Of a DNA stretch of 64,000 bases, positions 1 through 64,000 are shown piece after piece (position 1 is the first letter of the stretch; each line of letters begins with the position of its first letter). The notes beneath the pieces were generated by a model. It saw only the letters and a list, made by a program, of their open reading frames with translations, made no database searches and was not told the DNA's origin. The position numbers and the translations under genes are program-made. The DNA is from Thermovibrio ammonificans HB-1. GTDB taxonomy: Bacteria > Aquificota > Aquificia > Desulfurobacteriales > Desulfurobacteriaceae. The stretch is from assembly GCF_000185805.1 (NCBI RefSeq), contig NC_014926.1, positions 1,234,501-1,298,500 on the forward strand, read 5' to 3'.

Positions 1-1123
1 AACAGGTTCCCTCCCCCTCGCGGGTCTCAACCTCAACCTTACCTCCCATCTTGTCAACGGCCAGCTTCACTATCGAGAGGCCGAGCCCCGTTCCTCCCAG
101 CTTCCTCGACCTCGAGCGCTCAACCCGGTAAAACCGCTCAAAGATGAAAGGCAGGTGGGACTTAGGAATACCGTAACCGGTATCGCAAACCGATATCTCA
201 ACCTCCTTGGCGTGCTCCCTGAAGGAGATTTCAATCTCTCCACCGTCCCTGTTGTACTTTATGGCGTTATCTATGAGGTTCTTCAAAACTGCATAGAGCA
301 TCTTCTCGTCGGCGTAAACGGCCGCCTCCTGGGGAACCGAGAGCTTCACCTTCAGCTGCTTCCTCACTATAAAGTCGGAGAGCCCCTTCAGTATCTCTCT
401 TACAAGGGGGAGAAGCTCAACTTCCTGGAGCTTCACCGTAAGGTTTGTACTGTCGAGCCTCGAGAGGGTCAGGAAGTCCTCTATGAGCTGCTCCATGAAA
501 GTAATCCTCTCAAGGGCCCTCTTAACGAAGTGGGAGGCCTTAGGGTTGTTACCACACTCCTCCTCAAGGGCTTCAAGGGAGAGCTTCAGGGCCGCAAGGG
601 GCGTTTTGAGCTCGTGGGAGGCGTTGGCTATAAAGTCCTTTTTCAGGTTCTCATACTGCTTTATGGGCGTTAAGTCTATGAGGAGCAGAACCTTCTCGTC
701 CATATCGGAGCCGAAAATTATCTGAACGTAACGGTCTTTAACCTTTTTCTCCTGCCACACCTTGTACTTCTCGTTAAAAGCCTCGTTTATGAGGGAGACT
801 ATGTCGAAGTTCTTTATCGCCTGGTAGAAGAACTTACCGGTATCCTCGGGCTTTATATCAAGGAGCTCCCTCGCAAACCGGTTGGTGAAAACAATCCTGC
901 CGTAAGGGTCCATTATCACTATTCCCTCGCGAATGAGCGAGAGGGCACGGGCAAGGAGCTTAGAGCGGTCTACGGGGGGCTCCCGGCGTCGGAGCTCCCG
1001 CCTCAGCCGGCGCATCTGGTTCAGAAGCTCCCTCCTCTTACGCCTCTCGTAGAGAAAAGCAAGAGTGGCAACGGAGAAAAGCAGCACGAGAAATATGACC
1101 AGGGCGGTCAGAACACCTTCCAA
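1..1123 (-). CDS. PhoR-like sensor histidine kinase (3' end beyond window)
   Basis: Membrane-bound two-component sensor kinase. Read on the minus strand from a TTG at 1123, it has one N-terminal membrane helix (residues ~4-24), a basic linker, a PAS-like domain (~55-150), the dimerisation/phosphoacceptor motif DFIANASHELKTPL with His ~170, and an ATPase domain with N box (NLIDNAIKYN), G1 (DTGYGIP), F box (FERFYR) and G2 (GTGLGLSIV). Only the last residues are cut off by the window edge. The short N terminus with a single helix and no periplasmic loop resembles the PhoR/cytoplasmic-sensing subgroup. A purine-rich AAAGGGG lies upstream of the TTG; no better start was seen. The partner response regulator is not in the window, so the signal is unknown. 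Confidence 0.88.
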   Translation of the reverse strand, partial: MEGVLTALVIFLVLLFSVATLAFLYERRKRRELLNQMRRLRRELRRREPPVDRSKLLARALSLIREGIVIMDPYGRIVFTNRFARELLDIKPEDTGKFFYQAIKNFDIVSLINEAFNEKYKVWQEKKVKDRYVQIIFGSDMDEKVLLLIDLTPIKQYENLKKDFIANASHELKTPLAALKLSLEALEEECGNNPKASHFVKRALERITFMEQLIEDFLTLSRLDSTNLTVKLQEVELLPLVREILKGLSDFIVRKQLKVKLSVPQEAAVYADEKMLYAVLKNLIDNAIKYNRDGGEIEISFREHAKEVEISVCDTGYGIPKSHLPFIFERFYRVERSRSRKLGGTGLGLSIVKLAVDKMGGKVEVETREGEGTC

Positions 1124-1188
1124 GCCCTAACCCCTTTTGAGATTTCACCGTTTAAAGGTTATTATTGTAGAAAACCAACTATCCATAG

Positions 1189-2778
<1,590 letters not shown>

Positions 2779-2792
<14 letters not shown>

Positions 2793-3648
2793 CGTAGGCA
2801 GTCCCATCCCCACACACCTCTACGCTTAAATCGACCCAGGTAGCGGCAGTTATAAGCTTACTCGTGGAAACGTAGTCAACGGGAAGGGCGGCCACCCTCT
2901 TCAGGGTATCAAGGGTTATACCTCCCGACAGCTCAATTTTAACCGAGGAGCGCTTTCTTAAGAGCTCTACCGCCTCGGGAACTTCCTCAAGGGGCCAGTT
3001 GTCGAGCATAACTATGTCTACAAGGTCTAAAACGGGAAGGAGTTGGCGGAGCTCGTTCCAGTTCTGAACCTCCACCTCGACCTTTGCGGTTGCCGGCTTA
3101 ACGGCACAAACCCGCCTGACGGCCTCCTCTACACCGCCGCAGGCTGCTATGTGGTTATCTTTAACCATAACGGCATCGTAAAGGCCGAACCGGTGGTTAA
3201 GGGCACCTCCCACCCTGGTGGCGTACTTCTCAAAGAGCCTGAGGCCGGGAGTCGTTTTTCTGGTGTCAAGGAGCTTCACCCGAGAGCCCTTCAGCGCCTC
3301 TACGAACCGTCTGGTGTTGGTGGCTATACCGCTTAAACGCTGAAGGAGGTTCAGAGCGGTTCTCTCACAGGTGAGAATCGAGGAAACCGGACCCTCAACT
3401 CTCGCGAAAACCGTCCCGGGCTTTAAAAGCTCCCCCTCACCCAAAAGGGGAGTAAACTCCACTGAAGGGTCGTAAAGGGAGAAGACCTTGCGAGCAAAGG
3501 GAAGGCCGCACAGGAGGCACTCCTCCTTGGCTATAAAAACGGCCTCTACCCTTTTGGAGGGCAGGGCGCTACTGGTAATATCCCCAACAACGCCCAGGTC
3601 TTCGTTGAGAAAGTTTACAATTAACTGCTCAACCAGAAGAGGGTTCAC
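2779..3648 (-). CDS. nadC: nicotinate-nucleotide pyrophosphorylase (quinolinate phosphoribosyltransferase)
   Basis: Converts quinolinate and PRPP to nicotinate mononucleotide in de novo NAD synthesis. 289 residues from the GTG at 3648. Family motifs: EDLGVVGDITS near the N terminus, ERTALNLLQRLSGIAT (~100), DTRKTTPGLR (~130), KYATRVGGALNHR, MVKDNHI (~175) and LSGGI (~245). The open frame extends upstream to 3726, but the GTG at 3648 has GGAGG five bases before it and begins where homologues begin. The longer form would run into the start of the divergent pgsA. It is first in an operon with the cvpA-like gene. Its ribosome site is shared with pgsA on the other strand (see 3654-3663). Confidence 0.95.
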
Positions 3649-3653
3649 CGAAA

Positions 3654-3663
3654 CCTCCGGAGG
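3654..3663. promoter_or_regulatory. palindromic Shine-Dalgarno shared by divergent nadC and pgsA
   Basis: The perfect palindrome CCTCCGGAGG lies in the 19 bases between the GTG of nadC (3648, minus) and the GTG of pgsA (3668, plus). Read on either strand it supplies GGAGG: four bases before the pgsA start and five before the nadC start. Promoters for each gene must therefore lie inside the other gene's coding region, so the 5' ends of the two transcripts would overlap antisense. A TACAAT sequence at 3616-3621 is a possible pgsA -10, but no matching -35 was seen. Confidence 0.7.
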
Positions 3664-3667
3664 AAAG

Positions 3668-4207
3668 GTGGTAACCGTTCCCAACCTGATAACGCTCTTC
3701 AGGGTCTTTATGGTACCAGCATTCATTATGGCCTCTTTTTACAGGGAGTTCAAGCTGGCACTCTTGGTTTTCCTTGCCGCCGCAGTGAGCGACGCCCTCG
3801 ACGGCTTCCTGGCAAGGCGCCTGAACCAGGTTTCCCAGCTGGGCGTAATCATGGACCCGCTGGCAGACAAAGCCCTCATAGACTCGGGTTTCCTCTTCCT
3901 CTCCTACGCAGACGGCAAGATACCGCCGTGGCTAACGGTGATAGTGATTTCCCGGGACCTCCTCATACTCTCAGGAGGGTGGCTGCTGTCTGCATTCGGC
4001 AAGCTCAAGAAGCTCCGCCCCACGCCCCTGGGGAAGGCCACTGCGTTTTTGCAGTTCACAACCATACTGATAACGCTGCTCCACTTGAACTTCCAGCTGT
4101 GTAACACTATCTGTTTAAAGGGGCTCTACTTAACAACGGCGGCCTTCACCGTTGCCTCTGCCGTTGAGTACACGGTGAAGGGGATAGGGGAGCTCAGTAG
4201 TGAGTAG
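3668..4207 (+). CDS. pgsA: CDP-diacylglycerol-glycerol-3-phosphate 3-phosphatidyltransferase
   Basis: Membrane enzyme that makes phosphatidylglycerol phosphate from CDP-diacylglycerol and glycerol 3-phosphate. 179 residues, typical length. Begins VVTVPNLITLFRV, the family's N-terminal signature. The CDP-alcohol phosphotransferase motif DG-x2-AR-x8-G-x3-D-x3-D is present as SDALDGFLARR...GVIMDPLADK (~45-75). Four to five hydrophobic helices follow. The frame is open back to 3488, but that stretch is antisense to nadC; GTG 3668 has GGAGG four bases upstream. Its end overlaps the next gene by 8 bases, starting a chain of overlapping genes that runs to 7631. Confidence 0.93.
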   Translation: MVTVPNLITLFRVFMVPAFIMASFYREFKLALLVFLAAAVSDALDGFLARRLNQVSQLGVIMDPLADKALIDSGFLFLSYADGKIPPWLTVIVISRDLLILSGGWLLSAFGKLKKLRPTPLGKATAFLQFTTILITLLHLNFQLCNTICLKGLYLTTAAFTVASAVEYTVKGIGELSSE

Positions 4208-5261
4208 ATACCTTGCGGAAATCTACCTGTTTACAACCATCGTTGTCCTGATTGCCCTGCTCTTCCTGCTGAAGCCCGCCGTAATGCCCTTCTTCATAGC
4301 ATCAACGGTGGCCTACCTGTTCCACCCACTATTTGGCTTTTTCAAAAAGAGCTTCAAGGGGAACGTTAAGCTGGCGGCCGCCTCAACGCTGGCCGCAATA
4401 GGGCTCGTAATCTTCATCACCCTTTTCATCATACTCCCAACAATCTTCGAACAGGTTCAGAGCTTCATCACCTACCTGCCCACGCTTATGCAGAAGCTCG
4501 ACGCCGTAATCTACAAAACCTTCGGAGAGCACCTGCTAAAAAGGTTCCACTTCAACGCAGAAGGCTTCCACGAGATAATCAAGGAGCTCTACAGCAAACT
4601 CGGGAACCTGCCCATAGGGAACCTGCTATCGAAGCTCTTCTCGGGGGTCTTCTCCATACTCTCGATACTCATCAACCTGTTCGTAATCCCCTTCCTCACC
4701 TACTACTTCTTAACAACCGGAGACAAGGTTTTAGAGCTCTACATAAAAACGGCCCCCAAGAGGATACAGGCCGAGCTTAAGGCCCTGATAGACAAGGTCC
4801 ACTCCTCCCTGTCGAGCTACCTGCTGGGGCAGGTGGCCGTTGCGGTTTTCGTAGGGGTCTACCTAAGCGTAGGGCTGTGGCTTGTAAAGATAAAGTACGC
4901 GCTCCTCATAGGGTTCATTGCAGGCGTTTTAAACATGATTCCCTACGTCGGCTTCTTCTCGGGCCTCATACCGTCGCTCCTGCTTGCGGCCTTCGACAAC
5001 GGAACCTGGAGCGCCGTTATAGGGGTTTTAATCGTTTTCCTCACTGAAGTGGGGCTCGAGAACCTGATTTACCCGCTGGTTATGAGCAGAACAACCGGAA
5101 TAAACCCGATACTGATTCTCCTTGCAACCTTCGTAGGAGGCTACGCCGGAGGCTTCCTCGGCATCGTGATAGCGGTTCCAGTTGCGGTAATGGCAGTTCC
5201 AATATTCGAGAGCTTCCTGGAGAAAAAGGAGGGAAGCATTGCTACTGGGGGTAACGGGTAA
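4200..5261 (+). CDS. AI-2E family transporter / PerM-like permease
   Basis: 353-residue polytopic membrane protein. The pattern is that of the AI-2E/PerM/YhhT family: two N-terminal helices with LKPAVMPFFIASTVAYLFHP, an amphipathic region (~85-140) without strong membrane character, then five or six helices with GVLNMIPYVGFF and a C-terminal GIVIAVPVA. Substrates in the family are mostly unproven; some members are proposed Na+/H+ antiporters. The GTG start at 4200 overlaps pgsA by 8 bases and its end overlaps coaE by 23 bases, suggesting translational coupling. Confidence 0.85.
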   Translation: MSRYLAEIYLFTTIVVLIALLFLLKPAVMPFFIASTVAYLFHPLFGFFKKSFKGNVKLAAASTLAAIGLVIFITLFIILPTIFEQVQSFITYLPTLMQKLDAVIYKTFGEHLLKRFHFNAEGFHEIIKELYSKLGNLPIGNLLSKLFSGVFSILSILINLFVIPFLTYYFLTTGDKVLELYIKTAPKRIQAELKALIDKVHSSLSSYLLGQVAVAVFVGVYLSVGLWLVKIKYALLIGFIAGVLNMIPYVGFFSGLIPSLLLAAFDNGTWSAVIGVLIVFLTEVGLENLIYPLVMSRTTGINPILILLATFVGGYAGGFLGIVIAVPVAVMAVPIFESFLEKKEGSIATGGNG

Positions 5262-5811
5262 CATAGGGGCGGGAAAGTCCACTTTCTGTGCCTTCTTAAA
5301 GAGCTTCGGCCTTCCCGTTTACAGCGCAGACGACATAGGCAAAGAGCTCCTGAAGAAAAACGCCCCGGCCCACGGGCCCGTAGTTGAAGCCTTCGGCAAG
5401 CAGATACTCAGGCCCGACGGCGAGATATCCACCAAAAAGCTTGCCGACCTGGTATTCAGAGAGCCCGAGAAGCTGAAGCTCCTCACCTCCATAACCCACC
5501 CCCTAATACTGGAAAGGATAGCCCAGATAGGCTCAAAACACCCCTTGGCGGTGGTTGAAGCGGCAGTAATGGTGGAGTACGGCTGGCAGGAGCACTTCGA
5601 CAAGGTGGCCGTTGTGTTCGCCTACAGGGGTCAGAGAATCCTGAGGGCAGCCCGGAAGTTCGGGATAGCAGAGGCCCTAAGGAGAGATTCCCTTCAGCTT
5701 CCCTACGGGGAAAAGTTAAAATACGCCCATTACCTCATATGCAACACAGACTCACCGCTACACCTAAAAGAGCAGGCGGAAAAACTGGCAAAGGAGCTGG
5801 AGGTCCTGTGA
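5239..5811 (+). CDS. coaE: dephospho-CoA kinase
   Basis: Phosphorylates dephospho-CoA at the 3'-hydroxyl, the last step of CoA synthesis. 190 residues. The P-loop GNIGAGKS is at residues ~7-14, followed by FCAFLKSFGLPVYSADDI (the conserved D-x-D/ADD motif) and HPLI (~90). The TTG start at 5239 lies inside the end of the preceding permease gene, with GGAGGG six to eight bases upstream, and gives the P-loop at the expected distance from the N terminus. The last codons overlap ymdB by 4 bases (GTGA). Confidence 0.93.
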   Translation: MLLGVTGNIGAGKSTFCAFLKSFGLPVYSADDIGKELLKKNAPAHGPVVEAFGKQILRPDGEISTKKLADLVFREPEKLKLLTSITHPLILERIAQIGSKHPLAVVEAAVMVEYGWQEHFDKVAVVFAYRGQRILRAARKFGIAEALRRDSLQLPYGEKLKYAHYLICNTDSPLHLKEQAEKLAKELEVL

Positions 5812-6608
5812 GAGTAGCCCTTATAGGGGACGTTGTAGGCAGGCCCGGAAGGAGGGCCCTCCACCTGTGGCTTCAGGAGCACGGAAAGGAGATAGACCTC
5901 TGCATAGCGAACGGCGAGAACGCCGCCGGAGGCTTCGGGCTCACCGAGAAGATAACCAAAGCCCTCCTCTCCTACGGCGTAGACGTTATAACGGGAGGTA
6001 ACCACACCTTCGACAAGAAGGAGATTTTCCAGTTCATAGACAACTACCCCATTTTAAGGCCGGCCAACTACCCCGAGGGCACGCCCGGCAAAGGGTTCAT
6101 AACCGTAGAGGTTAAAGGGCTGAAAGTTCTGGTTGTTAACCTGATGGGCCGGGTGTTTATGGAGTGCCTGGACAACCCCTTCAAAGTGTTCGACAAAGTG
6201 GTAGAGGAGAACGAGGCAGACCTTGTAATAGTTGACTTCCACGGGGAAGCTTCCTCCGAGAAGCAGGCCTTCGGGTTCTACGCAGACGGCAGGGCAACGG
6301 CCGTTTACGGAACCCACACCCACGTTCAGACGGCCGACCTGAGGCTGCTGCCTAAAGGAACACTCTACATAACCGACTTAGGGATGTGCGGCGCAACAGA
6401 CTCGGTAATAGGGATGGAGCCGGCAGAGGGGGTCGAAAGGTTCGTTAAGCAGCTGCCGGTCCGCTTTAAGGTCCCCGAAAAGCCGAAGCTCATTCAGCTG
6501 TGCGGCGTTGTGTTTGAATACGACCCTCAGCTCAAGCAGATAACCTCCTTTGAGAGAATCTACAAGCTCTACGAGAGGAGAGAAGATGGCAGTTATACTG
6601 GACGGTAA
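5808..6608 (+). CDS. ymdB: YmdB-type metallophosphoesterase (TIGR00282 family)
   Basis: Calcineurin-like phosphoesterase; the Bacillus and Deinococcus homologues hydrolyse 2',3'-cyclic nucleotides. 266 residues. Metal-binding motifs: IGDVVGRPGR (~6-15), NGENAAGGFG (~38-47), GGNHTFD (~66-72), DFHGEA (~145) and GTHTHVQTAD (~170-180). The start is the GTG overlapping the coaE stop (GTGA), because the protein then begins VRVALIGDVVG as homologues do. The open frame upstream to 5739 is antisense-free but not conserved. The last 23 bases overlap folD. Confidence 0.9.
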   Translation: MRVALIGDVVGRPGRRALHLWLQEHGKEIDLCIANGENAAGGFGLTEKITKALLSYGVDVITGGNHTFDKKEIFQFIDNYPILRPANYPEGTPGKGFITVEVKGLKVLVVNLMGRVFMECLDNPFKVFDKVVEENEADLVIVDFHGEASSEKQAFGFYADGRATAVYGTHTHVQTADLRLLPKGTLYITDLGMCGATDSVIGMEPAEGVERFVKQLPVRFKVPEKPKLIQLCGVVFEYDPQLKQITSFERIYKLYERREDGSYTGR

Positions 6609-7440
6609 GGCGCTTTCCGAGAAGATAAGGGCCCAGATAAAGGAGGAAGTTGAAGCCCTAAAGGAGCGGTTCGGCAGGGCTCCCACCCTTGCGGTTGTCC
6701 TGGTGGGCAACAACCCGGCAAGCGAGATATACGTGAGGAACAAGGAGAAGGCGTGCCAGAAGGTGGGTATAAACTCCGTGGTTCTTAAACTCCCCGAAAC
6801 GGTTACACAGGAAGAGCTCAACGAGAGGGTTTTTAAGCTCAACGAAGACGAGACGGTAGACGGCATAATAGTCCAGCTACCGCTGCCGGAGCACCTTTCG
6901 TGCAGGGAAGTTCTCAACTACATCTCGCCCGAGAAAGACGTTGACGGCTTCCACCCGGTAAACGCCGGAAAGTGTATGCTGGGCCTCTACGACGAAGGAC
7001 TAATGCCCTGCACGCCGGCGGGTGTTATGAAGTTCTTTGAGGAGTACAACATAGAGCTTCAGGGCAAAAACGCCGTTATGGTGGGCCACAGCAACATAGT
7101 GGGCAAACCCCTTGCAAATATGCTCCTTAACGCAAACGCCACAGTTTCGGTCTGCCACGTATACACAAAAGACCTTGCGGCCTATACCCGACAGGCCGAT
7201 ATACTCTGCGTGGCAACCGGCGTTCCCCACCTTATAAAGGCGGATATGGTCAAGGAGGGAGCCGTTGTAATCGACATAGGCATAAGCCGGGTTAATGGTA
7301 AGATAGTAGGAGATGTAGATTTTGAAAAAGTTAAAGAGAAAGCGGCTGCCATAACTCCGGTTCCCGGAGGGGTAGGCCCCATGACCATAACAATGCTCCT
7401 TTTCAACACGGTTAAGGCGTTTAAAATGAGGATAAAGTGA
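6586..7440 (+). CDS. folD: bifunctional methylenetetrahydrofolate dehydrogenase/cyclohydrolase
   Basis: Interconverts 5,10-methylene-, methenyl- and 10-formyl-tetrahydrofolate. 284 residues, usual size. Catalytic Y-x3-K motif as YVRNKEKACQKVG (~50-60), VQLPLP (~98), the P-x-T-P motif PCTPAGVMKFF (~140), the nucleotide-binding GHSNIVGKP (~165) and the C-terminal PVPGGVGPMT (~260). The ATG at 6586 (MAVILDG) was chosen over in-frame codons back to 6550. It overlaps ymdB by 23 bases and the ferredoxin gene by 4 bases. Confidence 0.96.
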   Translation: MAVILDGKALSEKIRAQIKEEVEALKERFGRAPTLAVVLVGNNPASEIYVRNKEKACQKVGINSVVLKLPETVTQEELNERVFKLNEDETVDGIIVQLPLPEHLSCREVLNYISPEKDVDGFHPVNAGKCMLGLYDEGLMPCTPAGVMKFFEEYNIELQGKNAVMVGHSNIVGKPLANMLLNANATVSVCHVYTKDLAAYTRQADILCVATGVPHLIKADMVKEGAVVIDIGISRVNGKIVGDVDFEKVKEKAAAITPVPGGVGPMTITMLLFNTVKAFKMRIK

Positions 7441-7631
7441 AAGTTATCCCCTACATAGACCAGGAAAGGTGTATAGGGTGTGAAATATGCGTAGATGTGT
7501 GCCCGACAGGCGTCTTTGAAATGAGCGGAAATAAGGCCGTAGTTATGAAACCCGAAGCCTGTAACGGGTGCGGACTGTGCGTTGAAAACTGCCCCGTAGA
7601 CGTTATAACCCTTAAATGGACAGACCTTTAA
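7437..7631 (+). CDS. 2[4Fe-4S] ferredoxin
   Basis: 64-residue soluble electron carrier. Two classic cluster motifs are visible: CIGCEICVDVCP (residues ~12-23) and CNGCGLCVENCP (~42-53). Each has C-x2-C-x2-C-x3-C-P, giving two [4Fe-4S] clusters. A GTG start overlaps the folD stop (GTGA). Low-potential ferredoxins of this kind feed the reductive TCA cycle carboxylases, but the redox partner cannot be read from here. It is the last gene of the pgsA chain; an extended -10 element follows at 7640-7648. Confidence 0.93.
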   Translation: MKVIPYIDQERCIGCEICVDVCPTGVFEMSGNKAVVMKPEACNGCGLCVENCPVDVITLKWTDL

Positions 7632-7639
7632 ACCGCCTA

Positions 7640-7648
7640 TGGTAAAAT
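7640..7648 (+). promoter_or_regulatory. extended -10 element upstream of DUF4149 gene
   Basis: TGG followed directly by TAAAAT (7643-7648), 33 bases before the ATG at 7687. The TGn-(-10) arrangement resembles an extended sigma70 -10. No convincing -35 lies 16-18 bases upstream, so this is tentative. Confidence 0.35.
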
Positions 7649-7686
7649 TCCCCCGAGATTTCTCAAAAGCTTAGGGAGTTTTCCGT

Positions 7687-8148
7687 ATGTACTTTCTGTT
7701 AAAATCGCTCTACCTCTACTCAGTATCGCTGTGGGTAGGCTCCCTCTTCTTCTTCACGGTTGTAGGTGCCCCCATGGCCTTCAAGGTTCTAAAAAAAGAG
7801 GAGGCGGGAAAGTACACCGGCAGCGTGTTCCCCAAGTACTTCGGACTGGGATACCTGTTCGGAGCCGCCGCTTTGGTATCGTTTTACCTGCTTACAAAGG
7901 GCAACTTAAACGCAGTTTCGTGGCTGAACCTTGCCCTTTTGCTCTTAATGAACCTGCTGAACTTTGCAAACGGCCTCTTTATAGTGCCGAAAGCGGGCCT
8001 TTTAAAGGCCTCCTTCTACAGAACGAACGACAAAAGCTACTACGATAAGTTCCTGAAACTCCACACAGTCTCCATGGTGCTAAACGCCGTTACGCTCGTT
8101 TTAGGCCTTATGGTAATAGGCATAACCGCCCTCTACTTAACCTTTTAG
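7687..8148 (+). CDS. DUF4149-like membrane protein
   Basis: 153 residues with four hydrophobic segments (roughly 5-30, 55-72, 78-95, 128-150). The N-terminal pattern SLWVGSLFFFTVVGAPMAF and the FPKYFGLGYLFGA segment fit the DUF4149/TMEM205-like family, whose function is not established. It begins a new transcription unit after the ferredoxin, followed 9 bases later by the LapA-like gene. The family assignment is by pattern only. Confidence 0.7.
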   Translation: MYFLLKSLYLYSVSLWVGSLFFFTVVGAPMAFKVLKKEEAGKYTGSVFPKYFGLGYLFGAAALVSFYLLTKGNLNAVSWLNLALLLLMNLLNFANGLFIVPKAGLLKASFYRTNDKSYYDKFLKLHTVSMVLNAVTLVLGLMVIGITALYLTF

Positions 8149-8157
8149 AGCGGTAAG

Positions 8158-8493
8158 ATGACGCTGAAACAGAACGTATACGCCATCATCGTTACCCTGA
8201 TAGTCGGCGGGGTGACGCTGTTTGCCCTCCAGAACTTTCAAGACGTTAACGTAACGATTCCCTTCGTAGGTGTTTTCCACACAAAGCTCTTCGTGGTTAT
8301 AGTCTTCTCGTTCCTTGCGGGCTTTTTAACGGCCGGTTTCCTGTCGCTGATAATGAAGCTCTTTGCACTGCCCACAACCATAAAGCGAAAGAGGAGAAAG
8401 GGTGAGGCTGGACCAGTTTCTGAAGCTGGCACGGATAGTAAAGAGGAGGAGTCTGGCCAAGGAGCTGTGCGACAACAGGGTGGTAAGGATTAA
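8158..8493 (+). CDS. LapA-domain (DUF1049) membrane protein
   Basis: 111 residues. Two membrane helices (~8-24 and ~43-65) frame a short loop containing NFQDVNVTIPFVG, the signature of the LapA/DUF1049 (lipopolysaccharide assembly protein A) family. After helix 2 comes a basic stretch, then an unusual polar tail rich in Gly, Glu, Ser and Gln. The last 92 bases, encoding that tail, overlap the start of the S4-domain gene in another frame. No stop codon in this frame allows a shorter protein. Confidence 0.78.
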   Translation: MTLKQNVYAIIVTLIVGGVTLFALQNFQDVNVTIPFVGVFHTKLFVVIVFSFLAGFLTAGFLSLIMKLFALPTTIKRKRRKGEAGPVSEAGTDSKEEESGQGAVRQQGGKD

Positions 8494-8689
8494 CGGCCAG
8501 CCTGCAAAACCTTCGCGGGAAGTAAAAGAGGGCGACCTTATAGAGATAGACACAGTAACCCGCTACCTGAAGGTGGAGGTTTTAAAGGTCCCCTCCGGCA
8601 AGAACGTCTCCAAGAAGGAGGCGAGGGAGCTCTACAGGGTTATCGAGGAGAGGCGTAAGAGCGTAGACGACATAATAGACCTCATTTAG
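8402..8689 (+). CDS. S4-domain RNA-binding protein, RqcP/Hsp15-like
   Basis: 95 residues. The S4 fold is seen directly at the N terminus: MRLDQFLKLARIVKRRSLA, then VVRINGQPAKPSREVKEGD. This is the arrangement of RqcP (YabO), which binds stalled 50S subunits in ribosome quality control, and of Hsp15. The GTG at 8402 is fixed by the conserved 'RLDxFL' start, so the 92-base overlap with the LapA-like gene is real. The C-terminal region (SKKEAREL...) also fits RqcP. Which of the two functions applies cannot be decided from sequence alone. Confidence 0.85.
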   Translation: MRLDQFLKLARIVKRRSLAKELCDNRVVRINGQPAKPSREVKEGDLIEIDTVTRYLKVEVLKVPSGKNVSKKEARELYRVIEERRKSVDDIIDLI

Positions 8690-8697
8690 GGGTAGCC

Positions 8698-10293
8698 ATG
8701 GGGAACTTCCTGGACAGGGTGTTTGAGAACATCAGGGAGCGGGAAGACAAAGAGATTCTGGTGGGGAAGAAGGGAGGCAAGTACTACTCCCTCAACTTCT
8801 CCCAGCTGGGAAGCATGGTTGCAAACCTCCAGAGGGAGCTTCAGCTCTCCCCCCAAGACAGGGTGGTGATTTTCATGGAGAACCGCCCGGAGTGGATAGG
8901 GGCACTCTACGCCGTTTTGTTCGGCGGCGGAATAGCGGTTCCGGTAGACTACCTGCTTTCGGAGCGGGAGCTCTTCAACATACTGAAAGACTCCCAGCCG
9001 AGGGTGGTTGTAACGAGTAACCAGAACTACGAAAAGGCCAAGAAGGCAATAGAGAAGCTCGGCTACTCGGCGAGAATAATAAACGTTGACTCACTAAACC
9101 TACTGAGGGAAAACGGCCAGTTAGAGTTTAAAGAGAGAAACCCCGAAGACGTGGCGGTTATCCTCTACACCTCGGGAACAACGGGCAACCCCAAAGGGGT
9201 TATGCTCTCGCTGTCTAACCTGGACCACAACGTTAAGGCCGTAGAGAAGCTGGGCTTTTTAAACGAAAGCGACCGCTTCATAGCAATCCTGCCATTCCAC
9301 CATACCTACCCCCTAATGGCAACGGCCCTGCTGCCGATGGCCTTGGGGCTGCCGCTCGTTTTCATAGAGAAGCTCACACCGGCCGATATACTCTCCACAA
9401 TGAACGAGCAGCAGATAACGATAATGGTGGGGGTTCCGAAGCTCTACCACGTTATCCACCACAACATAATGGCAGAAATAAAGAAACTCCCGCCCTTAAA
9501 GAGAAGGATGGTTGAAGGGGCCCTGAAGCTCTTCAGGAAGGGAGCTCCCCGGAAGGTGAAAAAGCAGTTCTTCAAACAGGTCCACGAAAAGGTAGGCAAA
9601 CACCTGAGGTTCATGATAAGCGGCGGAGCCAAGCTGAGTGAGGAGGTGTGGAGAGACTTTGAGGCCATGGGATTTAACGTTCTTGAAGGCTACGGGCTAA
9701 CCGAAACCTCTCCCCTCATATCGGTTAACAGGCCCAACAGGAAGAAAATCGGCTCCGCAGGACTGCCGGTAGACCAGGTAGAGGTGAAAATCAGCGAGAA
9801 GGGCGAGATAGTTGTAAGGGGCCCCAACGTTATGAAGGGCTACTACAACAAGCCCGAGGAAACGGCGAAGGTGATAAAGGAAGGGTGGTTCCACACGGGA
9901 GACCTGGGCTACATAGACGAAGAGGGCTTCATCCACATAACGGGAAGGGCCAAAGAGGTAATAGTCCTCGACAACGGCAAGAACGTGTACCCCGAGGATA
10001 TCGAGATAGAGATTCTCAAAAGCCCCTATATACTGGAAGTGGGGGTTTTCTACCACGAGGGCAAGCTCAAGGCGATAGTAAGGCCCGACTTTGAGCTCCT
10101 GATGGAAGAGGGGATTAAGGAGATAAAGGAGTTCATAAAGCGGGAGATTAACCGCTGCACCCGACACCTTCAGCCCTACAAGAAGGTTAAAGAGTTTGCC
10201 ATAGTAGACGAGGAGCTTCCCCGCACCCGCATAGGAAAGCTCCGCAGGTTCCTGCTACCCAAAGTGTGGGAGGAGGTGCACGGGAAGAAATGA
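8698..10293 (+). CDS. AMP-forming acyl-CoA synthetase/ligase
   Basis: Activates a carboxylic acid, probably a long- or medium-chain fatty acid, to acyl-AMP and then the CoA thioester (or an ACP product). 531 residues. Core motifs: the AMP-binding P-loop LYTSGTTGNPKGV (~152-164), GYGLTETSP (~340), GWFHTGDLGYIDEEGF (~400-415), and the C-terminal hinge GRAKEVIV with Lys, plus the catalytic Lys region RIGKLRR near the end. The ATG at 8698 follows the S4 gene by 8 bases. Its stop overlaps dapF by 4 bases. The exact substrate is unknown; some homologues lack a pathway partner. Confidence 0.85.
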   Translation: MGNFLDRVFENIREREDKEILVGKKGGKYYSLNFSQLGSMVANLQRELQLSPQDRVVIFMENRPEWIGALYAVLFGGGIAVPVDYLLSERELFNILKDSQPRVVVTSNQNYEKAKKAIEKLGYSARIINVDSLNLLRENGQLEFKERNPEDVAVILYTSGTTGNPKGVMLSLSNLDHNVKAVEKLGFLNESDRFIAILPFHHTYPLMATALLPMALGLPLVFIEKLTPADILSTMNEQQITIMVGVPKLYHVIHHNIMAEIKKLPPLKRRMVEGALKLFRKGAPRKVKKQFFKQVHEKVGKHLRFMISGGAKLSEEVWRDFEAMGFNVLEGYGLTETSPLISVNRPNRKKIGSAGLPVDQVEVKISEKGEIVVRGPNVMKGYYNKPEETAKVIKEGWFHTGDLGYIDEEGFIHITGRAKEVIVLDNGKNVYPEDIEIEILKSPYILEVGVFYHEGKLKAIVRPDFELLMEEGIKEIKEFIKREINRCTRHLQPYKKVKEFAIVDEELPRTRIGKLRRFLLPKVWEEVHGKK

Positions 10294-11099
10294 AGCTCAA
10301 GTTCGCCAAGCTCCAGGGAACCGGGAACGACTTTGTAATCATCAACAACCTTGCAGGGGAGTTCGACAGGTTCAGGGGAACCCTGCCGGTTAAAGAGGCC
10401 GTAAAGAGAATCTGCTCCCGGAGAACCGGCGTAGGAGCCGACGGCCTCATCCTAGTAGAGGACTCAACCGTTGCCGACCTGAGCTGGCGGTTCTACAACG
10501 CCGACGGCTCAACGGCCGAGATGTGCGGCAACGGAATGCGCTGCTTTGCCCGGTTTGTATACGAAGAGGGGCTTGCCCCCAACGAGATGAGGGTTGAAAC
10601 CCTTGCGGGAGTAGTGGAGGCCTTCGTATACGGTCCCATAGTGAAGGTGGGACTTACAAAGCCCCGGGAGCTGGCCCTGAACCTGAAGGTAGACGGACTA
10701 ACCGTTCACTTCATAAACACCGGAGTTCCCCACGCAGTTATCTTCGTAGAGAGGGCAGACGCGGTAAACGTTAAAGAGATAGGGAGAAAGGTGAGGTTCC
10801 ACCCCCTGTTTGCACCTGCCGGAACCAACGTTAACTTTGTGGAAGTCCGCCTTGATAGAATCGTGGTGAGAACTTACGAAAGGGGCGTTGAAGACGAAAC
10901 CCTTGCCTGCGGAACGGGCTCTGTGGCCTCGGCGCTGATTGCGGCAAAGGTGTTCAAGCTCTCCTCTCCGGTTGAGGTGGAGGTGAGAAGCGGAGAGAGG
11001 CTGAAGGTTCACTTCGACCCGAAGCTCAGCAGGGTCTACCTTGAAGGGGGAACGAAGTGGATTTACGACGGACTCCTGAGGAGGGAAGTTCTCCAGTAG
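10290..11099 (+). CDS. dapF: diaminopimelate epimerase
   Basis: Converts LL- to meso-diaminopimelate for lysine and peptidoglycan. 269 residues. Both active-site cysteines are present in conserved surroundings: MCGNGMRCFARF (~83) and ETLACGTGSVAS (~210-220). The N-terminal KLQGTGNDF motif fixes the ATG at 10290, which overlaps the synthetase stop as ATGA. The open frame upstream to 10266 is not part of the protein. Its 3' end overlaps the uracil-DNA glycosylase gene by 43 bases. Confidence 0.96.
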   Translation: MKLKFAKLQGTGNDFVIINNLAGEFDRFRGTLPVKEAVKRICSRRTGVGADGLILVEDSTVADLSWRFYNADGSTAEMCGNGMRCFARFVYEEGLAPNEMRVETLAGVVEAFVYGPIVKVGLTKPRELALNLKVDGLTVHFINTGVPHAVIFVERADAVNVKEIGRKVRFHPLFAPAGTNVNFVEVRLDRIVVRTYERGVEDETLACGTGSVASALIAAKVFKLSSPVEVEVRSGERLKVHFDPKLSRVYLEGGTKWIYDGLLRREVLQ

Positions 11100-11764
11100 A
11101 GGAGCTGAAAAGGGCGATAAAGTTCCTTGAGCTTATGGGTTTTAAAGAGGTAAGGCTGCCGGAGGGTGTTGTGGAAAGAGCGTTCGACCCGATAGAAGAG
11201 CTTGAGAAGGTGAAAGAGGAGGCTCAGAAGTGCTGTAAGTGCCGCCTGTGCAAAACAAGGCACAACGTTGTTTTCGGCGAAGGGGACCCTCAAACAAACC
11301 TGATGTTCGTAGGGGAAGCTCCCGGAGAGCAGGAAGACCTCCAGGGAAGGCCGTTCGTAGGAAGGGCCGGCCAGCTGCTCTCCAAGTTCTTGAACCTCTA
11401 CGGTGTAACCCGCGACCAGATATACATTACAAACGTTTTGAAGTGCCGGCCTCCGAACAACCGAGACCCGGCACCCGACGAGATTGAGGCGTGCTACCCG
11501 TTCCTTGAAAAACAGATAGAGCTCATTTCGCCCAAGGTGATACTCTGCCTGGGAGCATTTGCGGCCCGGACAATCCTCAACCTGCCGGAAAGAACTCCGA
11601 TTTCGCGGATAAGGGGCAAGGAGCACAAAACGACAATAGGCGGCGTAGAGGTGACCGTTATCCCCACCTTCCACCCTGCCTACCTGCTGAGGAACAGAAG
11701 GGGGGAGCCGGAGTTTCAGAAAGACCTCGAGCTGGCCCTGAGGCTTGCGGGGTTCTTAAAGTGA
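11057..11764 (+). CDS. type 4 uracil-DNA glycosylase ([4Fe-4S])
   Basis: Removes uracil from DNA, important where heat deaminates cytosine. 235 residues. Glycosylase motif A region GEAPGEQEDLQGRPFVGRAG (~89-108), TNVLKCRPPNNRDP (~125-138) and the C-terminal TFHPAYLLR (~205) match family 4 enzymes. Cluster ligands: CKCRLCKTR (~61-65 pair) plus Cys in LKCRPP and in EACYPF. The first ~50 residues form an N-terminal extension seen in many family 4 proteins. The GTG at 11057 overlaps dapF by 43 bases, with AAGGGGGA upstream. The stop overlaps the endonuclease III-like gene by 4 bases (GTGA). Confidence 0.92.
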   Translation: MDLRRTPEEGSSPVEELKRAIKFLELMGFKEVRLPEGVVERAFDPIEELEKVKEEAQKCCKCRLCKTRHNVVFGEGDPQTNLMFVGEAPGEQEDLQGRPFVGRAGQLLSKFLNLYGVTRDQIYITNVLKCRPPNNRDPAPDEIEACYPFLEKQIELISPKVILCLGAFAARTILNLPERTPISRIRGKEHKTTIGGVEVTVIPTFHPAYLLRNRRGEPEFQKDLELALRLAGFLK

Positions 11765-12405
11765 AAGAGCTTATTGAAAAGGCCAAAGAGATACACAAAA
11801 GGTTAAAAGAGCTGTTCCCCGAGCCCCACAGGCCAAACAGAACTCCCCTTGAGCAGGCCGTTTTCACAGTTTTAAGCCAGAACACCACAGACCTCAACGC
11901 CTCCCGCTGCCTTGAAAGGCTGAAGAGGGCAACGGGAGGGAAGCTCCTTGAGATTCCGCAGCTTACAACAGACGAGCTCGTAGAGGCCATAAGGCCGTGC
12001 GGCATGTTCAAACAGAAGGAGAGGGCCCTGAGGGAGCTCGTTTCGCGGTGGCCTCGGCTGGAGGAGAAGCTAAGGGAGCTTCCCCCCGAGGAAGGGATAA
12101 AGCTCTTAACGGAACTTCCCTACATAGGCCCAAAAACCGCAAGGGTGATACTCACCTTCGGCTTCGGAAAGAACACCTTTCCCATAGATACCCACTGTAA
12201 GAAGGTTTTGAGCAGGCTGGGAATTTTCCCGAAAGGGTGGAGCACCGAGGAAATCTCCCGCTTCTTCGAGAAACACTTCTCGGCCCGGTTCAACAGGGAG
12301 CTCCACTACAACCTTATACGGCTGGGAAGAAGGGTGTGCAAGGCCCGAAAGCCCGAGTGTGAGCGCTGCCCGCTGCGTAACCTGTGCAGTTACCGGCGCA
12401 GGTAG
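11761..12405 (+). CDS. endonuclease III-like DNA glycosylase (HhH-GPD, [4Fe-4S])
   Basis: Base-excision repair glycosylase/AP lyase, probably for oxidised pyrimidines. 214 residues. Helix-hairpin-helix LPYIGPKTARVIL (~115-127) carries the catalytic Lys, and IDTHCKKVL provides the catalytic Asp. The C-terminal cluster motif is C-x6-C-x2-C-x5-C (CKARKPEC, CERC, CPLRNLC), exactly the Nth spacing. It overlaps the preceding glycosylase gene by 4 bases, so both repair genes are coupled. Its 3' end overlaps the convergent radical SAM gene by 16 bases. Nth or a related MutY/HhH subfamily member cannot be fully separated here. Confidence 0.88.
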   Translation: MKELIEKAKEIHKRLKELFPEPHRPNRTPLEQAVFTVLSQNTTDLNASRCLERLKRATGGKLLEIPQLTTDELVEAIRPCGMFKQKERALRELVSRWPRLEEKLRELPPEEGIKLLTELPYIGPKTARVILTFGFGKNTFPIDTHCKKVLSRLGIFPKGWSTEEISRFFEKHFSARFNRELHYNLIRLGRRVCKARKPECERCPLRNLCSYRRR

Positions 12406-13667
12406 CGCTCTATCTTCTGTGCAAGGAGCTCCTGCTCCCTCCAGTTACCGAAGATAACGCCGCTGGGCAGAAGCTCCCTGATGAGCTTCTCCATCTTCCT
12501 GTGAACCTTACCGGCGGGCTTACCGGCAAAAGGGGTCTGGGGCAGCGGCATGAAAGTGTGGGCGTGAACCCGCGCCCCGAGCTTCACCAGCTCCCTCATC
12601 ACCTTAACCGTTTCAAGAACGTCCTCTTCGGTCTCTCCGGGAAGGCCGAAGATAAAATCTACGTTTGCCTTAAGGCCCGCCTTAACCGTTATCTTTACGG
12701 CCCTTACAACGTCTTCAACCGTGTGCCCCCTGTGGCACAGCTTTAAAACCCTGTCGCTGCCCGACTGGGCGCCTATCACCAAGTTGTCGTTACTTGCAAA
12801 CTCCTTAACGAGGGAAACCGTCTCTTCGGTAACGTGCTCGGGGCGCACCTCCGAGGGGAAGGAGCCGAGGAAAATGCGCCCGCCGGGGCCGGCCGCCCGC
12901 TTGGTCTCGGCCAGGAACTCCCTCAGGGCCTCAAGGTTAACCGACTTGCCGTCTTCGGAGCCGTAGCTAAAGGCATTAGGCGTAATAAAGCGGAAGTCCT
13001 TAAGGCCGAACTCCCTCATACGGGAGATAACCTCAACAACCTGTTCAAGGGGCCTGTGCCTCTGGCGGGCCCCGAACATAAAGGGTGTTTGGCAGTAGTA
13101 GCACACGTAAGGGCAGCCCCGGGATATCTCTATCGGGCCAAACTTCCTGTACTTAAAGGATACAGGCAGGTAGCGGCCGAGCTCCACCGGCCTCCTTCTC
13201 CCGGTAAATACCGGACCGTTAGGAGTTGAGAGCCACAGCCCCTTTACGCTCAAAAGCTCTTTCTCCCGTAGAAGGGCCAGGAGAAGCTCGGGGAAGGTCT
13301 CCTCTCCCTCACCGTAGCAGACCGCGTCAAACCCCATAGAGAGGGTTTTTTTCGGCATTCCGATAGGGTGAGGCCCGCCGGCAACCAAGAACAAGTTGGA
13401 AGCAGTGGCCCTCGCAGTGGCCCTCAAGGAGGCAACAAGGGGCTCTACGTCCCACACCTGGGTGGTGAAAAAAGAGAGCGCAACAACAACCTTAGAGTGC
13501 TTTTCAGATAGCTCCTTTACGCCGGAAAGAAGCTCCTCTTCGGTTCTAAAAAAGAAAAGCGGGAGCTCGTGAAGCTCTTGCTCCCGCCGTGACTCCAACG
13601 CACCGGCTAAAGCGTTAAACCCGTACCTATTGCTCTTTTTATAGAAGAAAGCAACGGCTAAATCCAC
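12390..13667 (-). CDS. B12-binding-domain radical SAM protein (MJ1487-like)
   Basis: 425 residues. The N-terminal ~130 residues form a cobalamin-binding-like Rossmann domain (VVVALSFFTTQ, LVAGGPHP, AVCYGEGEETFPELL). The radical SAM core follows with EISRGCPYVCYYCQTP (C-x3-C-x2-C, ~180-192), then the C-terminal half (GLKANVDFIFGLPGETEEDV). The order matches the archaeal/thermophile MJ_1487-type family, whose reaction is unknown. The GTG start abuts the stop codon of frdE copy 1 with no gap, so it is the fourth gene of that fumarate reductase operon. The cobalamin-binding His of the classical D-x-H-x2-G motif is not seen. Confidence 0.82.
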   Translation of the reverse strand: MDLAVAFFYKKSNRYGFNALAGALESRREQELHELPLFFFRTEEELLSGVKELSEKHSKVVVALSFFTTQVWDVEPLVASLRATARATASNLFLVAGGPHPIGMPKKTLSMGFDAVCYGEGEETFPELLLALLREKELLSVKGLWLSTPNGPVFTGRRRPVELGRYLPVSFKYRKFGPIEISRGCPYVCYYCQTPFMFGARQRHRPLEQVVEVISRMREFGLKDFRFITPNAFSYGSEDGKSVNLEALREFLAETKRAAGPGGRIFLGSFPSEVRPEHVTEETVSLVKEFASNDNLVIGAQSGSDRVLKLCHRGHTVEDVVRAVKITVKAGLKANVDFIFGLPGETEEDVLETVKVMRELVKLGARVHAHTFMPLPQTPFAGKPAGKVHRKMEKLIRELLPSGVIFGNWREQELLAQKIERYLRR

Positions 13668-14519
13668 CTACTTCGCCTTATCAACCTTCACAAGGTGGTG
13701 GGCAAGCCCCGATTCCTCCTTATCTATACCGAAAGCGTAAGCCATCAACTCCGGAAGAAAAGAGGAAGGAACCATGGGAGGCTTTTCCATATTCAGCTGG
13801 TAGATATCAAAGGACTTAAAGCAGAGCGGACACGGAGTTGCAACAACATCGGCCCCGGTCTTTTTAACGCTCCCCAGAATCCTGTTGAGCTTCTTCAAGG
13901 TCATACTCTTATCGGTAAAGAAGGAGTGGTAGCCGCAACAGGCATCCCTGTGCTCGTAGTCGTCTACAACTTCGGCCCCGAGGGCTTTAAGGATTTCCTG
14001 AAGGGAAGAAGGGTTATCGCTGTTGTCGACGGCTATATCCTTTGGGTATAAAACGTGACAACCGTAGTAAGCCGCCACCTTCCAACCTTTCAAGGGCCTT
14101 TTAACCGCCTTCCTTATCCTGTCGTAACCTACAACGTCCCTGAAGAAGTCCAAGAGGTGGTAAACCCGAGCGGTCCCCCTATACTCAAGTCCCTCCTCTT
14201 TCAACAGGGCGTTTATCTCCTCCCTCAGCTTCTTGTTCGTATCCATGGCCCTTTTGGCCTTAGCTATAACCATGTAGCAGGTGTTACAGGAGACCAACAG
14301 GTCCAACCCCTTAGCCTCGGCAAGGGCTATGTTCCTGGCGTTTATGGCATAAGAGAGCTTCCGGTTCTCCTCATCTATCGTGTTCCCGCCACAGCAGGTG
14401 GTCTCCTCAAGGAGCTCAAGCTCAACATCGAGCCTCTTAAAAGTCTCCTTCATAGTCTCGAACATGTGGGCGTCCTGCCCCTGAAAACAGCAGCCCTGGT
14501 AGAAGCCTACCTTAACCAT
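13668..14519 (-). CDS. HdrB-like subunit of fumarate reductase/succinate dehydrogenase, copy 1
   Basis: 283 residues, homologous to heterodisulfide reductase subunit B and to subunit E of type E succinate dehydrogenases and of methylmenaquinol:fumarate reductase. Two CCG domains: CCF...TCCGGN...SCNTC in the N half and YGCH...ACCGYH...PCPLC in the C half. These motifs bind a non-cubane [4Fe-4S] cluster in HdrB. No membrane helices are evident. The subunit should connect the iron-sulfur protein to a quinone, thiol or other electron donor. The first codons overlap the frdB copy 1 stop by 8 bases, giving A-B-E order. The fused equivalent in methanogens is TfrB. Confidence 0.87.
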   Translation of the reverse strand: MVKVGFYQGCCFQGQDAHMFETMKETFKRLDVELELLEETTCCGGNTIDEENRKLSYAINARNIALAEAKGLDLLVSCNTCYMVIAKAKRAMDTNKKLREEINALLKEEGLEYRGTARVYHLLDFFRDVVGYDRIRKAVKRPLKGWKVAAYYGCHVLYPKDIAVDNSDNPSSLQEILKALGAEVVDDYEHRDACCGYHSFFTDKSMTLKKLNRILGSVKKTGADVVATPCPLCFKSFDIYQLNMEKPPMVPSSFLPELMAYAFGIDKEESGLAHHLVKVDKAK

Positions 14520-15633
14520 CGTTACCTCCGAACAACCCTTTCAGTTTAGCTATAAGCCCCCTGCTGCTCTTACCCTCCTGGTGCGCCTTGTCTATGATGG
14601 TGCAGATGTCCGCCTTGAAAATCTCACTCACCATCCGGTCTATCTTCCTAACGTGGGAGTAGTCGAGCTCAAGGGCCTTATCCTCCTTAGAGAGGATTTC
14701 GAGGTAAATATCCCTGAACTTCATAAGGCTCTTAACAGGTTTTGGAACCTCCCAAACCTCAACGCCCATCTCCTCGTAGGCCTTTGTAAGCTTCTCCCTT
14801 GCCTCCTTGTTGCCGTAAACCTCCTCGGGTAAGTAGAGCCTGTTAATCTGACCGGTTGCGTAAATCCAGTCGACAAAGTGCTTAAGCTTCTTGGCTCCGG
14901 GCTTATCGGTAAAGCCTCTCTTAACCGCCTGCCCCCTGAGGTTCTGGATATCCTCTGCCGGCTTAACTCCCTTAGGACAAACGTAAAGACACTTCTGGCA
15001 CTGAACACAGCTCCACAGCCCGCCGGAAACCGCATAGCGGATACGCTTCTCCTTAGCGGTCTCTATGTCTCGCCTGTCCACCTGGAACCTGTAGGCCCTG
15101 GAGAAGGCAAAAGGCCCCCTGTAACGCTCGTTATCCTCAACCGCCTCACACGCCGAATAGCAGGAGAAGCAGAGCATACAGTGAATCTGGTCTTTGTAGG
15201 CCTCCATCTCCTCCGGGTAGATAATGCTCTCGTGCATCGGGTCGGTGGGGACAACGCGGGGGTCGGGAACCAGCCAGGGAATCAAGGTCTTCATCTTCTC
15301 TATCGGCCTGTCGATATCAACAACCAGGTCCTTTATAACGGCCATATGGTTCAGAGGGTCTATCCTTAAAGGCCTTCCTTTCCAAGTATCTACCAGCTCC
15401 CTCATAGGGGTTTTGCAGGCGAGCTTCGTTTTACCGTTAACCCTCACAGAACAGGAACCGCAAACCTCACTCCTGCAGAAAGCCCTGAAGGCGAGGGTCG
15501 GGTCCAAGTTATCCTTAATGTAGAGGAGTGCATTGAGAAGCGTTCCCTCAACGGGAACCTCGTACTCCTTGTAGTAGGGCGTTTGGTCCTTATCGGGGTC
15601 GTATCTGAAAACCTGAAGAGTTACGGTCTCCAT
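14512..15633 (-). CDS. frdB: fumarate reductase/succinate dehydrogenase iron-sulfur subunit, copy 1
   Basis: 373 residues. N-terminal [2Fe-2S] domain with CRSEVCGSC and a fourth Cys in KLACKT (~53-75). The C-terminal domain has CMLCFSCYSAC (~152-162) and CVQCQKCLYVCPKG (~210-223). The second motif has an extra Cys (C-x2-C-x2-C-x3-C) where classical SdhB/FrdB has C-x5-C-x3-C, so the third cluster is probably [4Fe-4S] rather than [3Fe-4S]. In the first motif, Glu follows the last Cys instead of the usual Pro. Compared with copy 2 there is a ~50-residue charged C-terminal extension. It sits 13 bases downstream of frdA copy 1. Confidence 0.93.
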   Translation of the reverse strand: METVTLQVFRYDPDKDQTPYYKEYEVPVEGTLLNALLYIKDNLDPTLAFRAFCRSEVCGSCSVRVNGKTKLACKTPMRELVDTWKGRPLRIDPLNHMAVIKDLVVDIDRPIEKMKTLIPWLVPDPRVVPTDPMHESIIYPEEMEAYKDQIHCMLCFSCYSACEAVEDNERYRGPFAFSRAYRFQVDRRDIETAKEKRIRYAVSGGLWSCVQCQKCLYVCPKGVKPAEDIQNLRGQAVKRGFTDKPGAKKLKHFVDWIYATGQINRLYLPEEVYGNKEAREKLTKAYEEMGVEVWEVPKPVKSLMKFRDIYLEILSKEDKALELDYSHVRKIDRMVSEIFKADICTIIDKAHQEGKSSRGLIAKLKGLFGGNDG

Positions 15634-15646
15634 GGCACATTCCTCC

Positions 15647-17341
15647 TTAATACTTACGCTCCTCCGGCGGGAACTTGGTAATCACAACAGGCTTCCAGGA
15701 AAGCTCAAGCTCTCCGTCATCTTTCAGCCTTACAACCGAGTGCTTAAGGAAGTTCTTATCGTCCCTCTTGGGGTAGTCCTTCCTCGCGTGGGAGCCCCTG
15801 CTCTCACGGCGCTCAATTGCGGGAACTGCAATTGTAGGAGCCAGCTCAACGAGGTTTAAAAACTCAAGGACCGATACAAGGTCGGTGTTGAAGCGCTTTC
15901 CGGTATCGTAAACCTTAACGTGCTTGGCCCTCTCCTTAATCTCCCTGAGCTTCTCAAGGCCTTCCTTCATAGAAGTCTCTTCCCTGAAAACGCCGAAGTG
16001 GCGCATCATAACGTTTCCGAGCTCCCTGCGGAGCTGAGGCATACTCTCCTTACCGTCGGCCTCCATAAGCTCAAGGATTCTCCTCTCGTCGTCCTTCTGC
16101 TTCGCCATAGAGGGGTTAGTCTCGGGGGCTTCGTCGGCGTACTTAACTGCCTCAAGGGCGGTGAGCCTGCCGTAAACGAGAACGTCAAGCAGGGAGTTCC
16201 CTCCGAGCCTGTTTGCACCGTGAACCGATACACAGGCACACTCTCCGGCGGCAAAGAGCCCCTTTATAGGGGTTCTGCCGAGCTTATCGGTATCTATGCC
16301 GCCCATAGAGTAGTGGGCGGTAGGAGCAATGGGAATCGGCTCCTTAACCGGGTCTACACCCTCGTATAAAATTGCGTGCTCCCTCGTTTGGGGCAGCCGC
16401 TCGTTAATCTTCTCCTCCCCCAGGTGGGTAAGGTCGAGGCAGATGTAGTCTCCGTTGGGGCCACAACCCCTGCCTTCGTCTATTTCCGTCTGAATGGCCC
16501 GTGCAACTATGTCCCTGGGGGCAAGCTCCATTTTCTCGGGAGCGTAGCGCTTCATAAAGCGCTCGCCGTCCCTGTTTCGCAGGTAGCCGCCCTCGCCCCG
16601 GGCACCCTCCGTTACGAGAATTCCCGTTTTTGCAAGGCCCGTAGGGTGAAACTGGATAAACTCCATATCCTTCAGAGGCAGCCCCGCCCTTAAAACTGCG
16701 GCGGTTCCGTCGCCGGTGTTACCGAGGGCGTTAGAGGTCCTATTCCAGTAAACCCTTGCGTGTCCGCCGGTTGCAAGGATAACGGCCTTGGTTTTTATGA
16801 GGTGAACGCCGCCGTTCCTTATATCCCAGGCGGTAAGCCCCTCAACCTTTTCGCCGTTGTGGATTATGGAGAGGAGAAACCACTCGTTCAGAAAAGTAAC
16901 GTTGTTTTTAAGGCACTGCTCGTAGAGGGTTTGAAGTATGTAGAAGCCCGTTTTATCGGCGGCGTAACAGGTTCTGGGGAAAGACGCACCCCCAAAAGGT
17001 CTCTGGGCAATTCTACCGTCGGGCCTGCGGGAGAAGGGAACTCCCCTGTGGGCTATGTCGTAGATTACGGCAGCCCCCATTTTGCACATTATGTCAACTG
17101 CATCCTGGTCGGCAAGGAAGTCACTCCCCTTAACGGTATCGTAGGCGTGAGCTTCCGGGCTATCCCCTACAGAGTGGGTGAGAACGGCGTTTATTCCCCC
17201 CTCGGCAGCCCCCGTGTGGGAACGGGTGGGGTAGACTTTGGTCATAACCGCAACTTTTAAAATGGTGTTCTCGGCAGCCCAAAGGGCCGCGTAAAGGCCG
17301 GCACCGCCACCACCGACTATTACGATGTCGTATTCAAGCAT
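15647..17341 (-). CDS. frdA: fumarate reductase/succinate dehydrogenase flavoprotein, copy 1 (Glu type)
   Basis: 564-residue catalytic subunit that interconverts fumarate and succinate. GGGGAG Rossmann motif at ~10-15. RSHTGAAEGG holds the His (42) expected to carry covalent FAD. HPTGL, the catalytic RGEGG, APTAHYSMGG and ANRLGGNS are all present. Glu47 is five residues after the FAD-His, the position of FrdA Glu49 in E. coli, where succinate dehydrogenases usually have Gln. This suggests a fumarate reductase, the direction needed for the reductive TCA cycle. There is no Tat signal peptide, so the enzyme is cytoplasmic. AGGAGG precedes the ATG, and a promoter lies in the divergent region. Confidence 0.95.
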   Translation of the reverse strand: MLEYDIVIVGGGGAGLYAALWAAENTILKVAVMTKVYPTRSHTGAAEGGINAVLTHSVGDSPEAHAYDTVKGSDFLADQDAVDIMCKMGAAVIYDIAHRGVPFSRRPDGRIAQRPFGGASFPRTCYAADKTGFYILQTLYEQCLKNNVTFLNEWFLLSIIHNGEKVEGLTAWDIRNGGVHLIKTKAVILATGGHARVYWNRTSNALGNTGDGTAAVLRAGLPLKDMEFIQFHPTGLAKTGILVTEGARGEGGYLRNRDGERFMKRYAPEKMELAPRDIVARAIQTEIDEGRGCGPNGDYICLDLTHLGEEKINERLPQTREHAILYEGVDPVKEPIPIAPTAHYSMGGIDTDKLGRTPIKGLFAAGECACVSVHGANRLGGNSLLDVLVYGRLTALEAVKYADEAPETNPSMAKQKDDERRILELMEADGKESMPQLRRELGNVMMRHFGVFREETSMKEGLEKLREIKERAKHVKVYDTGKRFNTDLVSVLEFLNLVELAPTIAVPAIERRESRGSHARKDYPKRDDKNFLKHSVVRLKDDGELELSWKPVVITKFPPEERKY

Positions 17342-17360
17342 TAAATCCTCCTAACATAGG

Positions 17361-17387
17361 ATTATCTGAATCATATAAATAGGTCAA
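17361..17387 (-). promoter_or_regulatory. probable promoter of frd operon copy 1
   Basis: On the minus strand: TTGACC (17387-17382), a 15-base spacer, and GATAAT (17366-17361). The -10 matches 5 of 6 consensus bases and the spacer is short. The predicted RNA start would leave a leader of only about 12 bases, just holding AGGAGG before the ATG at 17341. Confidence 0.55.
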
Positions 17388-17394
17388 GGGATTT

Positions 17395-17415
17395 AAAATT
17401 TTACAAAATTTTTAC
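17395..17415. repeat. tandem A/T-tract repeat between the divergent frd operons
   Basis: AAAATTTTAC followed directly by AAAATTTTTAC. This near-perfect tandem repeat of A/T tracts stands out in a GC-rich chromosome. It lies upstream of the copy 1 -35 on one side and about 60 bases upstream of a possible copy 2 -10 (TAAAAT, 17473-17478) on the other. It could be an UP element, a bent-DNA site or an operator serving both operons. No regulator is encoded next to it. Confidence 0.5.
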
Positions 17416-17472
17416 AACTTAAAAAAGAAACGGTCACAAAACCCTTTTAACCCTTCGTCTTACAAAGTAACA

Positions 17473-17478
17473 TAAAAT
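17473..17478 (+). promoter_or_regulatory. candidate -10 of frd operon copy 2
   Basis: TAAAAT (5 of 6 matches to TATAAT), 37 bases upstream of the copy 2 ATG, with CCGGAGG ribosome site at the usual distance from the start. No clear -35 at 16-18 bases, so activator dependence or a different element is possible. Confidence 0.35.
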
Positions 17479-17515
17479 CGTAACTAACAACAAAACTCTA
17501 CCCACCGGAGGCGCA

Positions 17516-19216
17516 ATGCTTCAATACGACATAGTAATCGTAGGTGCAGGGGGTGGAGGGCTCTACGCCGCCCTTGAAACAAGTAAAAGCAAAGGACTCA
17601 AAGTAGCGGTAATCAGTAAAGTCTTCCCTACACGCTCCCACACAGGCGCAGCACAGGGCGGAATCAACGCCGCCTTGGGGAACGTAGCCCCCGACAGCCC
17701 AGAGAAACACGCTTACGACACCGTTAAAGGGAGCGACTACCTGGCCGACCAAGACGCAGTAGAGCTGATGTGCCAAACGGCACCGAGGATAATCCGGGAA
17801 ATGGAGCATATGGGACTTCCCTTCTCAAGGCTCCCAGACGGCAGGATAGCCCAGAGGCCCTTCGGAGGAGCTTCCTTCCCCAGAACCTGCTACGCGGCAG
17901 ACAAAACCGGCCACGTTATGCTCCAAACCCTATACGAGCAGTGCATAAGGAACGGCGTCACCTTCCTCGATGAGTGGTTCGCACTTTCGCTGGTTCACAA
18001 CGGAGAGAGGATTGCCGGACTTGTGGCAATGGACCTTAAAACCGGCAAGGTAGAGGGCATCCAGGCAAAGGCGGTAATCCTCGCAACAGGCGGGCACGCA
18101 AGAATCTACTGGAAGAGAACCTCTAACGCCCTCGGCAACACCGGCGACGGCCCGGCAATGGCCCTAAGGGCGGGCGTTCCCCTGAAGGACATGGAGTTCG
18201 TCCAGTTTCACCCGACCGGACTCAGGAGAACCGGAATCCTCGTAACGGAAGGGGCCCGCGGAGAAGGGGGATACCTGATAAACAACAAAGGTGAACGCTT
18301 CATGAAGCGTTACGCCCCAGAAAAGATGGAGCTCGCACCAAGGGACCTGGTCTCCAGGGCGATAGAGACGGAAATAATGGAAGGGCGCGGCTTTGAGGAT
18401 GAGGAAGGGAACAAGTTCGTCTACCTCGACCTAAGACACCTGGGCAGGAAGAAAATCCTCGAAAGGCTTCCCCAGATAAGGGAGCTCGCAATCGACTTTG
18501 AAGGCGTAGACCCGATAGAGGAGCCTATACCCATAAGGCCTACGGCCCACTACTCCATGGGCGGCATAGACACCGACATCTACGGCAGAACTCTCATAAA
18601 GGGTCTCTACGCCATAGGGGAGTGCGGCTGCGTATCGGTTCACGGCGCAAACAGGCTCGGGGGGAACTCCCTGCTGGACATAGTCGTTTTCGGGAAAATC
18701 GCCGGCGAAGACGCCGCAGAGTTCGTCCCCGAGGTTAGCCAGGTTCCGTTCCCCGAGGGGGCGGTAAAGAGAGAAGAAGAGCGGATAAAAGCGCTGTTCA
18801 ACGGCGACGGGAGCGAGAAGCTCTACAAGCTGAGGAACGAGCTGAGCGACGCAATGAGCGCAGGCGCAGGGATATTCCGGGAGGAAAAGGGGCTCAGAGA
18901 AGCCCTCGAAAAGGTTCGTCAGATAAAGGAGAGGGCAAAGAAGCTGAAGGTAGAGGACGGAGAGTCCACCTTCAACACGAACCTGCAGCAAACCCTGGAG
19001 TTCCTGAACATGGTTGAAGTGGCAGAAACGATAGTTCTGGGAGCATTAGAGAGGAAGGAGAGCCGCGGTGCCCACTACAGGCTCGACTATCCGAAGAGGG
19101 ACGACGAGAAGTTCCTGAAACACTCGGTTATCGTAAGAGGCGAAGACGGGGAGCTGAAGCTCTCCTGGAAGCCGGTAACGATTACCAAGTGGCAACCGGA
19201 GGAGCGTAAGTACTAA
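17516..19216 (+). CDS. fumarate reductase/succinate dehydrogenase flavoprotein, copy 2 (Gln type)
   Basis: 566 residues, paralogue of the copy 1 flavoprotein with the same start (ML-x-YDIVIVG) and collinear motifs throughout. FAD-His42 in RSHTGAAQGG; HPTGL; RGEGG; RPTAHYSMGG; ANRLGGNS. The residue five after the FAD-His is Gln47, the state of E. coli SdhA (Gln50), whereas copy 1 has Glu. Copy 2 may therefore be the succinate-oxidising or reversible partner; this is inference from one position. No signal peptide, so cytoplasmic. Nine bases separate it from the iron-sulfur gene. Confidence 0.95.
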   Translation: MLQYDIVIVGAGGGGLYAALETSKSKGLKVAVISKVFPTRSHTGAAQGGINAALGNVAPDSPEKHAYDTVKGSDYLADQDAVELMCQTAPRIIREMEHMGLPFSRLPDGRIAQRPFGGASFPRTCYAADKTGHVMLQTLYEQCIRNGVTFLDEWFALSLVHNGERIAGLVAMDLKTGKVEGIQAKAVILATGGHARIYWKRTSNALGNTGDGPAMALRAGVPLKDMEFVQFHPTGLRRTGILVTEGARGEGGYLINNKGERFMKRYAPEKMELAPRDLVSRAIETEIMEGRGFEDEEGNKFVYLDLRHLGRKKILERLPQIRELAIDFEGVDPIEEPIPIRPTAHYSMGGIDTDIYGRTLIKGLYAIGECGCVSVHGANRLGGNSLLDIVVFGKIAGEDAAEFVPEVSQVPFPEGAVKREEERIKALFNGDGSEKLYKLRNELSDAMSAGAGIFREEKGLREALEKVRQIKERAKKLKVEDGESTFNTNLQQTLEFLNMVEVAETIVLGALERKESRGAHYRLDYPKRDDEKFLKHSVIVRGEDGELKLSWKPVTITKWQPEERKY

Positions 19217-19225
19217 GGAGGAGCC

Positions 19226-20191
19226 ATGGAAAAGAGAGAAGTCACATTCAGGATAAAACGGTTCAACCCCAAAAAAGACAAAGAGCCCTACTACCAGGAG
19301 TTCAAAGTCACCGTTTACAAGGGAATGACCGTATTAGAGGTTCTCCAGACGATAAAAGACACCTTAGACCCGACCCTGGCCTTCAGGGCATTCTGCCGCA
19401 GTGCTATATGCGGCTCATGTGCCGTTAGGGTAAACGGATTTCCCAAGCTGGCCTGTAAAACCCAGGTGTTCAACGAGCTGGACAAGTTCCAGACTGACAC
19501 ACTCACCATAGAGCCGATTGGCAACATGGAGGTAATAAGGGACCTCATAGTGGACTGGACTCCCTCAATAGAGAAGATGAAGGCTATGAAGCCCTACCTC
19601 ATCCCTGACCCCGAGGTAGTTCCGCCGACCCCCGACGAAGAGAGCAAGGTGTACCCGGAAGAGCTTAAAAAATTCGACAAGTTCACAGACTGTATCCTGT
19701 GTACCTCCTGCTACTCGGCGTGCCCGATGGTAGAGCTCGACGACAACTACGGAGGGCCGTTCCCCCTTGCCCGGGTTTACAGGTTTGCCGTAGACCCCAG
19801 AGACGCCCTGAAGAAGGAGAGGGCGAAGATAGGCTTTGCCTACGATATGTGGAACTGCGTAAGGTGCCAGATGTGTGCCGACGTGTGTCCGAAGCACGTG
19901 GGCCCGGTAGACGGAATCATGAAGCTGAGAGGGCTCTCCATAGAGGCCGGCATGAAGGACAACCCGGGAGCCCGTCACGTTATGGCCTTCTACAAGTCGC
20001 TGCTCGAGTCGGGAATGCTCAACGAGGTGCTCCTACCCCTCAGGTCTAAGGGCATTAAGGGCATCCTTGAGAACCTGCCCATAGGTATAAGGATGATTCT
20101 CAAGGGTAAAGCCCACTCCCCCATTATGAGGCCGATTGCGGAGCACGAAACGCTGGTTAAGGTGATGAAAGCAGCTATGGAGGTTGAGTAA
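19226..20191 (+). CDS. fumarate reductase/succinate dehydrogenase iron-sulfur subunit, copy 2
   Basis: 321 residues. [2Fe-2S] motif CRSAICGSC plus KLACKT (~52-75). CILCTSCYSACP (~151-162) carries the first [4Fe-4S], and CVRCQMCADVCPKH (~210-223) again has the extra Cys that should turn the usual [3Fe-4S] centre into [4Fe-4S]. It lacks the ~50-residue C-terminal tail of copy 1 and keeps the Pro after the fourth Cys that copy 1 lost. GGAGGAG precedes the ATG. The final base of its stop is the first base of the next ATG region (1-base overlap). Confidence 0.93.
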   Translation: MEKREVTFRIKRFNPKKDKEPYYQEFKVTVYKGMTVLEVLQTIKDTLDPTLAFRAFCRSAICGSCAVRVNGFPKLACKTQVFNELDKFQTDTLTIEPIGNMEVIRDLIVDWTPSIEKMKAMKPYLIPDPEVVPPTPDEESKVYPEELKKFDKFTDCILCTSCYSACPMVELDDNYGGPFPLARVYRFAVDPRDALKKERAKIGFAYDMWNCVRCQMCADVCPKHVGPVDGIMKLRGLSIEAGMKDNPGARHVMAFYKSLLESGMLNEVLLPLRSKGIKGILENLPIGIRMILKGKAHSPIMRPIAEHETLVKVMKAAMEVE

Positions 20192-21054
20192 TGGCTGAGT
20201 TTGCTTTTTACCCCGGATGTGCGGCAAAGGGAGCTTCCAAAGAGCTCTACGAGTCTACGGTTGCCGTTGCGGAAGAGCTTGAGCTCAAGCTCACCGAGCT
20301 TCCCCAGTTCAGCTGCTGCGGCGCCGGAGTGCTCGAGGAGATAAAAGAGGCCCTTGACCTTGCAGTTAACGCAAGGAACCTTGCATACGCAGAGCGGGAA
20401 GGGTTTAACACTGTAGTAACCGTGTGCAGCACCTGCCTGCTTGTTCTGAGGAGGACCAAGTACCTCCTCGACAACGACGAAGAGCTTAAAAGCAAAGTTA
20501 ATGAGATTCTGGCCGAAGCGGGCCTTGAATACAAAGGGAACGTAGAGGTCAAACACTTCCACTGGGTTCTCCTTGAAGAGCTTGGCGAAGAGGGCCTTAA
20601 GGAGAGGGTGAAAAAGCCCCTAACGGGCCTGAAGGTTTACCCCTACTACGGCTGCCACACGGTAAGGCCCTACGAAATTCTGGGGTTTGAACCCTCCGAG
20701 AACCCCCAGTCGCTCGAGCGGATAATAAGGGCCATAGGCGCCGAGCCGGCGGTAGGCGAAAGGCGGCTAAAGTGCTGCGGCTTCCACGCCTTCTGGCCGA
20801 ACCCAACCGGCTCAATGGTTCTCACCGGCCTCAACCTCAAAGACGCAAAGGAGAACGGTGCAGACTGCGTTGTTACGCCGTGTCCGCTGTGCCACATGAA
20901 CCTCGATGCCAACCAGTCGAGGGCACTGAAGACGATAGGAGAGAGCTTCCAAATCCCCGTTTTACACCTCCCGCAGCTTGTGGGCCTTGCCCTGGGCATA
21001 GAGCCCAAGAAGCTGGGACTCCACAGGAACATAGTGCCCGTTAAGGTCGGTTAG
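20191..21054 (+). CDS. HdrB-like subunit of fumarate reductase/succinate dehydrogenase, copy 2
   Basis: 287 residues, paralogue of the copy 1 HdrB-like subunit. CCG domains: PGC...SCCGAG...VCSTC and YGCH...KCCGFH...PCPLC. The first domain here has one Cys (GCAA) where copy 1 has two (GCCF). No membrane helix is evident, so the complex is likely soluble or peripherally attached, and its electron partner could be quinone, a thiol or a soluble donor. It ends the A-B-E operon; a hairpin follows three bases after the stop. Confidence 0.87.
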   Translation: MAEFAFYPGCAAKGASKELYESTVAVAEELELKLTELPQFSCCGAGVLEEIKEALDLAVNARNLAYAEREGFNTVVTVCSTCLLVLRRTKYLLDNDEELKSKVNEILAEAGLEYKGNVEVKHFHWVLLEELGEEGLKERVKKPLTGLKVYPYYGCHTVRPYEILGFEPSENPQSLERIIRAIGAEPAVGERRLKCCGFHAFWPNPTGSMVLTGLNLKDAKENGADCVVTPCPLCHMNLDANQSRALKTIGESFQIPVLHLPQLVGLALGIEPKKLGLHRNIVPVKVG

Positions 21055-21056
21055 AG

Positions 21057-21072
21057 GCTCCCTCCGGGGAGC
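21057..21072 (+). terminator. hairpin after frd operon copy 2
   Basis: GCTCCC-TCCG-GGGAGC, a six-base-pair perfect stem with a UNCG-type tetraloop, followed by TTCCCCTCC rather than a clean U run. A promoter begins 10 bases later, so this plausibly insulates the tolC-like operon. Confidence 0.5.
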
Positions 21073-21081
21073 TTCCCCTCC

Positions 21082-21111
21082 TTGACATCTCAATCCCCTT
21101 AAAAGTATAAA
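21082..21111 (+). promoter_or_regulatory. sigma70-type promoter of the tolC-like operon
   Basis: TTGACA (21082-21087), 18-base spacer, TATAAA (21106-21111). The -35 is perfect and the -10 matches 5 of 6. The ATG at 21148 follows with a leader of about 30 bases. One of the strongest promoters in the window. Confidence 0.8.
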
Positions 21112-21147
21112 TTAATCGCAATACTCCGATTAAGTGGGGAACCCCTG

Positions 21148-22473
21148 ATGAGACTGAAAATAGCGCTCCTCTCCCTGCTGGTGGCAGGAAACGCCTACGG
21201 CATAACCTTAGACGAGGCCGTAAAAACGGCCCTTGAGCGGAACAACCAGCTCAAGGCCCAGAAGATAGAGGTTAAAGAGAAGCAGTACGACTACAAGGCC
21301 GCAAAGGCCCACCTGCTCCCCAAAGTTGAGCTGTTCACCAACTACAACAAAACAACCGATCCGCCCTACGCAATAATGAACCGAATGGAAGTCAAAAAGC
21401 TCGACATGTACAACACCGACTTTAACGACCCCGGGAAGTCGCAGCTCTTCAAAACGGGCCTGAAGGTTGAAGTTCCCATATGGATGGGCGGCAAGATAAG
21501 AACCGCCGTTGACCTTACAAAAAAAGAGGTAAAGGCGGCGAAAGAGCGGCTCAAGAGGGACGAAAACAGGGTCATACTCGACGTGGTGAAGGCCTACTAC
21601 GGCGTTCTCACGGCCAAGGCCTTTGTCGAGACCGCTCAACTTGCCGTCAGAGACGCAGAGCGCCACCTGAAAGACGCAGAAACGGTTTACAAGGCGGGCG
21701 TAGGTTTAAAGTCGGACGTTCTGAGAGCTAAAGTCTACCTTGAGCAGATGAGGGAGAACCTCGTTAAGGCCCAGAGCGCCTACCAGGTTGCCCTCAGGGC
21801 CCTCAACGTTGCGATGGGCCTTTACCCCAACAGCGAGATAACGGTAGAGGGTGACCTCACCTACAGACCCTACAGCTTCAACCTCAACAGCCTTATAGAA
21901 GAGGCTCTGAAAAACAGGCCCGAGCTTAAAGAGCTCCAAGTCCGCTACCAGCAGACCAAGGACCTTGAGAAACTGGCGAAGGCAGAGTTCCTCCCCCACA
22001 TAGGAGCCTTCGGAGAGGTGTTCGCCGCAGACAGCAAAGTTCCCTGGGACAAGGAGAACTCCAGCTGGATGGTGGGCTTTCAGGCAACCATAAACCTGTT
22101 TAACGGCGGAGCAAAGTTCTACAAGCTCCGCAAGAGCAAACTGGCCAGCCTGAAGGTAAAGGAGTACCAAGAGCAGGCCAAGAAGGGAATAGCGTTTGAG
22201 GTGTCGAAAGCCTACTACGACTTCCTCTCGGCCCAAAAGAGGGTTGAGCTGGCAAAGGCGGCAATAGAGTCGGCTCAGGAGTCGCTGAGAATCGTTGAGA
22301 CCCGCTACAAGAACGGACTTGCAACCATCACCGAGCTTCTCGACACCCAAACGGCCCTGAACCAGGCCAGGAGCAACTACGTAGCGGCCCTCTCAAACTA
22401 CAGAATGGCCGTGGCCCAGGTTTACTACGCCGCAGGACTGCTGCCCAAGAGGTACGACGAACTCGTTCAGTAG
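21148..22473 (+). CDS. TolC-family outer membrane efflux protein
   Basis: 441 residues. Signal peptide at residues 1-18 (MRLKIALLSLLVAGNAYG, cut after AYG). The mature part begins ITLDEAVKTALERNNQLKAQ, the typical TolC/OEP repeat start. Two long alpha-helical repeats follow, each with Asn/Gln/Ala-rich heptads (e.g. VETRYKNGLATITELLDTQTALNQA near 390). The protein should form the outer-membrane channel of a type I secretion or RND efflux system. No inner-membrane pump or adaptor gene is adjacent; the only downstream gene in the unit is a small lipoprotein. Confidence 0.92.
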   Translation: MRLKIALLSLLVAGNAYGITLDEAVKTALERNNQLKAQKIEVKEKQYDYKAAKAHLLPKVELFTNYNKTTDPPYAIMNRMEVKKLDMYNTDFNDPGKSQLFKTGLKVEVPIWMGGKIRTAVDLTKKEVKAAKERLKRDENRVILDVVKAYYGVLTAKAFVETAQLAVRDAERHLKDAETVYKAGVGLKSDVLRAKVYLEQMRENLVKAQSAYQVALRALNVAMGLYPNSEITVEGDLTYRPYSFNLNSLIEEALKNRPELKELQVRYQQTKDLEKLAKAEFLPHIGAFGEVFAADSKVPWDKENSSWMVGFQATINLFNGGAKFYKLRKSKLASLKVKEYQEQAKKGIAFEVSKAYYDFLSAQKRVELAKAAIESAQESLRIVETRYKNGLATITELLDTQTALNQARSNYVAALSNYRMAVAQVYYAAGLLPKRYDELVQ

Positions 22474-22482
22474 GAGAGACCC

Positions 22483-22860
22483 ATGAGGAGAGCTGCTTTG
22501 CTGGCCCTGGCGGCCTTAGCCTTAGCCGGATGCGGCAAAGAAGAGGCTCAGGGACCGAAAGCCGAAAACTACGCCTCGGTTAAGCTCGACGCACTGGCAT
22601 ACAGCAACGAACTCGGTAAAAAGGTTGAGGAGCTTCTCAAAAACGGGAAGCTCCCTCCGGCCGTTAAGGCAGAGCTTGTAGAGCTTCGCTCCTTCCTGAG
22701 GGGAACCGGAGTTTCGCCCGAGGAGGCACTGAAGGCCCTGAACACAGTTTTAAAGTTCCAGAGAGAAAAAGGAGTTGAGCTCTTCAGCCCGGAAGAGATA
22801 AAAGAGCTCAAAGAGGTAATTAAGGTAAGGGCCACCTACCGTAACCCGGTGGTGGCCTAA
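22483..22860 (+). CDS. small lipoprotein of unknown function
   Basis: 125 residues. Lipoprotein signal MRRAALLALAALALAGCGK with lipobox LAGC (Cys 17). The mature part is almost entirely helical and charged, with no recognised domain. It lies 9 bases after the tolC-like gene under the same promoter, so it may assist that channel; this is inference from position. Its last codons form one arm of the hairpin at 22830-22857, and its stop overlaps the convergent transporter gene by 4 bases. Confidence 0.78.
   Translation: MRRAALLALAALALAGCGKEEAQGPKAENYASVKLDALAYSNELGKKVEELLKNGKLPPAVKAELVELRSFLRGTGVSPEEALKALNTVLKFQREKGVELFSPEEIKELKEVIKVRATYRNPVVA
22830..22857. terminator. bidirectional hairpin at a convergent gene junction
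   Basis: GGCCACC-(T)-ACCG-TAACC-CGGT-GGTGGCC: an 11-base-pair stem with a single bulged T and a 5-base loop. It lies inside the last codons of the lipoprotein gene and reaches the stop region of the convergent DASS transporter. It could stop transcription from both sides. Confidence 0.6.
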
Positions 22861-24188
22861 CCATAAACCCTCACGAGGAAGCTCACGAGAACCGCTATAA
22901 CAAAGGCAAAGAGCAGGTTCAGAGCGAGCCCCACCCTGAGCATGTCCCTCTGCCTGATAAAGCCGGTGCCGTAAACTATCGCGTTGGGGGGCGTTGCAAC
23001 AGGCAGCATAAAGGCGCAAGAGGCGGCAATACCGGCAGGCATAGCAAGGTCGAGGGGAGACACTCCCAGCCCCTTCGAGGCCGATATCAGAATCGGCACG
23101 AAAATTGCGGCAGTTGCGGTGTTGCTCATAAGCTCCGTCATGAAAATCATAAACAGGCTAACAGACAGAATGAGCAAAAAGAGGGGAAAGCCGCCTACAA
23201 GAGACACAAACTCCCTGGCTATAAAGGAGCTCGCACCGGTAGTTTTAAGGAAGTGGGAAAGGGCTATTCCCCCTCCGAACAGGTAGAGGGTACCCCAGTC
23301 GGTTCCCTCTTCAAGCTCCCTCCAGTTCAGAAGGCCGAAGGCGAAAAGCAGGATAACGGCAGATACGGCAACAAGGGCGTCGAACCCCTTGGAGATGCCG
23401 AGCAGGTGGGAAAGGGGCTTACTGAAGAGCCAACCCAAAACCGCAAAAAGGAAGACAACAAACACCAAGTAGTGCTCCCTGCGGAAGGAGAAGTCAACCG
23501 GCTCTACGTTGAACCCTCCGGAGAGCCGTGGCCGGAAGTAGAGAATGAGGACAAGGTAAAGGAGCGGGAACAGAACCAAAACGGTCGGCAGGCCGAACTT
23601 GAGCCAGTCTACAAACCCCATGCCGAGGTCTGCGGCGGTTATGCCGTTTGGCGGACTCCCTACTAAGGTTCCTATTCCCCCTACGCTGGCCGAGTAGGCA
23701 ACGCCCAGGAGGACGAAGCTCTTAAGGCGTTCATCGGACGCCGCCCCTACAATCCCCAGGGCAAGGGGGAGCATCATCGCAGTGGTAGAGGTATTGCTTA
23801 TCCACATAGAGATAAAGGCGGTAGCCGCAAAGAGCAAAACGGTGGCGGCAACGCCGCTCCCCTTAGAGAGGGAGACCACCTTGTAGGCTATAAAGGTGTC
23901 GAGCTTGAACTTTGAAAGGGCCGCAGCAAGGGCAAAACCGCCCAGGAACAGGAAGATTATGGGGTGGGCAAAGGAGGCAAAGGCCTCTTTAACCGAGCCG
24001 CAGCCCAGCAGAACCCCCAGAACAGGAATGGAAAGGGCAGTAACCGGCAGCGGCAGGACCTCAAATATCCAGAAGGAGGCTGCAAATGCAAGGAGTATAA
24101 GGCCTTTTTTCACATCAATCGAAGTGTTGAGGGAGAGTATCAAAAGGGCCAAAAGGATGAAAAGGGTCACTCCGGCGGCTCTCTTCAA
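22857..24188 (-). CDS. DASS (SLC13) family dicarboxylate/anion:sodium symporter
   Basis: 443-residue polytopic membrane protein with about eleven hydrophobic segments. Family signatures: WISNTSTTAMMLPLALGI (~133-150, the SNT motif of DASS carriers) and the repeat ELMSNTATAAIFVPI (~353-367), plus LPLPVTALSIPVLGVLLG near the N terminus. Family substrates are succinate, fumarate, malate, citrate or sulfate. The nearby frd operons make a C4-dicarboxylate role attractive but not proven. Convergent to the lipoprotein gene and followed upstream by pyk 11 bases away on the same strand, so co-transcription with pyk is likely. Confidence 0.9.
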   Translation of the reverse strand: MKRAAGVTLFILLALLILSLNTSIDVKKGLILLAFAASFWIFEVLPLPVTALSIPVLGVLLGCGSVKEAFASFAHPIIFLFLGGFALAAALSKFKLDTFIAYKVVSLSKGSGVAATVLLFAATAFISMWISNTSTTAMMLPLALGIVGAASDERLKSFVLLGVAYSASVGGIGTLVGSPPNGITAADLGMGFVDWLKFGLPTVLVLFPLLYLVLILYFRPRLSGGFNVEPVDFSFRREHYLVFVVFLFAVLGWLFSKPLSHLLGISKGFDALVAVSAVILLFAFGLLNWRELEEGTDWGTLYLFGGGIALSHFLKTTGASSFIAREFVSLVGGFPLFLLILSVSLFMIFMTELMSNTATAAIFVPILISASKGLGVSPLDLAMPAGIAASCAFMLPVATPPNAIVYGTGFIRQRDMLRVGLALNLLFAFVIAVLVSFLVRVYG

Positions 24189-24199
24189 CGTTCACCTCT

Positions 24200-25600
24200 T
24201 CAATTTACGGTTACCACCTTGAGGAGATTGGTCGTTCCGGGAACGCCCGTAGGCGCACCTGCAAGCACTATAACCTTGTCGCCCTTCTTAACGATTCCCC
24301 TCGAGGCGGCAAGGCCTACAGACTGGGCTATAACCTTGTCGGTGGTGTCGGGCGGAACGGTGAGAAGGGGCTCTACCCCCCACACAAGGTTGAGCCTGCG
24401 GAACGTCTCCCTGTCGTGTGTAACTGCGTAGATGGGAACGGGCGGCCTGTACTTGGCGACTGCAATTGCAGTTGCCCCGCTCCGGGTAAAGGGGATAATG
24501 GCTTTAACTTTTACTTCCCGGGAGAGGTTGCAGGCCGACTTCGCAAGGGAGTCTTGAAGGGTTTGGGCGGGAAGCTCCATATAGCGCTTGTAAGGGTAAA
24601 TTTTCTCCGCTTCCCTCGCCACTTTTGCCATCGTTTTAACCACCTTAACCGGGTACTTCCCTACGGCGGTCTCCTCAGAGAGCATAAGGGCATCGGTACC
24701 GTCTAAAACGGCGTTGGCAACGTCTGTAACTTCGGCCCTTGTGGGAACGGGAAGGTCTACCATAGACTTGAGCATCTGAGTGGCGGTAATAACGGGTTTA
24801 CCGGCCTCGTTGGCCTTCCGTATGAGCTGTTTCTGGATAACGGGCACCTTCTCTATGGGCAGCTCCACACCCAGGTCTCCCCGGGCAACCATAAGGCCGT
24901 CGGCAACCTTGAGTATCTCGTCTACGTTCTTTACCGCTTCCGGCTTCTCTATTTTGGCTATAACCGGAACGGTGCTGTTAAGGCTCTTTAGAAGCTCCTT
25001 TAGCTCAAGAACGTCTGAAGCGGTTCTCACAAAAGAGAGGGCTATAAAGTCTGCCCCCACTTCAACTGCAAACTTCACATCTTCCCTGTCTTTCTCGGTA
25101 AGGGCGGGAACCGAAAGCTTAGAGTGGGGCAAATTCACCCCCTTGTGGGAGGTAAGGGGGCCTCCAACGAGGACTTCACAGACGATATCCCTCCCCCTAA
25201 CCTCCTTTACCCTGAGCCTGAAGGCGCCGTCGGCAAGCAAAATGGCCTCCCCCTTTTTCACCTCTTTGTGGAGGTTGGGGTAGTTAACGGTAATCTTTCC
25301 CTTCTGCGGCTTCCCGGTGGTAAGGATAACGGTATCGCCCCTGTGGAGGAAAAGGGGCTCCTTCTGCAACTTGCCGATTCTTATCTTGGGACCGCACAGG
25401 TCTACAAGGATGGGCAGGGGCGTTTTAAGCTCCGACTCTACGCTCCTTACAAGCTCAACCCGCCGGCGGTGCTCTTCGTGGGTTCCGTGGGACATGTTGA
25501 GCCTTACAACGTTAAGGCCGGCCTCAACCATCCTCCTCAGGGTTTTTTTATCGCTCGAGGCCGGCCCCAAGGTGGCAACGATTTTCGTTCTCTTTTTCAC
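24200..25600 (-). CDS. pyk: pyruvate kinase
   Basis: Converts phosphoenolpyruvate and ADP to pyruvate and ATP. 466 residues. KRTKIVATLGPAS at the N terminus, LNMSHGTHEEH, the K+ and substrate loop LVDLCGPKIRIG, IAKIEKPEAV (~220, catalytic Lys), MVARGDLGVE (~245), and TATQMLKSM (~278). The C-terminal domain is present and normal in length. Presence of pyk in an apparent rTCA autotroph shows PEP/pyruvate can be exchanged in both directions. It is divergent from thpR; the 58-base gap contains an AT-rich TATAGAATATTTTAT stretch that can serve as a -10 region. Confidence 0.96.
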   Translation of the reverse strand: MKKRTKIVATLGPASSDKKTLRRMVEAGLNVVRLNMSHGTHEEHRRRVELVRSVESELKTPLPILVDLCGPKIRIGKLQKEPLFLHRGDTVILTTGKPQKGKITVNYPNLHKEVKKGEAILLADGAFRLRVKEVRGRDIVCEVLVGGPLTSHKGVNLPHSKLSVPALTEKDREDVKFAVEVGADFIALSFVRTASDVLELKELLKSLNSTVPVIAKIEKPEAVKNVDEILKVADGLMVARGDLGVELPIEKVPVIQKQLIRKANEAGKPVITATQMLKSMVDLPVPTRAEVTDVANAVLDGTDALMLSEETAVGKYPVKVVKTMAKVAREAEKIYPYKRYMELPAQTLQDSLAKSACNLSREVKVKAIIPFTRSGATAIAVAKYRPPVPIYAVTHDRETFRRLNLVWGVEPLLTVPPDTTDKVIAQSVGLAASRGIVKKGDKVIVLAGAPTGVPGTTNLLKVVTVN

Positions 25601-25658
25601 TTCTCTTCTCCGTTTAGTTGCTTGGTATAGAATATTTTATCCCCCAACGGGAGGAGGC

Positions 25659-26210
25659 GTGAGAAAGAGACTCTTTGTGGGCAGTTTCGTCCAGATTCCC
25701 CAGGAGGAAGTTAAGAAGGTAAGGAGCACCATTGAGAGCCTGAAAGTAGAGGGCAAGTGGGTTGAGCTCCACAACCTCCACTTCACCTACAGGTTCATCG
25801 GCGAAGTAGAGGAGGAAAAAGTCCCCCAAATAGTCCAGATGTTAAGGGGAAGGCTCAAAGGCGTCGAGAGCTTCCCGGTAAAGTTTACCGGCCTCGGAAC
25901 GTTTACGAGTAACGGCCTGCCAAGAGTTCTGTGGATAGGAGTTGAATCCCAAGGCGTTTATACGGTTAAAGAGAGGGTAGACCAAGCCCTGATGCCCTTC
26001 GGCCTGCCCCCCGAGAGGGAGTTTAAACCCCACGTTACCCTGCTCAGGATTAAGAAGCTCCGAAGGAGGGGGAAGCTGGACGAGCTCGTAATGAAGATGA
26101 AGAACCACGTTTTCCTCGAGAGAACAGAAGTAAGCGTAGCCCTCATAGAGAGCAAACTCACCCCCCAAGGTCCCATCTACTCGGTAGTGGAGGAGTTCAA
26201 ACTTGGTTGA
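25659..26210 (+). CDS. thpR: RNA 2',3'-cyclic phosphodiesterase (2'-5' RNA ligase family)
   Basis: 183 residues. Both catalytic H-x-T-x motifs are visible: HFTY (~43) and HVTL (~128), spaced as in the ThpR/LigT family, which opens 2',3'-cyclic phosphates on RNA. The GTG at 25659, preceded by GGGAGGAG, gives an N terminus (RKRLFVGSFVQIP) aligned to homologues. The frame is open much further upstream, but that stretch is antisense to pyk. It overlaps the DUF445 gene by 8 bases. Confidence 0.9.
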   Translation: MRKRLFVGSFVQIPQEEVKKVRSTIESLKVEGKWVELHNLHFTYRFIGEVEEEKVPQIVQMLRGRLKGVESFPVKFTGLGTFTSNGLPRVLWIGVESQGVYTVKERVDQALMPFGLPPEREFKPHVTLLRIKKLRRRGKLDELVMKMKNHVFLERTEVSVALIESKLTPQGPIYSVVEEFKLG

Positions 26211-27360
26211 GAAAATACTGCCTCCGGCCATTGGCGCATTCATAGGGTACTTCACCAACTACCTGGCCATAAAGATGCTCTTCTGGCCGAGGAGGCCTTA
26301 CTACCTGTTCGGCATAAAGCTGCCGCTGACCCCGGGGCTCATCCCCTCAAAGAGGGAGAAGCTTGCAGAGGCCATAGGAAAAGTGGTCAAAGAGAACCTG
26401 TTAACCGAAGAGACCTTAAGGAAAAGGCTAAACGAGGAGAGGGTAAGGGAGAGTTTAACTCAGCTTGTCGACTCCTTCCTGAAGGAGCTATCAAGAAACG
26501 TTGAAGGGTACGTTACAGAGTTCCTCAGGAAAGTAGAAGACAAACCATTAAAGGAGTTCGTAGAGCCCTCGCTGGTAAAGGAGAAGGGAGAGGAGCTCCT
26601 CAATACTCTCTTAAATAAACTCAACGGGAAAGAGGTTAGAGAGCTTCTCCCCGAAAGCCTCCAGAGGGAATTAGAGGCCCTGATAGACGAAAAACTCGAA
26701 GAGGCGGCAGAGTATCTGGCCCAACAGGTGAAAAAGCCCGAGTTCCAGGAGCTCATCTACACCGTAGTGAGGGAAAACGTAGAGAGACTCCAGGCGGTTG
26801 TGCCTTTCCTGCCTCCGGCCGTTTACGAAACGGTAACGGAGAGAATAACCGGGCTCGTTGTGGGGGCGGTTGAGAAGAACGCATCGAACCCGGAGTTCAA
26901 GGCCAAAGTCTCCAAGTGGCTCTGGAAGAAAACCCAGGAACTCCTCAGCAGAAAAGTGAAAATCGAAGGGAAAACCAGGAAGAGACTCGAGAAGCTCCTG
27001 GAAGAGGCCCTCACAGAGCGGGTAGAGGAGCTCTCCTCAAAACCCTTAAAGGAGCTCCCGGCAGTTGAGAACTTCATCCGCGGGGAGCTCGCGAAGCTCA
27101 TAGGCAACCTCCTCGAGAAACACGGCAGGGAGATATCGGAGATGGCAGCGGAGAAGCTCCTGCAGGTGATAGAGGCGGAGCTCCCTGTAATAATGGAATC
27201 CCTCGACGTTGAAAACTTAGTGAAGGAGAGGATAAACTCTCTACCGATAGAGGAAGTGGAGCAGATAGTCCTCAGGCTGATAGCAGACGAGCTCAAATAC
27301 ATTACACTATTAGGGGGAGTCCTCGGCGCCATAATAGGGGCCGTTCAGATAATAATCTAA
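26203..27360 (+). CDS. DUF445 membrane-associated protein (YheB-like)
   Basis: 385 residues. An N-terminal segment IGAFIGYFTNYLAIKMLFWP and the adjacent GIKLPLTPGLIPSKREKLA are hallmarks of DUF445. The middle ~300 residues are highly charged amphipathic helices with coiled-coil character. A C-terminal helix (ITLLGGVLGAIIGAVQIII) re-enters the membrane. The topology is therefore one helix at each end with a large cytoplasmic helical bundle. Function is unknown in bacteria. A TTG start overlaps thpR by 8 bases. Confidence 0.87.
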   Translation: MVEKILPPAIGAFIGYFTNYLAIKMLFWPRRPYYLFGIKLPLTPGLIPSKREKLAEAIGKVVKENLLTEETLRKRLNEERVRESLTQLVDSFLKELSRNVEGYVTEFLRKVEDKPLKEFVEPSLVKEKGEELLNTLLNKLNGKEVRELLPESLQRELEALIDEKLEEAAEYLAQQVKKPEFQELIYTVVRENVERLQAVVPFLPPAVYETVTERITGLVVGAVEKNASNPEFKAKVSKWLWKKTQELLSRKVKIEGKTRKRLEKLLEEALTERVEELSSKPLKELPAVENFIRGELAKLIGNLLEKHGREISEMAAEKLLQVIEAELPVIMESLDVENLVKERINSLPIEEVEQIVLRLIADELKYITLLGGVLGAIIGAVQIII

Positions 27361-27374
27361 GGTAAGGAGGGAAG

Positions 27375-28760
27375 ATGATAAAGTTCGGGACCGACGGCTG
27401 GAGGGGCGTAATCTCAAGGGAGTTCACATTCGATAACCTGAGGAAAGTTGCCCTTGCCCACGGAAAACTACTCAAAGAGCAGGGGGCCAAAAGGGTTGTT
27501 GTAGGGTACGACCTTCGGTTCCTCTCGGAAGAGTACGGAAGGTTCGTTGCAGAGATATTCGCCGGAATGGGGTTCGAAACGGTTCTCTCAGACGGGTTCT
27601 GCCCCACGCCTGCAGTATCCTACAACACAAAATACGGAAACTTCGACAACGGCGTTGTAATAACGGCATCCCACAACTACGGAAAGTACAACGGCTACAA
27701 AGTTAAAGAGAGCTTCGGAGGGGCCGCACGAACCGAATTCACAAAAGAGATAGAGAAACGCATACCCGAAGTTGAAAGCCTTGAAGCTCCGAAGGGAGAG
27801 CCCAAACTCGAAGACCTCGTAACCCCCTACGTTGAAGGGGCCAGAAGCCAGATAGAGCTCTCACTCTTTAAAGAAAAAAGCGTGAAAATAGTCCACGACC
27901 CCATGTACGGAGCCCAGCAGGGCTGTTTCGTCAAAGCGCTGGTGGGGACAAAGGCGGAAGTTACCGAAATCCACGCCTACAGAGACCCCCTCTTCGGAGG
28001 TAAACACCCCGAGCCGATAGTAGAGGAGAACATCACGGCCCTTATGGAGAAAGTAAGGGCCCTGAAGGCCGACATAGGCATAGCAAACGACGGAGACGGC
28101 GACAGGGTCGGAATAGTAAACGAAAAGGGGGAATTCGTAAACTCTCAGATAGTTTACGCCCTGCTACTGCTCCACATCATAAGGAACAAGGGCAGAAGGG
28201 AAGGAGTGGTTGTAAAAACCGTAAGTACCGGCTACCTGGTAGATAGAATCTGCCGCAAACTGGGAATAGAGCTTATAGAGGTTCCCGTAGGCTTCAAAAA
28301 CATCACAGAGGTAATCCTCCGGCAGAAAGTCCTGTTCGGAGGCGAGGAGAGCGGCGGCTACGCCCTTGTAGACTACCTGCCCGAAAGGGACGGGCTGCTG
28401 ATGGGCCTCTTAATGGTAGAGAAAATGCTTGCAGAGGAAAAGAGCGTATCCCAAATGGTAGAGGAGCTCTTCAAAGAGTTCGGCGCCGCCTACTACAAAC
28501 GCATGGACCTTCCGGTAACAGAGGAAGAGAGGAAAGCCCTCGAGAGGATAAAGGAGAACCCGCCGAAAGAGTGGGAAGGGCTAAAAGTTTCAAAAATTTT
28601 AACGATAGATGGAGTTAAGATTATCTTCGAGGACGACTCCTGGATACTCTTCAGGCCGTCTGGAACGGAGCCGGTATTTAGAGTCTACGCCGAAACTCCG
28701 GAGCCGAAAAGGACCGAGAAGCTCCTCAGCTGGGGAGTAACCTTGGTTAAACAGCGTTAG
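27375..28760 (+). CDS. phosphoglucomutase/phosphomannomutase family protein
   Basis: Alpha-D-phosphohexomutase, moving a phosphate between C1 and C6 of a hexose (or hexosamine) phosphate. 461 residues. Phosphoserine loop TASHNYGKYNGYK (~96-108), metal loop NDGDGDRVG (~236-244), sugar-specificity loop GGEESGGY (~322-329), and the C-terminal phosphate-binding RPSGTEPVFR (~431-440). The GEESGG form suits glucose/mannose specificity rather than glucosamine (which shows G-E-x-S-G-H). GGAGGGAAG precedes the ATG. Confidence 0.92.
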   Translation: MIKFGTDGWRGVISREFTFDNLRKVALAHGKLLKEQGAKRVVVGYDLRFLSEEYGRFVAEIFAGMGFETVLSDGFCPTPAVSYNTKYGNFDNGVVITASHNYGKYNGYKVKESFGGAARTEFTKEIEKRIPEVESLEAPKGEPKLEDLVTPYVEGARSQIELSLFKEKSVKIVHDPMYGAQQGCFVKALVGTKAEVTEIHAYRDPLFGGKHPEPIVEENITALMEKVRALKADIGIANDGDGDRVGIVNEKGEFVNSQIVYALLLLHIIRNKGRREGVVVKTVSTGYLVDRICRKLGIELIEVPVGFKNITEVILRQKVLFGGEESGGYALVDYLPERDGLLMGLLMVEKMLAEEKSVSQMVEELFKEFGAAYYKRMDLPVTEEERKALERIKENPPKEWEGLKVSKILTIDGVKIIFEDDSWILFRPSGTEPVFRVYAETPEPKRTEKLLSWGVTLVKQR

Positions 28761-28770
28761 AGAGGAAGAG

Positions 28771-29658
28771 ATGGCAGAGCACTTCTCAGAGAGAGAACCG
28801 AAAGTTATGAAAGACTACATATACGTGCTCGGGGAGGCCGTCAAAAAGGCCCCCAAACTCAAAGGTGTCCCCACTGGCGTAAAAGGGCTCGACGACCTCT
28901 TTTTCAAAGTGGAGATTGAAGAAGGCAAGCCCGTAAGAAAACCCTTAGGAGGCATCCCCGAGTACGCGGTGGTAAACCTCACCGGCATGCCCGACACCGG
29001 CAAAAGCCTCATGGCAGAGCAGTTCACAATAAAACAGGCATCAATGGGGCAGAAGGTCTGCTTTGTAACGGTTGAAAGCCCGGCAAACTTCGTTGCCGCC
29101 GGCCTAAAAGAGAGAGCAGCGGCAATGGGGGTAAACTTCGAAGAGATAGAGGACAACATCATACTCATAGATGCCGCAAGCAACTCCCGACTCAGAGACG
29201 ACATCCCAACAATGCTCGACACCTTGGCCTACGTATACAGAACCTACAAGTGCCACAGAACCGTCATAGACTCCATAACGGGGCTCTACGAAGCCAAAGA
29301 GATGCTCGCCCGCTCCATAGTAAGGGCCTTCTTCAACTTTATGAAGAAGTGGTACCAAACGGCCATCTTTGTTTCCCAAAAGCGTAGCGGCCACGACGAG
29401 CTCTCGGCAGAGGCGGCCGGAGGCTACGCCGTAGGGCACATAGTAGACTGCTCGATGGTCCTATCCAAGGAAATCCTGCTCTCGCCGAGCAGAGCACGGG
29501 CCTTTAAAAAGGAGCTGGGAGACATTCTGCGGCTGTTCAGAATAGACGGATGTAGGCTGTGCGGCCACGACACGAGACTTCACCTGATGGAGATAAACGA
29601 GCTGGGCCTTGTAGAGATAAAAGAACCGCTTGTGGAGTACCTTAAGGGAAGGAAGTAA
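28771..29658 (+). CDS. KaiC-like RecA-superfamily ATPase
   Basis: 295 residues with a single KaiC/RecA core, unlike the double-domain clock protein. Walker A GMPDTGKSL (~74-82), Walker B RTVIDSITGL (~163-172), and SQKRSGHDELSAEAAGG (~205-220). Near the C terminus CRLCGHDTRLH looks like a small zinc site (C-x2-C-x-H-x4-H). Single-domain KaiC-like proteins of this size are common in thermophilic archaea and Aquificota, but none has a firmly known role. It opens an operon with a LOG-family enzyme, two membrane proteins and aroK. A regulatory or signalling ATPase is a reasonable guess. Confidence 0.85.
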   Translation: MAEHFSEREPKVMKDYIYVLGEAVKKAPKLKGVPTGVKGLDDLFFKVEIEEGKPVRKPLGGIPEYAVVNLTGMPDTGKSLMAEQFTIKQASMGQKVCFVTVESPANFVAAGLKERAAAMGVNFEEIEDNIILIDAASNSRLRDDIPTMLDTLAYVYRTYKCHRTVIDSITGLYEAKEMLARSIVRAFFNFMKKWYQTAIFVSQKRSGHDELSAEAAGGYAVGHIVDCSMVLSKEILLSPSRARAFKKELGDILRLFRIDGCRLCGHDTRLHLMEINELGLVEIKEPLVEYLKGRK

Positions 29659-30104
29659 TGGAAACAGTTTCCGTAATAGGAGACGGCACGGCCCCTCCAG
29701 AGAGCGAACTCTACAGGGTGGCCGTTAAAGTCGGCCGCCTGATAGCCGAAAAAGGGTACGCCCTCGTTACCGGGGGGCTCTTCGGCGTAATGGAAGGAGC
29801 CTCTAAAGGAGCGAAAGAGGCCAGCGGCCTCGTAGTGGGCATACTTCCCCACTACGAGGAGCTCTCCAATCCCTTTATAGACATTAAAATTCCCACTGGG
29901 CTGGGCCACGCCAGAAATGTTATAGTAGTCTCAACGTCAAGGACCGTAGTGGCTATCGGCGGGGGATACGGGACCCTCAGCGAGATAGGACACGCCCTCA
30001 AAATGGGCAAAAGAGTGTTGGGCTACAAAACCTGGGGTGTTAAAGGAATTGAAAACTATGAAAGCCTTGACGATTTTCTTAACGCTCTTTCTAACGCTAT
30101 TTAG
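29658..30104 (+). CDS. LOG-family/TIGR00725-type nucleotide-binding protein
   Basis: 148 residues. Rossmann-like SLOG fold with VTGGLFGVMEGASKGAKEA (~36-54) and the catalytic-type IGGGYGTLSEIGHAL (~97-111), corresponding to PGG-x-GT-x2-E of LOG lysine-decarboxylase-annotated phosphoribohydrolases. Here the Pro is replaced by Ile, as in the DprA/Smf-related TIGR00725 subgroup, whose activity is not well established. It starts in the last base of the KaiC-like gene and overlaps the next gene's N terminus. Confidence 0.82.
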   Translation: METVSVIGDGTAPPESELYRVAVKVGRLIAEKGYALVTGGLFGVMEGASKGAKEASGLVVGILPHYEELSNPFIDIKIPTGLGHARNVIVVSTSRTVVAIGGGYGTLSEIGHALKMGKRVLGYKTWGVKGIENYESLDDFLNALSNAI

Positions 30105-31317
30105 CCCTGTAGCCGCAATCTCTGCGAACACCCCTCCCTCGGTTAAGCAGTTGCTACAGAAGCTGGAGAACGACATAAAAGCCCAAAAAGACGAAAAAAC
30201 GGTAAATAGCGACGTTGAACAGATACTCAAGGCAAAGGAAGAGCTTCCCATCTCCTTCGTCCCCGAGCTCAACTACCTTACAGGCCGCAAAGTAGAGCTC
30301 CTACCGGAAACCTCCCTTACAACCATAGACAGAATCTACTTTACCGTCCAGCCGGTTGAAAGGGCCCTCGAGGCCTTGGTATTCCTAATAGTCTTCTACA
30401 CGTTCATCTTCTACTTCCAGCACGCAAGCGTACCCCCCAGAATAAAGCAGCTCCTCACGCTCGCCTCTACGGTAACCCTGACCTTTGCGGCCATTGCCAG
30501 GGTAAAACTGCTCTTCTTCTTCCTCACTGGCCTTGCTGTATCACAGGCCCTCGGCATAAACAAGCGCAGAACAACCCTATTCCTCGCCCTGTCGGGAGTG
30601 CTGCTGATAGCCCTGAACGCAGTAAACGAAACCATCCTCGACTACGAAAGGTGCTCCAAGTTCCTCTACAAAGTAAAAGTTGAACGGGACGGCTACGCAC
30701 CTCCGTTCCTCATAGAGAGGGCAATCAGAGAGGAGAAGAGGCGCAAACTCGAGCTCATAACAAACGACATCGCCCTTGGGGAGCTTCAAAGGGCCGAAGA
30801 GCTCAAAAAAATGAAGTTCAAAGACCCAACGCTCAGGGCCATAGCAGAGAACGACTTGGGCTTCGTTTCCTTTGTAAAGGGAGACTACAAGAAGGCCCTT
30901 GAACACTTCAAGAGGGCAGAAAATTTCCTCCACTCGCCTACGGTCCTGTTCAACCTCTACCTTACCTACACCGGCCTATTAGAGCTTCAGAAAGCCGAAG
31001 AGATAAAGAAAAAGCTCGTTAAAGAGGCCGTTTTCGAGACCCTAAAAGCCTCAACGGTTCCCCTACTCATCCACGTCCCCCCCGACCCCTTCAGGGCCGA
31101 AGTCCCCCTTAAGCCGTTTGTGGCCCTCTTTACAGGCATCGGCCTGGGTTTCCTGCTTGAAAGGCGGTTCGGGCCCAAGTTTGAAAAGATAGAAACGAGC
31201 GTCCTAAGCGTTCCGGGAATGATTCACTACGTTAACTCCCGAATAAGGGTATTCATACTGGTAGGGTTCATCCTGCTCCTCATAAACGTCATCTTGGGTC
31301 AGGTGATATGCAGGTAG
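30058..31317 (+). CDS. membrane protein with TPR-like region, unknown function
   Basis: About 419 residues. N-terminal signal or anchor (MKALTIFLTLFLTLFSPVAAIS), a short helical periplasmic-type segment (~25-95), three or four membrane helices (~110-210), then a soluble stretch where AENDLGFVSFVKGDYKKALEHF fits a tetratricopeptide repeat (~255-320), and two final hydrophobic segments (~345-360, ~395-415). The ATG at 30058 was chosen because it starts a clear signal sequence; a GTG at 30037 is also open. It overlaps the LOG gene by 47 bases and the next gene by 10. No known family was recognised. Similar layouts occur in gliding or secretion accessory proteins. Confidence 0.65.
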   Translation: MKALTIFLTLFLTLFSPVAAISANTPPSVKQLLQKLENDIKAQKDEKTVNSDVEQILKAKEELPISFVPELNYLTGRKVELLPETSLTTIDRIYFTVQPVERALEALVFLIVFYTFIFYFQHASVPPRIKQLLTLASTVTLTFAAIARVKLLFFFLTGLAVSQALGINKRRTTLFLALSGVLLIALNAVNETILDYERCSKFLYKVKVERDGYAPPFLIERAIREEKRRKLELITNDIALGELQRAEELKKMKFKDPTLRAIAENDLGFVSFVKGDYKKALEHFKRAENFLHSPTVLFNLYLTYTGLLELQKAEEIKKKLVKEAVFETLKASTVPLLIHVPPDPFRAEVPLKPFVALFTGIGLGFLLERRFGPKFEKIETSVLSVPGMIHYVNSRIRVFILVGFILLLINVILGQVICR

Positions 31318-32150
31318 TAAAGGGAAGAATATTCAAACTCCAAGACCTTCTGATACTTCTGGACATGGCAACCGATAGGAACGGAAGGCTAATCCTCTAC
31401 CTCCCCTACAAACAGCGGGAGCTGTCGCTGTGCTACAGGGGAGACTCCTTTATAGTTGAAGGGGCAACCGGAGACCCAAAGTTCGAAGTCATCTCCTTCA
31501 TAGAGGAGTGGCTCAGAGGGGAGATACCGGCAAACTTCGAGCTGTACGACGGCGAGCTGTGCGAGGAGGGGAAGGAGATAGACAAAGAAGAGCTCATAAA
31601 AATAGTGGGAGACCCTCTCTTCAAAGAGATAGACGAGATACCCGACCACTTCGAAATTGTAACCATAAACGTCCAAAGGGCCCCCTCCTTCCTGGTGGCC
31701 CACTGGACCGCCAAAAGGCCGGTTAACAGCTGGGAAGTCTACAACCACGGGGTCACGCTCTTCGACATACTCAAGCTGATTAACGATGGCGCCCTCACGA
31801 TAAAGCCCTACTCGGCGGTTGAGAGCTTCCCCACCAAACTCCGACTCCTCATGGTTGCCGTTGCGGCGGTAACCCTCCTCTACTACGTTGCACCCTTCAA
31901 CTACACCAGCGGCAACGTTCTAAAGCTGAACAAGGCGATTAACTGGGCCCTCACCTACAAAATCATCCTCACAAACCCCGCCGGCGAGGTAGAGCTTCCG
32001 GTCAAAGGCTGCTTCAGAACCCACTTCTACCTTCAGGGGAACAGGGTAATAAACCCCGGGCTCGACCAGATACCGGGAACGGGAGACGACACGGTAGCCC
32101 GCCTCCCCAACAGGGGCTACAAACCCGTTTACGCAATACCGGAGAAGTAA
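31308..32150 (+). CDS. single-helix protein with DUF4388-like N terminus, unknown function
   Basis: 280 residues. The first ~85 residues (KLQDLLILLDMATDRNGRL...SLCYRGDSFIVEG) are vaguely like DUF4388/PatA N-terminal domains of signalling proteins; this is weak. One membrane helix (LLMVAVAAVTLLYYVAPF, ~182-200) is followed by an ~80-residue domain ending NPGLDQIPGTGDD, a Ca-binding-like loop of the kind seen in type II pseudopilins (GPDG-x-GTDDD). That suggests a bitopic protein facing the periplasm. It overlaps the preceding membrane protein gene by 10 bases and lies one base before aroK. Confidence 0.6.
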   Translation: MQVVKGRIFKLQDLLILLDMATDRNGRLILYLPYKQRELSLCYRGDSFIVEGATGDPKFEVISFIEEWLRGEIPANFELYDGELCEEGKEIDKEELIKIVGDPLFKEIDEIPDHFEIVTINVQRAPSFLVAHWTAKRPVNSWEVYNHGVTLFDILKLINDGALTIKPYSAVESFPTKLRLLMVAVAAVTLLYYVAPFNYTSGNVLKLNKAINWALTYKIILTNPAGEVELPVKGCFRTHFYLQGNRVINPGLDQIPGTGDDTVARLPNRGYKPVYAIPEK

Positions 32151-32151
32151 G

Positions 32152-32658
32152 GTGAAAGTGGTGCTGGTAGGCTTCATGGGAAGCGGCAAATCAACGGTGG
32201 GGAAGCTCCTCGAAAGGGAGCTCCGCATTCCCCTTATAGACCTGGACTCCCTCATAGAGGAGAGAACGGGAAAAACCATCCCGCAAATATTCCGAGAGGA
32301 GGGCCAGGAGAGGTTCAGGGAAATCGAAAGTCAGCTCCTCAGGGAGCTGCTGAGCAGTAAAGGGAGCTTCATAATCTCAACCGGCGGCGGAACTCCGTGC
32401 CACAAGAACAACGCAGAGGAGATAAACAGAAAAGCCGTATCGGTCTTCCTGTACGCGCCTTTTGAGACCCTCTGGGAGCGAATAAAGGGAGACACAAACC
32501 GGCCCCTAACGAAACTGGGGAAGGAGAAGCTGAAAGAGCTCTACGAGAACAGACTCCCCTTCTATACAAAAGCCCACTTAACGGTAAACACGGAAGGCAA
32601 AACCGCCGAAGAGGTTGCAGAGGAGATTAAAAACTACCTTAAACGGCGAGAGAGGTAA
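32152..32658 (+). CDS. aroK: shikimate kinase
   Basis: Phosphorylates shikimate in aromatic amino acid synthesis. 168 residues. Walker A GFMGSGKST (~7-15), shikimate-binding DLDSLIEERTGKTI (~30-43) and FREIES, STGGGTPC (~75-82), and the lid Arg in NRPL (~115). GTG start at 32152, one base after the stop of the preceding gene. Its end overlaps the convergent flippase-like gene by 25 bases. Confidence 0.95.
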   Translation: MKVVLVGFMGSGKSTVGKLLERELRIPLIDLDSLIEERTGKTIPQIFREEGQERFREIESQLLRELLSSKGSFIISTGGGTPCHKNNAEEINRKAVSVFLYAPFETLWERIKGDTNRPLTKLGKEKLKELYENRLPFYTKAHLTVNTEGKTAEEVAEEIKNYLKRRER

Positions 32659-33530
32659 AGCCACCCTCCAAAAGCCAAAAGCCCCGACATGAGAAGGAGC
32701 AGAAGGTGAAAGTAAAAGGCAACGGTTAAAGCGTAGCTCCCCTTAAAGCCCAAAAGGGCGAAACCGCCCACCAAACCCGCCTCAAAAGTCCCGAACCCTC
32801 CTACACTGTGAACCGGCAGAACGGTGGTGAGCTCCGCAAAAGTAGAGGCAAAAACCGTTTGGAAGTAGTTCAGGTTAACCCCGGCTGCCCTCAAAATAAA
32901 GTAGAACGACAGGAACTTGAAGACCCAGATTGCAACCGACAGGCCCAGCATGTAAAACACCTTCCTAAGGGAGACAAACTCGGTCAGAAAGGCGAAAACG
33001 GTGGCGAAAACGGCAAACCGCCCCTTGAGCAGCTTAACGAGCTTAAAGGCGAGGAAGGCAAAAAGGAGAATGGCAACAAGGGCAACGGCCGGAATGACCA
33101 TAAGCTCCCACCTGCCGGCGGCAACAAAGAGAGCAGAAACCAGAAAGAGAAGGGCCAGGGAGAAAAGGTCTAAGAGCCTGGCAACCGTTAAAGCGGTAGA
33201 GGAGACAGAGGCGTCTACCCCGAAGAGCTTCTTCAGAATTATCGGAAAAGAGGCCTCCCCTGAGCGGAAGGGCATCACGTTGTTGAAGAAGGTGTGAACG
33301 GCAATAACCGCCGAGAGGTCTAAGGTCTTTATCTGGGGAAAGAGGAGGGCAAACCGCTTTGCCCTGAAAAAGTAAACGCTACAGTAAACGAGGAGCGAGA
33401 GGAAAAGGTAAACCGGGTGGAGCCTGCGAACCATCTGGGCAAGCCGAGGGATAACGTCGTACTCGTAGAGGAAGTAGGCAAAAACCGCAAGTATTACAAA
33501 CGATACCGCTAAACTACCCTTCCTGCTCAA
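32634..33530 (-). CDS. lysylphosphatidylglycerol synthase-type TM protein (UPF0104, flippase-like)
   Basis: 298 residues with eight or so hydrophobic helices. The pattern YFFRAKRFALLFPQIK, NNVMPFRSGEASFPI and LTTVLPVHSVGGFGTFEAG is that of the UPF0104/LPG-synthase-TM family, proposed to flip lipids or lipid-linked sugars. No aminoacyl-transfer domain is present. Downstream gene of an ArnT-like, GT2 and flippase-like operon, with a 17-base overlap with the GT2 gene. Confidence 0.88.
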   Translation of the reverse strand: MSRKGSLAVSFVILAVFAYFLYEYDVIPRLAQMVRRLHPVYLFLSLLVYCSVYFFRAKRFALLFPQIKTLDLSAVIAVHTFFNNVMPFRSGEASFPIILKKLFGVDASVSSTALTVARLLDLFSLALLFLVSALFVAAGRWELMVIPAVALVAILLFAFLAFKLVKLLKGRFAVFATVFAFLTEFVSLRKVFYMLGLSVAIWVFKFLSFYFILRAAGVNLNYFQTVFASTFAELTTVLPVHSVGGFGTFEAGLVGGFALLGFKGSYALTVAFYFHLLLLLMSGLLAFGGWLYLSRRLR

Positions 33531-34482
33531 AGTTAATCGCTCTCCTTATAACGTAGGGGACTTTGTTCTGGGACTCGTAGTAGATTCGCATCAGAATCTC
33601 GGAAATTATCCCGGTTGTGAACATCTGGATACCGGCAAGGATAAAAAGAACCGACACTATCAGGAGGGGCCTACCCCCGATTGAGTGGCCGGTCAGCTTC
33701 AGGAAAACCAAGTAGAGGAACGGAACAACCCCAATCAGGAAGAGAATAAGCCCGAGAATCCCGAAAAAGTGAATGGGCTTCTGCATAAACTTCTGGAGGA
33801 ACCAGATGAAAAAGAGGTCGGAGATAACCTTAAAGGTTCGTGATATGCCGTACTTAGATTTCCCGAAACGCCTGGGGTGGTGCTTAACGGGAATCTCCAC
33901 TATTCTGTCAACCGACGTAACTGTTGCCGCAAGGGCGGGAATGAAGCGGTGAAGCTCTCCGTAGAGGCGAACCCTCTTGATAACGTCGCTCCTGTAGGCC
34001 TTCAGGGTGCAGCCGTAGTCGTGAATCCTCACTCCTGTCAGCTTACCTATGAGCCAGTTGGCAATCTTCGAGGGCAGCTTCCTGGAGATGGCCGCGTCCT
34101 GCCGGTTCTTCCTCCAGCCGCTTACAACGTCGTAACCCTTCTTTATCTCCTCCAGTAGCCTCGGAATGTCCTCAGGGTCGTTCTGAAGGTCGCCGTCCAT
34201 GGTGATTATCACGTCGCCTGTGGCGTGGTCCATACCCGCAGCCATAGCCGCCGTTTGGCCGAAGTTCCTCGCAAACTCGATAACCTTAACCTTCGGGTCC
34301 TTAGCGGCTATCTCCTCAAGAACCCGAGGGGTTCTGTCTGTGCTCCCGTCGTCTACAAATATTATCTCGTAGTCGTAGGGGAGCTTCTCCAGAACACCTT
34401 TCAGCTTCTCGTAAAGGAGGGGGACGTTCTCCTCCTCGTTGAAGACGGGAATAACAACCGAAATCTTCCTAATCTCCTCCAT
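33514..34482 (-). CDS. GT2 family polyprenyl-phosphate glycosyltransferase with two membrane helices
   Basis: 322 residues. GT-A domain with VVIPVFNEEENVPLLY (~9-24), VDDGSTDRT (~43-51), TMDGDLQNDPEDI (~94-106; the D-x-D metal site) and a GKSKYG motif (~208). Two C-terminal helices (~240-262, ~272-295). The layout matches ArnC/GtrB/DPM1-type enzymes that load a sugar onto undecaprenyl phosphate. Neighbours on both sides (ArnT-like and flippase-like) fit a pathway that charges, flips and transfers a sugar. Overlaps the ArnT-like gene by 14 bases. Confidence 0.92.
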   Translation of the reverse strand: MEEIRKISVVIPVFNEEENVPLLYEKLKGVLEKLPYDYEIIFVDDGSTDRTPRVLEEIAAKDPKVKVIEFARNFGQTAAMAAGMDHATGDVIITMDGDLQNDPEDIPRLLEEIKKGYDVVSGWRKNRQDAAISRKLPSKIANWLIGKLTGVRIHDYGCTLKAYRSDVIKRVRLYGELHRFIPALAATVTSVDRIVEIPVKHHPRRFGKSKYGISRTFKVISDLFFIWFLQKFMQKPIHFFGILGLILFLIGVVPFLYLVFLKLTGHSIGGRPLLIVSVLFILAGIQMFTTGIISEILMRIYYESQNKVPYVIRRAINFEQEG

Positions 34483-36031
34483 CTAACCGCTCCTTAGAGT
34501 AGTTGGAGATGACTACAAGGGTGTGGTTGGTAAGAAGCTCCTTCCGTCTGAAGAGGACGTGATATTTTACCCCTTCAAGCCTTTTAAGCCTGTTCTCCCT
34601 GGTAACAACAACAACGGGCTTCCTTAAAGAGAGCAGCTTTTTCACCTTACCGACGCCCAAATCGGGAATAGGCCCTTCCCTGAACCTGTAAACAATCTCG
34701 GGGCTGGTGTAGCTGAGGAAAACCACCCGGCACTCCCTGCACTTCTCAACTATAGAGCGGAGCTCATCGCCAACAGCGGGCTTTGCCCTGAGGGGCTGAA
34801 GAGAAGGAAGGGTTATCCACTTAAACAGGAGCATACCGGCAAGAAAGCCGTAAGTTATCGGCCTTAACGCCTCCTTGCTCCACAGGGCCCAAAGGGCTCC
34901 AATCAGCGGAGGAGCAACAAAGAGCAGCCCCACAACCGGCCACCCCTTGTAAAGCCAGAAGGCCACACCCACCACGGCGAGCAGCAGGAAGAGGGCGGCT
35001 GTAAGGTAAACAGGGAGCCTGTCCCTGAACCTCAAAAGGTACCAGGTCACTATAACGGCAAAGGCGGGAAAGGAGGGGAGCAGGTAGTGGGCGAGCTTCG
35101 TGTGAGCAATCTGGAAAAAGGCAAAAACGGTAAAGAACCAAACAAGGCTGTACTCGAGAACGTCGTCTCCCAAGTGTTCCCTCTGCCTGTAGAGCTTGTA
35201 AAGGGCAAAGGGGAAGAAGAGGGACCAGGGCAGGTAGAGCCAGAAGTAGTTTGCAAAGTAGTACCACCACTGGGTAGGGTGGCCCGGAATCTTACCGGTA
35301 AACCTGTGGATGTTATGGAAGACTATGAAGTCCATAAAGAACTGACGACCGTGTTTAACAAATATCGCCGCATACCAGGGAAGAACTACGGCAAAGTAGA
35401 GCAAAAAGCCCGAAAGCCACGGAATACCCTTTAAAGTAGAGATGAGCTCCCTCCGGAGCGCCAGGAAGATAACGGCCACCAAACCGGGAAGAACGAGCCC
35501 TACGGGGCCCTTTGTGAGGGTTGCGAAACCGGCCGCCACAAAGGCCAGGTTGTAAAAGAGGTTACTTCGCCTCTTATACCCCTCAAAAAAGAAGATAAGG
35601 GCCGCAGATATAAAGAAGGTGAGCACTATATCGGGCATTGCAACCGAGGACATAACTATGAAATCCAGAAGGGAAAGGAGGACAAGTGAACCCCAGAAGG
35701 CAAACTCCCTCCCCTTCCACCTATTCAGCCACCAGTAGAGGAGGGCAACCGTAAAGACCCCAAAGAGGGAAACGAAGAACCGCCCGCCGAACTCTCCTAC
35801 GCCGAAGAGTTTGTAGCCTGCAACAATCAGCCAGTAGATAAGCACCGGCTTGTCGAACCTATACTGGTAGTTGTAGTAAGGGGTTATGTAATCTCCCCTC
35901 TTTACCATCTCCCAGGCGGCCTCAAGGTACTTGGGCTCGTCTTTATCGAAGGCGGTGTAGAGGCCTCCGGGGAGAACAAGCAGGACGAAGGCAAGCAGGA
36001 CAACAAACCAAAACCGCTTATCTTTCAGCAT
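34469..36031 (-). CDS. ArnT-like integral membrane glycosyltransferase 1
   Basis: 520 residues with about twelve hydrophobic segments. The first periplasmic loop carries FDKDEPKYLEAAWEMVKRGDY (Asp/Glu pair at ~29-31), and YRFDKPVLIYWLI follows, the GT39/GT83 motif of ArnT and protein mannosyltransferases. It would transfer a sugar from a polyprenyl carrier to lipid A, lipid or protein outside the membrane. First gene of the operon with GT2 and flippase-like genes. Related to the second copy at 36315 but in the opposite orientation. Confidence 0.88.
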   Translation of the reverse strand: MLKDKRFWFVVLLAFVLLVLPGGLYTAFDKDEPKYLEAAWEMVKRGDYITPYYNYQYRFDKPVLIYWLIVAGYKLFGVGEFGGRFFVSLFGVFTVALLYWWLNRWKGREFAFWGSLVLLSLLDFIVMSSVAMPDIVLTFFISAALIFFFEGYKRRSNLFYNLAFVAAGFATLTKGPVGLVLPGLVAVIFLALRRELISTLKGIPWLSGFLLYFAVVLPWYAAIFVKHGRQFFMDFIVFHNIHRFTGKIPGHPTQWWYYFANYFWLYLPWSLFFPFALYKLYRQREHLGDDVLEYSLVWFFTVFAFFQIAHTKLAHYLLPSFPAFAVIVTWYLLRFRDRLPVYLTAALFLLLAVVGVAFWLYKGWPVVGLLFVAPPLIGALWALWSKEALRPITYGFLAGMLLFKWITLPSLQPLRAKPAVGDELRSIVEKCRECRVVFLSYTSPEIVYRFREGPIPDLGVGKVKKLLSLRKPVVVVTRENRLKRLEGVKYHVLFRRKELLTNHTLVVISNYSKERLDGGD

Positions 36032-36079
36032 TCGAAAACTCCAATAAAATTACCCAAGCTAAATATAAGGAGCTTCAAC

Positions 36080-36337
36080 ATGGGGAAGTATACCCGACTC
36101 ATGAAGTGTTCAACCTGCGGGAACGCAGGGGAGTTCACCTACATAGGCTCACGGAACGTAAACCGGGAAGGGGACATAAAAGAGATTATCGGGGAAAAAG
36201 AGATGTGGATAAGCTACTTCCGCTGCCCCAGCTGCGGAGCGGTAGAGGTTGAGTTCCACCCTGTAGGCGAAAAGCCCGACGTTCCGAAGGAGTTCTTCGT
36301 AGAGGTTGGTAAAGATGGAAAGAAACTGGGAGAGTAA
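36080..36337 (+). CDS. small zinc-ribbon protein of unknown function
   Basis: 85 residues. Two CxxC pairs (CSTC ~10-13 and CPSC ~50-53) form a zinc ribbon. The rest is charged. An AAGGAG ribosome site precedes the ATG. It sits divergent to one ArnT-like gene and overlaps the start of the next by 23 bases, so translation may be coupled. No named family was recognised. Confidence 0.75.
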   Translation: MGKYTRLMKCSTCGNAGEFTYIGSRNVNREGDIKEIIGEKEMWISYFRCPSCGAVEVEFHPVGEKPDVPKEFFVEVGKDGKKLGE

Positions 36338-37922
36338 ACTCCTAAAGTGGTTCCTCGGCTTCCTCTTTGTAGCCTTCCTCATAAACATCGGAACCCTTGT
36401 CCTCATCCACGAGGAGCCCAGGAGGGGAATAATCACCTTCGAGATGCTTAAAACCCACAACTTCCTGCAGCCTACGGTTTTGGGAGTTCCCTACTTTAAA
36501 AAACCCCCCCTACACGAGTGGATAACTTCCCTCTTTTCGGTCATTGCGGGAAGCGTTTGCGAGGTTTCCCTGAGGCTCCCGTCGGCGGTAGCGGTAATAG
36601 CAACGGCTGCCTTAATCTACCTGCTGGGTAAGAAGTTTGTAGGCAAAAGGGGGGCGCTCTTCGGGGCCCTAATCTACCCTACTTTCTTTATGGTCCTTGT
36701 AGGCTACGGGACAAAGTGCGAACCCGACACCCTGTTTACCCTCTTTAACGCGGCAGCAGTCCTGAGCTGGCTCTACCTCTTTGAAGCGGGAAGGAGATAC
36801 GCCGCCTGGACGGCGGGTTACTTTTTCACCTCCCTTGCCCTGCTTACAAAGGGGTTACCGGCACTGGCCTTCTTCCTACTCATGCCCGCAACTTACGCCC
36901 TTTTAAGAAAAGAGCCGAGAGTCTTCCTCTCTAAGGAGCACCTTGTAGGGGCGGCAGTGGGGCTAACGCCGTTCCTGCTGTGGGTGGCAAGCGTCAATCG
37001 GGAGAAGGCGATAGAGACCCTCCTTGCAGAGGTAACGGCAAGGGCCCCTGAGCACTTCTCGGCTCTGAAGGCTTTAAAGCGCTACCTGAGCTATCCGTTC
37101 AGGCTTTTAGCGGCAACGCTCCCCTGGTCGGCGATGCTGCTCTGGGCGTGGCGAAAAAGGGGGTTAAAGGGGGAAGAATTCTACCCGAAGCTCTTCCTAA
37201 CCTGGTTTGCAGTTAACGGGGTTATCTACTGGCTCTTCCCGGGAACAAGGCTTCGCTACCTGATGCCGGCGCTGCCGGTTCTGGCCCTGTACGGCGGGTG
37301 GCTCCTCTCTGAAAGCAAAGTGCTCCACAAGAGGGCAAAGGAGATTTTAAAGTTCACGGCCCAGGTGATTGTTCTGGTGGGCATCGTGGCAGGGGTTGTC
37401 GCAACGAAGAACCCCTCCCTAACCCTGCAGTGTACGGTAACCTTCCTCATATTCCTATACGCACTTTACTTCCTGTTTATACCGCGTTTCAACTTCACCT
37501 ACACGGTTATCCTCGTTGCCTCGCTCATGCTCATTCTGCGAGGGTTCTACAGCTCCTACTACTACCCGATAGCCCAGTTTAAGTACCCTCCTGTTAGGGA
37601 GGTTGCGGCCCAAATAGTAAAGGACTCTGCCGGATACCCGCTTTTCACAAAAACCACATACCTCCAGCTCTGTTTCTACGTTGAGAGGGGCAGGAACGAG
37701 CTCCTAAGGTTTACAGAGCACCCCCCAAAAGAGAGCCTCTTCCTCTCCCAAAGGCCAGAAGGGCACGTGTTAAGGGAGTACAGGCTTGGGAGACACAGGT
37801 TCTTCCTCTGCTCCTACTCTATCGGGAGCTTAAAGCCTCAACAAAGCGGGGAAGGAAAGAGGCAGCAGACTCCCGAAAAACGAAGTCGCAGCGGGCAGAA
37901 AGGGGAGTCTCTTCGGGGTTAA
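36315..37922 (+). CDS. ArnT-like integral membrane glycosyltransferase 2
   Basis: 535 residues, about twelve membrane helices. HEEPRRGIITFEMLKTHNFL and FKKPPLHEWI are the GT39/GT83 first-loop motifs, with EEPRR instead of the DEPKY of copy 1. ATG 36315 was chosen; codons to 36306 are open too. The C-terminal ~35 residues (polar: QQSGEGKRQQTPEKRSRSG) are encoded antisense to the last 104 bases of the sirtuin gene and show no family-like sequence, so this tail probably arose by loss of an earlier stop codon. Confidence 0.86.
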   Translation: MERNWESKLLKWFLGFLFVAFLINIGTLVLIHEEPRRGIITFEMLKTHNFLQPTVLGVPYFKKPPLHEWITSLFSVIAGSVCEVSLRLPSAVAVIATAALIYLLGKKFVGKRGALFGALIYPTFFMVLVGYGTKCEPDTLFTLFNAAAVLSWLYLFEAGRRYAAWTAGYFFTSLALLTKGLPALAFFLLMPATYALLRKEPRVFLSKEHLVGAAVGLTPFLLWVASVNREKAIETLLAEVTARAPEHFSALKALKRYLSYPFRLLAATLPWSAMLLWAWRKRGLKGEEFYPKLFLTWFAVNGVIYWLFPGTRLRYLMPALPVLALYGGWLLSESKVLHKRAKEILKFTAQVIVLVGIVAGVVATKNPSLTLQCTVTFLIFLYALYFLFIPRFNFTYTVILVASLMLILRGFYSSYYYPIAQFKYPPVREVAAQIVKDSAGYPLFTKTTYLQLCFYVERGRNELLRFTEHPPKESLFLSQRPEGHVLREYRLGRHRFFLCSYSIGSLKPQQSGEGKRQQTPEKRSRSGQKGESLRG

Positions 37923-38625
37923 CCTCTACGAGGATTGCCCCCGAACGCTTGGCCACCAGGGGTAAAGAGGCGGCCGGCTGAACAACAGCCGAGGTTCCAA
38001 CCGAGAAGAAGAGCTCAGCGGCAGAGGAGGCCCTAAGGGCAGACTCTAAGGCTGCGGGGGGAAGCTCCTCACCGAACCAGACAACGCCGGGCCCTACAAG
38101 CTCTCCGCACCTTTTACAGACCGGAAGGTTTCGGCGAAGCTCGGGGAAAACCCTCTCTTTAAGCTCTTGCTCGGTTACAGAGCGCAGAAAGGACTTATCG
38201 GCAAAGGGGAAGAGCTCGGCAAACTCCCTCTCTGAATAGTGCTTACCGCAGTAGCGGCACTTCCCCTCGAAGATGTTGCCGTGAAGCTCTACTATATTCT
38301 TAGAGCCGGCTTCCCTGTGGAGGCCGTCTACGTTCTGAGTTACAAGGAGGAAGCTGGGGTAAAGCCTCTCCATACGGGCCAACGCGTAGTGGCCGGGGTT
38401 GGGGGAGGCGTTTGCAATCAGGTGCATCCGCCACAGGTACCACTGCCAAACGAGAAGTGGGTCTCTCTCAAAGGCTTCAAAGGTTGCAAGCTCTGTGGGG
38501 TTATACCTGTTCCACAGGCCGTCTTTCCCCCTGAAGGTGGGAATTCCGCTCTCGGCGCTTATACCGGCACCGGTTAGAACAACAACTCTATCAGGGTTTT
38601 TAGCCAACTCAACCAACCTTTCCAC
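37819..38625 (-). CDS. cobB: NAD-dependent protein deacylase (Sir2 family)
   Basis: 268 residues. Removes acyl groups from lysines using NAD. GAGISAESGIPTFRG (~19-33), TQNVDGLH (~107-114), catalytic His in ELHGNIFEGKC (~126), zinc Cys pairs CRYC and CKRC (~135, ~182), and VVWFGEELP with GTSAVVQPA. The C-terminal EVNPEETPLSARCDFVF is conserved, so the 104-base convergent overlap with the ArnT-like gene falls in genuine sirtuin coding sequence. The long GPGVVWFGE spacing fits a class III or U bacterial sirtuin. Confidence 0.93.
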   Translation of the reverse strand: MERLVELAKNPDRVVVLTGAGISAESGIPTFRGKDGLWNRYNPTELATFEAFERDPLLVWQWYLWRMHLIANASPNPGHYALARMERLYPSFLLVTQNVDGLHREAGSKNIVELHGNIFEGKCRYCGKHYSEREFAELFPFADKSFLRSVTEQELKERVFPELRRNLPVCKRCGELVGPGVVWFGEELPPAALESALRASSAAELFFSVGTSAVVQPAASLPLVAKRSGAILVEVNPEETPLSARCDFVFRESAASFLPRFVEALSSR

Positions 38626-38728
38626 GGCCGATACCTCCCAAAGTTAAATTATTTTCTGGAAAACGGTGAATTTAAGAGTTTAGATTTCAGTCAAAGAAAT
38701 TATTCAATAACCACGAGGGGGAGACGAG

Positions 38729-39256
38729 TTGGTTTGGCGTAGAGCTATACCTCTTACCCTTCAAAACGTTCTAACTTTTCTCGACGACCAACCCGGGATA
38801 TTTAAAATCTTCTTACCCGAAGAGCACGTTTTCAGCCTCGTAAAGTCCTCCTCTAAAACTTACTGGCTGGGGGTTTTGAGAAACAGCGCCCTCTGGCCGA
38901 GGCTCAAAAGAGAAGAGATTGTAAGAACCTCGGAGAACGTATTAAACGGAATTAAAATCAAAGCCCTTACGAACTGTATCCTCATCGGGAAGTGCAGGAA
39001 GAGTTTGAAAGATGAGCTTCTCAACCTCCTGCAACGCCTGGACAACCCCTGCATAAAGCAGCTCCTACAAGCCAAAATCCCTCTGAGGTTCACGGTAAAG
39101 GAAACGCCCTACCTACAGGAGTTCCACCTTGAGCTGAAGCACTTCCTCACCCAGTCTGCGGGAATCTGCCCGCCGGCCCACTGCGGCCGCTACTGCTGCG
39201 AGGAGGCCGGAGGCGTTTCGGTTCCGGTAATCATCAACAGAGAAGAAATCTGTTAG
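38729..39256 (+). CDS. orphan protein with Cys-rich C terminus
   Basis: 175 residues from a TTG with GGGGGAGA upstream. No recognisable domain. The body is mixed helix and strand; nine Cys occur in all, six of them near the C terminus (GICPPAHCGRYCC...IC). That cluster could bind metal or form disulfides. The leader (38641-38710) is AT-rich. Sixteen bases separate it from the next gene, so the two are likely one unit. Whether it is conserved elsewhere cannot be seen here. Confidence 0.6.
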   Translation: MVWRRAIPLTLQNVLTFLDDQPGIFKIFLPEEHVFSLVKSSSKTYWLGVLRNSALWPRLKREEIVRTSENVLNGIKIKALTNCILIGKCRKSLKDELLNLLQRLDNPCIKQLLQAKIPLRFTVKETPYLQEFHLELKHFLTQSAGICPPAHCGRYCCEEAGGVSVPVIINREEIC

Positions 39257-39271
39257 TGGGGGGAGTAGATT

Positions 39272-39805
39272 ATGTTTAAGCTGTGGGAAAGTTTCCTCAG
39301 GTGGCTCACGGCAAACTTTGAAGAGTCGCCGAAAGAGCCGACAGTCAACATCATCGTTATCAACGAAGACGTTACCCTAATGAACCAGTTCAGGAAGCTC
39401 TTCCTGAGGGAGTTCTGCCGGTTTGCCGGGAACTTCCCTCCGTGCAGGAAACCAAGCGTCGAAAGGGAGACGGAGGTAAGGAAGTACCTCTCGGAGGTAA
39501 TCGTGCCGTTTCACCACATTTGGGGGGTTGTAAAGGAGGGGAGGCTGATAGGGTTTGCTGCGGTAATGAAAAACGGCAAAAACAGCGGAGGGACCCACAA
39601 GATATCCCACATATTTGTTGAAGAAGGGGAAGGCAGGATAACCGAGAGTCTGGTGAAGCTGTGTAAGGAGTTCTACAAAAAGCTCTACATAGAGCTTCCC
39701 GCCGACAGCCACCTGGTAAACCTCTTAAAAAGGCTCGGTTTCAAAGAGGTAAAGCGGGAAAAGAGGGAAGGGGGCACCGTGGTGGCCCTCTCTTTCCATA
39801 GATGA
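39272..39805 (+). CDS. GNAT-like N-acetyltransferase
   Basis: 177 residues. The middle and C-terminal parts read as a GNAT fold: WGVVKEGRLIGFAAVMKN (strands 2-4 pattern), HKISHIFVEEGEGRITESLV (where the acetyl-CoA loop R/Q-x2-G-x-G/A would be; here GEGRI, degenerate), then YIELPADSHLVNLLKRLGFKEV. Low sequence similarity, so the call rests on the pattern. The N-terminal ~30 residues precede the fold. Same strand as the orphan gene before it. Confidence 0.55.
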   Translation: MFKLWESFLRWLTANFEESPKEPTVNIIVINEDVTLMNQFRKLFLREFCRFAGNFPPCRKPSVERETEVRKYLSEVIVPFHHIWGVVKEGRLIGFAAVMKNGKNSGGTHKISHIFVEEGEGRITESLVKLCKEFYKKLYIELPADSHLVNLLKRLGFKEVKREKREGGTVVALSFHR

Positions 39806-39895
39806 ACACCGATTCAGAATTAATTCCGTTTTAAGAATAAAAACGCCCGCCTAATATTCGCAAACCGGAATGAAAGAGAGGGAAGGGTTGAGAAG

Positions 39896-39982
39896 TGGTG
39901 CCCGGGGCGGGATTTGAACCCGCACGGCCTTGCGGCCACAGGATCCTGAGTCCTGCGCGTCTGCCAATTCCGCCACCCGGGC
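39896..39982 (-). tRNA. tRNA-Leu (CAG)
   Basis: 87 bases including an encoded CCA. Acceptor GCCCGGG pairs with CCCGGGC; T arm GGGTTCAAATCCC; long variable arm as in Leu tRNAs. Anticodon stem CAGGA/TCCTG with loop CTCAGGA gives anticodon CAG. The upstream side on the minus strand has TATATT (40003-39998), a plausible -10, with no good -35. Confidence 0.95.
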
Positions 39983-40082
39983 ATTTGACAGGTAAATAAT
40001 ATAGGAAAATTCCGGCCGAAAAGCTACCGTGCACACACCATAAAAAAGCGTAAATTTAAACTCAACCCAAAAGGGAGGAGAT

Positions 40083-40802
40083 GTGGAAAGGCTAACAATA
40101 CTTTACGACAACAGGGCCGTAGAGGGCTTTAAGGCAGACTGGGGCTTTTCCGCCCTTGTAGAGCTCGAAGAGGAGAACATACTCTTTGACACCGGGGCAA
40201 AACCGGAAATCCTCAAAGAGAACATGGCAAGGGCCGGCGTAGACCCCGAAGACGCCGACAAACTCTTCATCTCCCACAACCACTGGGACCATGTGGGAGG
40301 ACTGGAGCTCATAGTCAAAGAAAGACCCGACGTAGAAATCTTCGTTCCCGAGCCCGACTGCATAGAGGTTGAAGAGAAACTGCCCGAAACCGCCGTGTGC
40401 GTTCCGGTTACCGGGCCGACCTACATAAGCAGCAGAGCGATATCCACGGGGATTATGGAGACGGGGCTTGAAGCTCCCGCCTACGAACAGGCCTTAATAG
40501 TAACCACCCAGCTGGGACCGGTGCTGATAACCGGGTGTTCCCACCCTTCAATAGTTGAGATTGCAAAAAAGGCCGTTTCCATAACCGGTGAAACTCTGTT
40601 CCTAACGGTAGGCGGATTTCACCTGTTCAGGGCAACAGACGCCGAAGTAGAGGAAACGGCAAAAGAGCTTCAGCGCTTCACCCAGTTCGTTGCCCCCTGC
40701 CACTGCACCGGGGAGAAGGCGATAGAGGTGTTCAGGAAGCTCTGGGGCGACAGGTTCGTAGAGGCGATGGCAGGAGTAGAAATCCCCTTAGAGGAGGAGT
40801 AG
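40083..40802 (+). CDS. metallo-beta-lactamase fold hydrolase (dihydropterin-related type)
   Basis: 239 residues. The metal motif SHNHWDHVGG (H-x-H-x-D-H; ~64-73) and ITGCSHPSI (~156-164), then VGGFHLF and APCHCTGEKA (~219-228), are typical of the MJ0301-like subgroup annotated as 7,8-dihydropterin-6-methyl-4-aminobenzene phosphate synthase related. The true substrate is unknown. The GTG start has AAGGGAGGAGA upstream. Its stop directly abuts the ffh start, so it probably shares a transcript with ffh. Confidence 0.82.
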   Translation: MERLTILYDNRAVEGFKADWGFSALVELEEENILFDTGAKPEILKENMARAGVDPEDADKLFISHNHWDHVGGLELIVKERPDVEIFVPEPDCIEVEEKLPETAVCVPVTGPTYISSRAISTGIMETGLEAPAYEQALIVTTQLGPVLITGCSHPSIVEIAKKAVSITGETLFLTVGGFHLFRATDAEVEETAKELQRFTQFVAPCHCTGEKAIEVFRKLWGDRFVEAMAGVEIPLEEE

Positions 40803-42149
40803 ATGTTCGACGCTCTGGCCGAAAGAGTCCAGTCTGCCATAGAGAAAATCGGCAGAAAGGGCAGAATAGACCAGGAGACCCTCAACAAGGGCTTAAGGGA
40901 GATAAAGCTGGCGCTCCTTGAAGCCGACGTTAACTACAAGGTTGTCTCCAAGTTCATAAACGACATAAAAGAGAAGGCACTCGGCGCCGAAGTTGTAAAG
41001 GGGGTAAACCCGGCGCAACAGCTGGTAAAAATCGTCTACGATGAGCTCGTAGAGGCCCTCGGCGGAGAGGGTGCCAAGCTGGAGCTCAAAAGCAAACCGG
41101 CAGTTATACTCCTGATAGGCCTTCAAGGTTCGGGAAAGACAACAACGGCCGCCAAACTGGCGAACTACCTGAAAAAACAGGGGAAAAAAGTGCTCCTCAC
41201 CTCGGCCGACGTTTACAGGCCGGCCGCGATGCTCCAGCTGAAAAAGCTGGGCGACAAGATAGGCGTTCCCGTCTTCCTCGAAGAGGATGAAAAGGACGCC
41301 GTAAAAATAGCCAAAGACGCCCTTAAAAAGGCCAAAGAGGAGAACTACGACGTTCTCATTATAGACACGGCCGGAAGGCTCCACATAGACGAAGAGCTCC
41401 TTGAAGAGGCAAAACGCATAAAGGAAGAGACTAACCCCGACGAAGTGCTCTTCGTAATAGACGCAATGACCGGCCAGGAGTCGGTGAACATCGCCAAGGC
41501 CTTCAACGAGGCCGTAGGAATGACCGGAATAGTCCTCACAAAGATGGACTCAGACGCAAGGGGCGGGGTTGCCCTTTCGGTTAAAGGGGTAACGGGAAAG
41601 CCTATAAAGTTCGCAGGCGTAGGCGAGAAGATAGAGGACTTCCAGCCCTTCTACCCCGACAGGGTGGCCTCCAGAATCTTGGGTATGGGAGATATCGTCT
41701 CCCTCGTAGAGAAGGCCCAAGAGGTCATAGACGAGAAAGAGGCCCTCTCTATGCAGGAGAAGCTGCTGTCGGGTGAGTTCACCCTCGAGGACTTCAGGAA
41801 ACAGCTACAGATGATTCAGCGGCTCGGGCCGCTCCAGCAGGTAATCAGGATGATTCCCGGACTGGGAAGCCAGAAAATCCTGAAACAGCTGGAGGAGGTA
41901 ATAGACGACAAGAAGCTCAAACGCATAGAAGCGATAATAAACTCCATGACGCCCGAAGAGAGGAGAAACCACGCAATCATAAACGCCAGCAGGAAGAGGA
42001 GAATAGCCAGGGGAAGCGGAACATCGGTAAAGGAGGTAGACGCCCTGCTGAAGCAGTTCGTCCAGATGAAAATGGCAATGAAGCAGATGAGGAAGATGCA
42101 GAAAAAGCTGGCGAAGAAGGGAGGAAGGTTCCCGTTCCCCTTTATGTAA
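40803..42149 (+). CDS. ffh: signal recognition particle protein Ffh (SRP54)
   Basis: 448 residues. GTPase NG domain: GLQGSGKTTTAAKLA (~103-117), DVYRPAAMLQL, IDTAGRLHID (~185-194), TKMDSDARGG (~244-253). The C-terminal M domain (~320-440) is rich in Met and Gln with hydrophobic helices that bind signal sequences and 4.5S RNA (SRKRRIARGSGTSVKEV). Directs membrane proteins to the SecYEG translocon. ATG directly follows the previous stop. Confidence 0.97.
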   Translation: MFDALAERVQSAIEKIGRKGRIDQETLNKGLREIKLALLEADVNYKVVSKFINDIKEKALGAEVVKGVNPAQQLVKIVYDELVEALGGEGAKLELKSKPAVILLIGLQGSGKTTTAAKLANYLKKQGKKVLLTSADVYRPAAMLQLKKLGDKIGVPVFLEEDEKDAVKIAKDALKKAKEENYDVLIIDTAGRLHIDEELLEEAKRIKEETNPDEVLFVIDAMTGQESVNIAKAFNEAVGMTGIVLTKMDSDARGGVALSVKGVTGKPIKFAGVGEKIEDFQPFYPDRVASRILGMGDIVSLVEKAQEVIDEKEALSMQEKLLSGEFTLEDFRKQLQMIQRLGPLQQVIRMIPGLGSQKILKQLEEVIDDKKLKRIEAIINSMTPEERRNHAIINASRKRRIARGSGTSVKEVDALLKQFVQMKMAMKQMRKMQKKLAKKGGRFPFPFM

Positions 42150-42152
42150 GGG

Positions 42153-42180
42153 TTGAACTCGGGGCGGTTTAGGCTAAAAT
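42153..42180 (+). promoter_or_regulatory. promoter of rpsP-khpA
   Basis: TTGAAC (42153-42158), 16-base spacer, TAAAAT (42175-42180), about 35 bases before the rpsP start. Begins just after the ffh stop, so rpsP may have its own promoter as well as read-through. Confidence 0.55.
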
Positions 42181-42214
42181 TAGACCTCAAAATCTCTATG
42201 ATAGGAGGAGGCCG

Positions 42215-42445
42215 TTGGTTAAGATAAGGTTAAAGAAGATGGGTAGGAAGAAGCTCCCCGTTTACAAGATTGTAGTAGCAGAGGCTATGTCTAAGAGGGA
42301 CGGAAGGGCGGTAGATATCCTCGGCACCTACAACCCCAAGTCTAAGGAGCTCCAGCTGGACGTAGAGAAAACCAAGGAGTGGCTCGCAAAGGGAGCAGAG
42401 CCTACCCCAAGGGTGGCTTCACTCATCAAAAAGGCGATGCAGTAA
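42215..42445 (+). CDS. rpsP: 30S ribosomal protein S16
   Basis: 76 residues, normal for S16. Begins VKIRLKKMGRKKLPVYKIVV and contains RDGRAVDILGTYNPK (~28-42), the family signature, and GAEPTPRVASLIKKA at the C terminus. TTG start with AGGAGG four bases upstream. In bacteria rpsP is typically next to ffh and a KH-domain gene, as here, often followed by rimM, which is not in this window. Confidence 0.96.
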   Translation: MVKIRLKKMGRKKLPVYKIVVAEAMSKRDGRAVDILGTYNPKSKELQLDVEKTKEWLAKGAEPTPRVASLIKKAMQ

Positions 42446-42458
42446 CGGGAGGTAGACC

Positions 42459-42698
42459 ATGTCCAACCTGAAAGAGATGGTTGAGTGTGTAGCAAAGAGG
42501 CTTGTAGACAACCCCGACGCAGTTCAGGTAACCGAAACCGAAGGGGAGAGGACAATAGTTATAGAGCTCAAGGTTGACCCCAAAGACCTCGGTAAGGTTA
42601 TCGGCAGGCAGGGAAGAACCGCCAAAGCCCTCAGAACCCTCCTCTCTGCAGCTGCAACCAAGATGGGCAAGAGGGCAGTTCTCGAGATTATAGAGTAG
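42459..42698 (+). CDS. khpA: KH-domain RNA-binding protein KhpA
   Basis: 79 residues. KH core [33 protein letters not shown] (positions ~37-65) with the GRQG loop (~49-52). Binds RNA and works with KhpB in many bacteria. GGGAGG precedes the ATG. Its TAG stop is part of the hairpin at 42692-42716. Confidence 0.93.
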
Positions 42699-42716
42699 CG
42701 GCCGCTCCGCTACTCT
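42692..42716. terminator. symmetric hairpin carrying both stop codons of a convergent pair
   Basis: AGAGTAGCGG-CCGCT-CCGCTACTCT: a perfect 10-base-pair stem with a 5-base loop. Each arm reads GAG-TAG on its own strand, giving the last codon and stop of khpA (plus) and of the GGDEF-like gene (minus). It could terminate both transcripts. Downstream U runs are weak on both sides. Confidence 0.65.
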
Positions 42717-43285
42717 TTCCCCCCTTTACACCTCTCAATAACGCTGTTGGCAGTGCAGTCCTTCTCGATAAAGAAGCTCTCTATTTTGTAGTTGAGGAGG
42801 ATATTCCTGTTACTGTAGGTTTTGGCCTTTAAGTTCAAGAGCATTGTATCAAGCCGCTTGAGAATCACCTGGAGGTCTGCCCTGTTCTTCAGGGGGAAGA
42901 TTATCCCGATTGTAGAGTCGTCTACCTTAAAGAGCATATCGCTCGGCCTTATGTGGCCGTCTATGTAGGTTGCTATGTAGTCTATAATCGACTTCTTCTC
43001 GGTCGGCGGGATGTCTCCGAAAAGGGAGAGCCTGATAACCACACAGGCCAGGCTCTCGTCGCTAACGTACTTCATACGCTCTATGAGCCTTCCAATCCTC
43101 TGCTTCACAAACTTGGCCTTCGGTATAAAGGACTCTTTGTCAACAAGGCTTTTATACTCCTCGAGCTCCTTGCCCAAGAGCTCCACAACGTACTCCACCT
43201 CTTCAAGCTCTTTAAGGCTCTCCTTTACGAGGTGGAGCGCCTGTTTCACCTTCTCAATTTTCAGGTTTTCACCGTTAAACTCCAC
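42710..43285 (-). CDS. degenerate GGDEF-like protein
   Basis: 191 residues. An N-terminal amphipathic coiled coil (~8-70) is followed by a region matching the diguanylate cyclase fold: the usual R-x-x-D-x-x-x-R-x-GGDEF-x-x-L-P run appears as RPSDMLFKVDDSTIGIIFP (~115-133). The GGDEF signature is replaced by VDDST, so cyclase activity is not expected. It might bind c-di-GMP, another nucleotide or a partner, or be a relic. The frame is intact and the codon use matches its neighbours. No other c-di-GMP gene is adjacent. Confidence 0.6.
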   Translation of the reverse strand: MEFNGENLKIEKVKQALHLVKESLKELEEVEYVVELLGKELEEYKSLVDKESFIPKAKFVKQRIGRLIERMKYVSDESLACVVIRLSLFGDIPPTEKKSIIDYIATYIDGHIRPSDMLFKVDDSTIGIIFPLKNRADLQVILKRLDTMLLNLKAKTYSNRNILLNYKIESFFIEKDCTANSVIERCKGGKE

Positions 43286-43311
43286 AACCCCCCTCCTTGG
43301 CCGCAGGGCCC

Positions 43312-43977
43312 CTACTTCTTAAAAATTTGGTCCTTATCGGGAACTTTTGCCCAGTCCTCAAGGAACCTCTCTATACCTATGTCCGTAAGTGGATGCTTCG
43401 CCAGCTGCTTGATAACTTTAAAGGGAATGGTAGCTATGTCGGCTCCGAGCAGCGCAGCCTGGAGAACGTGCTGCGGGTGCCTTATGCTGGCAACTATTAT
43501 CTCCGTTTCAAAGCCGTAGTTGTCGTATATCTGAACTATCTGCGCTATAAGCTCCATCCCCTCGTGGCCGATGTCGTCGAGCCTGCCGACAAAGGGAGAG
43601 ACGTAGGTTGCTCCAGCCTTTGCAGCAAGAAGGGCCTGAAGGGGAGAGAATACGAGGGTAACGTTGGTCTTTATACCTTCGGCAGAGAGGATTTTAACGG
43701 CCCTGAGCCCCTCTGTTGTCATGGGTATCTTGATAACAACGTTGTCGCCGAGCTTCGCAAGCTGACGGGCCTCGTCTACCATACCTTGGGTATCGAGGCT
43801 CACAACTTCAAGGCTCACAGGGCCCGGAACCGTTTCAAGTATCTCTTTTGCAACCTCCAGGAACGGCCTGCCGGTTTTTGAAACGAGGGTGGGGTTGGTG
43901 GTTACGCCGTCTATGAGGCCCATCTCCATGGCCTGCTTTATCTCGTTAATATCGGCCGTATCAATGAAGAACTTCAT
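43312..43977 (-). CDS. tal: transaldolase (short, fructose-6-phosphate aldolase-like form)
   Basis: 221 residues, the short MipB/TalC type. [16 protein letters not shown] at the N terminus, [12 protein letters not shown] (~23-34), Schiff-base Lys in [13 protein letters not shown] (~82), [14 protein letters not shown] (~103-117), and [11 protein letters not shown] (~128-138). Transfers a dihydroxyacetone unit in the non-oxidative pentose phosphate pathway. It overlaps the start of the hydrolase-like membrane gene by 17 bases. Confidence 0.94.
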
Positions 43978-44449
43978 TTAAACCTCCCAAGCCGAGAATT
44001 TCTAAGTAGTTCAGATTTTCGTGTTGAACCTGGTAAAGGATAACAAAGAGCAGGATAAGTATAACAAAAAGCTCTCCGAGCTTCCCTGTTTTAAAGAGTT
44101 TTAGGGATAACCTCGGGTAGTAGGTGTGCTTGTAGGGAATGCCGAGGGGAGTTAAGGCATCTAAGAGAAGGTGGGTGGCAAAGCCCACGGTAAAGGAGAG
44201 GAGCCACACCCCTAAGGTGTGGTTAATGAAGTCTTTAACCCACAGAGAGGCCATAAAGAGCACCGGGAGCCAGAGAAGGTGGTGGGTGATTCCCCTGTGG
44301 GCGTTGAAGAGGGTCCTTTTGGGAGGGAAGGGAAGGCCCTTTTTAAGGTCGAGGTCGGGGAGAAGGGCTCCCAAAAGGGCCGGAATGAGGGGCAGGTTGA
44401 GGGCGAGCGAGGCAACTACAGCAGCGAGCATATGGGTTCCGAGGGTCAT
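43961..44449 (-). CDS. YdjM/DUF457-type membrane-bound metal-dependent hydrolase
   Basis: 162 residues with about five hydrophobic stretches. Conserved His/Asp residues of the family are visible: GTHMLAAV (~4), LLPDLDLK (~30), HRGITHHLL (~51-58), and [12 protein letters not shown] (~93-104). E. coli YdjM is SOS induced; the activity of the family is unproven. It lies between the MBL hydrolase gene (4-base overlap) and the transaldolase gene in a long minus-strand unit. Confidence 0.87.
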
Positions 44450-45093
44450 CCCACCAGCTCTTTAATGAAGGGGTTGGTTTGAAGCTCTTCCTCTACTGTG
44501 GTGGTCTCTCCGTGGCCCGGCACTATTAGGGTATCTCTGGGAACGGACTGTAGGAAGCGCAGTATAGAGCTTTTAAGCTGGAAGTAGTCGCTCATGGGCA
44601 GGTCGTAACGGCCTATGCTGCCTTTAAAGATGAGGTCTCCGACAACGGCGAGCTTCTCGGAGGGGAAGAAGAAACAGACGCTACCGGGCGAGTGTCCGGG
44701 CGTGTGTATCACCTTAAACTCTAAGCTGCCGAGCTTCAGAACCTCTCCCCCCCTAAGTCTCCTGTCGGGAGGAGGTGAAAACTCGGCTCCGGCCAATTGG
44801 CCTATCTCGCTCTGAGTCCAGAAATTTAGGTGTTTTGCACCATCTTCGTGGATTAGAAGCTCCGCGTTGGGGAAGGTAAGCTTCGCCCAGGAGTTGGCAG
44901 CAGTATGGTCGGGGTGCTCGTGGGTGTTGAGAATGTAAACCACATCGAGCCCCTTTCTGTCTGCAACATCTTGGGCCTCCTCAACGGCCTTCCTGTCGGC
45001 AGGGTCAACAAGTGCCGCCTTCTTGCTACCTTCATCCCAAAGGAGCAAAGTGTTAACTATAAACGGCCCCGAAGGGATAATCGTCACTTTCAT
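44446..45093 (-). CDS. metallo-beta-lactamase fold hydrolase (glyoxalase II-like)
   Basis: 215 residues. Metal motif NTHEHPDHTAAN (~56-67; H-x-H-x-D-H), then HTPGHSPGSVCFF (~133-145), VGDLIFKGSIGRYD (~153-166) and VPGHGETTT (~191-199). The pattern is that of the hydroxyacylglutathione hydrolase/YcbL group. Substrate unproven; thioester hydrolysis is likely. The last bases overlap the YdjM-like gene by 4. Confidence 0.9.
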   Translation of the reverse strand: MKVTIIPSGPFIVNTLLLWDEGSKKAALVDPADRKAVEEAQDVADRKGLDVVYILNTHEHPDHTAANSWAKLTFPNAELLIHEDGAKHLNFWTQSEIGQLAGAEFSPPPDRRLRGGEVLKLGSLEFKVIHTPGHSPGSVCFFFPSEKLAVVGDLIFKGSIGRYDLPMSDYFQLKSSILRFLQSVPRDTLIVPGHGETTTVEEELQTNPFIKELVG

Positions 45094-45095
45094 AC

Positions 45096-45641
45096 CTACT
45101 CCTCGGAAAGAACTATAAAATCGGCAAACTCCTCAAGGTCTATGTACTCGCTTGCAGAGTAGATAAGCTCCTTCGCAGTTATACTCCTGAAGGAGATAAC
45201 CTCTACTTTTATGCCTTTAGCCTTTAAAAAGTTTATCAAGTCTACAAAATCCCCGTCTCCGCTCATGAGCACAACAACGTCAACTTTGCCGTTCTCCGCC
45301 ATCGCTATGGCGTCTATCGCTATTCCCATGTCCCAGTCGGCCTTATACTCAACCTTATCCCAGTTGTAGAACTTCTTCGGCTCCTTGAGCTTCACCTCAT
45401 AACCGATACTCCTCAGAACGTAGATAAAACCGTCCTGATTCACCCGCTCCAAATCCACAAGGTAGGCAATAGCCCTGTAGAGCTGCCTCCCCCTAACGGC
45501 TATCTTCAGCAAGTTCTTAAAGTCCACCTTCCGCTTCAGAGTGTTCTTCGCTCCGTAGTAGATGTTCTGCATGTCGACAAAAACGCCGACGCTCAAGTGG
45601 GAAAGAGAGCTGTCACGCTCAAGGAGTTCACCTATTCTCAC
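45096..45641 (-). CDS. NYN/LabA-like PIN-fold ribonuclease
   Basis: 181 residues. PIN-like fold with VGVFVDMQNIYYGAK (~17-31) and LMSGDGDFVDLINFLKAKG (~122-140), whose Asp residues match NYN-domain metal ligands (D at the N terminus, D-x-D in the centre, with DWDMGIAIDAI, ~100-110). The family includes LabA, linked to RNA turnover in other bacteria. The GTG at 45641 with GGAGG five bases upstream was preferred to the longer frame to 45692. It overlaps the CDF gene by 14 bases. Confidence 0.85.
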   Translation of the reverse strand: MRIGELLERDSSLSHLSVGVFVDMQNIYYGAKNTLKRKVDFKNLLKIAVRGRQLYRAIAYLVDLERVNQDGFIYVLRSIGYEVKLKEPKKFYNWDKVEYKADWDMGIAIDAIAMAENGKVDVVVLMSGDGDFVDLINFLKAKGIKVEVISFRSITAKELIYSASEYIDLEEFADFIVLSEE

Positions 45642-46887
45642 CGGAACCTCCAGAGGGAGAGAAGTCGCAGGCGTGATTGGTCCAGACAACAAGGGGAGGG
45701 TCGCAGACAGGGTCTCTCTTCAAAGCCTCAACGAGCTCACCTACGCTCTCCACGGGAACGAGCTTCATCCCCAAATCGTAAGAAGAGAGGGCGTATATAA
45801 CCCCCTTTCCCAGGGGAAGGTTATTCACCGCTATACAGTCAACCCCCTCACGGGCGAGGAACTCCACAAGCTCTATACACTTACCGAACTTAAAATCCTT
45901 AGCCGGGTTGGGAATCCTCTTCTCTACGGAGAAGCTCTCCCCTTCCCTCCTGAGAATCAGAATCTCCGGACAGTCTGCAAACCTGCTGCACACCTTATCG
46001 CCGTCTACGGGAACGGCAAACCTGCTGAACTGCCGCTCTTGGGGCTCAAAGTGGATGATTATCTTCTCGATAAAGGGCACTTCGTTCTTAACTCGGGCCT
46101 CTACCTCGTGGACTATCCTGTGGGCCTTCTCAAGGTCGTTGGTCGCAACAACAACCTCAGCCTCTATAAACCTGTAACTTCCGGAACTCCTACCCGTAAC
46201 GTACTTAACCTTCTTTACAAGCGGGTGAGACATCAAAAGGGCCTTTACCTTATCGAGGGTCTCCCGGTCTATAGAGGCGTCAAGTAAAACCTTCAGAGCT
46301 TCCACCATAATCTCGTAGCCGGCGTGGAATATAAGAACGACTATAACTAAAACGGCGAGCTTCTCGAGCCACCACAGACCGAAGTAGTTGGCAAGAACTC
46401 CAACGAGGACAACTATCGAAGAGAGCATATCGGTCTTAACGTGCTCGGAATCGGCAATAAGGCTCGGGGAGTTAAGCTCCTCTCCCTTTTTACGCTCGTA
46501 CCTTGAAAAGAGGTAGGTAACCACAATAGTCACAACAACGGCTCCCAGGGCAACCGGGAGGTTCTTCATCTGGGGAGGATGGGAGCTAAAGAGGACGTCC
46601 CGAGCTATCTCGTAGCCGGCAAAGAAAATGGCAAACGCACTAACCAGCGATATCATATTCTCCACTTTATAGAGGCCGTAGGGGAAACCCTCAACCTTCA
46701 TATTGGCAATCACGATGCCGGCAAGAACCGAAACGGCAGCGGCAAGGTCGGCAAGAGAGTGGATACCGTCTGCAACAAGGGCCGCCGAACCGGAAACGAT
46801 ACCGGCAACGATTTTAAGAACCGAGAGAAACAGGTTAACGAGAACCGAGTAGAGGGCTATTCGCTTCTTCTCCGAAACCAGCTCCAT
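45628..46887 (-). CDS. CDF cation transporter fused to a NifX-like domain
   Basis: 419 residues. The N-terminal ~200 residues form a cation diffusion facilitator with six helices: metal site ADGIHSLAD (~39-47) and ADSEHVKTD (~144-152; H/D pairs). A cytoplasmic domain follows (~210-295). The last ~125 residues (RFAVPVDGDKVCSRFADCPEILIL ... GVDCIAVNNLPLGKGVIYAL) look like the dinitrogenase iron-molybdenum cofactor (NifX/NifB-C) domain. The protein ends with a Cys- and Ser-rich tail. CDF proteins usually export Zn, Fe or Mn; the fused domain could be a metal-sensing tail. Its start abuts the stop of the HerA-like gene. Confidence 0.88.
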   Translation of the reverse strand: MELVSEKKRIALYSVLVNLFLSVLKIVAGIVSGSAALVADGIHSLADLAAAVSVLAGIVIANMKVEGFPYGLYKVENMISLVSAFAIFFAGYEIARDVLFSSHPPQMKNLPVALGAVVVTIVVTYLFSRYERKKGEELNSPSLIADSEHVKTDMLSSIVVLVGVLANYFGLWWLEKLAVLVIVVLIFHAGYEIMVEALKVLLDASIDRETLDKVKALLMSHPLVKKVKYVTGRSSGSYRFIEAEVVVATNDLEKAHRIVHEVEARVKNEVPFIEKIIIHFEPQERQFSRFAVPVDGDKVCSRFADCPEILILRREGESFSVEKRIPNPAKDFKFGKCIELVEFLAREGVDCIAVNNLPLGKGVIYALSSYDLGMKLVPVESVGELVEALKRDPVCDPPLVVWTNHACDFSPSGGSGENR

Positions 46888-48393
46888 TTAAAACTCCCAC
46901 ATGTCCTTAATCTGTCTGTCTATCTCTTCGCGCTTCACAGAGAGCTTCTTCCAAGCGTCAACAACGTCTATATCACCGCCTCCCCTCTTGGCAGAGGCCT
47001 TCTTAATCTTCACAAGGGCCGGCACCGGTATCATCTTACCCATCACAAGGGCCTCACCTACGTTAAGGGAGGGAAGCTGCTCAACCAGGTCTGCACTCAG
47101 AGACTCAGACGCCTGCTGAACGTGCCTCTGGTCTCCCGGCTCAACGAGCCTCAGAATAACCATGTTGTTTGCCTGAGAGAGGGCGTTTGAGTCGAGGGCC
47201 TTCGGCCGCTGGGTAACAAGGCAGAGCCCCAGGCCGAACTTACGCCCCTCCCTCGCAATTCGGGAAATCCAGTAGCGGGAACGGGTGGGAACGGAAGCCG
47301 AAGCAAGAACGTGGGCCTCCTCTATAACGGTAAGCAGGGGAAAATCGAGGGGAGAGCTCTCTCCCCTTACGCTGGCCTTCCTCGCCTCAAGGGCGTTCCT
47401 GAGAACGTGGCTGACAACTATATCGGCAATCTTCTCGTCTACGTGGGAGAGGTCTACAACGTTAAGCCTTCCGAGCTCTATCTGCTCAACGATTGTAGAC
47501 TGGTCGAGGGCAAAGAGGTCGCTGTAGAAGTCAATCATATCCTCCACTTTCCCTATAACACCGGTGATGGACTTCCTGTCCTCCTTGTAGGCGTCGTCGC
47601 CGGCCCAGCCGTTAAGGAGCCCGAGCAGGTAGCCCCAGAAGTCGGAGGGGGGGATGTCCCCGTTCTTCACCGCCTCGTTTGTCTCCTTAAAGGCACGCCT
47701 CAGGTAACGGTCCTGGATGTAGGCGCTGTCGTCAACGTTGGCAAAGAGGCGGAACTCCTGGTAACTGAGCCTTAAGGGGTTCAAGGTAAGGGATATGTTC
47801 TTTACAGCGGGCCTGCCGTTAACTTCAAGGTCAAAATCCACGTACTCGCCGTGCATGTCAAAGACCAAAACGGCACCGCCCTTCTCCAGTATTCCCTCAA
47901 GGATAACCGAAACGGTGTTTGACTTTCCTCCACCGGTAATTGCAAGAACCGCAAGGTGGCGGTTCACTATACTGTTAACGTCAACGTAAACCGGAACTTC
48001 GGGACGAGTGAGAAGGTGGCCAAGATGTATCCTCGTTCCTCCACCTTCGCCGAAGACCTTTCTCAGCGTATCGCTGGAGGCCGGGTAGATGAGAGTCCCG
48101 GGCTCGGGAGGAACCCTCGGAACAAACATGTTCCTGTCGGGGGCTCCCAGTATCGATATCCTCCCCCTGAAAAAGGAGGAGCTTCCCGCAAACCGCTTTA
48201 TCCTCTGAAGATCTTCAGGGGCAAGGTCTTCACTCAAAACTCTGCTGATGCGCCTTACCTCCCTCACAAAGCCCAAAACCCTGTAACCTTCGTACTCAAG
48301 CTCAACGTAATCACCGAGCTGAACTTTTCTGGAGCTAATGAACTCAACCTCGCGCGTTGAAGGCTCACCTATACAGACTGCCAAACTTTCCAC
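46888..48393 (-). CDS. HerA-type DNA-translocase ATPase (DUF87)
   Basis: 501 residues. N-terminal beta-rich HAS-like barrel (~1-130), Walker A AITGGGKSNTVS (~151-162), Walker B FDMHGEYVD with Asp at ~180, LLTVIEEAHVLAS (~330), an Arg-finger-containing IAREGRKFGLGLCLVTQRPKAL (~354-375), and the C-terminal arm. HerA homologues form hexamers with the nuclease NurA in DNA end processing. No NurA gene is present nearby; the NYN nuclease is two genes downstream. GTG start with GGAGGGG upstream. Divergent from the thiamine-binding protein gene. Confidence 0.9.
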   Translation of the reverse strand: MESLAVCIGEPSTREVEFISSRKVQLGDYVELEYEGYRVLGFVREVRRISRVLSEDLAPEDLQRIKRFAGSSSFFRGRISILGAPDRNMFVPRVPPEPGTLIYPASSDTLRKVFGEGGGTRIHLGHLLTRPEVPVYVDVNSIVNRHLAVLAITGGGKSNTVSVILEGILEKGGAVLVFDMHGEYVDFDLEVNGRPAVKNISLTLNPLRLSYQEFRLFANVDDSAYIQDRYLRRAFKETNEAVKNGDIPPSDFWGYLLGLLNGWAGDDAYKEDRKSITGVIGKVEDMIDFYSDLFALDQSTIVEQIELGRLNVVDLSHVDEKIADIVVSHVLRNALEARKASVRGESSPLDFPLLTVIEEAHVLASASVPTRSRYWISRIAREGRKFGLGLCLVTQRPKALDSNALSQANNMVILRLVEPGDQRHVQQASESLSADLVEQLPSLNVGEALVMGKMIPVPALVKIKKASAKRGGGDIDVVDAWKKLSVKREEIDRQIKDMWEF

Positions 48394-48458
48394 GGCCCCT
48401 CCGTAACAGGCTTAAATTATAAGGAAAAACCAAACCACAACGGTTTAAGGAGGAAAAT

Positions 48459-48773
48459 ATGTCTTTCCTGGTAGAGTTCGCCATGTTCCCCACAGACAAG
48501 GGAGAAAGTGTAAGCCCTTACGTGGCAAGGATAATAAAGATGATAGACGAAAGCGGAGTCCCCTACAAACTGACGCCTATGGGAACTGTGTTCGAAACCG
48601 AAACGATGGACGAGGCCCTTGAGATACTGAAAAAGGCCTACCAACAGCTGGAGCCCGACTGTAACAGGGTCTACTCGGTGGTTAAGTTCGACATACGAAA
48701 AGGCAAGAGCAACCGCCTTAAGCAGAAGATAGAGTCGGTAGAGAAGAAGCTCGGCAAGGAGGTAAGCAAGTAA
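48459..48773 (+). CDS. MTH1187/YkoF-type thiamine-binding protein
   Basis: 104 residues. MSFLVEFAMFPTDKGESVSPYVARIIKMID and MGTVFETETMDEALEILKKAY are typical of the MTH1187 (DUF77) family, a ferredoxin-like fold that can bind thiamine-type ligands in some members. AAGGAGGAAA precedes the ATG. Closely followed by rnpB on the same strand. Confidence 0.87.
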   Translation: MSFLVEFAMFPTDKGESVSPYVARIIKMIDESGVPYKLTPMGTVFETETMDEALEILKKAYQQLEPDCNRVYSVVKFDIRKGKSNRLKQKIESVEKKLGKEVSK

Positions 48774-48799
48774 GCTCTAAAGGCCTATATTTAATCGGT

Positions 48800-49122
48800 G
48801 CGGAGCAGGACGAGGGGTCGCCGGGGTTTAAACCCCGGAGGAAAGTCCGGGCTCCACAGGGCAGGGAGCCGGCGTTGAGCCGGGCAGGGGCAACCCTGCG
48901 GAAGGGCCACAGAGAACAGACCGCCACCTACAAGGTGGTAAGGGTGAAACGGTGGTGTAAGAGACCACCGCTCCAACCCGCAAGGGAAGGAGGCACGGCA
49001 ACCCCCTCCCGGAGCAAGGCTAAATAGGCTGGCGCTTGAGGGTGGCCCGCCCGATGCCAGCGGGTAAGCCGCACAGATAAATGACCCCCTCAGAACAGAA
49101 CCCGGCTTACGGCCTGCTCCGC
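48800..49122 (+). ncRNA. rnpB: RNase P RNA (class A), lacking helix P18
   Basis: About 323 bases. P1 is formed by GCGGAGCAGG (48800-48809) and CCTGCTCCGC (49113-49122). P2/P4 regions: GAGGGGTC pairs with GACCCCCTC. Universally conserved GAGGAAAGTCCGGGCTCC and ACAGAACCCGGCTTA are both present, as are GGTAAGGGTGAAA and GGAGCAAGGCTAAATAGG. After P16/P17 (GCTGGC...GCCAGC) the sequence runs GGGTAAGCCGCACAGATAAATGAC, with none of the ~20-base hairpin that forms P18 in E. coli. It ends two bases before the 3' end of the convergent YjbQ-type gene. Ends are set by pairing and may be off by a few bases. Confidence 0.95.
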
Positions 49123-49123
49123 G

Positions 49124-49525
49124 TTACCCTTCAATAACCTTAACGAAGACCCTCCTGGTTCTCGGCCCGTCGAACTCACAAAAGTAGATTCCCTGCCAAG
49201 TTCCTAAAAGCAGCTTACCGTTCTGAACGATTACGGTCTGGTTGCACCCTACAAGGCTCGACTTTATATGGGCGGCAGAGTTCCCCTCTGCATGCTCGTA
49301 AAAGGGCTCCCGCCAAGGAACGAGTTTATCCAGCATAGAGATTATGTCCTTCCTTACAGTAGGGTCTGCGTTCTCGTTTATGGTAACGGCAGCGGTTGTA
49401 TGGGGAACGTAAACAACGCAGATGCCGTTTTTCACCCCCGACTGGAGAACCACAGACTCAACCTGACGGGTGATGTCTATAAACTGGTTTCTCCCGGTTG
49501 TTTTTAGGGTAATTTCGTATACCAT
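49124..49525 (-). CDS. YjbQ family protein (UPF0047)
   Basis: 133 residues from the ATG at 49525 (MVYEITLKTT), which has GGAGGG six bases upstream; the frame is open to 49564. Conserved VYVPHTTAAVTINEN (~51-65), YEHAEGNSAAHIKSSL (~85-100) and LGTWQGIYFCEFDGPR (~107-122) are family marks, with the His/Glu cluster that may bind metal. Some members have weak thiamine-phosphate synthase activity; the true role is unclear. Convergent to rnpB, almost touching. Confidence 0.9.
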   Translation of the reverse strand: MVYEITLKTTGRNQFIDITRQVESVVLQSGVKNGICVVYVPHTTAAVTINENADPTVRKDIISMLDKLVPWREPFYEHAEGNSAAHIKSSLVGCNQTVIVQNGKLLLGTWQGIYFCEFDGPRTRRVFVKVIEG

Positions 49526-49570
49526 TCTTCCCTCCGGCCGCTCGATAGTTAAAAGCCCCCTCACTTCTAA

Positions 49571-50422
49571 TTATAGAGGCTCTCCGAACCTGTGGTTGTC
49601 TATCAGACGGGTGTTGCCTACGAAAACCGCAAGGGCTATAACGTCACCCTCCTTTACCCGCTCAACCGGCTTAAGGGACTCGGGGTCCACTATTTCAACG
49701 TAATCGACTTTAGTTCTCGGGTGAGAGAGGATAAACTCCCGAACAGCAGACTTTATAGCGGAGGCGTTACGCTCACCCTGCCGAAAGAGCTCCTCTGCGA
49801 GCTTCAACCCCCTGTAAAGAGAGAGGGCAGAGCTCCTCTCTTCCGGAGAGAGGTAAGTGTTCCTGGAGCTCATTGCGAGGCCGTCGGGCTCCCTCACTAT
49901 GGGGCAGCCCACAACTTCAACGGGTATGTTAAGGTCTGCCACAAGGCGCCTTATAACCTGAAGCTGCTGGTAGTCCTTCTCTCCGAAGTAGGCCCTTGTA
50001 GGGCGAACGAGGTTTAAAAGCTTTGTAACAACGGTGGCAACGCCCCTAAAGTGGCCGGGGCGGCTCGCTCCGCAGAGCCCCTCTGTAAGCCCCTCAACCT
50101 CAACCCAGGTGGAAAAACCTCTCGGGTACATCTGGCGGGCATCGGGGAGGAAAAGGTAGTTTACCCCTTCTGCCTCAAGGAGCTTCCTGTCCCTTTCCAA
50201 ATCCCTCGGATAACGCTCAAAATCCTCTCCGGGGCCGAACTGAGTAGGGTTAACGAATATACTTACAACAACAACGTCGTTCTCTTCCTTCGCCCTCCTG
50301 ACAAGGCTCAAATGGCCTTCATGTAGGTAGCCCATCGTGGGAACAAAGCCGACGCTTTTGCCGAGCCTGCAGAAGCTCAACCCGAGGGCCGCCATCTCCT
50401 TCAGAGAGGTCACAACTCTCAT
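49571..50422 (-). CDS. panC: pantothenate synthetase (pantoate-beta-alanine ligase)
   Basis: Joins pantoate and beta-alanine, feeding CoA synthesis. 283 residues. [19 protein letters not shown] (~27-45; the HIGH-like motif), [22 protein letters not shown] (~53-74), [17 protein letters not shown] (~145-161), and LAMSSRN (~185). The ATG overlaps the end of yihY-like gene as ATGA. Confidence 0.96.
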
Positions 50423-51225
50423 TGAAGCTCCCCTTCAACAATCAACTTGGCCTTAAAAATGCCCACACCTATAAGGATAACAGTGGCCGAGTAGTATATC
50501 CACAGGAGAAAGATAATAACAGCGGCAAAAGAGCCGTAGAGGATACTCACCTTAGAAACGTGAACTATAAACCAAACGAAAAACCGCTCAAAGAGGGCCA
50601 AAAGCAGGAAGACGAAAGTTGAAACCTTAAAAACAAACCCCATCGGAACCTTTACCGGCAGGAGGAAGTAGTAAACTCCGAAGAGGACCAAAAAGAGCAG
50701 AACAGGAACGAGCAGAGAGGAGAGAAACGAAAGCTCCGGCACCTGCGGCAACAAAATGGCAAGTAGGTACTGGGCTACGTAGAAGAAGAACATCAATATC
50801 CACAGTAGAAAAATGACCAGAATGATAACTATGTGTCTGTACAGAAATCCGGCCGGGTTTTCCCTGCCGAGAATCTCGGAAAAAGACTTCTCAAGGGAGA
50901 GGAATATCCCTCGCGAGAACCAGAGCATTACAGCGGCAGCCGTTCCGCTTATTATCCCCGAGTTGCTCACAACGTCCTCAATCTGCTCAAATATGGGCCT
51001 GAGGGGGGAGTTCAAAAACTGCTGAGGGATGAACTGCTTGAAATCTACGTGAAACACCTCCATACCCAGGAAAAAGAGGAATATGAAGAGCGGAACTATA
51101 GACATAAGCGTATAGTAGGCAACAGAAGCTGCAAAGAACTGGTAATCCCTCTCGAAAGTATCACAGAGGGCAAAGGCCACAAAACGCGTAAAGGAGGGCT
51201 TTTTCAGCAGCTTTCGGCATATCAT
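50419..51225 (-). CDS. YihY/BrkB family inner-membrane protein
   Basis: 268 residues, six helices. [22 protein letters not shown] (~30-50) and [24 protein letters not shown] (~232-255) are family signatures (UPF0761/'ribonuclease BN' mis-annotation). Function uncertain; often in cell-envelope gene clusters. It overlaps panC and the preceding small gene by 4 bases each, so it is translationally coupled. Confidence 0.9.
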
Positions 51226-51563
51226 CTCTCAAGGGCCCTCTTTACAAGCTCCAGCCGCTCCCTCATCTTCTTCACATCTCGCTCACCGGAAAAGAGCTCC
51301 AAAATAGAGTTTAGCTCCTCGGGCTCCGGGAGCCTGCCGAGCTCCTCCGCCCTGCGGCAGGTAACCTCTGCAAGGGCAAGAAGCTTCTTACACCTCTTGG
51401 AAGCATTAAAGAGGCACCGGGAGACTCTACCCTCACTCTCCTTTACAAAAAACCGGAGCCTGTGGGCTCCGCCCTTAACCTCGGGCAGGGCCGTAAACCC
51501 CTGGGGCTCACCGTCAACAAAGTGGGTTAAGCCATTCTCCTTGAGAAACTGGGAGACCTTCAA
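51222..51563 (-). CDS. small protein of unknown function with conserved-looking Cys
   Basis: 113 residues. The middle part (SRCLFNASKRCKKLLALAEVTCRRAEELG) with Cys at ~50, ~58 and ~69 faintly recalls NifU/IscU scaffold sequences, but the ligand spacing is wrong, so no function is claimed. Charged C-terminal helix. ATGA overlap with the yihY-like start; 10 bases from the proB stop, so it belongs to the obg-proB operon. Confidence 0.6.
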   Translation of the reverse strand: MKVSQFLKENGLTHFVDGEPQGFTALPEVKGGAHRLRFFVKESEGRVSRCLFNASKRCKKLLALAEVTCRRAEELGRLPEPEELNSILELFSGERDVKKMRERLELVKRALER

Positions 51564-51573
51564 GCCAACCTCC

Positions 51574-52632
51574 TCAATCTCCGGTTAAAACAAAATCGTC
51601 CCTGTGGATACAAACCTTTGAGTCGTAAAGGCTCTCACTGCTGCACTTAACTATTCCCTTACCTATAACCGAGCCGTCGAGGGTGCACACTTCAACGGCA
51701 TCCCCCTTCTCAAACTGCCCCTCGAAACGCTTCACCCCCTTGGAGAGGAGGCTCATACCTTGCTCAACAACCGCCCTCTTCGCACCCTCATCAACGTAAA
51801 GGCGCCCCTTTGGCTTCATAAGGTAGAGAATCCGGTAAGTTTTCGCCCTGAGCTTCTTAGAGGGCAGAAAGAGCGTCCCGACCCGCTCTCCCGAAACTAT
51901 TCTGAGGAGGACGTCGGGCTCCTTACCCCCCGCAACGATAACCGGAATCCCCTTCTTCGCCGCCTTAGAGGCTGCCTCTACCTTTGTTCCCATACCTCCC
52001 GTGCCGAAGGAGGTCTTACAGGAGAAATCGCAACTGCTGAAGAGCTCCTCGGGCCTTTCTACAACCGGAACGAGCTTCGCATCCGGGTTCGAGCGGGGGT
52101 CCTTATCGTAAATACCGTTACTCACGGTAAGCATAACCAGAAGGTCGGCATCTGTAAGAACGGCAACGTGGGCCGACAGGTTGTCGTTATCCCCTATCTT
52201 TATCTCCTCAACCGAAACGGTGTCGTTCTCGTTTACAACGGGAACAACGCCGAACTTTAAAAGGGCTTCAAAGGTATTCTTGGCGTTGAGGAAACGCTCC
52301 TTAGAGCGCAGGTCCTCGGCGGTAAGGAGAACCTGAGCAACCTCAAGGCCGAATCGGTTAAAGGCCCTCCTGTACTCGGCCATTAAGTAGGGCTGACCCA
52401 CGGCAGAGAGGGCCTGCTTCTCGGCAAGGGAGAAGGGCTTCCTGTTAAGGCCGAGGGCCTTAATACCGGCAAGCACGGCTCCGGAGCTGACGAGTATAAC
52501 CTCCCGCCCGGCCTCCCTCAGTTTGGCAACCTGGCGGGAGAGCTCGTCTATAAACTCAAGGTTGAGCCCCTCCGCTCCAGAAAGGAGCTGGGAGCCAACC
52601 TTAACCACTATCCTCTTTGCCCTCTTCAGCAT
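51574..52632 (-). CDS. proB: glutamate 5-kinase with PUA domain
   Basis: First step of proline synthesis. 352 residues. N-terminal amino acid kinase domain: [13 protein letters not shown] (~5-17), [15 protein letters not shown] (~47-61), [28 protein letters not shown] (~130-157), and [20 protein letters not shown] (~208-227). The C-terminal ~75 residues ([25 protein letters not shown]) form a PUA domain. ATG 52632. Its start overlaps the obg 3' end by 32 bases. Confidence 0.96.
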
Positions 52633-53638
52633 CGCTCCTTTCCAGCTCCTTCAGCTTCTCCGACACAAATCCCATGAGCCTGTCCATACCTTCGCCGGTA
52701 ACGGCGGAAACGGCAAAGAAAGGATACCCTTTTTCGGCGAAAAACCGCCGGAGCCTATCCAGAACGCTCCTGTCGTGCAGAGCGTCAAGCTTCGTCCCTA
52801 CAACTATCTGAGGTTTCCGGGCTAGCTCCGGAGAGTAAAGGCTCAGCTCCCTGTTTATCGCCTCAAAGGCCTCCTCGGGAGTCCGGGTTGGGTCTGTAAG
52901 GTCTATCAGGTGCAGCAGAAGCTTAGTCCTCTCAACGTGCCTGAGAAACTCGTGTCCCAGGCCCTTCCCCTGGTGAGCTCCTTCTATTAGGCCGGGAATA
53001 TCGGCAACAACGAAGGAGTGGTCGCCCACCTTTGCAACGCCCAGAATCGGCCTGAGGGTGGTAAAGGGGTAGTCGGCAATCTCGGGCCTTGCGGCAGAAA
53101 CCCTCGAGAGGAAGGTGGACTTACCGGCATTGGGAAAACCCACAAGACCCACATCTGCAAGGAGCTTCAGCTCCAGCTCAATCCACCGCTCCTCCCCGGG
53201 CTCTCCCGGCTCGGCAAAGTCGGGGGCCCTCCTTGTAGGGGTGGCGAACTCGGCGTTACCCCTACCGCCGCGGCCTCCCCTTGCAACTACGAGCCTCTGG
53301 CCGTGCTCGGTCAAATCACCGAGCACCTCTCCGGTCTCGGCATCCCTAACAACGGTGCCAACGGGAACCTTGATAATCAGGTCCTCTCCGCTCTTACCGC
53401 TCCGCTTATTACCCTCTCCGTGGCGTCCCCTCTCGGCTCTGTAGTGGCGCTTGTACTTAAAGTCCAGCAGGGTGTGAACGTTCCTGTCGGCAACCAGAAC
53501 AACGTCGCCCCCCTTACCGCCGCTTCCACCCGAAGGGCCGCCTTTGGGGACGAACTTCTCCCTCCTAAAGGCAACACACCCGTTGCCACCGTGACCGCCT
53601 TGGACAAAAATTTTAGCTCTATCTATGAACTGGGCCAT
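52601..53638 (-). CDS. obg: Obg GTPase (ribosome-associated)
   Basis: 345 residues. Begins [29 protein letters not shown], the Obg glycine-rich N-terminal fold (~1-158). G domain with [11 protein letters not shown] (~166-176), [16 protein letters not shown] (~215-230), and [10 protein letters not shown] (~285-294). The frame is open to 53797, but that stretch is antisense to the lipoprotein gene; ATG 53638 is preceded by AAGGAGGAAATT. It overlaps proB by 32 bases and its promoter lies at 53667-53695. Confidence 0.96.
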
Positions 53639-53666
53639 AATTTCCTCCTTATAAGGTTGCAGAAGT

Positions 53667-53695
53667 AATGTAGATTTCCAAAAGGAAAATTTCAA
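53667..53695 (-). promoter_or_regulatory. promoter of obg-proB operon
   Basis: On the minus strand: TTGAAA (53695-53690), 17-base spacer, TACATT (53672-53667). The obg ATG follows about 29 bases later. The -10 matches 4 of 6. No equally good plus-strand promoter was found for the divergent lipoprotein gene. Confidence 0.55.
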
Positions 53696-53708
53696 TCTGG
53701 AGGGGAAA

Positions 53709-54209
53709 ATGAAGAAACTGCTTACCTTCCTGCTGGTTCTACTGCTGCCGCTGCTGAGCCTTACGGGTTGCCTGCAAGAGAAACCCCAGGAGCCCAAAGT
53801 AAACCACGCGGCCCTTAAAGAGCTCGGGTACAGGGGGCTTGCCTTCTACGAACGCCACGGAGGTCACACGATACGCAAACACGTGGGCAAAACCGGAAGC
53901 TGGCTCAAAGAGCGGCTCAAGAGGGAAGAGAGGCTGAAGTCCGCAAGCACCTTCTACGACCTTAAAACCGCCGAAAGAGTGGTAGAGGCCGCAATAAGCC
54001 AGAACAGGGAGAAGATACTGAGGTGGCTGAAGAACCCCAACGCCCCCAACAAGCTGGTAATAACCTACAGGGGAAGCAAACCCATAGGCTTCAAAGTGAC
54101 CAGGGTTCAAAAGGGGGTATTCGAAGAGTCCACCTGCACAGACGCCAGGGTAATCTTGAAAAAAGACGGAAGGTTTGGTTACATAGTTCTTACCGCATAC
54201 CCAATTTAA
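53709..54209 (+). CDS. lipoprotein with bacterial RNase A (CdiA-CT type) toxin domain
   Basis: 166 residues. Signal [21 protein letters not shown] with lipobox LTGC (Cys 21), then a short linker and a domain (~48-166) that follows the bacterial RNase A toxin pattern: [12 protein letters not shown] (~51-62), [19 protein letters not shown] (~79-97), [42 protein letters not shown]. Recalled active-site residues of the CdiA toxin of Yersinia kristensenii (His175, Arg186, Thr276, Tyr278) align with His58, Arg69, Thr162 and Tyr164 by spacing. The protein is strongly basic. GGAGGGGAAA precedes the ATG. The next gene, 12 bases on, is a likely immunity gene. There is no CdiA, CdiB, VgrG or PAAR-like gene around it, so delivery is unknown. 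Confidence 0.78.
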
Positions 54210-54221
54210 CCGGAGGAGGTT

Positions 54222-54536
54222 GTGGACTACGAGAAGGAGAAACTGTTCGAAGAGAAGTTTCCCTTCTTCTTCTCGCTCCTTGGAGCCTTCGCCTACGGCG
54301 TAGAGGAGGGTAAGTCCGACTGGGACATAGTAAGGGAGGAAGTTACAGACTGCGAAAGCGCCCGGAAGCTCCTTGCCGAAATAGAGGAGTTCCTCTCCAA
54401 CAACCCCGCCCAGTTTGAGCACACCATAAGCGACGTTGCCAACTACTACTTCGACGACACAAACGCTTTCCTGCGCTGGATAGAGCAGATTAAACGCTAC
54501 GTAGAAACGGTAAAGAGGCAGCTCTGTGGAGGCTAA
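54222..54536 (+). CDS. probable immunity protein for the RNase A-like toxin
   Basis: 104 residues, acidic, no signal peptide. GTG start with GGAGG five bases upstream. All-helical pattern (KLFEEKFPFFFSLLGAF, SARKLLAEIEEFLSN, FLRWIEQIKRYVETV) reminiscent of short CdiI immunity proteins, such as those with D/E-rich faces that cap RNase A-type toxins. The call rests on position, size and charge: next to a basic toxin, small and acidic, and the same strand. The homology itself is weak by eye. It overlaps the methyltransferase gene by 11 bases. Mature toxin would be outside the cytoplasm, so self-protection by a cytosolic protein implies exposure before or after export. Confidence 0.5.
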   Translation: MDYEKEKLFEEKFPFFFSLLGAFAYGVEEGKSDWDIVREEVTDCESARKLLAEIEEFLSNNPAQFEHTISDVANYYFDDTNAFLRWIEQIKRYVETVKRQLCGG

Positions 54537-55275
54537 GTACGACCTATCGACCTTCCTCGATAACAGGTGTCGGTTCTACCAGAGAACCGACGGCTTTCGG
54601 TTCGGAACCGACACCTTCCTCCTTACAGACTTCGTAAAACTCAAAGGCAAAGAGCGCTTAGCAGATTTGGGAACCGGCTGCGGCGTTATCCCGATACTGC
54701 TGCTGCTTAAACACCCAAAAGTTGAGGCGGTAGGTATAGACGTTCTCGAAGAGAACGTTAAACTCGCCCTGAAAAACGCAGAGCTGAACAAAGTAGCAGA
54801 AAGGTTCCAAGCGGTAACCCTAAACGTTACTCAGGTAAAAGAGCACTTCAGGCCCTCCTCCTTCGACGTTGTGGTCTCCAACCCTCCCTTTATCGAAGTG
54901 GGACGGGGCTCAACCTCAACGAGGAGTATGCACCGGGCGGTTGCACGCCAGGAGCTCAAGGCAAAACTGGAGGACTTCATAAAGGCGGCAAGCTACCTGC
55001 TCAAAGACAGGGGGCGTTTCTTCCTCCTCCTGCCTACGGTAAGGTTCACAGACGCGGTGGAACTCCTCAGGGCCAACAAGCTCGAGCCAAAAAGGCTCAG
55101 GTTCATCTACCCGGAGCCCTCGGCCCAGGCAAACCTATTCCTGTTGGAGTCGGTTAAGGGGGGCGGAAAGGGCGTGGTTGTTGAGCCGCCGCTCGTTGTT
55201 TACAAGGACGCAAAAGTCAGGGAGTACACAGAGGAAGTTGCCGCCAAGTACAGGGATTTTTTAAAATCAGGTTAA
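54526..55275 (+). CDS. tRNA1(Val) (adenine37-N6)-methyltransferase-like
   Basis: 249 residues. SAM-binding Rossmann fold: LADLGTGCGVIPILLLL (~45-61), IDVLEENVKLALKNAE (~72-87), and the catalytic SNPPFIEVG (~120-128), as in HemK/TrmN6/PrmC N-methylases acting on amine nitrogen. The N-terminal RTDGFRFGTDTFLL (~22-35) is typical of TrmN6. GTG start inside the end of the immunity-like gene. Confidence 0.85.
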   Translation: MEAKYDLSTFLDNRCRFYQRTDGFRFGTDTFLLTDFVKLKGKERLADLGTGCGVIPILLLLKHPKVEAVGIDVLEENVKLALKNAELNKVAERFQAVTLNVTQVKEHFRPSSFDVVVSNPPFIEVGRGSTSTRSMHRAVARQELKAKLEDFIKAASYLLKDRGRFFLLLPTVRFTDAVELLRANKLEPKRLRFIYPEPSAQANLFLLESVKGGGKGVVVEPPLVVYKDAKVREYTEEVAAKYRDFLKSG

Positions 55276-55312
55276 TGAACCGCAGTTCAACCGAACCTCT
55301 TTAGGGGTAGGA

Positions 55313-55648
55313 ATGAGCCTGGAAACCAAGGAGCAGTCCAAAACCAAAGTGGTTCTGGTTTCCTTGGTAAACGGCGACAAGGTTGTCGGGGTCAACGAAG
55401 GGGACACGGCAACCTACGGGAAGTACGGAAACATCAAGGTTTTAAAGTACGCCTTCCTCATAACCCTCGACCCTATAAGGACAATCGCATACCTGGACTC
55501 AATCGAGGTCTACTACGACAACATCGTGTTCCTCTCGATGCTCGAGGAGGGCAACCCGATTTACCAGGAGTACAAAGAGGCCATAAAGAGGCTGTCGTTT
55601 AAGAACCTCTCCGAAAGGATAATCAGCTCTTTCGCCCGCTACGAGTGA
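55313..55648 (+). CDS. unknown small protein, conserved hypothetical
   Basis: 111 residues. A beta-rich first half (KVVLVSLVNGDKVVGVNEGDTATYGKYGNI) followed by two or three helices. Reads like a small SH3/Sm-like fold (VNGxxVxGxxxxD), but no family is named with confidence. TTTAGGGGTAGGA precedes the ATG. Its end overlaps the convergent sixA-like gene by 26 bases. Confidence 0.6.
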   Translation: MSLETKEQSKTKVVLVSLVNGDKVVGVNEGDTATYGKYGNIKVLKYAFLITLDPIRTIAYLDSIEVYYDNIVFLSMLEEGNPIYQEYKEAIKRLSFKNLSERIISSFARYE

Positions 55649-56108
55649 TGGACTTAGGGTTAAACAGGGCGTAGAGCTTCCACTCCCCGCCCTTTTTCCT
55701 CAGCTCTGCAACGGCCCCCTTTTTAAAGGCCACCTTGGCGGGGCTGAGGCAGGTAAGGTAGTTTAAAAAGAGCGAAAGGTCCGGCTCGTGGCCAACAAGG
55801 GCCAAATTGCCCCGGTAGGCCTTAACCACCTCCATGTACTCCTCCGGCTCGGCATCGGGAGCGAGCCTGCCGTCTACCTTTAGGGGGGCGTTAAGGAGCT
55901 CTGCGAGTATGCGGGCGGTCTCAAGGGCCCTGTCGCAAGGGGAAGAGACCACCTTTAGGGAGCTCGGGAAAACGGGCAGAAGCCAGTTAAGGAAGCTCTT
56001 AAACTCCTCAACTCCTTCCGGTGTAAGGGGCCTCGAGCAGTCGTCTCTATCCCATTCCCGCCTGTCTACGGCCTTTGCGTGCCTTACAAGGAATACTCTC
56101 TTACCCAT
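55623..56108 (-). CDS. sixA: SixA-type phosphohistidine phosphatase
   Basis: 161 residues. Histidine phosphatase fold: LVRHAKAVDR (~7-16; catalytic RH-x), SSPCDRALETARILAE (~54-69), and LVGHEPDLSLFLNYL (~105-119; second catalytic His). The size matches SixA, which dephosphorylates HPt domains and PtsO-type proteins. It overlaps ppk1 by 25 bases and is last in the polyphosphate operon. Confidence 0.9.
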   Translation of the reverse strand: MGKRVFLVRHAKAVDRREWDRDDCSRPLTPEGVEEFKSFLNWLLPVFPSSLKVVSSPCDRALETARILAELLNAPLKVDGRLAPDAEPEEYMEVVKAYRGNLALVGHEPDLSLFLNYLTCLSPAKVAFKKGAVAELRKKGGEWKLYALFNPKSITRSGRKS

Positions 56109-58096
56109 CGCTCAAAGTACTCCTGGGAGTTAAAGTCTCTCTTCTCGGGCCTTACGTAGGTGCCGTCGGGCTGGAGTATCCGGGCCTTTGCCGTGTCCCT
56201 GAGCTGAATCTTTAAAATCTCCTTAAGTTTCTCCTTCAGCTTCGGCTCTTCAACCGGAACCAGGGTCTCTACCCGCCTGTGGAAGTTCCTGGGCATCCAG
56301 TCGGCACTGCTTATAAAAACCCTATCGCCCTTACCGAAGTAGAAGATACGGGCGTGCTCAAGGTACTTACCCACAATGCTTACAACCCTGATGTTCTCGC
56401 TTATCCCCTTAAGCCCGGGCCTTAAACAGCAGATTCCCCTTACTATAAGGTCGATTTTAACCCCTGCACGGGAAGCTCTGTAAAGGGCCCGGATAACCTC
56501 CGGGTCAACCAGGGAGTTCATCTTGGCCACTATCCTGCCCTTGCCGCCCAGAGAAGCCTCCTCCTCTATGAGACTGAGGATTTTCTCCTTAAGGTCAACG
56601 GGGGAAATGTAGAGCCTGTTTAGCTTCGGAGGGTGGAAGTAACCCGTTATAACGTTAAACAGCCGGGATACGTCCTCTCCCAGCTCGTCGTCGCAGGTAA
56701 GGTAACTGACGTCGGAGTAAACCCTTGCGGTTTCAACGTTGTAGTTTCCGGTTCCGAAGTGGACGTAGCGCCTTATTCTCCCTTCCTCCTCCCTGACAAT
56801 CATCAGGAGCTTTGCGTGGGTTTTCAGACCGGGAACGCCGTAAACAACGTGAACGCCGTCTTCTTCGAGTTTCTTGGCCCACACTATGTTGCTCTCCTCA
56901 TCGAAGCGGGCCTTAAGTTCTACAACGGCAGTAACCTCTTTGCCGTTCTGAGCCGCCCGGCTGAGGGCCTCAACAACCGGAGAGTTCTTCCCCACCCTGT
57001 AGAGGGTCTGCTTTATGGCAAGAACTTTAGGGTCTTCTGCGGCCTCCTGAAGCAGTTCAACTACCGGGTCGAACGACTCATAAGGGTGAAAGAGCAGGGC
57101 ACTCTCCCTCCTGAGGGCGAGGAAAAGGTCCACTTCAAACTGGGGAGGGTAGTAGGGAACGTAAGGGGGGAACTTGAGGTCGGGCCTGTCTACCCCCTTG
57201 TATAGGCTCCAGAGGTCGGAGAGGTTAAGGGGGATTTTCATCTGGAAGATGTCTTGGTCGGTAAGTTCAAGCTCGTCCTTTAAGAGGGCCAGTATAAACT
57301 CCGAACCTCCGTTTATCTCTAAACGGACGGGCTTGCCGAACTTCCTCTTTCTCAGCCCCTTTTCTACCTCTTCAAGGAGGTCGTCGGCCTCGTCTTCCTG
57401 AATCACTATGTCGGCATCGCGGGTAACTCTAAATGTTGCAGTCTCAGTTATCTCCTGATTCGGAAACAGCTCTTCAACGTGGTTCAGAATGAGGTCTTCA
57501 AGGTAGAGGTAGTGGGACTCATCCAGCTTCACAAACCTGGGAAGCACCTTCGGAACGGGGATGAGGCCGAACTTAAGCTCGTGGGAGCGCATCTCAACGA
57601 TGATGTTGAAAGAGAGGGAGGGCAGGTGGGGGAAGGGGTGGGTAAGGTCTACGGCCAGAGGGGTTAAAACGGGGAAGACTATCTCTTTAAAGTACTTGTC
57701 GGCCTTCCTTTTGAGGCGGGCGGGAAGCTCGCCGTAGGAGTAGATGTAGAGCTTCTCCCCCCTGAGCTCCTTCAGAAGCTCCCTGTAGTCCCGTTCCGCA
57801 ACTTTCAGAAGCTCCCTGGTCTTCTTTGAAATCTTCCTCAGCTGCTCAACGGGGGTCAGGCCGTCGAAAGAGGGCCTGTTTACGCCGGCCTCTACCATCT
57901 TTTTCAGGCCGGCAACCCTTATCATGAAGAACTCATCGAGGTTGGTAAAGAAAATGGCAAGGAACTTCAGCCTCTCAAGGAGCGGGTTCGAAGGGTCTTC
58001 CGCCTCCTCGAGCACTCTCCTGTTAAACTCCAGCCAGGAGAGCTCCCTGTTTATGTAGAGCTTCGGGTCGTTCAGGTTGACCTTAGCACTCCCCAT
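56084..58096 (-). CDS. ppk1: polyphosphate kinase
   Basis: Reversibly polymerises phosphate from ATP into polyphosphate. 670 residues, usual size. N domain INRELSWLEFNRRVLEEA, head domain (~115-320), C1 domain with LTPVEQLR earlier, AIKQTLYRVG (~370), the catalytic His in LKTHAKLLMIVR (~432-443), YVHFGTGNYNVETARVYSDVSYL (~455-477), and C2 with HARIFYFGKGDRVFISSADWMPRN (~590-613). Overlaps the ppx start by 14 bases and sixA by 25 bases. Confidence 0.96.
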   Translation of the reverse strand: MGSAKVNLNDPKLYINRELSWLEFNRRVLEEAEDPSNPLLERLKFLAIFFTNLDEFFMIRVAGLKKMVEAGVNRPSFDGLTPVEQLRKISKKTRELLKVAERDYRELLKELRGEKLYIYSYGELPARLKRKADKYFKEIVFPVLTPLAVDLTHPFPHLPSLSFNIIVEMRSHELKFGLIPVPKVLPRFVKLDESHYLYLEDLILNHVEELFPNQEITETATFRVTRDADIVIQEDEADDLLEEVEKGLRKRKFGKPVRLEINGGSEFILALLKDELELTDQDIFQMKIPLNLSDLWSLYKGVDRPDLKFPPYVPYYPPQFEVDLFLALRRESALLFHPYESFDPVVELLQEAAEDPKVLAIKQTLYRVGKNSPVVEALSRAAQNGKEVTAVVELKARFDEESNIVWAKKLEEDGVHVVYGVPGLKTHAKLLMIVREEEGRIRRYVHFGTGNYNVETARVYSDVSYLTCDDELGEDVSRLFNVITGYFHPPKLNRLYISPVDLKEKILSLIEEEASLGGKGRIVAKMNSLVDPEVIRALYRASRAGVKIDLIVRGICCLRPGLKGISENIRVVSIVGKYLEHARIFYFGKGDRVFISSADWMPRNFHRRVETLVPVEEPKLKEKLKEILKIQLRDTAKARILQPDGTYVRPEKRDFNSQEYFERWVREYSL

Positions 58097-58958
58097 CTAA
58101 AACCACCCTCTTATAAACGAGACCCTCTCTTATGCCGTACTTGGAGATGAGAAGCTCCTTGCACTTAAATATATCCATCAGCTCAAGGGCCACTACGGCG
58201 GCAACGGCAACGGTCAGAGCCCTGCTGAGCTGAATATCGAACTCCCTGCTTATCTCTTCGGGAGTCATCTTGAGGAGCTTCTCAACAATATCCTTAAGCT
58301 GCTTCCGCTTTATCCGCCTCTTGCCGGCCACCTTCTTAAGGGCCCTTACGCTTCCCCCTACGGCAACCAGAACGTCGCTCTCGCTCATCTCAAAATCGTA
58401 GGGGTTAACGTGGTGGCGAACCGTCCACCTGACCTTGCGCAGGTCGGTAACAACGCCGTTCTTTACGCTTCCCTTAAAGGCAAGAGTTCCCAAAGGGTAG
58501 CTCTTACAGAAACGGGGCTCTCCCTCCCTTATCTCGCAAACCTCCAAGCTGCCGCCGCCTATGTCAAAGAGCAGACACTCCGAGAGCTTCACATCAAGAA
58601 GCGCCCCCAGGGCCGAGTAGTAGGCCTCTTCTTCCCCCGAGAGAACCGTAACCTCAAAGAGGCGGCTTATCCGTCTGACAACCTCATCACGGTTCTCAAT
58701 AACCCTTAAAACGTAAGTGGCAACGGCAAAAGTGCAGTCGGGACGGAGCTCCTGAAGCCTCTCCTTAAAAGCCTCAAGGGCAAAGATGAGCCTCTGAATC
58801 CCCTCTTCCGTTAAACGGCCATCCTCAACAAAGTTGAGGAGCCTCAGGTAGAAGGACTCCGAGAAGAGCTTCTTTATCTTCTTCCCCTCTACCCTGTAAA
58901 CGAAGAGCTTAACGGTGTTCGAACCGATATCTACAACCGCGACCTTTTTACCGGCCAA
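58083..58958 (-). CDS. ppx: exopolyphosphatase/guanosine pentaphosphate phosphatase (short form)
   Basis: 291 residues. Actin-like fold: VDIGSNTVKLFVY (~8-20), VLSGEEEAYYSALGAL (~107-122), LLFDIGGGSLEVCE (~130-143). The short single-domain form is that of Aquifex Ppx/GppA rather than the ~500-residue E. coli Ppx. First gene of the ppx-ppk1-sixA unit. On the minus strand, TAGAAT lies upstream (58985-58990), a possible -10. Confidence 0.92.
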   Translation of the reverse strand: MAGKKVAVVDIGSNTVKLFVYRVEGKKIKKLFSESFYLRLLNFVEDGRLTEEGIQRLIFALEAFKERLQELRPDCTFAVATYVLRVIENRDEVVRRISRLFEVTVLSGEEEAYYSALGALLDVKLSECLLFDIGGGSLEVCEIREGEPRFCKSYPLGTLAFKGSVKNGVVTDLRKVRWTVRHHVNPYDFEMSESDVLVAVGGSVRALKKVAGKRRIKRKQLKDIVEKLLKMTPEEISREFDIQLSRALTVAVAAVVALELMDIFKCKELLISKYGIREGLVYKRVVLDGEC

Positions 58959-59008
58959 GGGACCCTCCGGGATAGGGAATAGGGAATTCTACCCCAGAGG
59001 GCCGTCCG

Positions 59009-60340
59009 TTAAGAGCGTAGGAAGGCTAAAGCTGCCTCCTGCAAGGGCTGAAGCAGGGGCGGAGGAGTAACCGGCGGGAAGGCAACGCTCACCTTAGAGA
59101 GGAGTTCGTAGGCGGTAATCCCCCTCTCTACGAGTCCGGCAACAAGGTCAACAAGGGGGGCAACGTAGCGGCTCGAGGCCTCCACTTCGGCTCCCACCAG
59201 CCTGCCGCTTCCCTTTAAAAAGTAGAGGTCGAGCTTCAAAGGCTTTGCCCCTATGGCCTTCGGGTAGGCGTCGGCGGAGGTTACTCCGCACTTCTTAAAG
59301 TCAAAGCCCTTCCCGGAAAGGAGCTCCTGAGTGTAGCCTGCAAAGCCGAAGAACCTGCCGCCGACCTCTGTAACCCCTGCAGGAACAATACCCCTGTCTT
59401 CAACAACGGGGCCCGCAGTGTTGGCACCCGCTATCCTTCCGTCTCGAGCAGAAACGGAGGCCACCATACCGGGCCAGGGGGCGCCGTCTACGGCACTGTA
59501 GTGGAGGGCAACGTTACCGGCGGCAAGGATATTGTCAACCGAGCTCCTCAGGAACCTATCTACAACAACAAAACCCCTATCGACCTTCAAAGAGGCGTCA
59601 ACGGCGAGCTTAGAGTTGGGCAGGAAGCCGATGAAAATAAGGACAAGGTCGGCCTCTATACGCTCGCCCCCCTCAAGGAGGACCGCCTCTACCCTGCCGC
59701 TCCCTTCAAGGGTTGTAACTTTCGCACCTTTTAAAACCCTAACGCCGGCAGACTCAAGGAGCGAGGTCATTTCCGACTCAAAATCCCCGGAGAAAACGCC
59801 CGATCCTATCCTGTGGGACGCCTCTATTACGGTTATCTCTTTCTTCAGGAACCTGGAGATGAGGTCTGCGAAACCTATGCTGATAAAACCGCCGCCCACT
59901 ATGGCTATACGCTTTGCCGAGGCTACCTCTTTAACGAGGTTGATTACCGCCTCGGTAGAGTTGTCTATGTAGTAAACCCCCTCAAGGTCGGTCCCTTCAA
60001 CGGGCAGACGCCTGGGAAGCCACCCCGTCGCAAGAACGAGCCTGTCGTAGGAGTAGAGCTTCCCCGACTCTGTGAAAATCCGAGACTCCTGAGGGTTAAC
60101 CGAAACTACCCGCTCAAACAGTAAAGTTGCACCCAGCTCGGCAAGCTTTTTAACCGGGTAGCGGTTATCTTCAGGCTTCAGCAGGCCGGCAACAACGTAG
60201 GGAATGGAACAGGGAATCTGAAGGTCTTCCCTGTCGTTTAAAACCAGAACCCTCTTTTCGGGGTAGAGACTCCTTACCGCCTTAACGGCGTTGAACCCGG
60301 CAGGGCCGCCCCCTACAACGATAACGTCGAAGTGCTCCAT
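59009..60340 (-). CDS. FAD-dependent NAD(P)-disulfide oxidoreductase (CoA-disulfide reductase/NADH oxidase-like)
   Basis: 443 residues. GGGPAGFNAVKAV (FAD, ~10-22), LQIPCSIPYVV with Cys44 in the single-Cys position of CoA-disulfide reductases and NADH oxidases, VLATGWLPRRLP (~107-118), VGGGFISIGFADLISR (NAD site, ~148-163), and FIGFLPNSKLA plus AAGNVALHYS (second FAD region). Length and motifs fit the CoADR/Nox family. ATG 60340 has GGAGGGAGCG upstream; an in-frame TTG at 60352 is less likely. Substrate (CoA disulfide, polysulfide or O2) is not decided. Confidence 0.9.
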   Translation of the reverse strand: MEHFDVIVVGGGPAGFNAVKAVRSLYPEKRVLVLNDREDLQIPCSIPYVVAGLLKPEDNRYPVKKLAELGATLLFERVVSVNPQESRIFTESGKLYSYDRLVLATGWLPRRLPVEGTDLEGVYYIDNSTEAVINLVKEVASAKRIAIVGGGFISIGFADLISRFLKKEITVIEASHRIGSGVFSGDFESEMTSLLESAGVRVLKGAKVTTLEGSGRVEAVLLEGGERIEADLVLIFIGFLPNSKLAVDASLKVDRGFVVVDRFLRSSVDNILAAGNVALHYSAVDGAPWPGMVASVSARDGRIAGANTAGPVVEDRGIVPAGVTEVGGRFFGFAGYTQELLSGKGFDFKKCGVTSADAYPKAIGAKPLKLDLYFLKGSGRLVGAEVEASSRYVAPLVDLVAGLVERGITAYELLSKVSVAFPPVTPPPLLQPLQEAALAFLRS

Positions 60341-60380
60341 CGCTCCCTCCAATAAAGACTATTCAAATTAAGTATACATC

Positions 60381-60410
60381 TTGGAGAATAAACCACTGTT
60401 GTGATATAAT
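60381..60410 (+). promoter_or_regulatory. strong promoter of the YfdX gene with a possible operator
   Basis: TTGGAG (60381-60386), 18-base spacer, TATAAT (60405-60410), with TG two bases before the -10 (extended -10). Immediately downstream lies TTATTTAATGTTTAATAA (60410-60427), an imperfect palindrome (7 of 9 positions) that could be an operator. Its position on the initially transcribed region would favour repression. Confidence 0.7.
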
Positions 60411-60447
60411 TATTTAATGTTTAATAACAAATAGAAGGAGGCGGAAG

Positions 60448-61317
60448 ATGAGACAGCTTCTAACCGCAGCACTCGCACTCTCCTTAATCTCCGGAACGGC
60501 ACTGGCCGCAACCCCCGCCGAGAAGGGTAAGGAGAGCGTTAAAGAGAAGGTCCACCAGCTCCAGATGAAAAAGGAGGCCCTCTCCTTTGAGCAGGCACTA
60601 AGGGCCGTAGCCTACACAGACAAGGTCATCTTCCTGCTCGAGCACGGGAAGAAAGAAGAGGCCCTGAAGCTCCTCAATGAAGCTCAAAAGTCCCTTAACG
60701 AGTTTCTGAAGCTCCACCCCAACCTCCAGCTCCTTCCCCTCGACCAGCAGATAATCGTTCTGGGCTACAACGGAGACGTTAAAACGGCCCAAGAGGCTCT
60801 CAAAAAGGTTAAAGAGCTCCTCCAAAAGGGCAGAGTTCAAGACGCAAGGCTGCTGCTTGCCCAGCTCGTAGATGAGATAGACGTAGTCACCACCTACCTG
60901 CCCGTTGCCATGTACAACCACATACTCGCCCTGGCGAAACAGTACGTTCAAGAAGGGAAAATCCAGGAAGCAATCCAAACGCTGGCCCTTGTAAGGGGTA
61001 GCCTCATAATAGATGAAGTTGCCATACCGATACCCTTCATTAAAGCCCAGGAGTTCATCAAAGACGCAATCTCCGTTGCCAAAAAGGACAAGAAGAAGGC
61101 GATTGAGTTCGTAGAGGCGGCACGTAAAGAGCTTCAGCTGGCAAGGGTTCTCGGCTACGCCTACGACTACCAGAAGGCCTACGAAGAGCTCGAGAAAGAG
61201 CTCGAAAAAGTGGAAAAAGAGCTCAAGAGCGGCAAGGAGTCCGGCTCACTGCTGAAGAAAATCGAAGGGGAAATCCACTCCCTCGGGCAGAAGGCAAGGA
61301 CCGAAAGGAAGAAGTAA
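60448..61317 (+). CDS. YfdX-family periplasmic/secreted protein
   Basis: 289 residues with a signal peptide (MRQLLTAALALSLISGTALAA). The core IPIPFIKAQEFIKDAISVAKKDKKKAIEFVEAARKELQLARVLGY (positions ~195-240) is the YfdX signature. A TPR-like helical N region (~45-160) precedes it. The C terminus ends in a charged coiled coil (YEELEKELEKVEKELKSG). YfdX proteins have been tied to stress and antibiotic tolerance in enterics. Its own strong promoter suggests high expression; AAGGAGGCGG precedes the ATG. Confidence 0.83.
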   Translation: MRQLLTAALALSLISGTALAATPAEKGKESVKEKVHQLQMKKEALSFEQALRAVAYTDKVIFLLEHGKKEEALKLLNEAQKSLNEFLKLHPNLQLLPLDQQIIVLGYNGDVKTAQEALKKVKELLQKGRVQDARLLLAQLVDEIDVVTTYLPVAMYNHILALAKQYVQEGKIQEAIQTLALVRGSLIIDEVAIPIPFIKAQEFIKDAISVAKKDKKKAIEFVEAARKELQLARVLGYAYDYQKAYEELEKELEKVEKELKSGKESGSLLKKIEGEIHSLGQKARTERKK

Positions 61318-61323
61318 ACTTAA

Positions 61324-61345
61324 GGGAGGGGCCTCTACCCCTCCC
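61324..61345. terminator. hairpin between yfdX and convergent fbp
   Basis: GGGAGGGG-CCTCTA-CCCCTCCC: perfect 8-base-pair stem with a 6-base loop. The fbp stop codon (TAG on the minus strand, 61335-61337) lies in the loop. No U run follows on the plus strand. It probably ends transcription from both sides. Confidence 0.65.
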
Positions 61346-62270
61346 TCATAAACTCAAGGCACTTCTCAACCTCCCACCTGCTCCCCAGAATAACGGGAAC
61401 CCTTTGGTGGAGCTTCTCGGGAACAACGTCGAGAATCGGCTTCTCACCGGTAGAGGCCAAACCTCCGGCCTGCTCAACGAGGAACGCCATGGGGCTCGCC
61501 TCGTAGAGGAGCCTTAGCTTACCGCTGGTGTTCTTCCTATCGGCCGGATAGATGAAGACTCCCCCCTTGAAGAGGGTTCTGTGGACGTCTGCAACCATGG
61601 AGCCCACGTACCTGAGGGTGTACTTCTCCCCTTTCAGGAAGTCTATGAACCTCCTCAGGCCGTCGCTCGTCCACTTGTCCCTGTTGGCCTCGTTAATCGA
61701 GTAAATCTTCCCCTTCTCGGGCAGCTTAACCTCGGGGTGGGAAAGGAGGTAGTTACCGCTCTCGGGGTCGAGGGTAAAGGCCACAACGCCATTCCCGAGC
61801 GTTAAAACCATCATGGTTGACGGGCCGTAGATAACGTAACCGGCGGCAAGCTGCTCCCTGCCGGGTTTCATAACGCTGTCTTTGTGAACCGAGAAGATGG
61901 TGCCGATGCTCACGTTAACGTCTATGTTGGAAGAGCCGTCTAAGGGGTCGAAGGCAACAGCGTAGCCGCTTTCAGAGACAACCAGACAGTCTTCAACCTC
62001 CTCGGAGGTTATCTGGCACGCCTTACCGCAGCTCTTTAAGCTCTCGAGCAGGATTTCGTTTGCAAGCTCGTCGAGCTTCTGAACCTCCTCACCCTGAACG
62101 TTAACCTTACCGGCACTGCCCAGAACTCCCAAAAGGCCGGCCTTTCTAACCTTTCCGGCAATCTCCTTGGTGGCCGCCGCAATCTCGTTAAGCAACAGAA
62201 CCAGCTCGTCTGTAACGTGGGGAAGCTCCCCTTTCTGCTGGAAAAGGTAAGAGGTGAGTGTAACCGCCAT
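61335..62270 (-). CDS. fbp: class I fructose-1,6-bisphosphatase
   Basis: 311 residues. The catalytic core FDPLDGSSNIDVNVSIGTIFS (~112-132), conserved metal-binding residues VVSESGYAVAF (~100), YVGSMVADVHRTLFKGGVFIYPAD (~216-239), and KLRLLYEASPMAFLVEQAGG (~246-265). This is the class I (PHBP) type, not the archaeal-type bifunctional aldolase/phosphatase found in many Aquificota. Last step of gluconeogenesis. Its 3' end holds the hairpin described at 61324. Confidence 0.95.
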   Translation of the reverse strand: MAVTLTSYLFQQKGELPHVTDELVLLLNEIAAATKEIAGKVRKAGLLGVLGSAGKVNVQGEEVQKLDELANEILLESLKSCGKACQITSEEVEDCLVVSESGYAVAFDPLDGSSNIDVNVSIGTIFSVHKDSVMKPGREQLAAGYVIYGPSTMMVLTLGNGVVAFTLDPESGNYLLSHPEVKLPEKGKIYSINEANRDKWTSDGLRRFIDFLKGEKYTLRYVGSMVADVHRTLFKGGVFIYPADRKNTSGKLRLLYEASPMAFLVEQAGGLASTGEKPILDVVPEKLHQRVPVILGSRWEVEKCLEFMREG

Positions 62271-62294
62271 CCGTCCCTCCCGTTTCAGTGTTAT

Positions 62295-63332
62295 TTAAGC
62301 GCTACACGCCTTCTCCTTTGTTCTGAGCATACCACAGGCGGCAGAGATATCCTGCCCCCTGGAGTCCCTTATGAAGGCCGCAATGTTATGGTCCCACAGA
62401 ACTTTCTGGAAGGCCTCTATCTGCTCCCTCGGAGTGGGCTCAAACTCGGCACCCGGGTAGGGGTTAAAGGGAATGAGGTTCACCTTAACGGGGATGCCCT
62501 TTACGAGCTTCACCAGCCTTCGGGCATCCTCAAGGGAGTCGTTAACCCCTTTTAGCATTACGTACTCAATCATTATCCGCCTGTTGTTGTCGGCCGGATA
62601 GCGCCTCAGGGCGGCCATAATCTCCCCTATGGGGTACTTTCTGTTCAGGGGAACGAGCATGTTTCTCACTTCATCGGTAGTTGCGTGAAGGGAAACGGCC
62701 AACTTAACCTTGTTCATCTCCTTGGCCATTCGGTCTATGCCCGGAACTATCCCCACGGTGGAAACGGTCACCTTCCTCGTTGAGAGGTCGAGCATATCCC
62801 TGTGGGTCATAATCTCAACGGCCTTTTTCACGTTGTCGAAGTTCAGCAGAGGCTCTCCCATACCCATGAAAACAACGTTGGAGATGCGCCTGTTCTCACC
62901 TACATCCCTCTGAACCTGGATGTACTGGTCCACTATCTCGCCGGCAGTCAGGTTCCTGGTGAAACCGTCTTTGGCAGTAAGGCAGAACCTACACCCGGCC
63001 GGGCAACCCACCTGAGTGGAAACGCACAAGGTGTTCCAGTCCTTCTCGGGTATGAAAACCGACTCTATGCGGCTGCCGTCTTCAAGCTCAAAAAGGTACT
63101 TCCTGGTGCCGTCTTTAGACTCCTCAACCTTTACAAGCTTCAAAAGGTCTATCTGCGCCTTCTCGGAAAGGAGCTTCCGCGCCTCCTTAGAGAGGTTGGT
63201 CATCTGGTCAAAAGAGGAGACCCTCTTCTTGTAGAGCCACTGGGCTATCTGCTTGGCCCTGTAAGGCTCAAACCCCAAAGAGGTAACGAATTCCTTAAGC
63301 TCAGGAAGGGTCAGGTCCTTTACCTTTACCAT
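62295..63332 (-). CDS. rlmN: 23S rRNA/tRNA adenine-C2 methyltransferase RlmN
   Basis: 345 residues. Radical SAM motif CRFCLTAKDGFTRNLTAGEI, with the C-x3-C-x2-C as CPAGCRFC (~108-115), and the two methyl-shuttle cysteines: one after the cluster and Cys in AACGMLRT (~335). VFMGMGEPLLNFDNV (~153-167), IEYVMLKGVND (~245) and LIPFNPYPG (~282). Methylates A2503 of 23S rRNA and A37 of some tRNAs. The ATG lies within the 42-residue gene upstream. Confidence 0.96.
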   Translation of the reverse strand: MVKVKDLTLPELKEFVTSLGFEPYRAKQIAQWLYKKRVSSFDQMTNLSKEARKLLSEKAQIDLLKLVKVEESKDGTRKYLFELEDGSRIESVFIPEKDWNTLCVSTQVGCPAGCRFCLTAKDGFTRNLTAGEIVDQYIQVQRDVGENRRISNVVFMGMGEPLLNFDNVKKAVEIMTHRDMLDLSTRKVTVSTVGIVPGIDRMAKEMNKVKLAVSLHATTDEVRNMLVPLNRKYPIGEIMAALRRYPADNNRRIMIEYVMLKGVNDSLEDARRLVKLVKGIPVKVNLIPFNPYPGAEFEPTPREQIEAFQKVLWDHNIAAFIRDSRGQDISAACGMLRTKEKACSA

Positions 63333-63429
63333 CTCTCCTCACCTTAAAGGTTCTGTAAATACCGTAGGCCGTTGAGCCCAGAAAGGCAACGGTTATAAAG
63401 AGTGCCAGTAAGAAGCTCAGCCAGCCCAC
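63301..63429 (-). CDS. 42-residue single-helix membrane peptide, unknown
   Basis: Begins at a GTG that uses the last base of the Trm112-like stop codon (TAGTG). The product is GWLSFLLALFITVAFLGSTA (residues ~2-21, one membrane helix), then a basic tail YGIYRTFKVRRDGKGKGPDPS. It overlaps the rlmN start by 32 bases in another frame. GAGGAG lies upstream within the Trm112-like gene. The size resembles small subunits of redox or translocation complexes, but none can be named. It could be a chance frame. Confidence 0.4.
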   Translation of the reverse strand: MGWLSFLLALFITVAFLGSTAYGIYRTFKVRRDGKGKGPDPS

Positions 63430-63599
63430 TACTCCTCCAGAGGCTCGGCTTCGTCGGGCAGCATCACGGGGATATCGTCTATTACCGGATAGGCAAGCTT
63501 ACACTTGTGGCACACCAACTTCTGCTCCTTCTCCCTGTACTCAAGGTCCCCCTTACACTTGGGGCAGGCCAGGAGCTTCAGCAGCTCTTCGGGCAACAT
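63429..63599 (-). CDS. Trm112-like zinc-ribbon protein (YcaR type)
   Basis: 56 residues. Starts [21 protein letters not shown] and has [22 protein letters not shown]. Two CxxC pairs (residues ~12-15 and ~30-33) form the zinc ribbon, and the YPxxDxIPxML ending is the Trm112/YcaR/DUF343 signature. Partners in other systems are methyltransferases; rlmN lies close by on the same strand, but partnership is not shown. CCGGAGGTGTAG precedes the ATG. Confidence 0.83.
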
Positions 63600-63621
63600 C
63601 TACACCTCCGGGAAAGCTCTC

Positions 63622-63650
63622 TTGACACGATAAAACATAAGGACTATTTT
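63622..63650 (+). promoter_or_regulatory. promoter of the tRNA-Ser-Lys-Ser cluster
   Basis: TTGACA (63622-63627), 17-base spacer, TATTTT (63645-63650). The predicted start lies about 9 bases before the first tRNA, usual for stable-RNA operons. Confidence 0.75.
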
Positions 63651-63665
63651 TCTTTACCGCAACGC

Positions 63666-63760
63666 GGAGGGGTGGCCGAGTCTGGCTGAAGGCGGGTGAC
63701 TTGAAATCACCTGAGGGTCTAAACGGCCCTCCGGGGGTTCAAATCCCTCCCCCTCCGCCA
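63666..63760 (+). tRNA. tRNA-Ser (TGA)
   Basis: 95 bases with encoded CCA. Acceptor GGAGGGG/CCCCTCC; anticodon stem GGTGA/TCACC with loop CTTGAAA gives TGA; long variable arm typical of Ser tRNAs; T arm GGGGGTTCAAATCCC. Confidence 0.95.
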
Positions 63761-63766
63761 GCCAGT

Positions 63767-63842
<76 letters not shown>

Positions 63843-63853
63843 CTTTCTTAAGT

Positions 63854-63950
<97 letters not shown>

Positions 63951-64000
63951 TACCCTCCCTCTCCCGGAACTCCCCGCCTACCCTTCCCGCCCAATCCCTT

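Follow-up and report, generated by a model that had tools for sequence, protein, structure and literature searches.

The RNase P RNA gene found in the window (the whole stretch of 64,000 nucleotides of Thermovibrio ammonificans HB-1 DNA analysed here) raises two questions: whether its product does without helix P18, and whether the absence of this helix can help to date the loss of the RNA enzyme in Aquifex. Both had been proposed in the first-pass annotation, made from the letters alone, and its guess that the organism belonged to the Desulfurobacteriaceae was right, T. ammonificans being a member of that family. The Rfam covariance model RF00010 matched positions 48802-49124 of the plus strand over its full length (model positions 1-367 of 367) with a score of 243 bits and an E-value of 1.5e-79, the gathering score being 100 bits, and RF00010 was the match kept within its clan. 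No other match was found in the 1.76-Mb genome, which consists of a chromosome of 1,682,965 bases and a plasmid of 76,561 bases, 1,759,526 in all (PMC3570795). The gene had thus been recognised in the right place, at 48800-49122, with coordinates about 2 bases off. The locus is laid out as follows:

48802..49124, plus strand: rnpB, the P18-less class A RNase P RNA gene (RF00010, full length)
48459..48773, plus strand: upstream open reading frame of 104 amino acids, outside the RNA (ORF list)
49124..49564, minus strand: converging downstream open reading frame of 146 amino acids, whose end abuts the RNA but which is separate from it (ORF list)

Neither a consensus sigma-70 promoter adjoining rnpB nor a terminator-like site at its 3' end was detected, which says little in a thermophile.

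We folded the RNA manually, following the established class A architecture, and left P10 and P11 to the Rfam alignment. P1, P2, P3, P4 with its bulged U, P5, the P6 pseudoknot, P7, P8, P9 and P12-P17 all form with standard pairs. The main elements, all on the plus strand, are:

48802..48809, plus strand: P1 5' strand, pairing with 49113-49120, 8 bp (hand fold)
48814..48819, plus strand: P2 5' strand, pairing with 49083-49088 (hand fold; compensatory changes in 5 of 6 pairs)
48821..48838, plus strand: P3 hairpin (hand fold and covariation)
48843..48851, plus strand: P4 5' strand AAGUCCGGG with the bulged U of the catalytic core, pairing with 49101-49108 (hand fold; invariant in 23 sequences)
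48859..48862, plus strand: P6 5' strand GGGC, pairing with GCCC in the P17 loop at 49045-49048 (hand fold)
48869..48883, plus strand: P8 hairpin (hand fold and covariation)
48884..48899, plus strand: P9 hairpin with a GCAA tetraloop, L9 (hand fold)
48971..48992, plus strand: P14 with a GCAA tetraloop, L14 (hand fold and covariation)
49018..49070, plus strand: P15-P16-P17 arm including GGGUAA (hand fold)
49071..49082, plus strand: linker GCACAGAUAAAU at the place of P18; its 12 bases separate the P15 3' strand from that of P2 (RF00010 and hand fold)

The pairing of P6 with the P17 loop is a hallmark of class A, and P6 together with P16-P17 distinguishes class A from class B. The GGGUAA in the P15-P16-P17 arm matches the CCA-binding loop (L15). 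The covariance score, the P4 core and the P6/P17 pairing together bear out the original assignment to class A.

The fold was compared with an alignment of 23 sequences from the same order as the window organism, in which 96.5% of the helix cells were paired. When the partners were slid by 1 to 3 columns, pairing fell to 36-57%. Both sides had changed in 36 of the 84 pairs (shuffle mean, 19.9), and the P4 core, AAGUCCGGG / CCCGGCUU with its bulged U, was invariant across all 23. Since the changes are compensatory and preserve pairing, rnpB is under structural selection. P1 was paired at only 63.6% in the covariation table; in many rows of the alignment its 3' strand is displaced by one base, and we put the low value down to this fault.

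Class A RNAs usually have P18, but the helix is not a condition of membership, and RNAs without it are recognised as belonging to the class. In the window RNA, the RF00010 alignment skips all 24 consensus positions of P18 and uses no bases for them, so that the covariance model, like the hand fold, puts no P18 helix there. The interval between GGGT in the P15-P16 internal loop and the AGAUAAAUG ahead of P2 measures 13 bases. In an annotated E. coli rnpB it measures 37 and accommodates P18; the window RNA therefore has no room for the hairpin, just as had been read from the sequence. The short-linker pattern occurs once in the window, with no occurrence expected in shuffles. The E. coli RNA shares all core helices and the P6 pseudoknot with the window RNA and differs from it in having P18.

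In what follows, f1 denotes the Desulfurobacteriaceae and f2 another family of the same order; from the published distribution we infer that f4 corresponds to the Hydrogenothermaceae and f3 to the Aquificaceae. That helices come and go in the neighbourhood, with a P19-like hairpin in two f2 genomes and a hairpin between P17 and P16 in some f4 RNAs, could suggest that P18 has been displaced or is unrecognised here and that, for example, a hairpin elsewhere does the same job. We regard this as very unlikely, because the 3' strands of P15 and P2 are separated by just 12 bases, Rfam puts nothing there, and the window RNA carries no extra hairpin.

The protein partner is encoded in the same genome. 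We found rnpA at G000:C2:428938-429258, directly after an open reading frame that reads as rpmH, where it had been expected, in the order rpmH-rnpA-yidD-yidC (rpmH, yidD and yidC were read from open reading frames). As listed, the rpmH and rnpA frames in L198:1869-2383 overlap by 16 bases, with the GTG start of rnpA at 2015 and the end of rpmH at 2030. The check for the protein-only enzyme HARP, also proposed with the first reading, gave none in the T. ammonificans genome by two models, including TIGR03875. The window RNA thus fits the P18-less class A type of the Aquificota, with a linker of 2-3 bases in place of P18, rnpA present and HARP absent. The related families f3 and f5, in which HARP has replaced RNA and RnpA, might suggest that this RNA is decaying on its way to loss, with a protein enzyme processing tRNA; given an invariant core, compensatory changes and a genome with rnpA and no HARP, this is hardly credible. 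We are therefore almost certain that the window encodes the housekeeping class A RNase P RNA, which matures the 5' ends of tRNAs together with RnpA and lacks P18. The RNA is presumably transcribed and active.

In E. coli the P18 loop docks on P8 and links the two domains, and its deletion lowers the activity of the RNA without protein several-hundred-fold or more (PMC5839562). L9 can dock on P1, and L14 is a GNRA partner of P8 (PMC4227106). In the window RNA both P9 and P14 have GCAA loops, which can make the L9-P1 and L14-P8 contacts, and L14 would be the remaining GNRA partner of P8 once L18 is gone. The L14-P8 and L9-P1 contacts, together with RnpA, may compensate for the lost L18-P8 contact.

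The absence of P18 in this species is already known and has been in print since 2014. Lechner et al. identified the RNase P RNA of T. ammonificans and described all RNase P RNAs of the Hydrogenothermaceae and Desulfurobacteriaceae as lacking P18 (PMC4227106); the reach of the trait into the Desulfurobacteriaceae, put forward as new in the first-pass annotation, had thus been published for this very species. We found no difference between the window RNA and the published one, in which P14 is weakened and the L14-P8 contact strengthened; the RNAs of T. ammonificans and Desulfurobacterium thermolithotrophum are both P18-less, with a short P12 and a weaker L9-P1 contact (PMC4227106). The proposed kinship with the RNAs of Persephonella and Sulfurihydrogenibium is correct. 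The thermostable P18-less RNAs of Persephonella marina and Sulfurihydrogenibium azorense (Marszalkowski et al. 2006, as cited in PMC4227106) are, like the window RNA, of class A and from the same phylum; unlike it, they belong to the Hydrogenothermaceae and, as far as described in PMC4227106, have a stronger L9-P1 contact. It is also established that the Aquificaceae lack rnpA and rnpB and have HARP instead (PMC10941002; PMC12153264).

We then considered 136 Aquificota genomes, calling HARP by TIGR03875 above its cut-off. RF00010 matched in 62 genomes, none of which had HARP above the cut-off, and HARP was found without detectable RNase P RNA in 69, so that no genome had both; rnpA was present in 63. 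P18 was absent from all 62 RNA-bearing genomes, in which the GGGT-to-AGAU interval measured 13 bases in 58 and 14 bases in the other 4. The f4 RNAs have a deviating P15 sequence. A HARP candidate in G079 scored 18.4 bits in a frame with stop codons and was rejected as chance.

Five genomes (G129, G086, G089, G056 and G107) had neither RNA nor HARP, and the first three of these carry rnpA. G129, G086, G056 and G107 are draft assemblies, 70-95% complete. For G089, which is 99% complete, an assembly gap is the likeliest explanation, because the whole 3.7-kb region around rnpB, 93% identical between two congeners, gave no match in it. In family f5 (G106-G112), HARP was seen in six genomes and not in G107, and neither the RNA nor RnpA was matched.

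A quick rpoB tree of 28 genomes, whose outgroups are long branches, so that its root is less certain than its clades, recovered the ten HARP genomes, which belong to f3 and f5, as a single clade with an SH-aLRT value of 100. Family f5 was sister to f3, the larger of the two. The clade as a whole was sister to the RNA-bearing f4, with f1 and f2, the order of the window organism, outside. Since the HARP genomes form a single clade, the RNA was probably lost once and late in the phylum, one loss on the branch to f3 and f5 explaining the pattern. It is likely that the common ancestor of the Aquificota already had no P18, and that a single loss of the RNA followed on the branch to the Aquificaceae and f5, after the split from f4. 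The survey widens the published picture of three families and eleven genomes without changing its kind. The gain is modest, a sharper view of how the enzyme was replaced: RNA with RnpA or HARP, never both above the cut-off, and a switch on one branch.

The short linker also occurs outside the phylum, in at least 119 stretches from named genomes (L063-L181), mostly of Bacteroidota and Chlorobiota. Other labels among the matches listed are Ignavibacteria, Calditrichota, Bipolaricaulota, Planctomycetota and Acidobacteriota, as well as Verrucomicrobiales, Fibrobacter and Thermotoga; several of the loci come from single metagenome bins, the naming of which may be mistaken (e.g. L108, 'Sphingomonadales'). 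RF00010 confirmed 17 of the 19 short-linker loci tested, at 163-276 bits, and gave no match for the other two, L111 and L128. Class A RNAs without P18 are thus common where the RNA has been retained, and because of this the absence of P18 should not be taken as a step towards loss. Nor can it date the loss in Aquifex, as had been hoped: P18 is absent from all the RNA-bearing Aquificota genomes surveyed, and therefore there is no variation to work with. The loss is placed by the distribution of RNA and HARP on the tree, not by P18.

Some further variation was seen among the RNAs of the other families. The f2 RNAs lack P18 and have an extra P19-like hairpin between P2 and the 3' strand of P4, the distance from AGA to ACAGAA being 35-39 bases (L006:1501-1848, L017:1501-1850) as against 19-21 in the family of the window organism. 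In some f4 RNAs (L025, L034, L036, L049, L050 and others) a short additional hairpin follows P17, before the 3' strand of P16; its loop is often of the GNRA type, as in L036 (AAGCC-GAAA-GGCUU), and non-GNRA in L041 and others.
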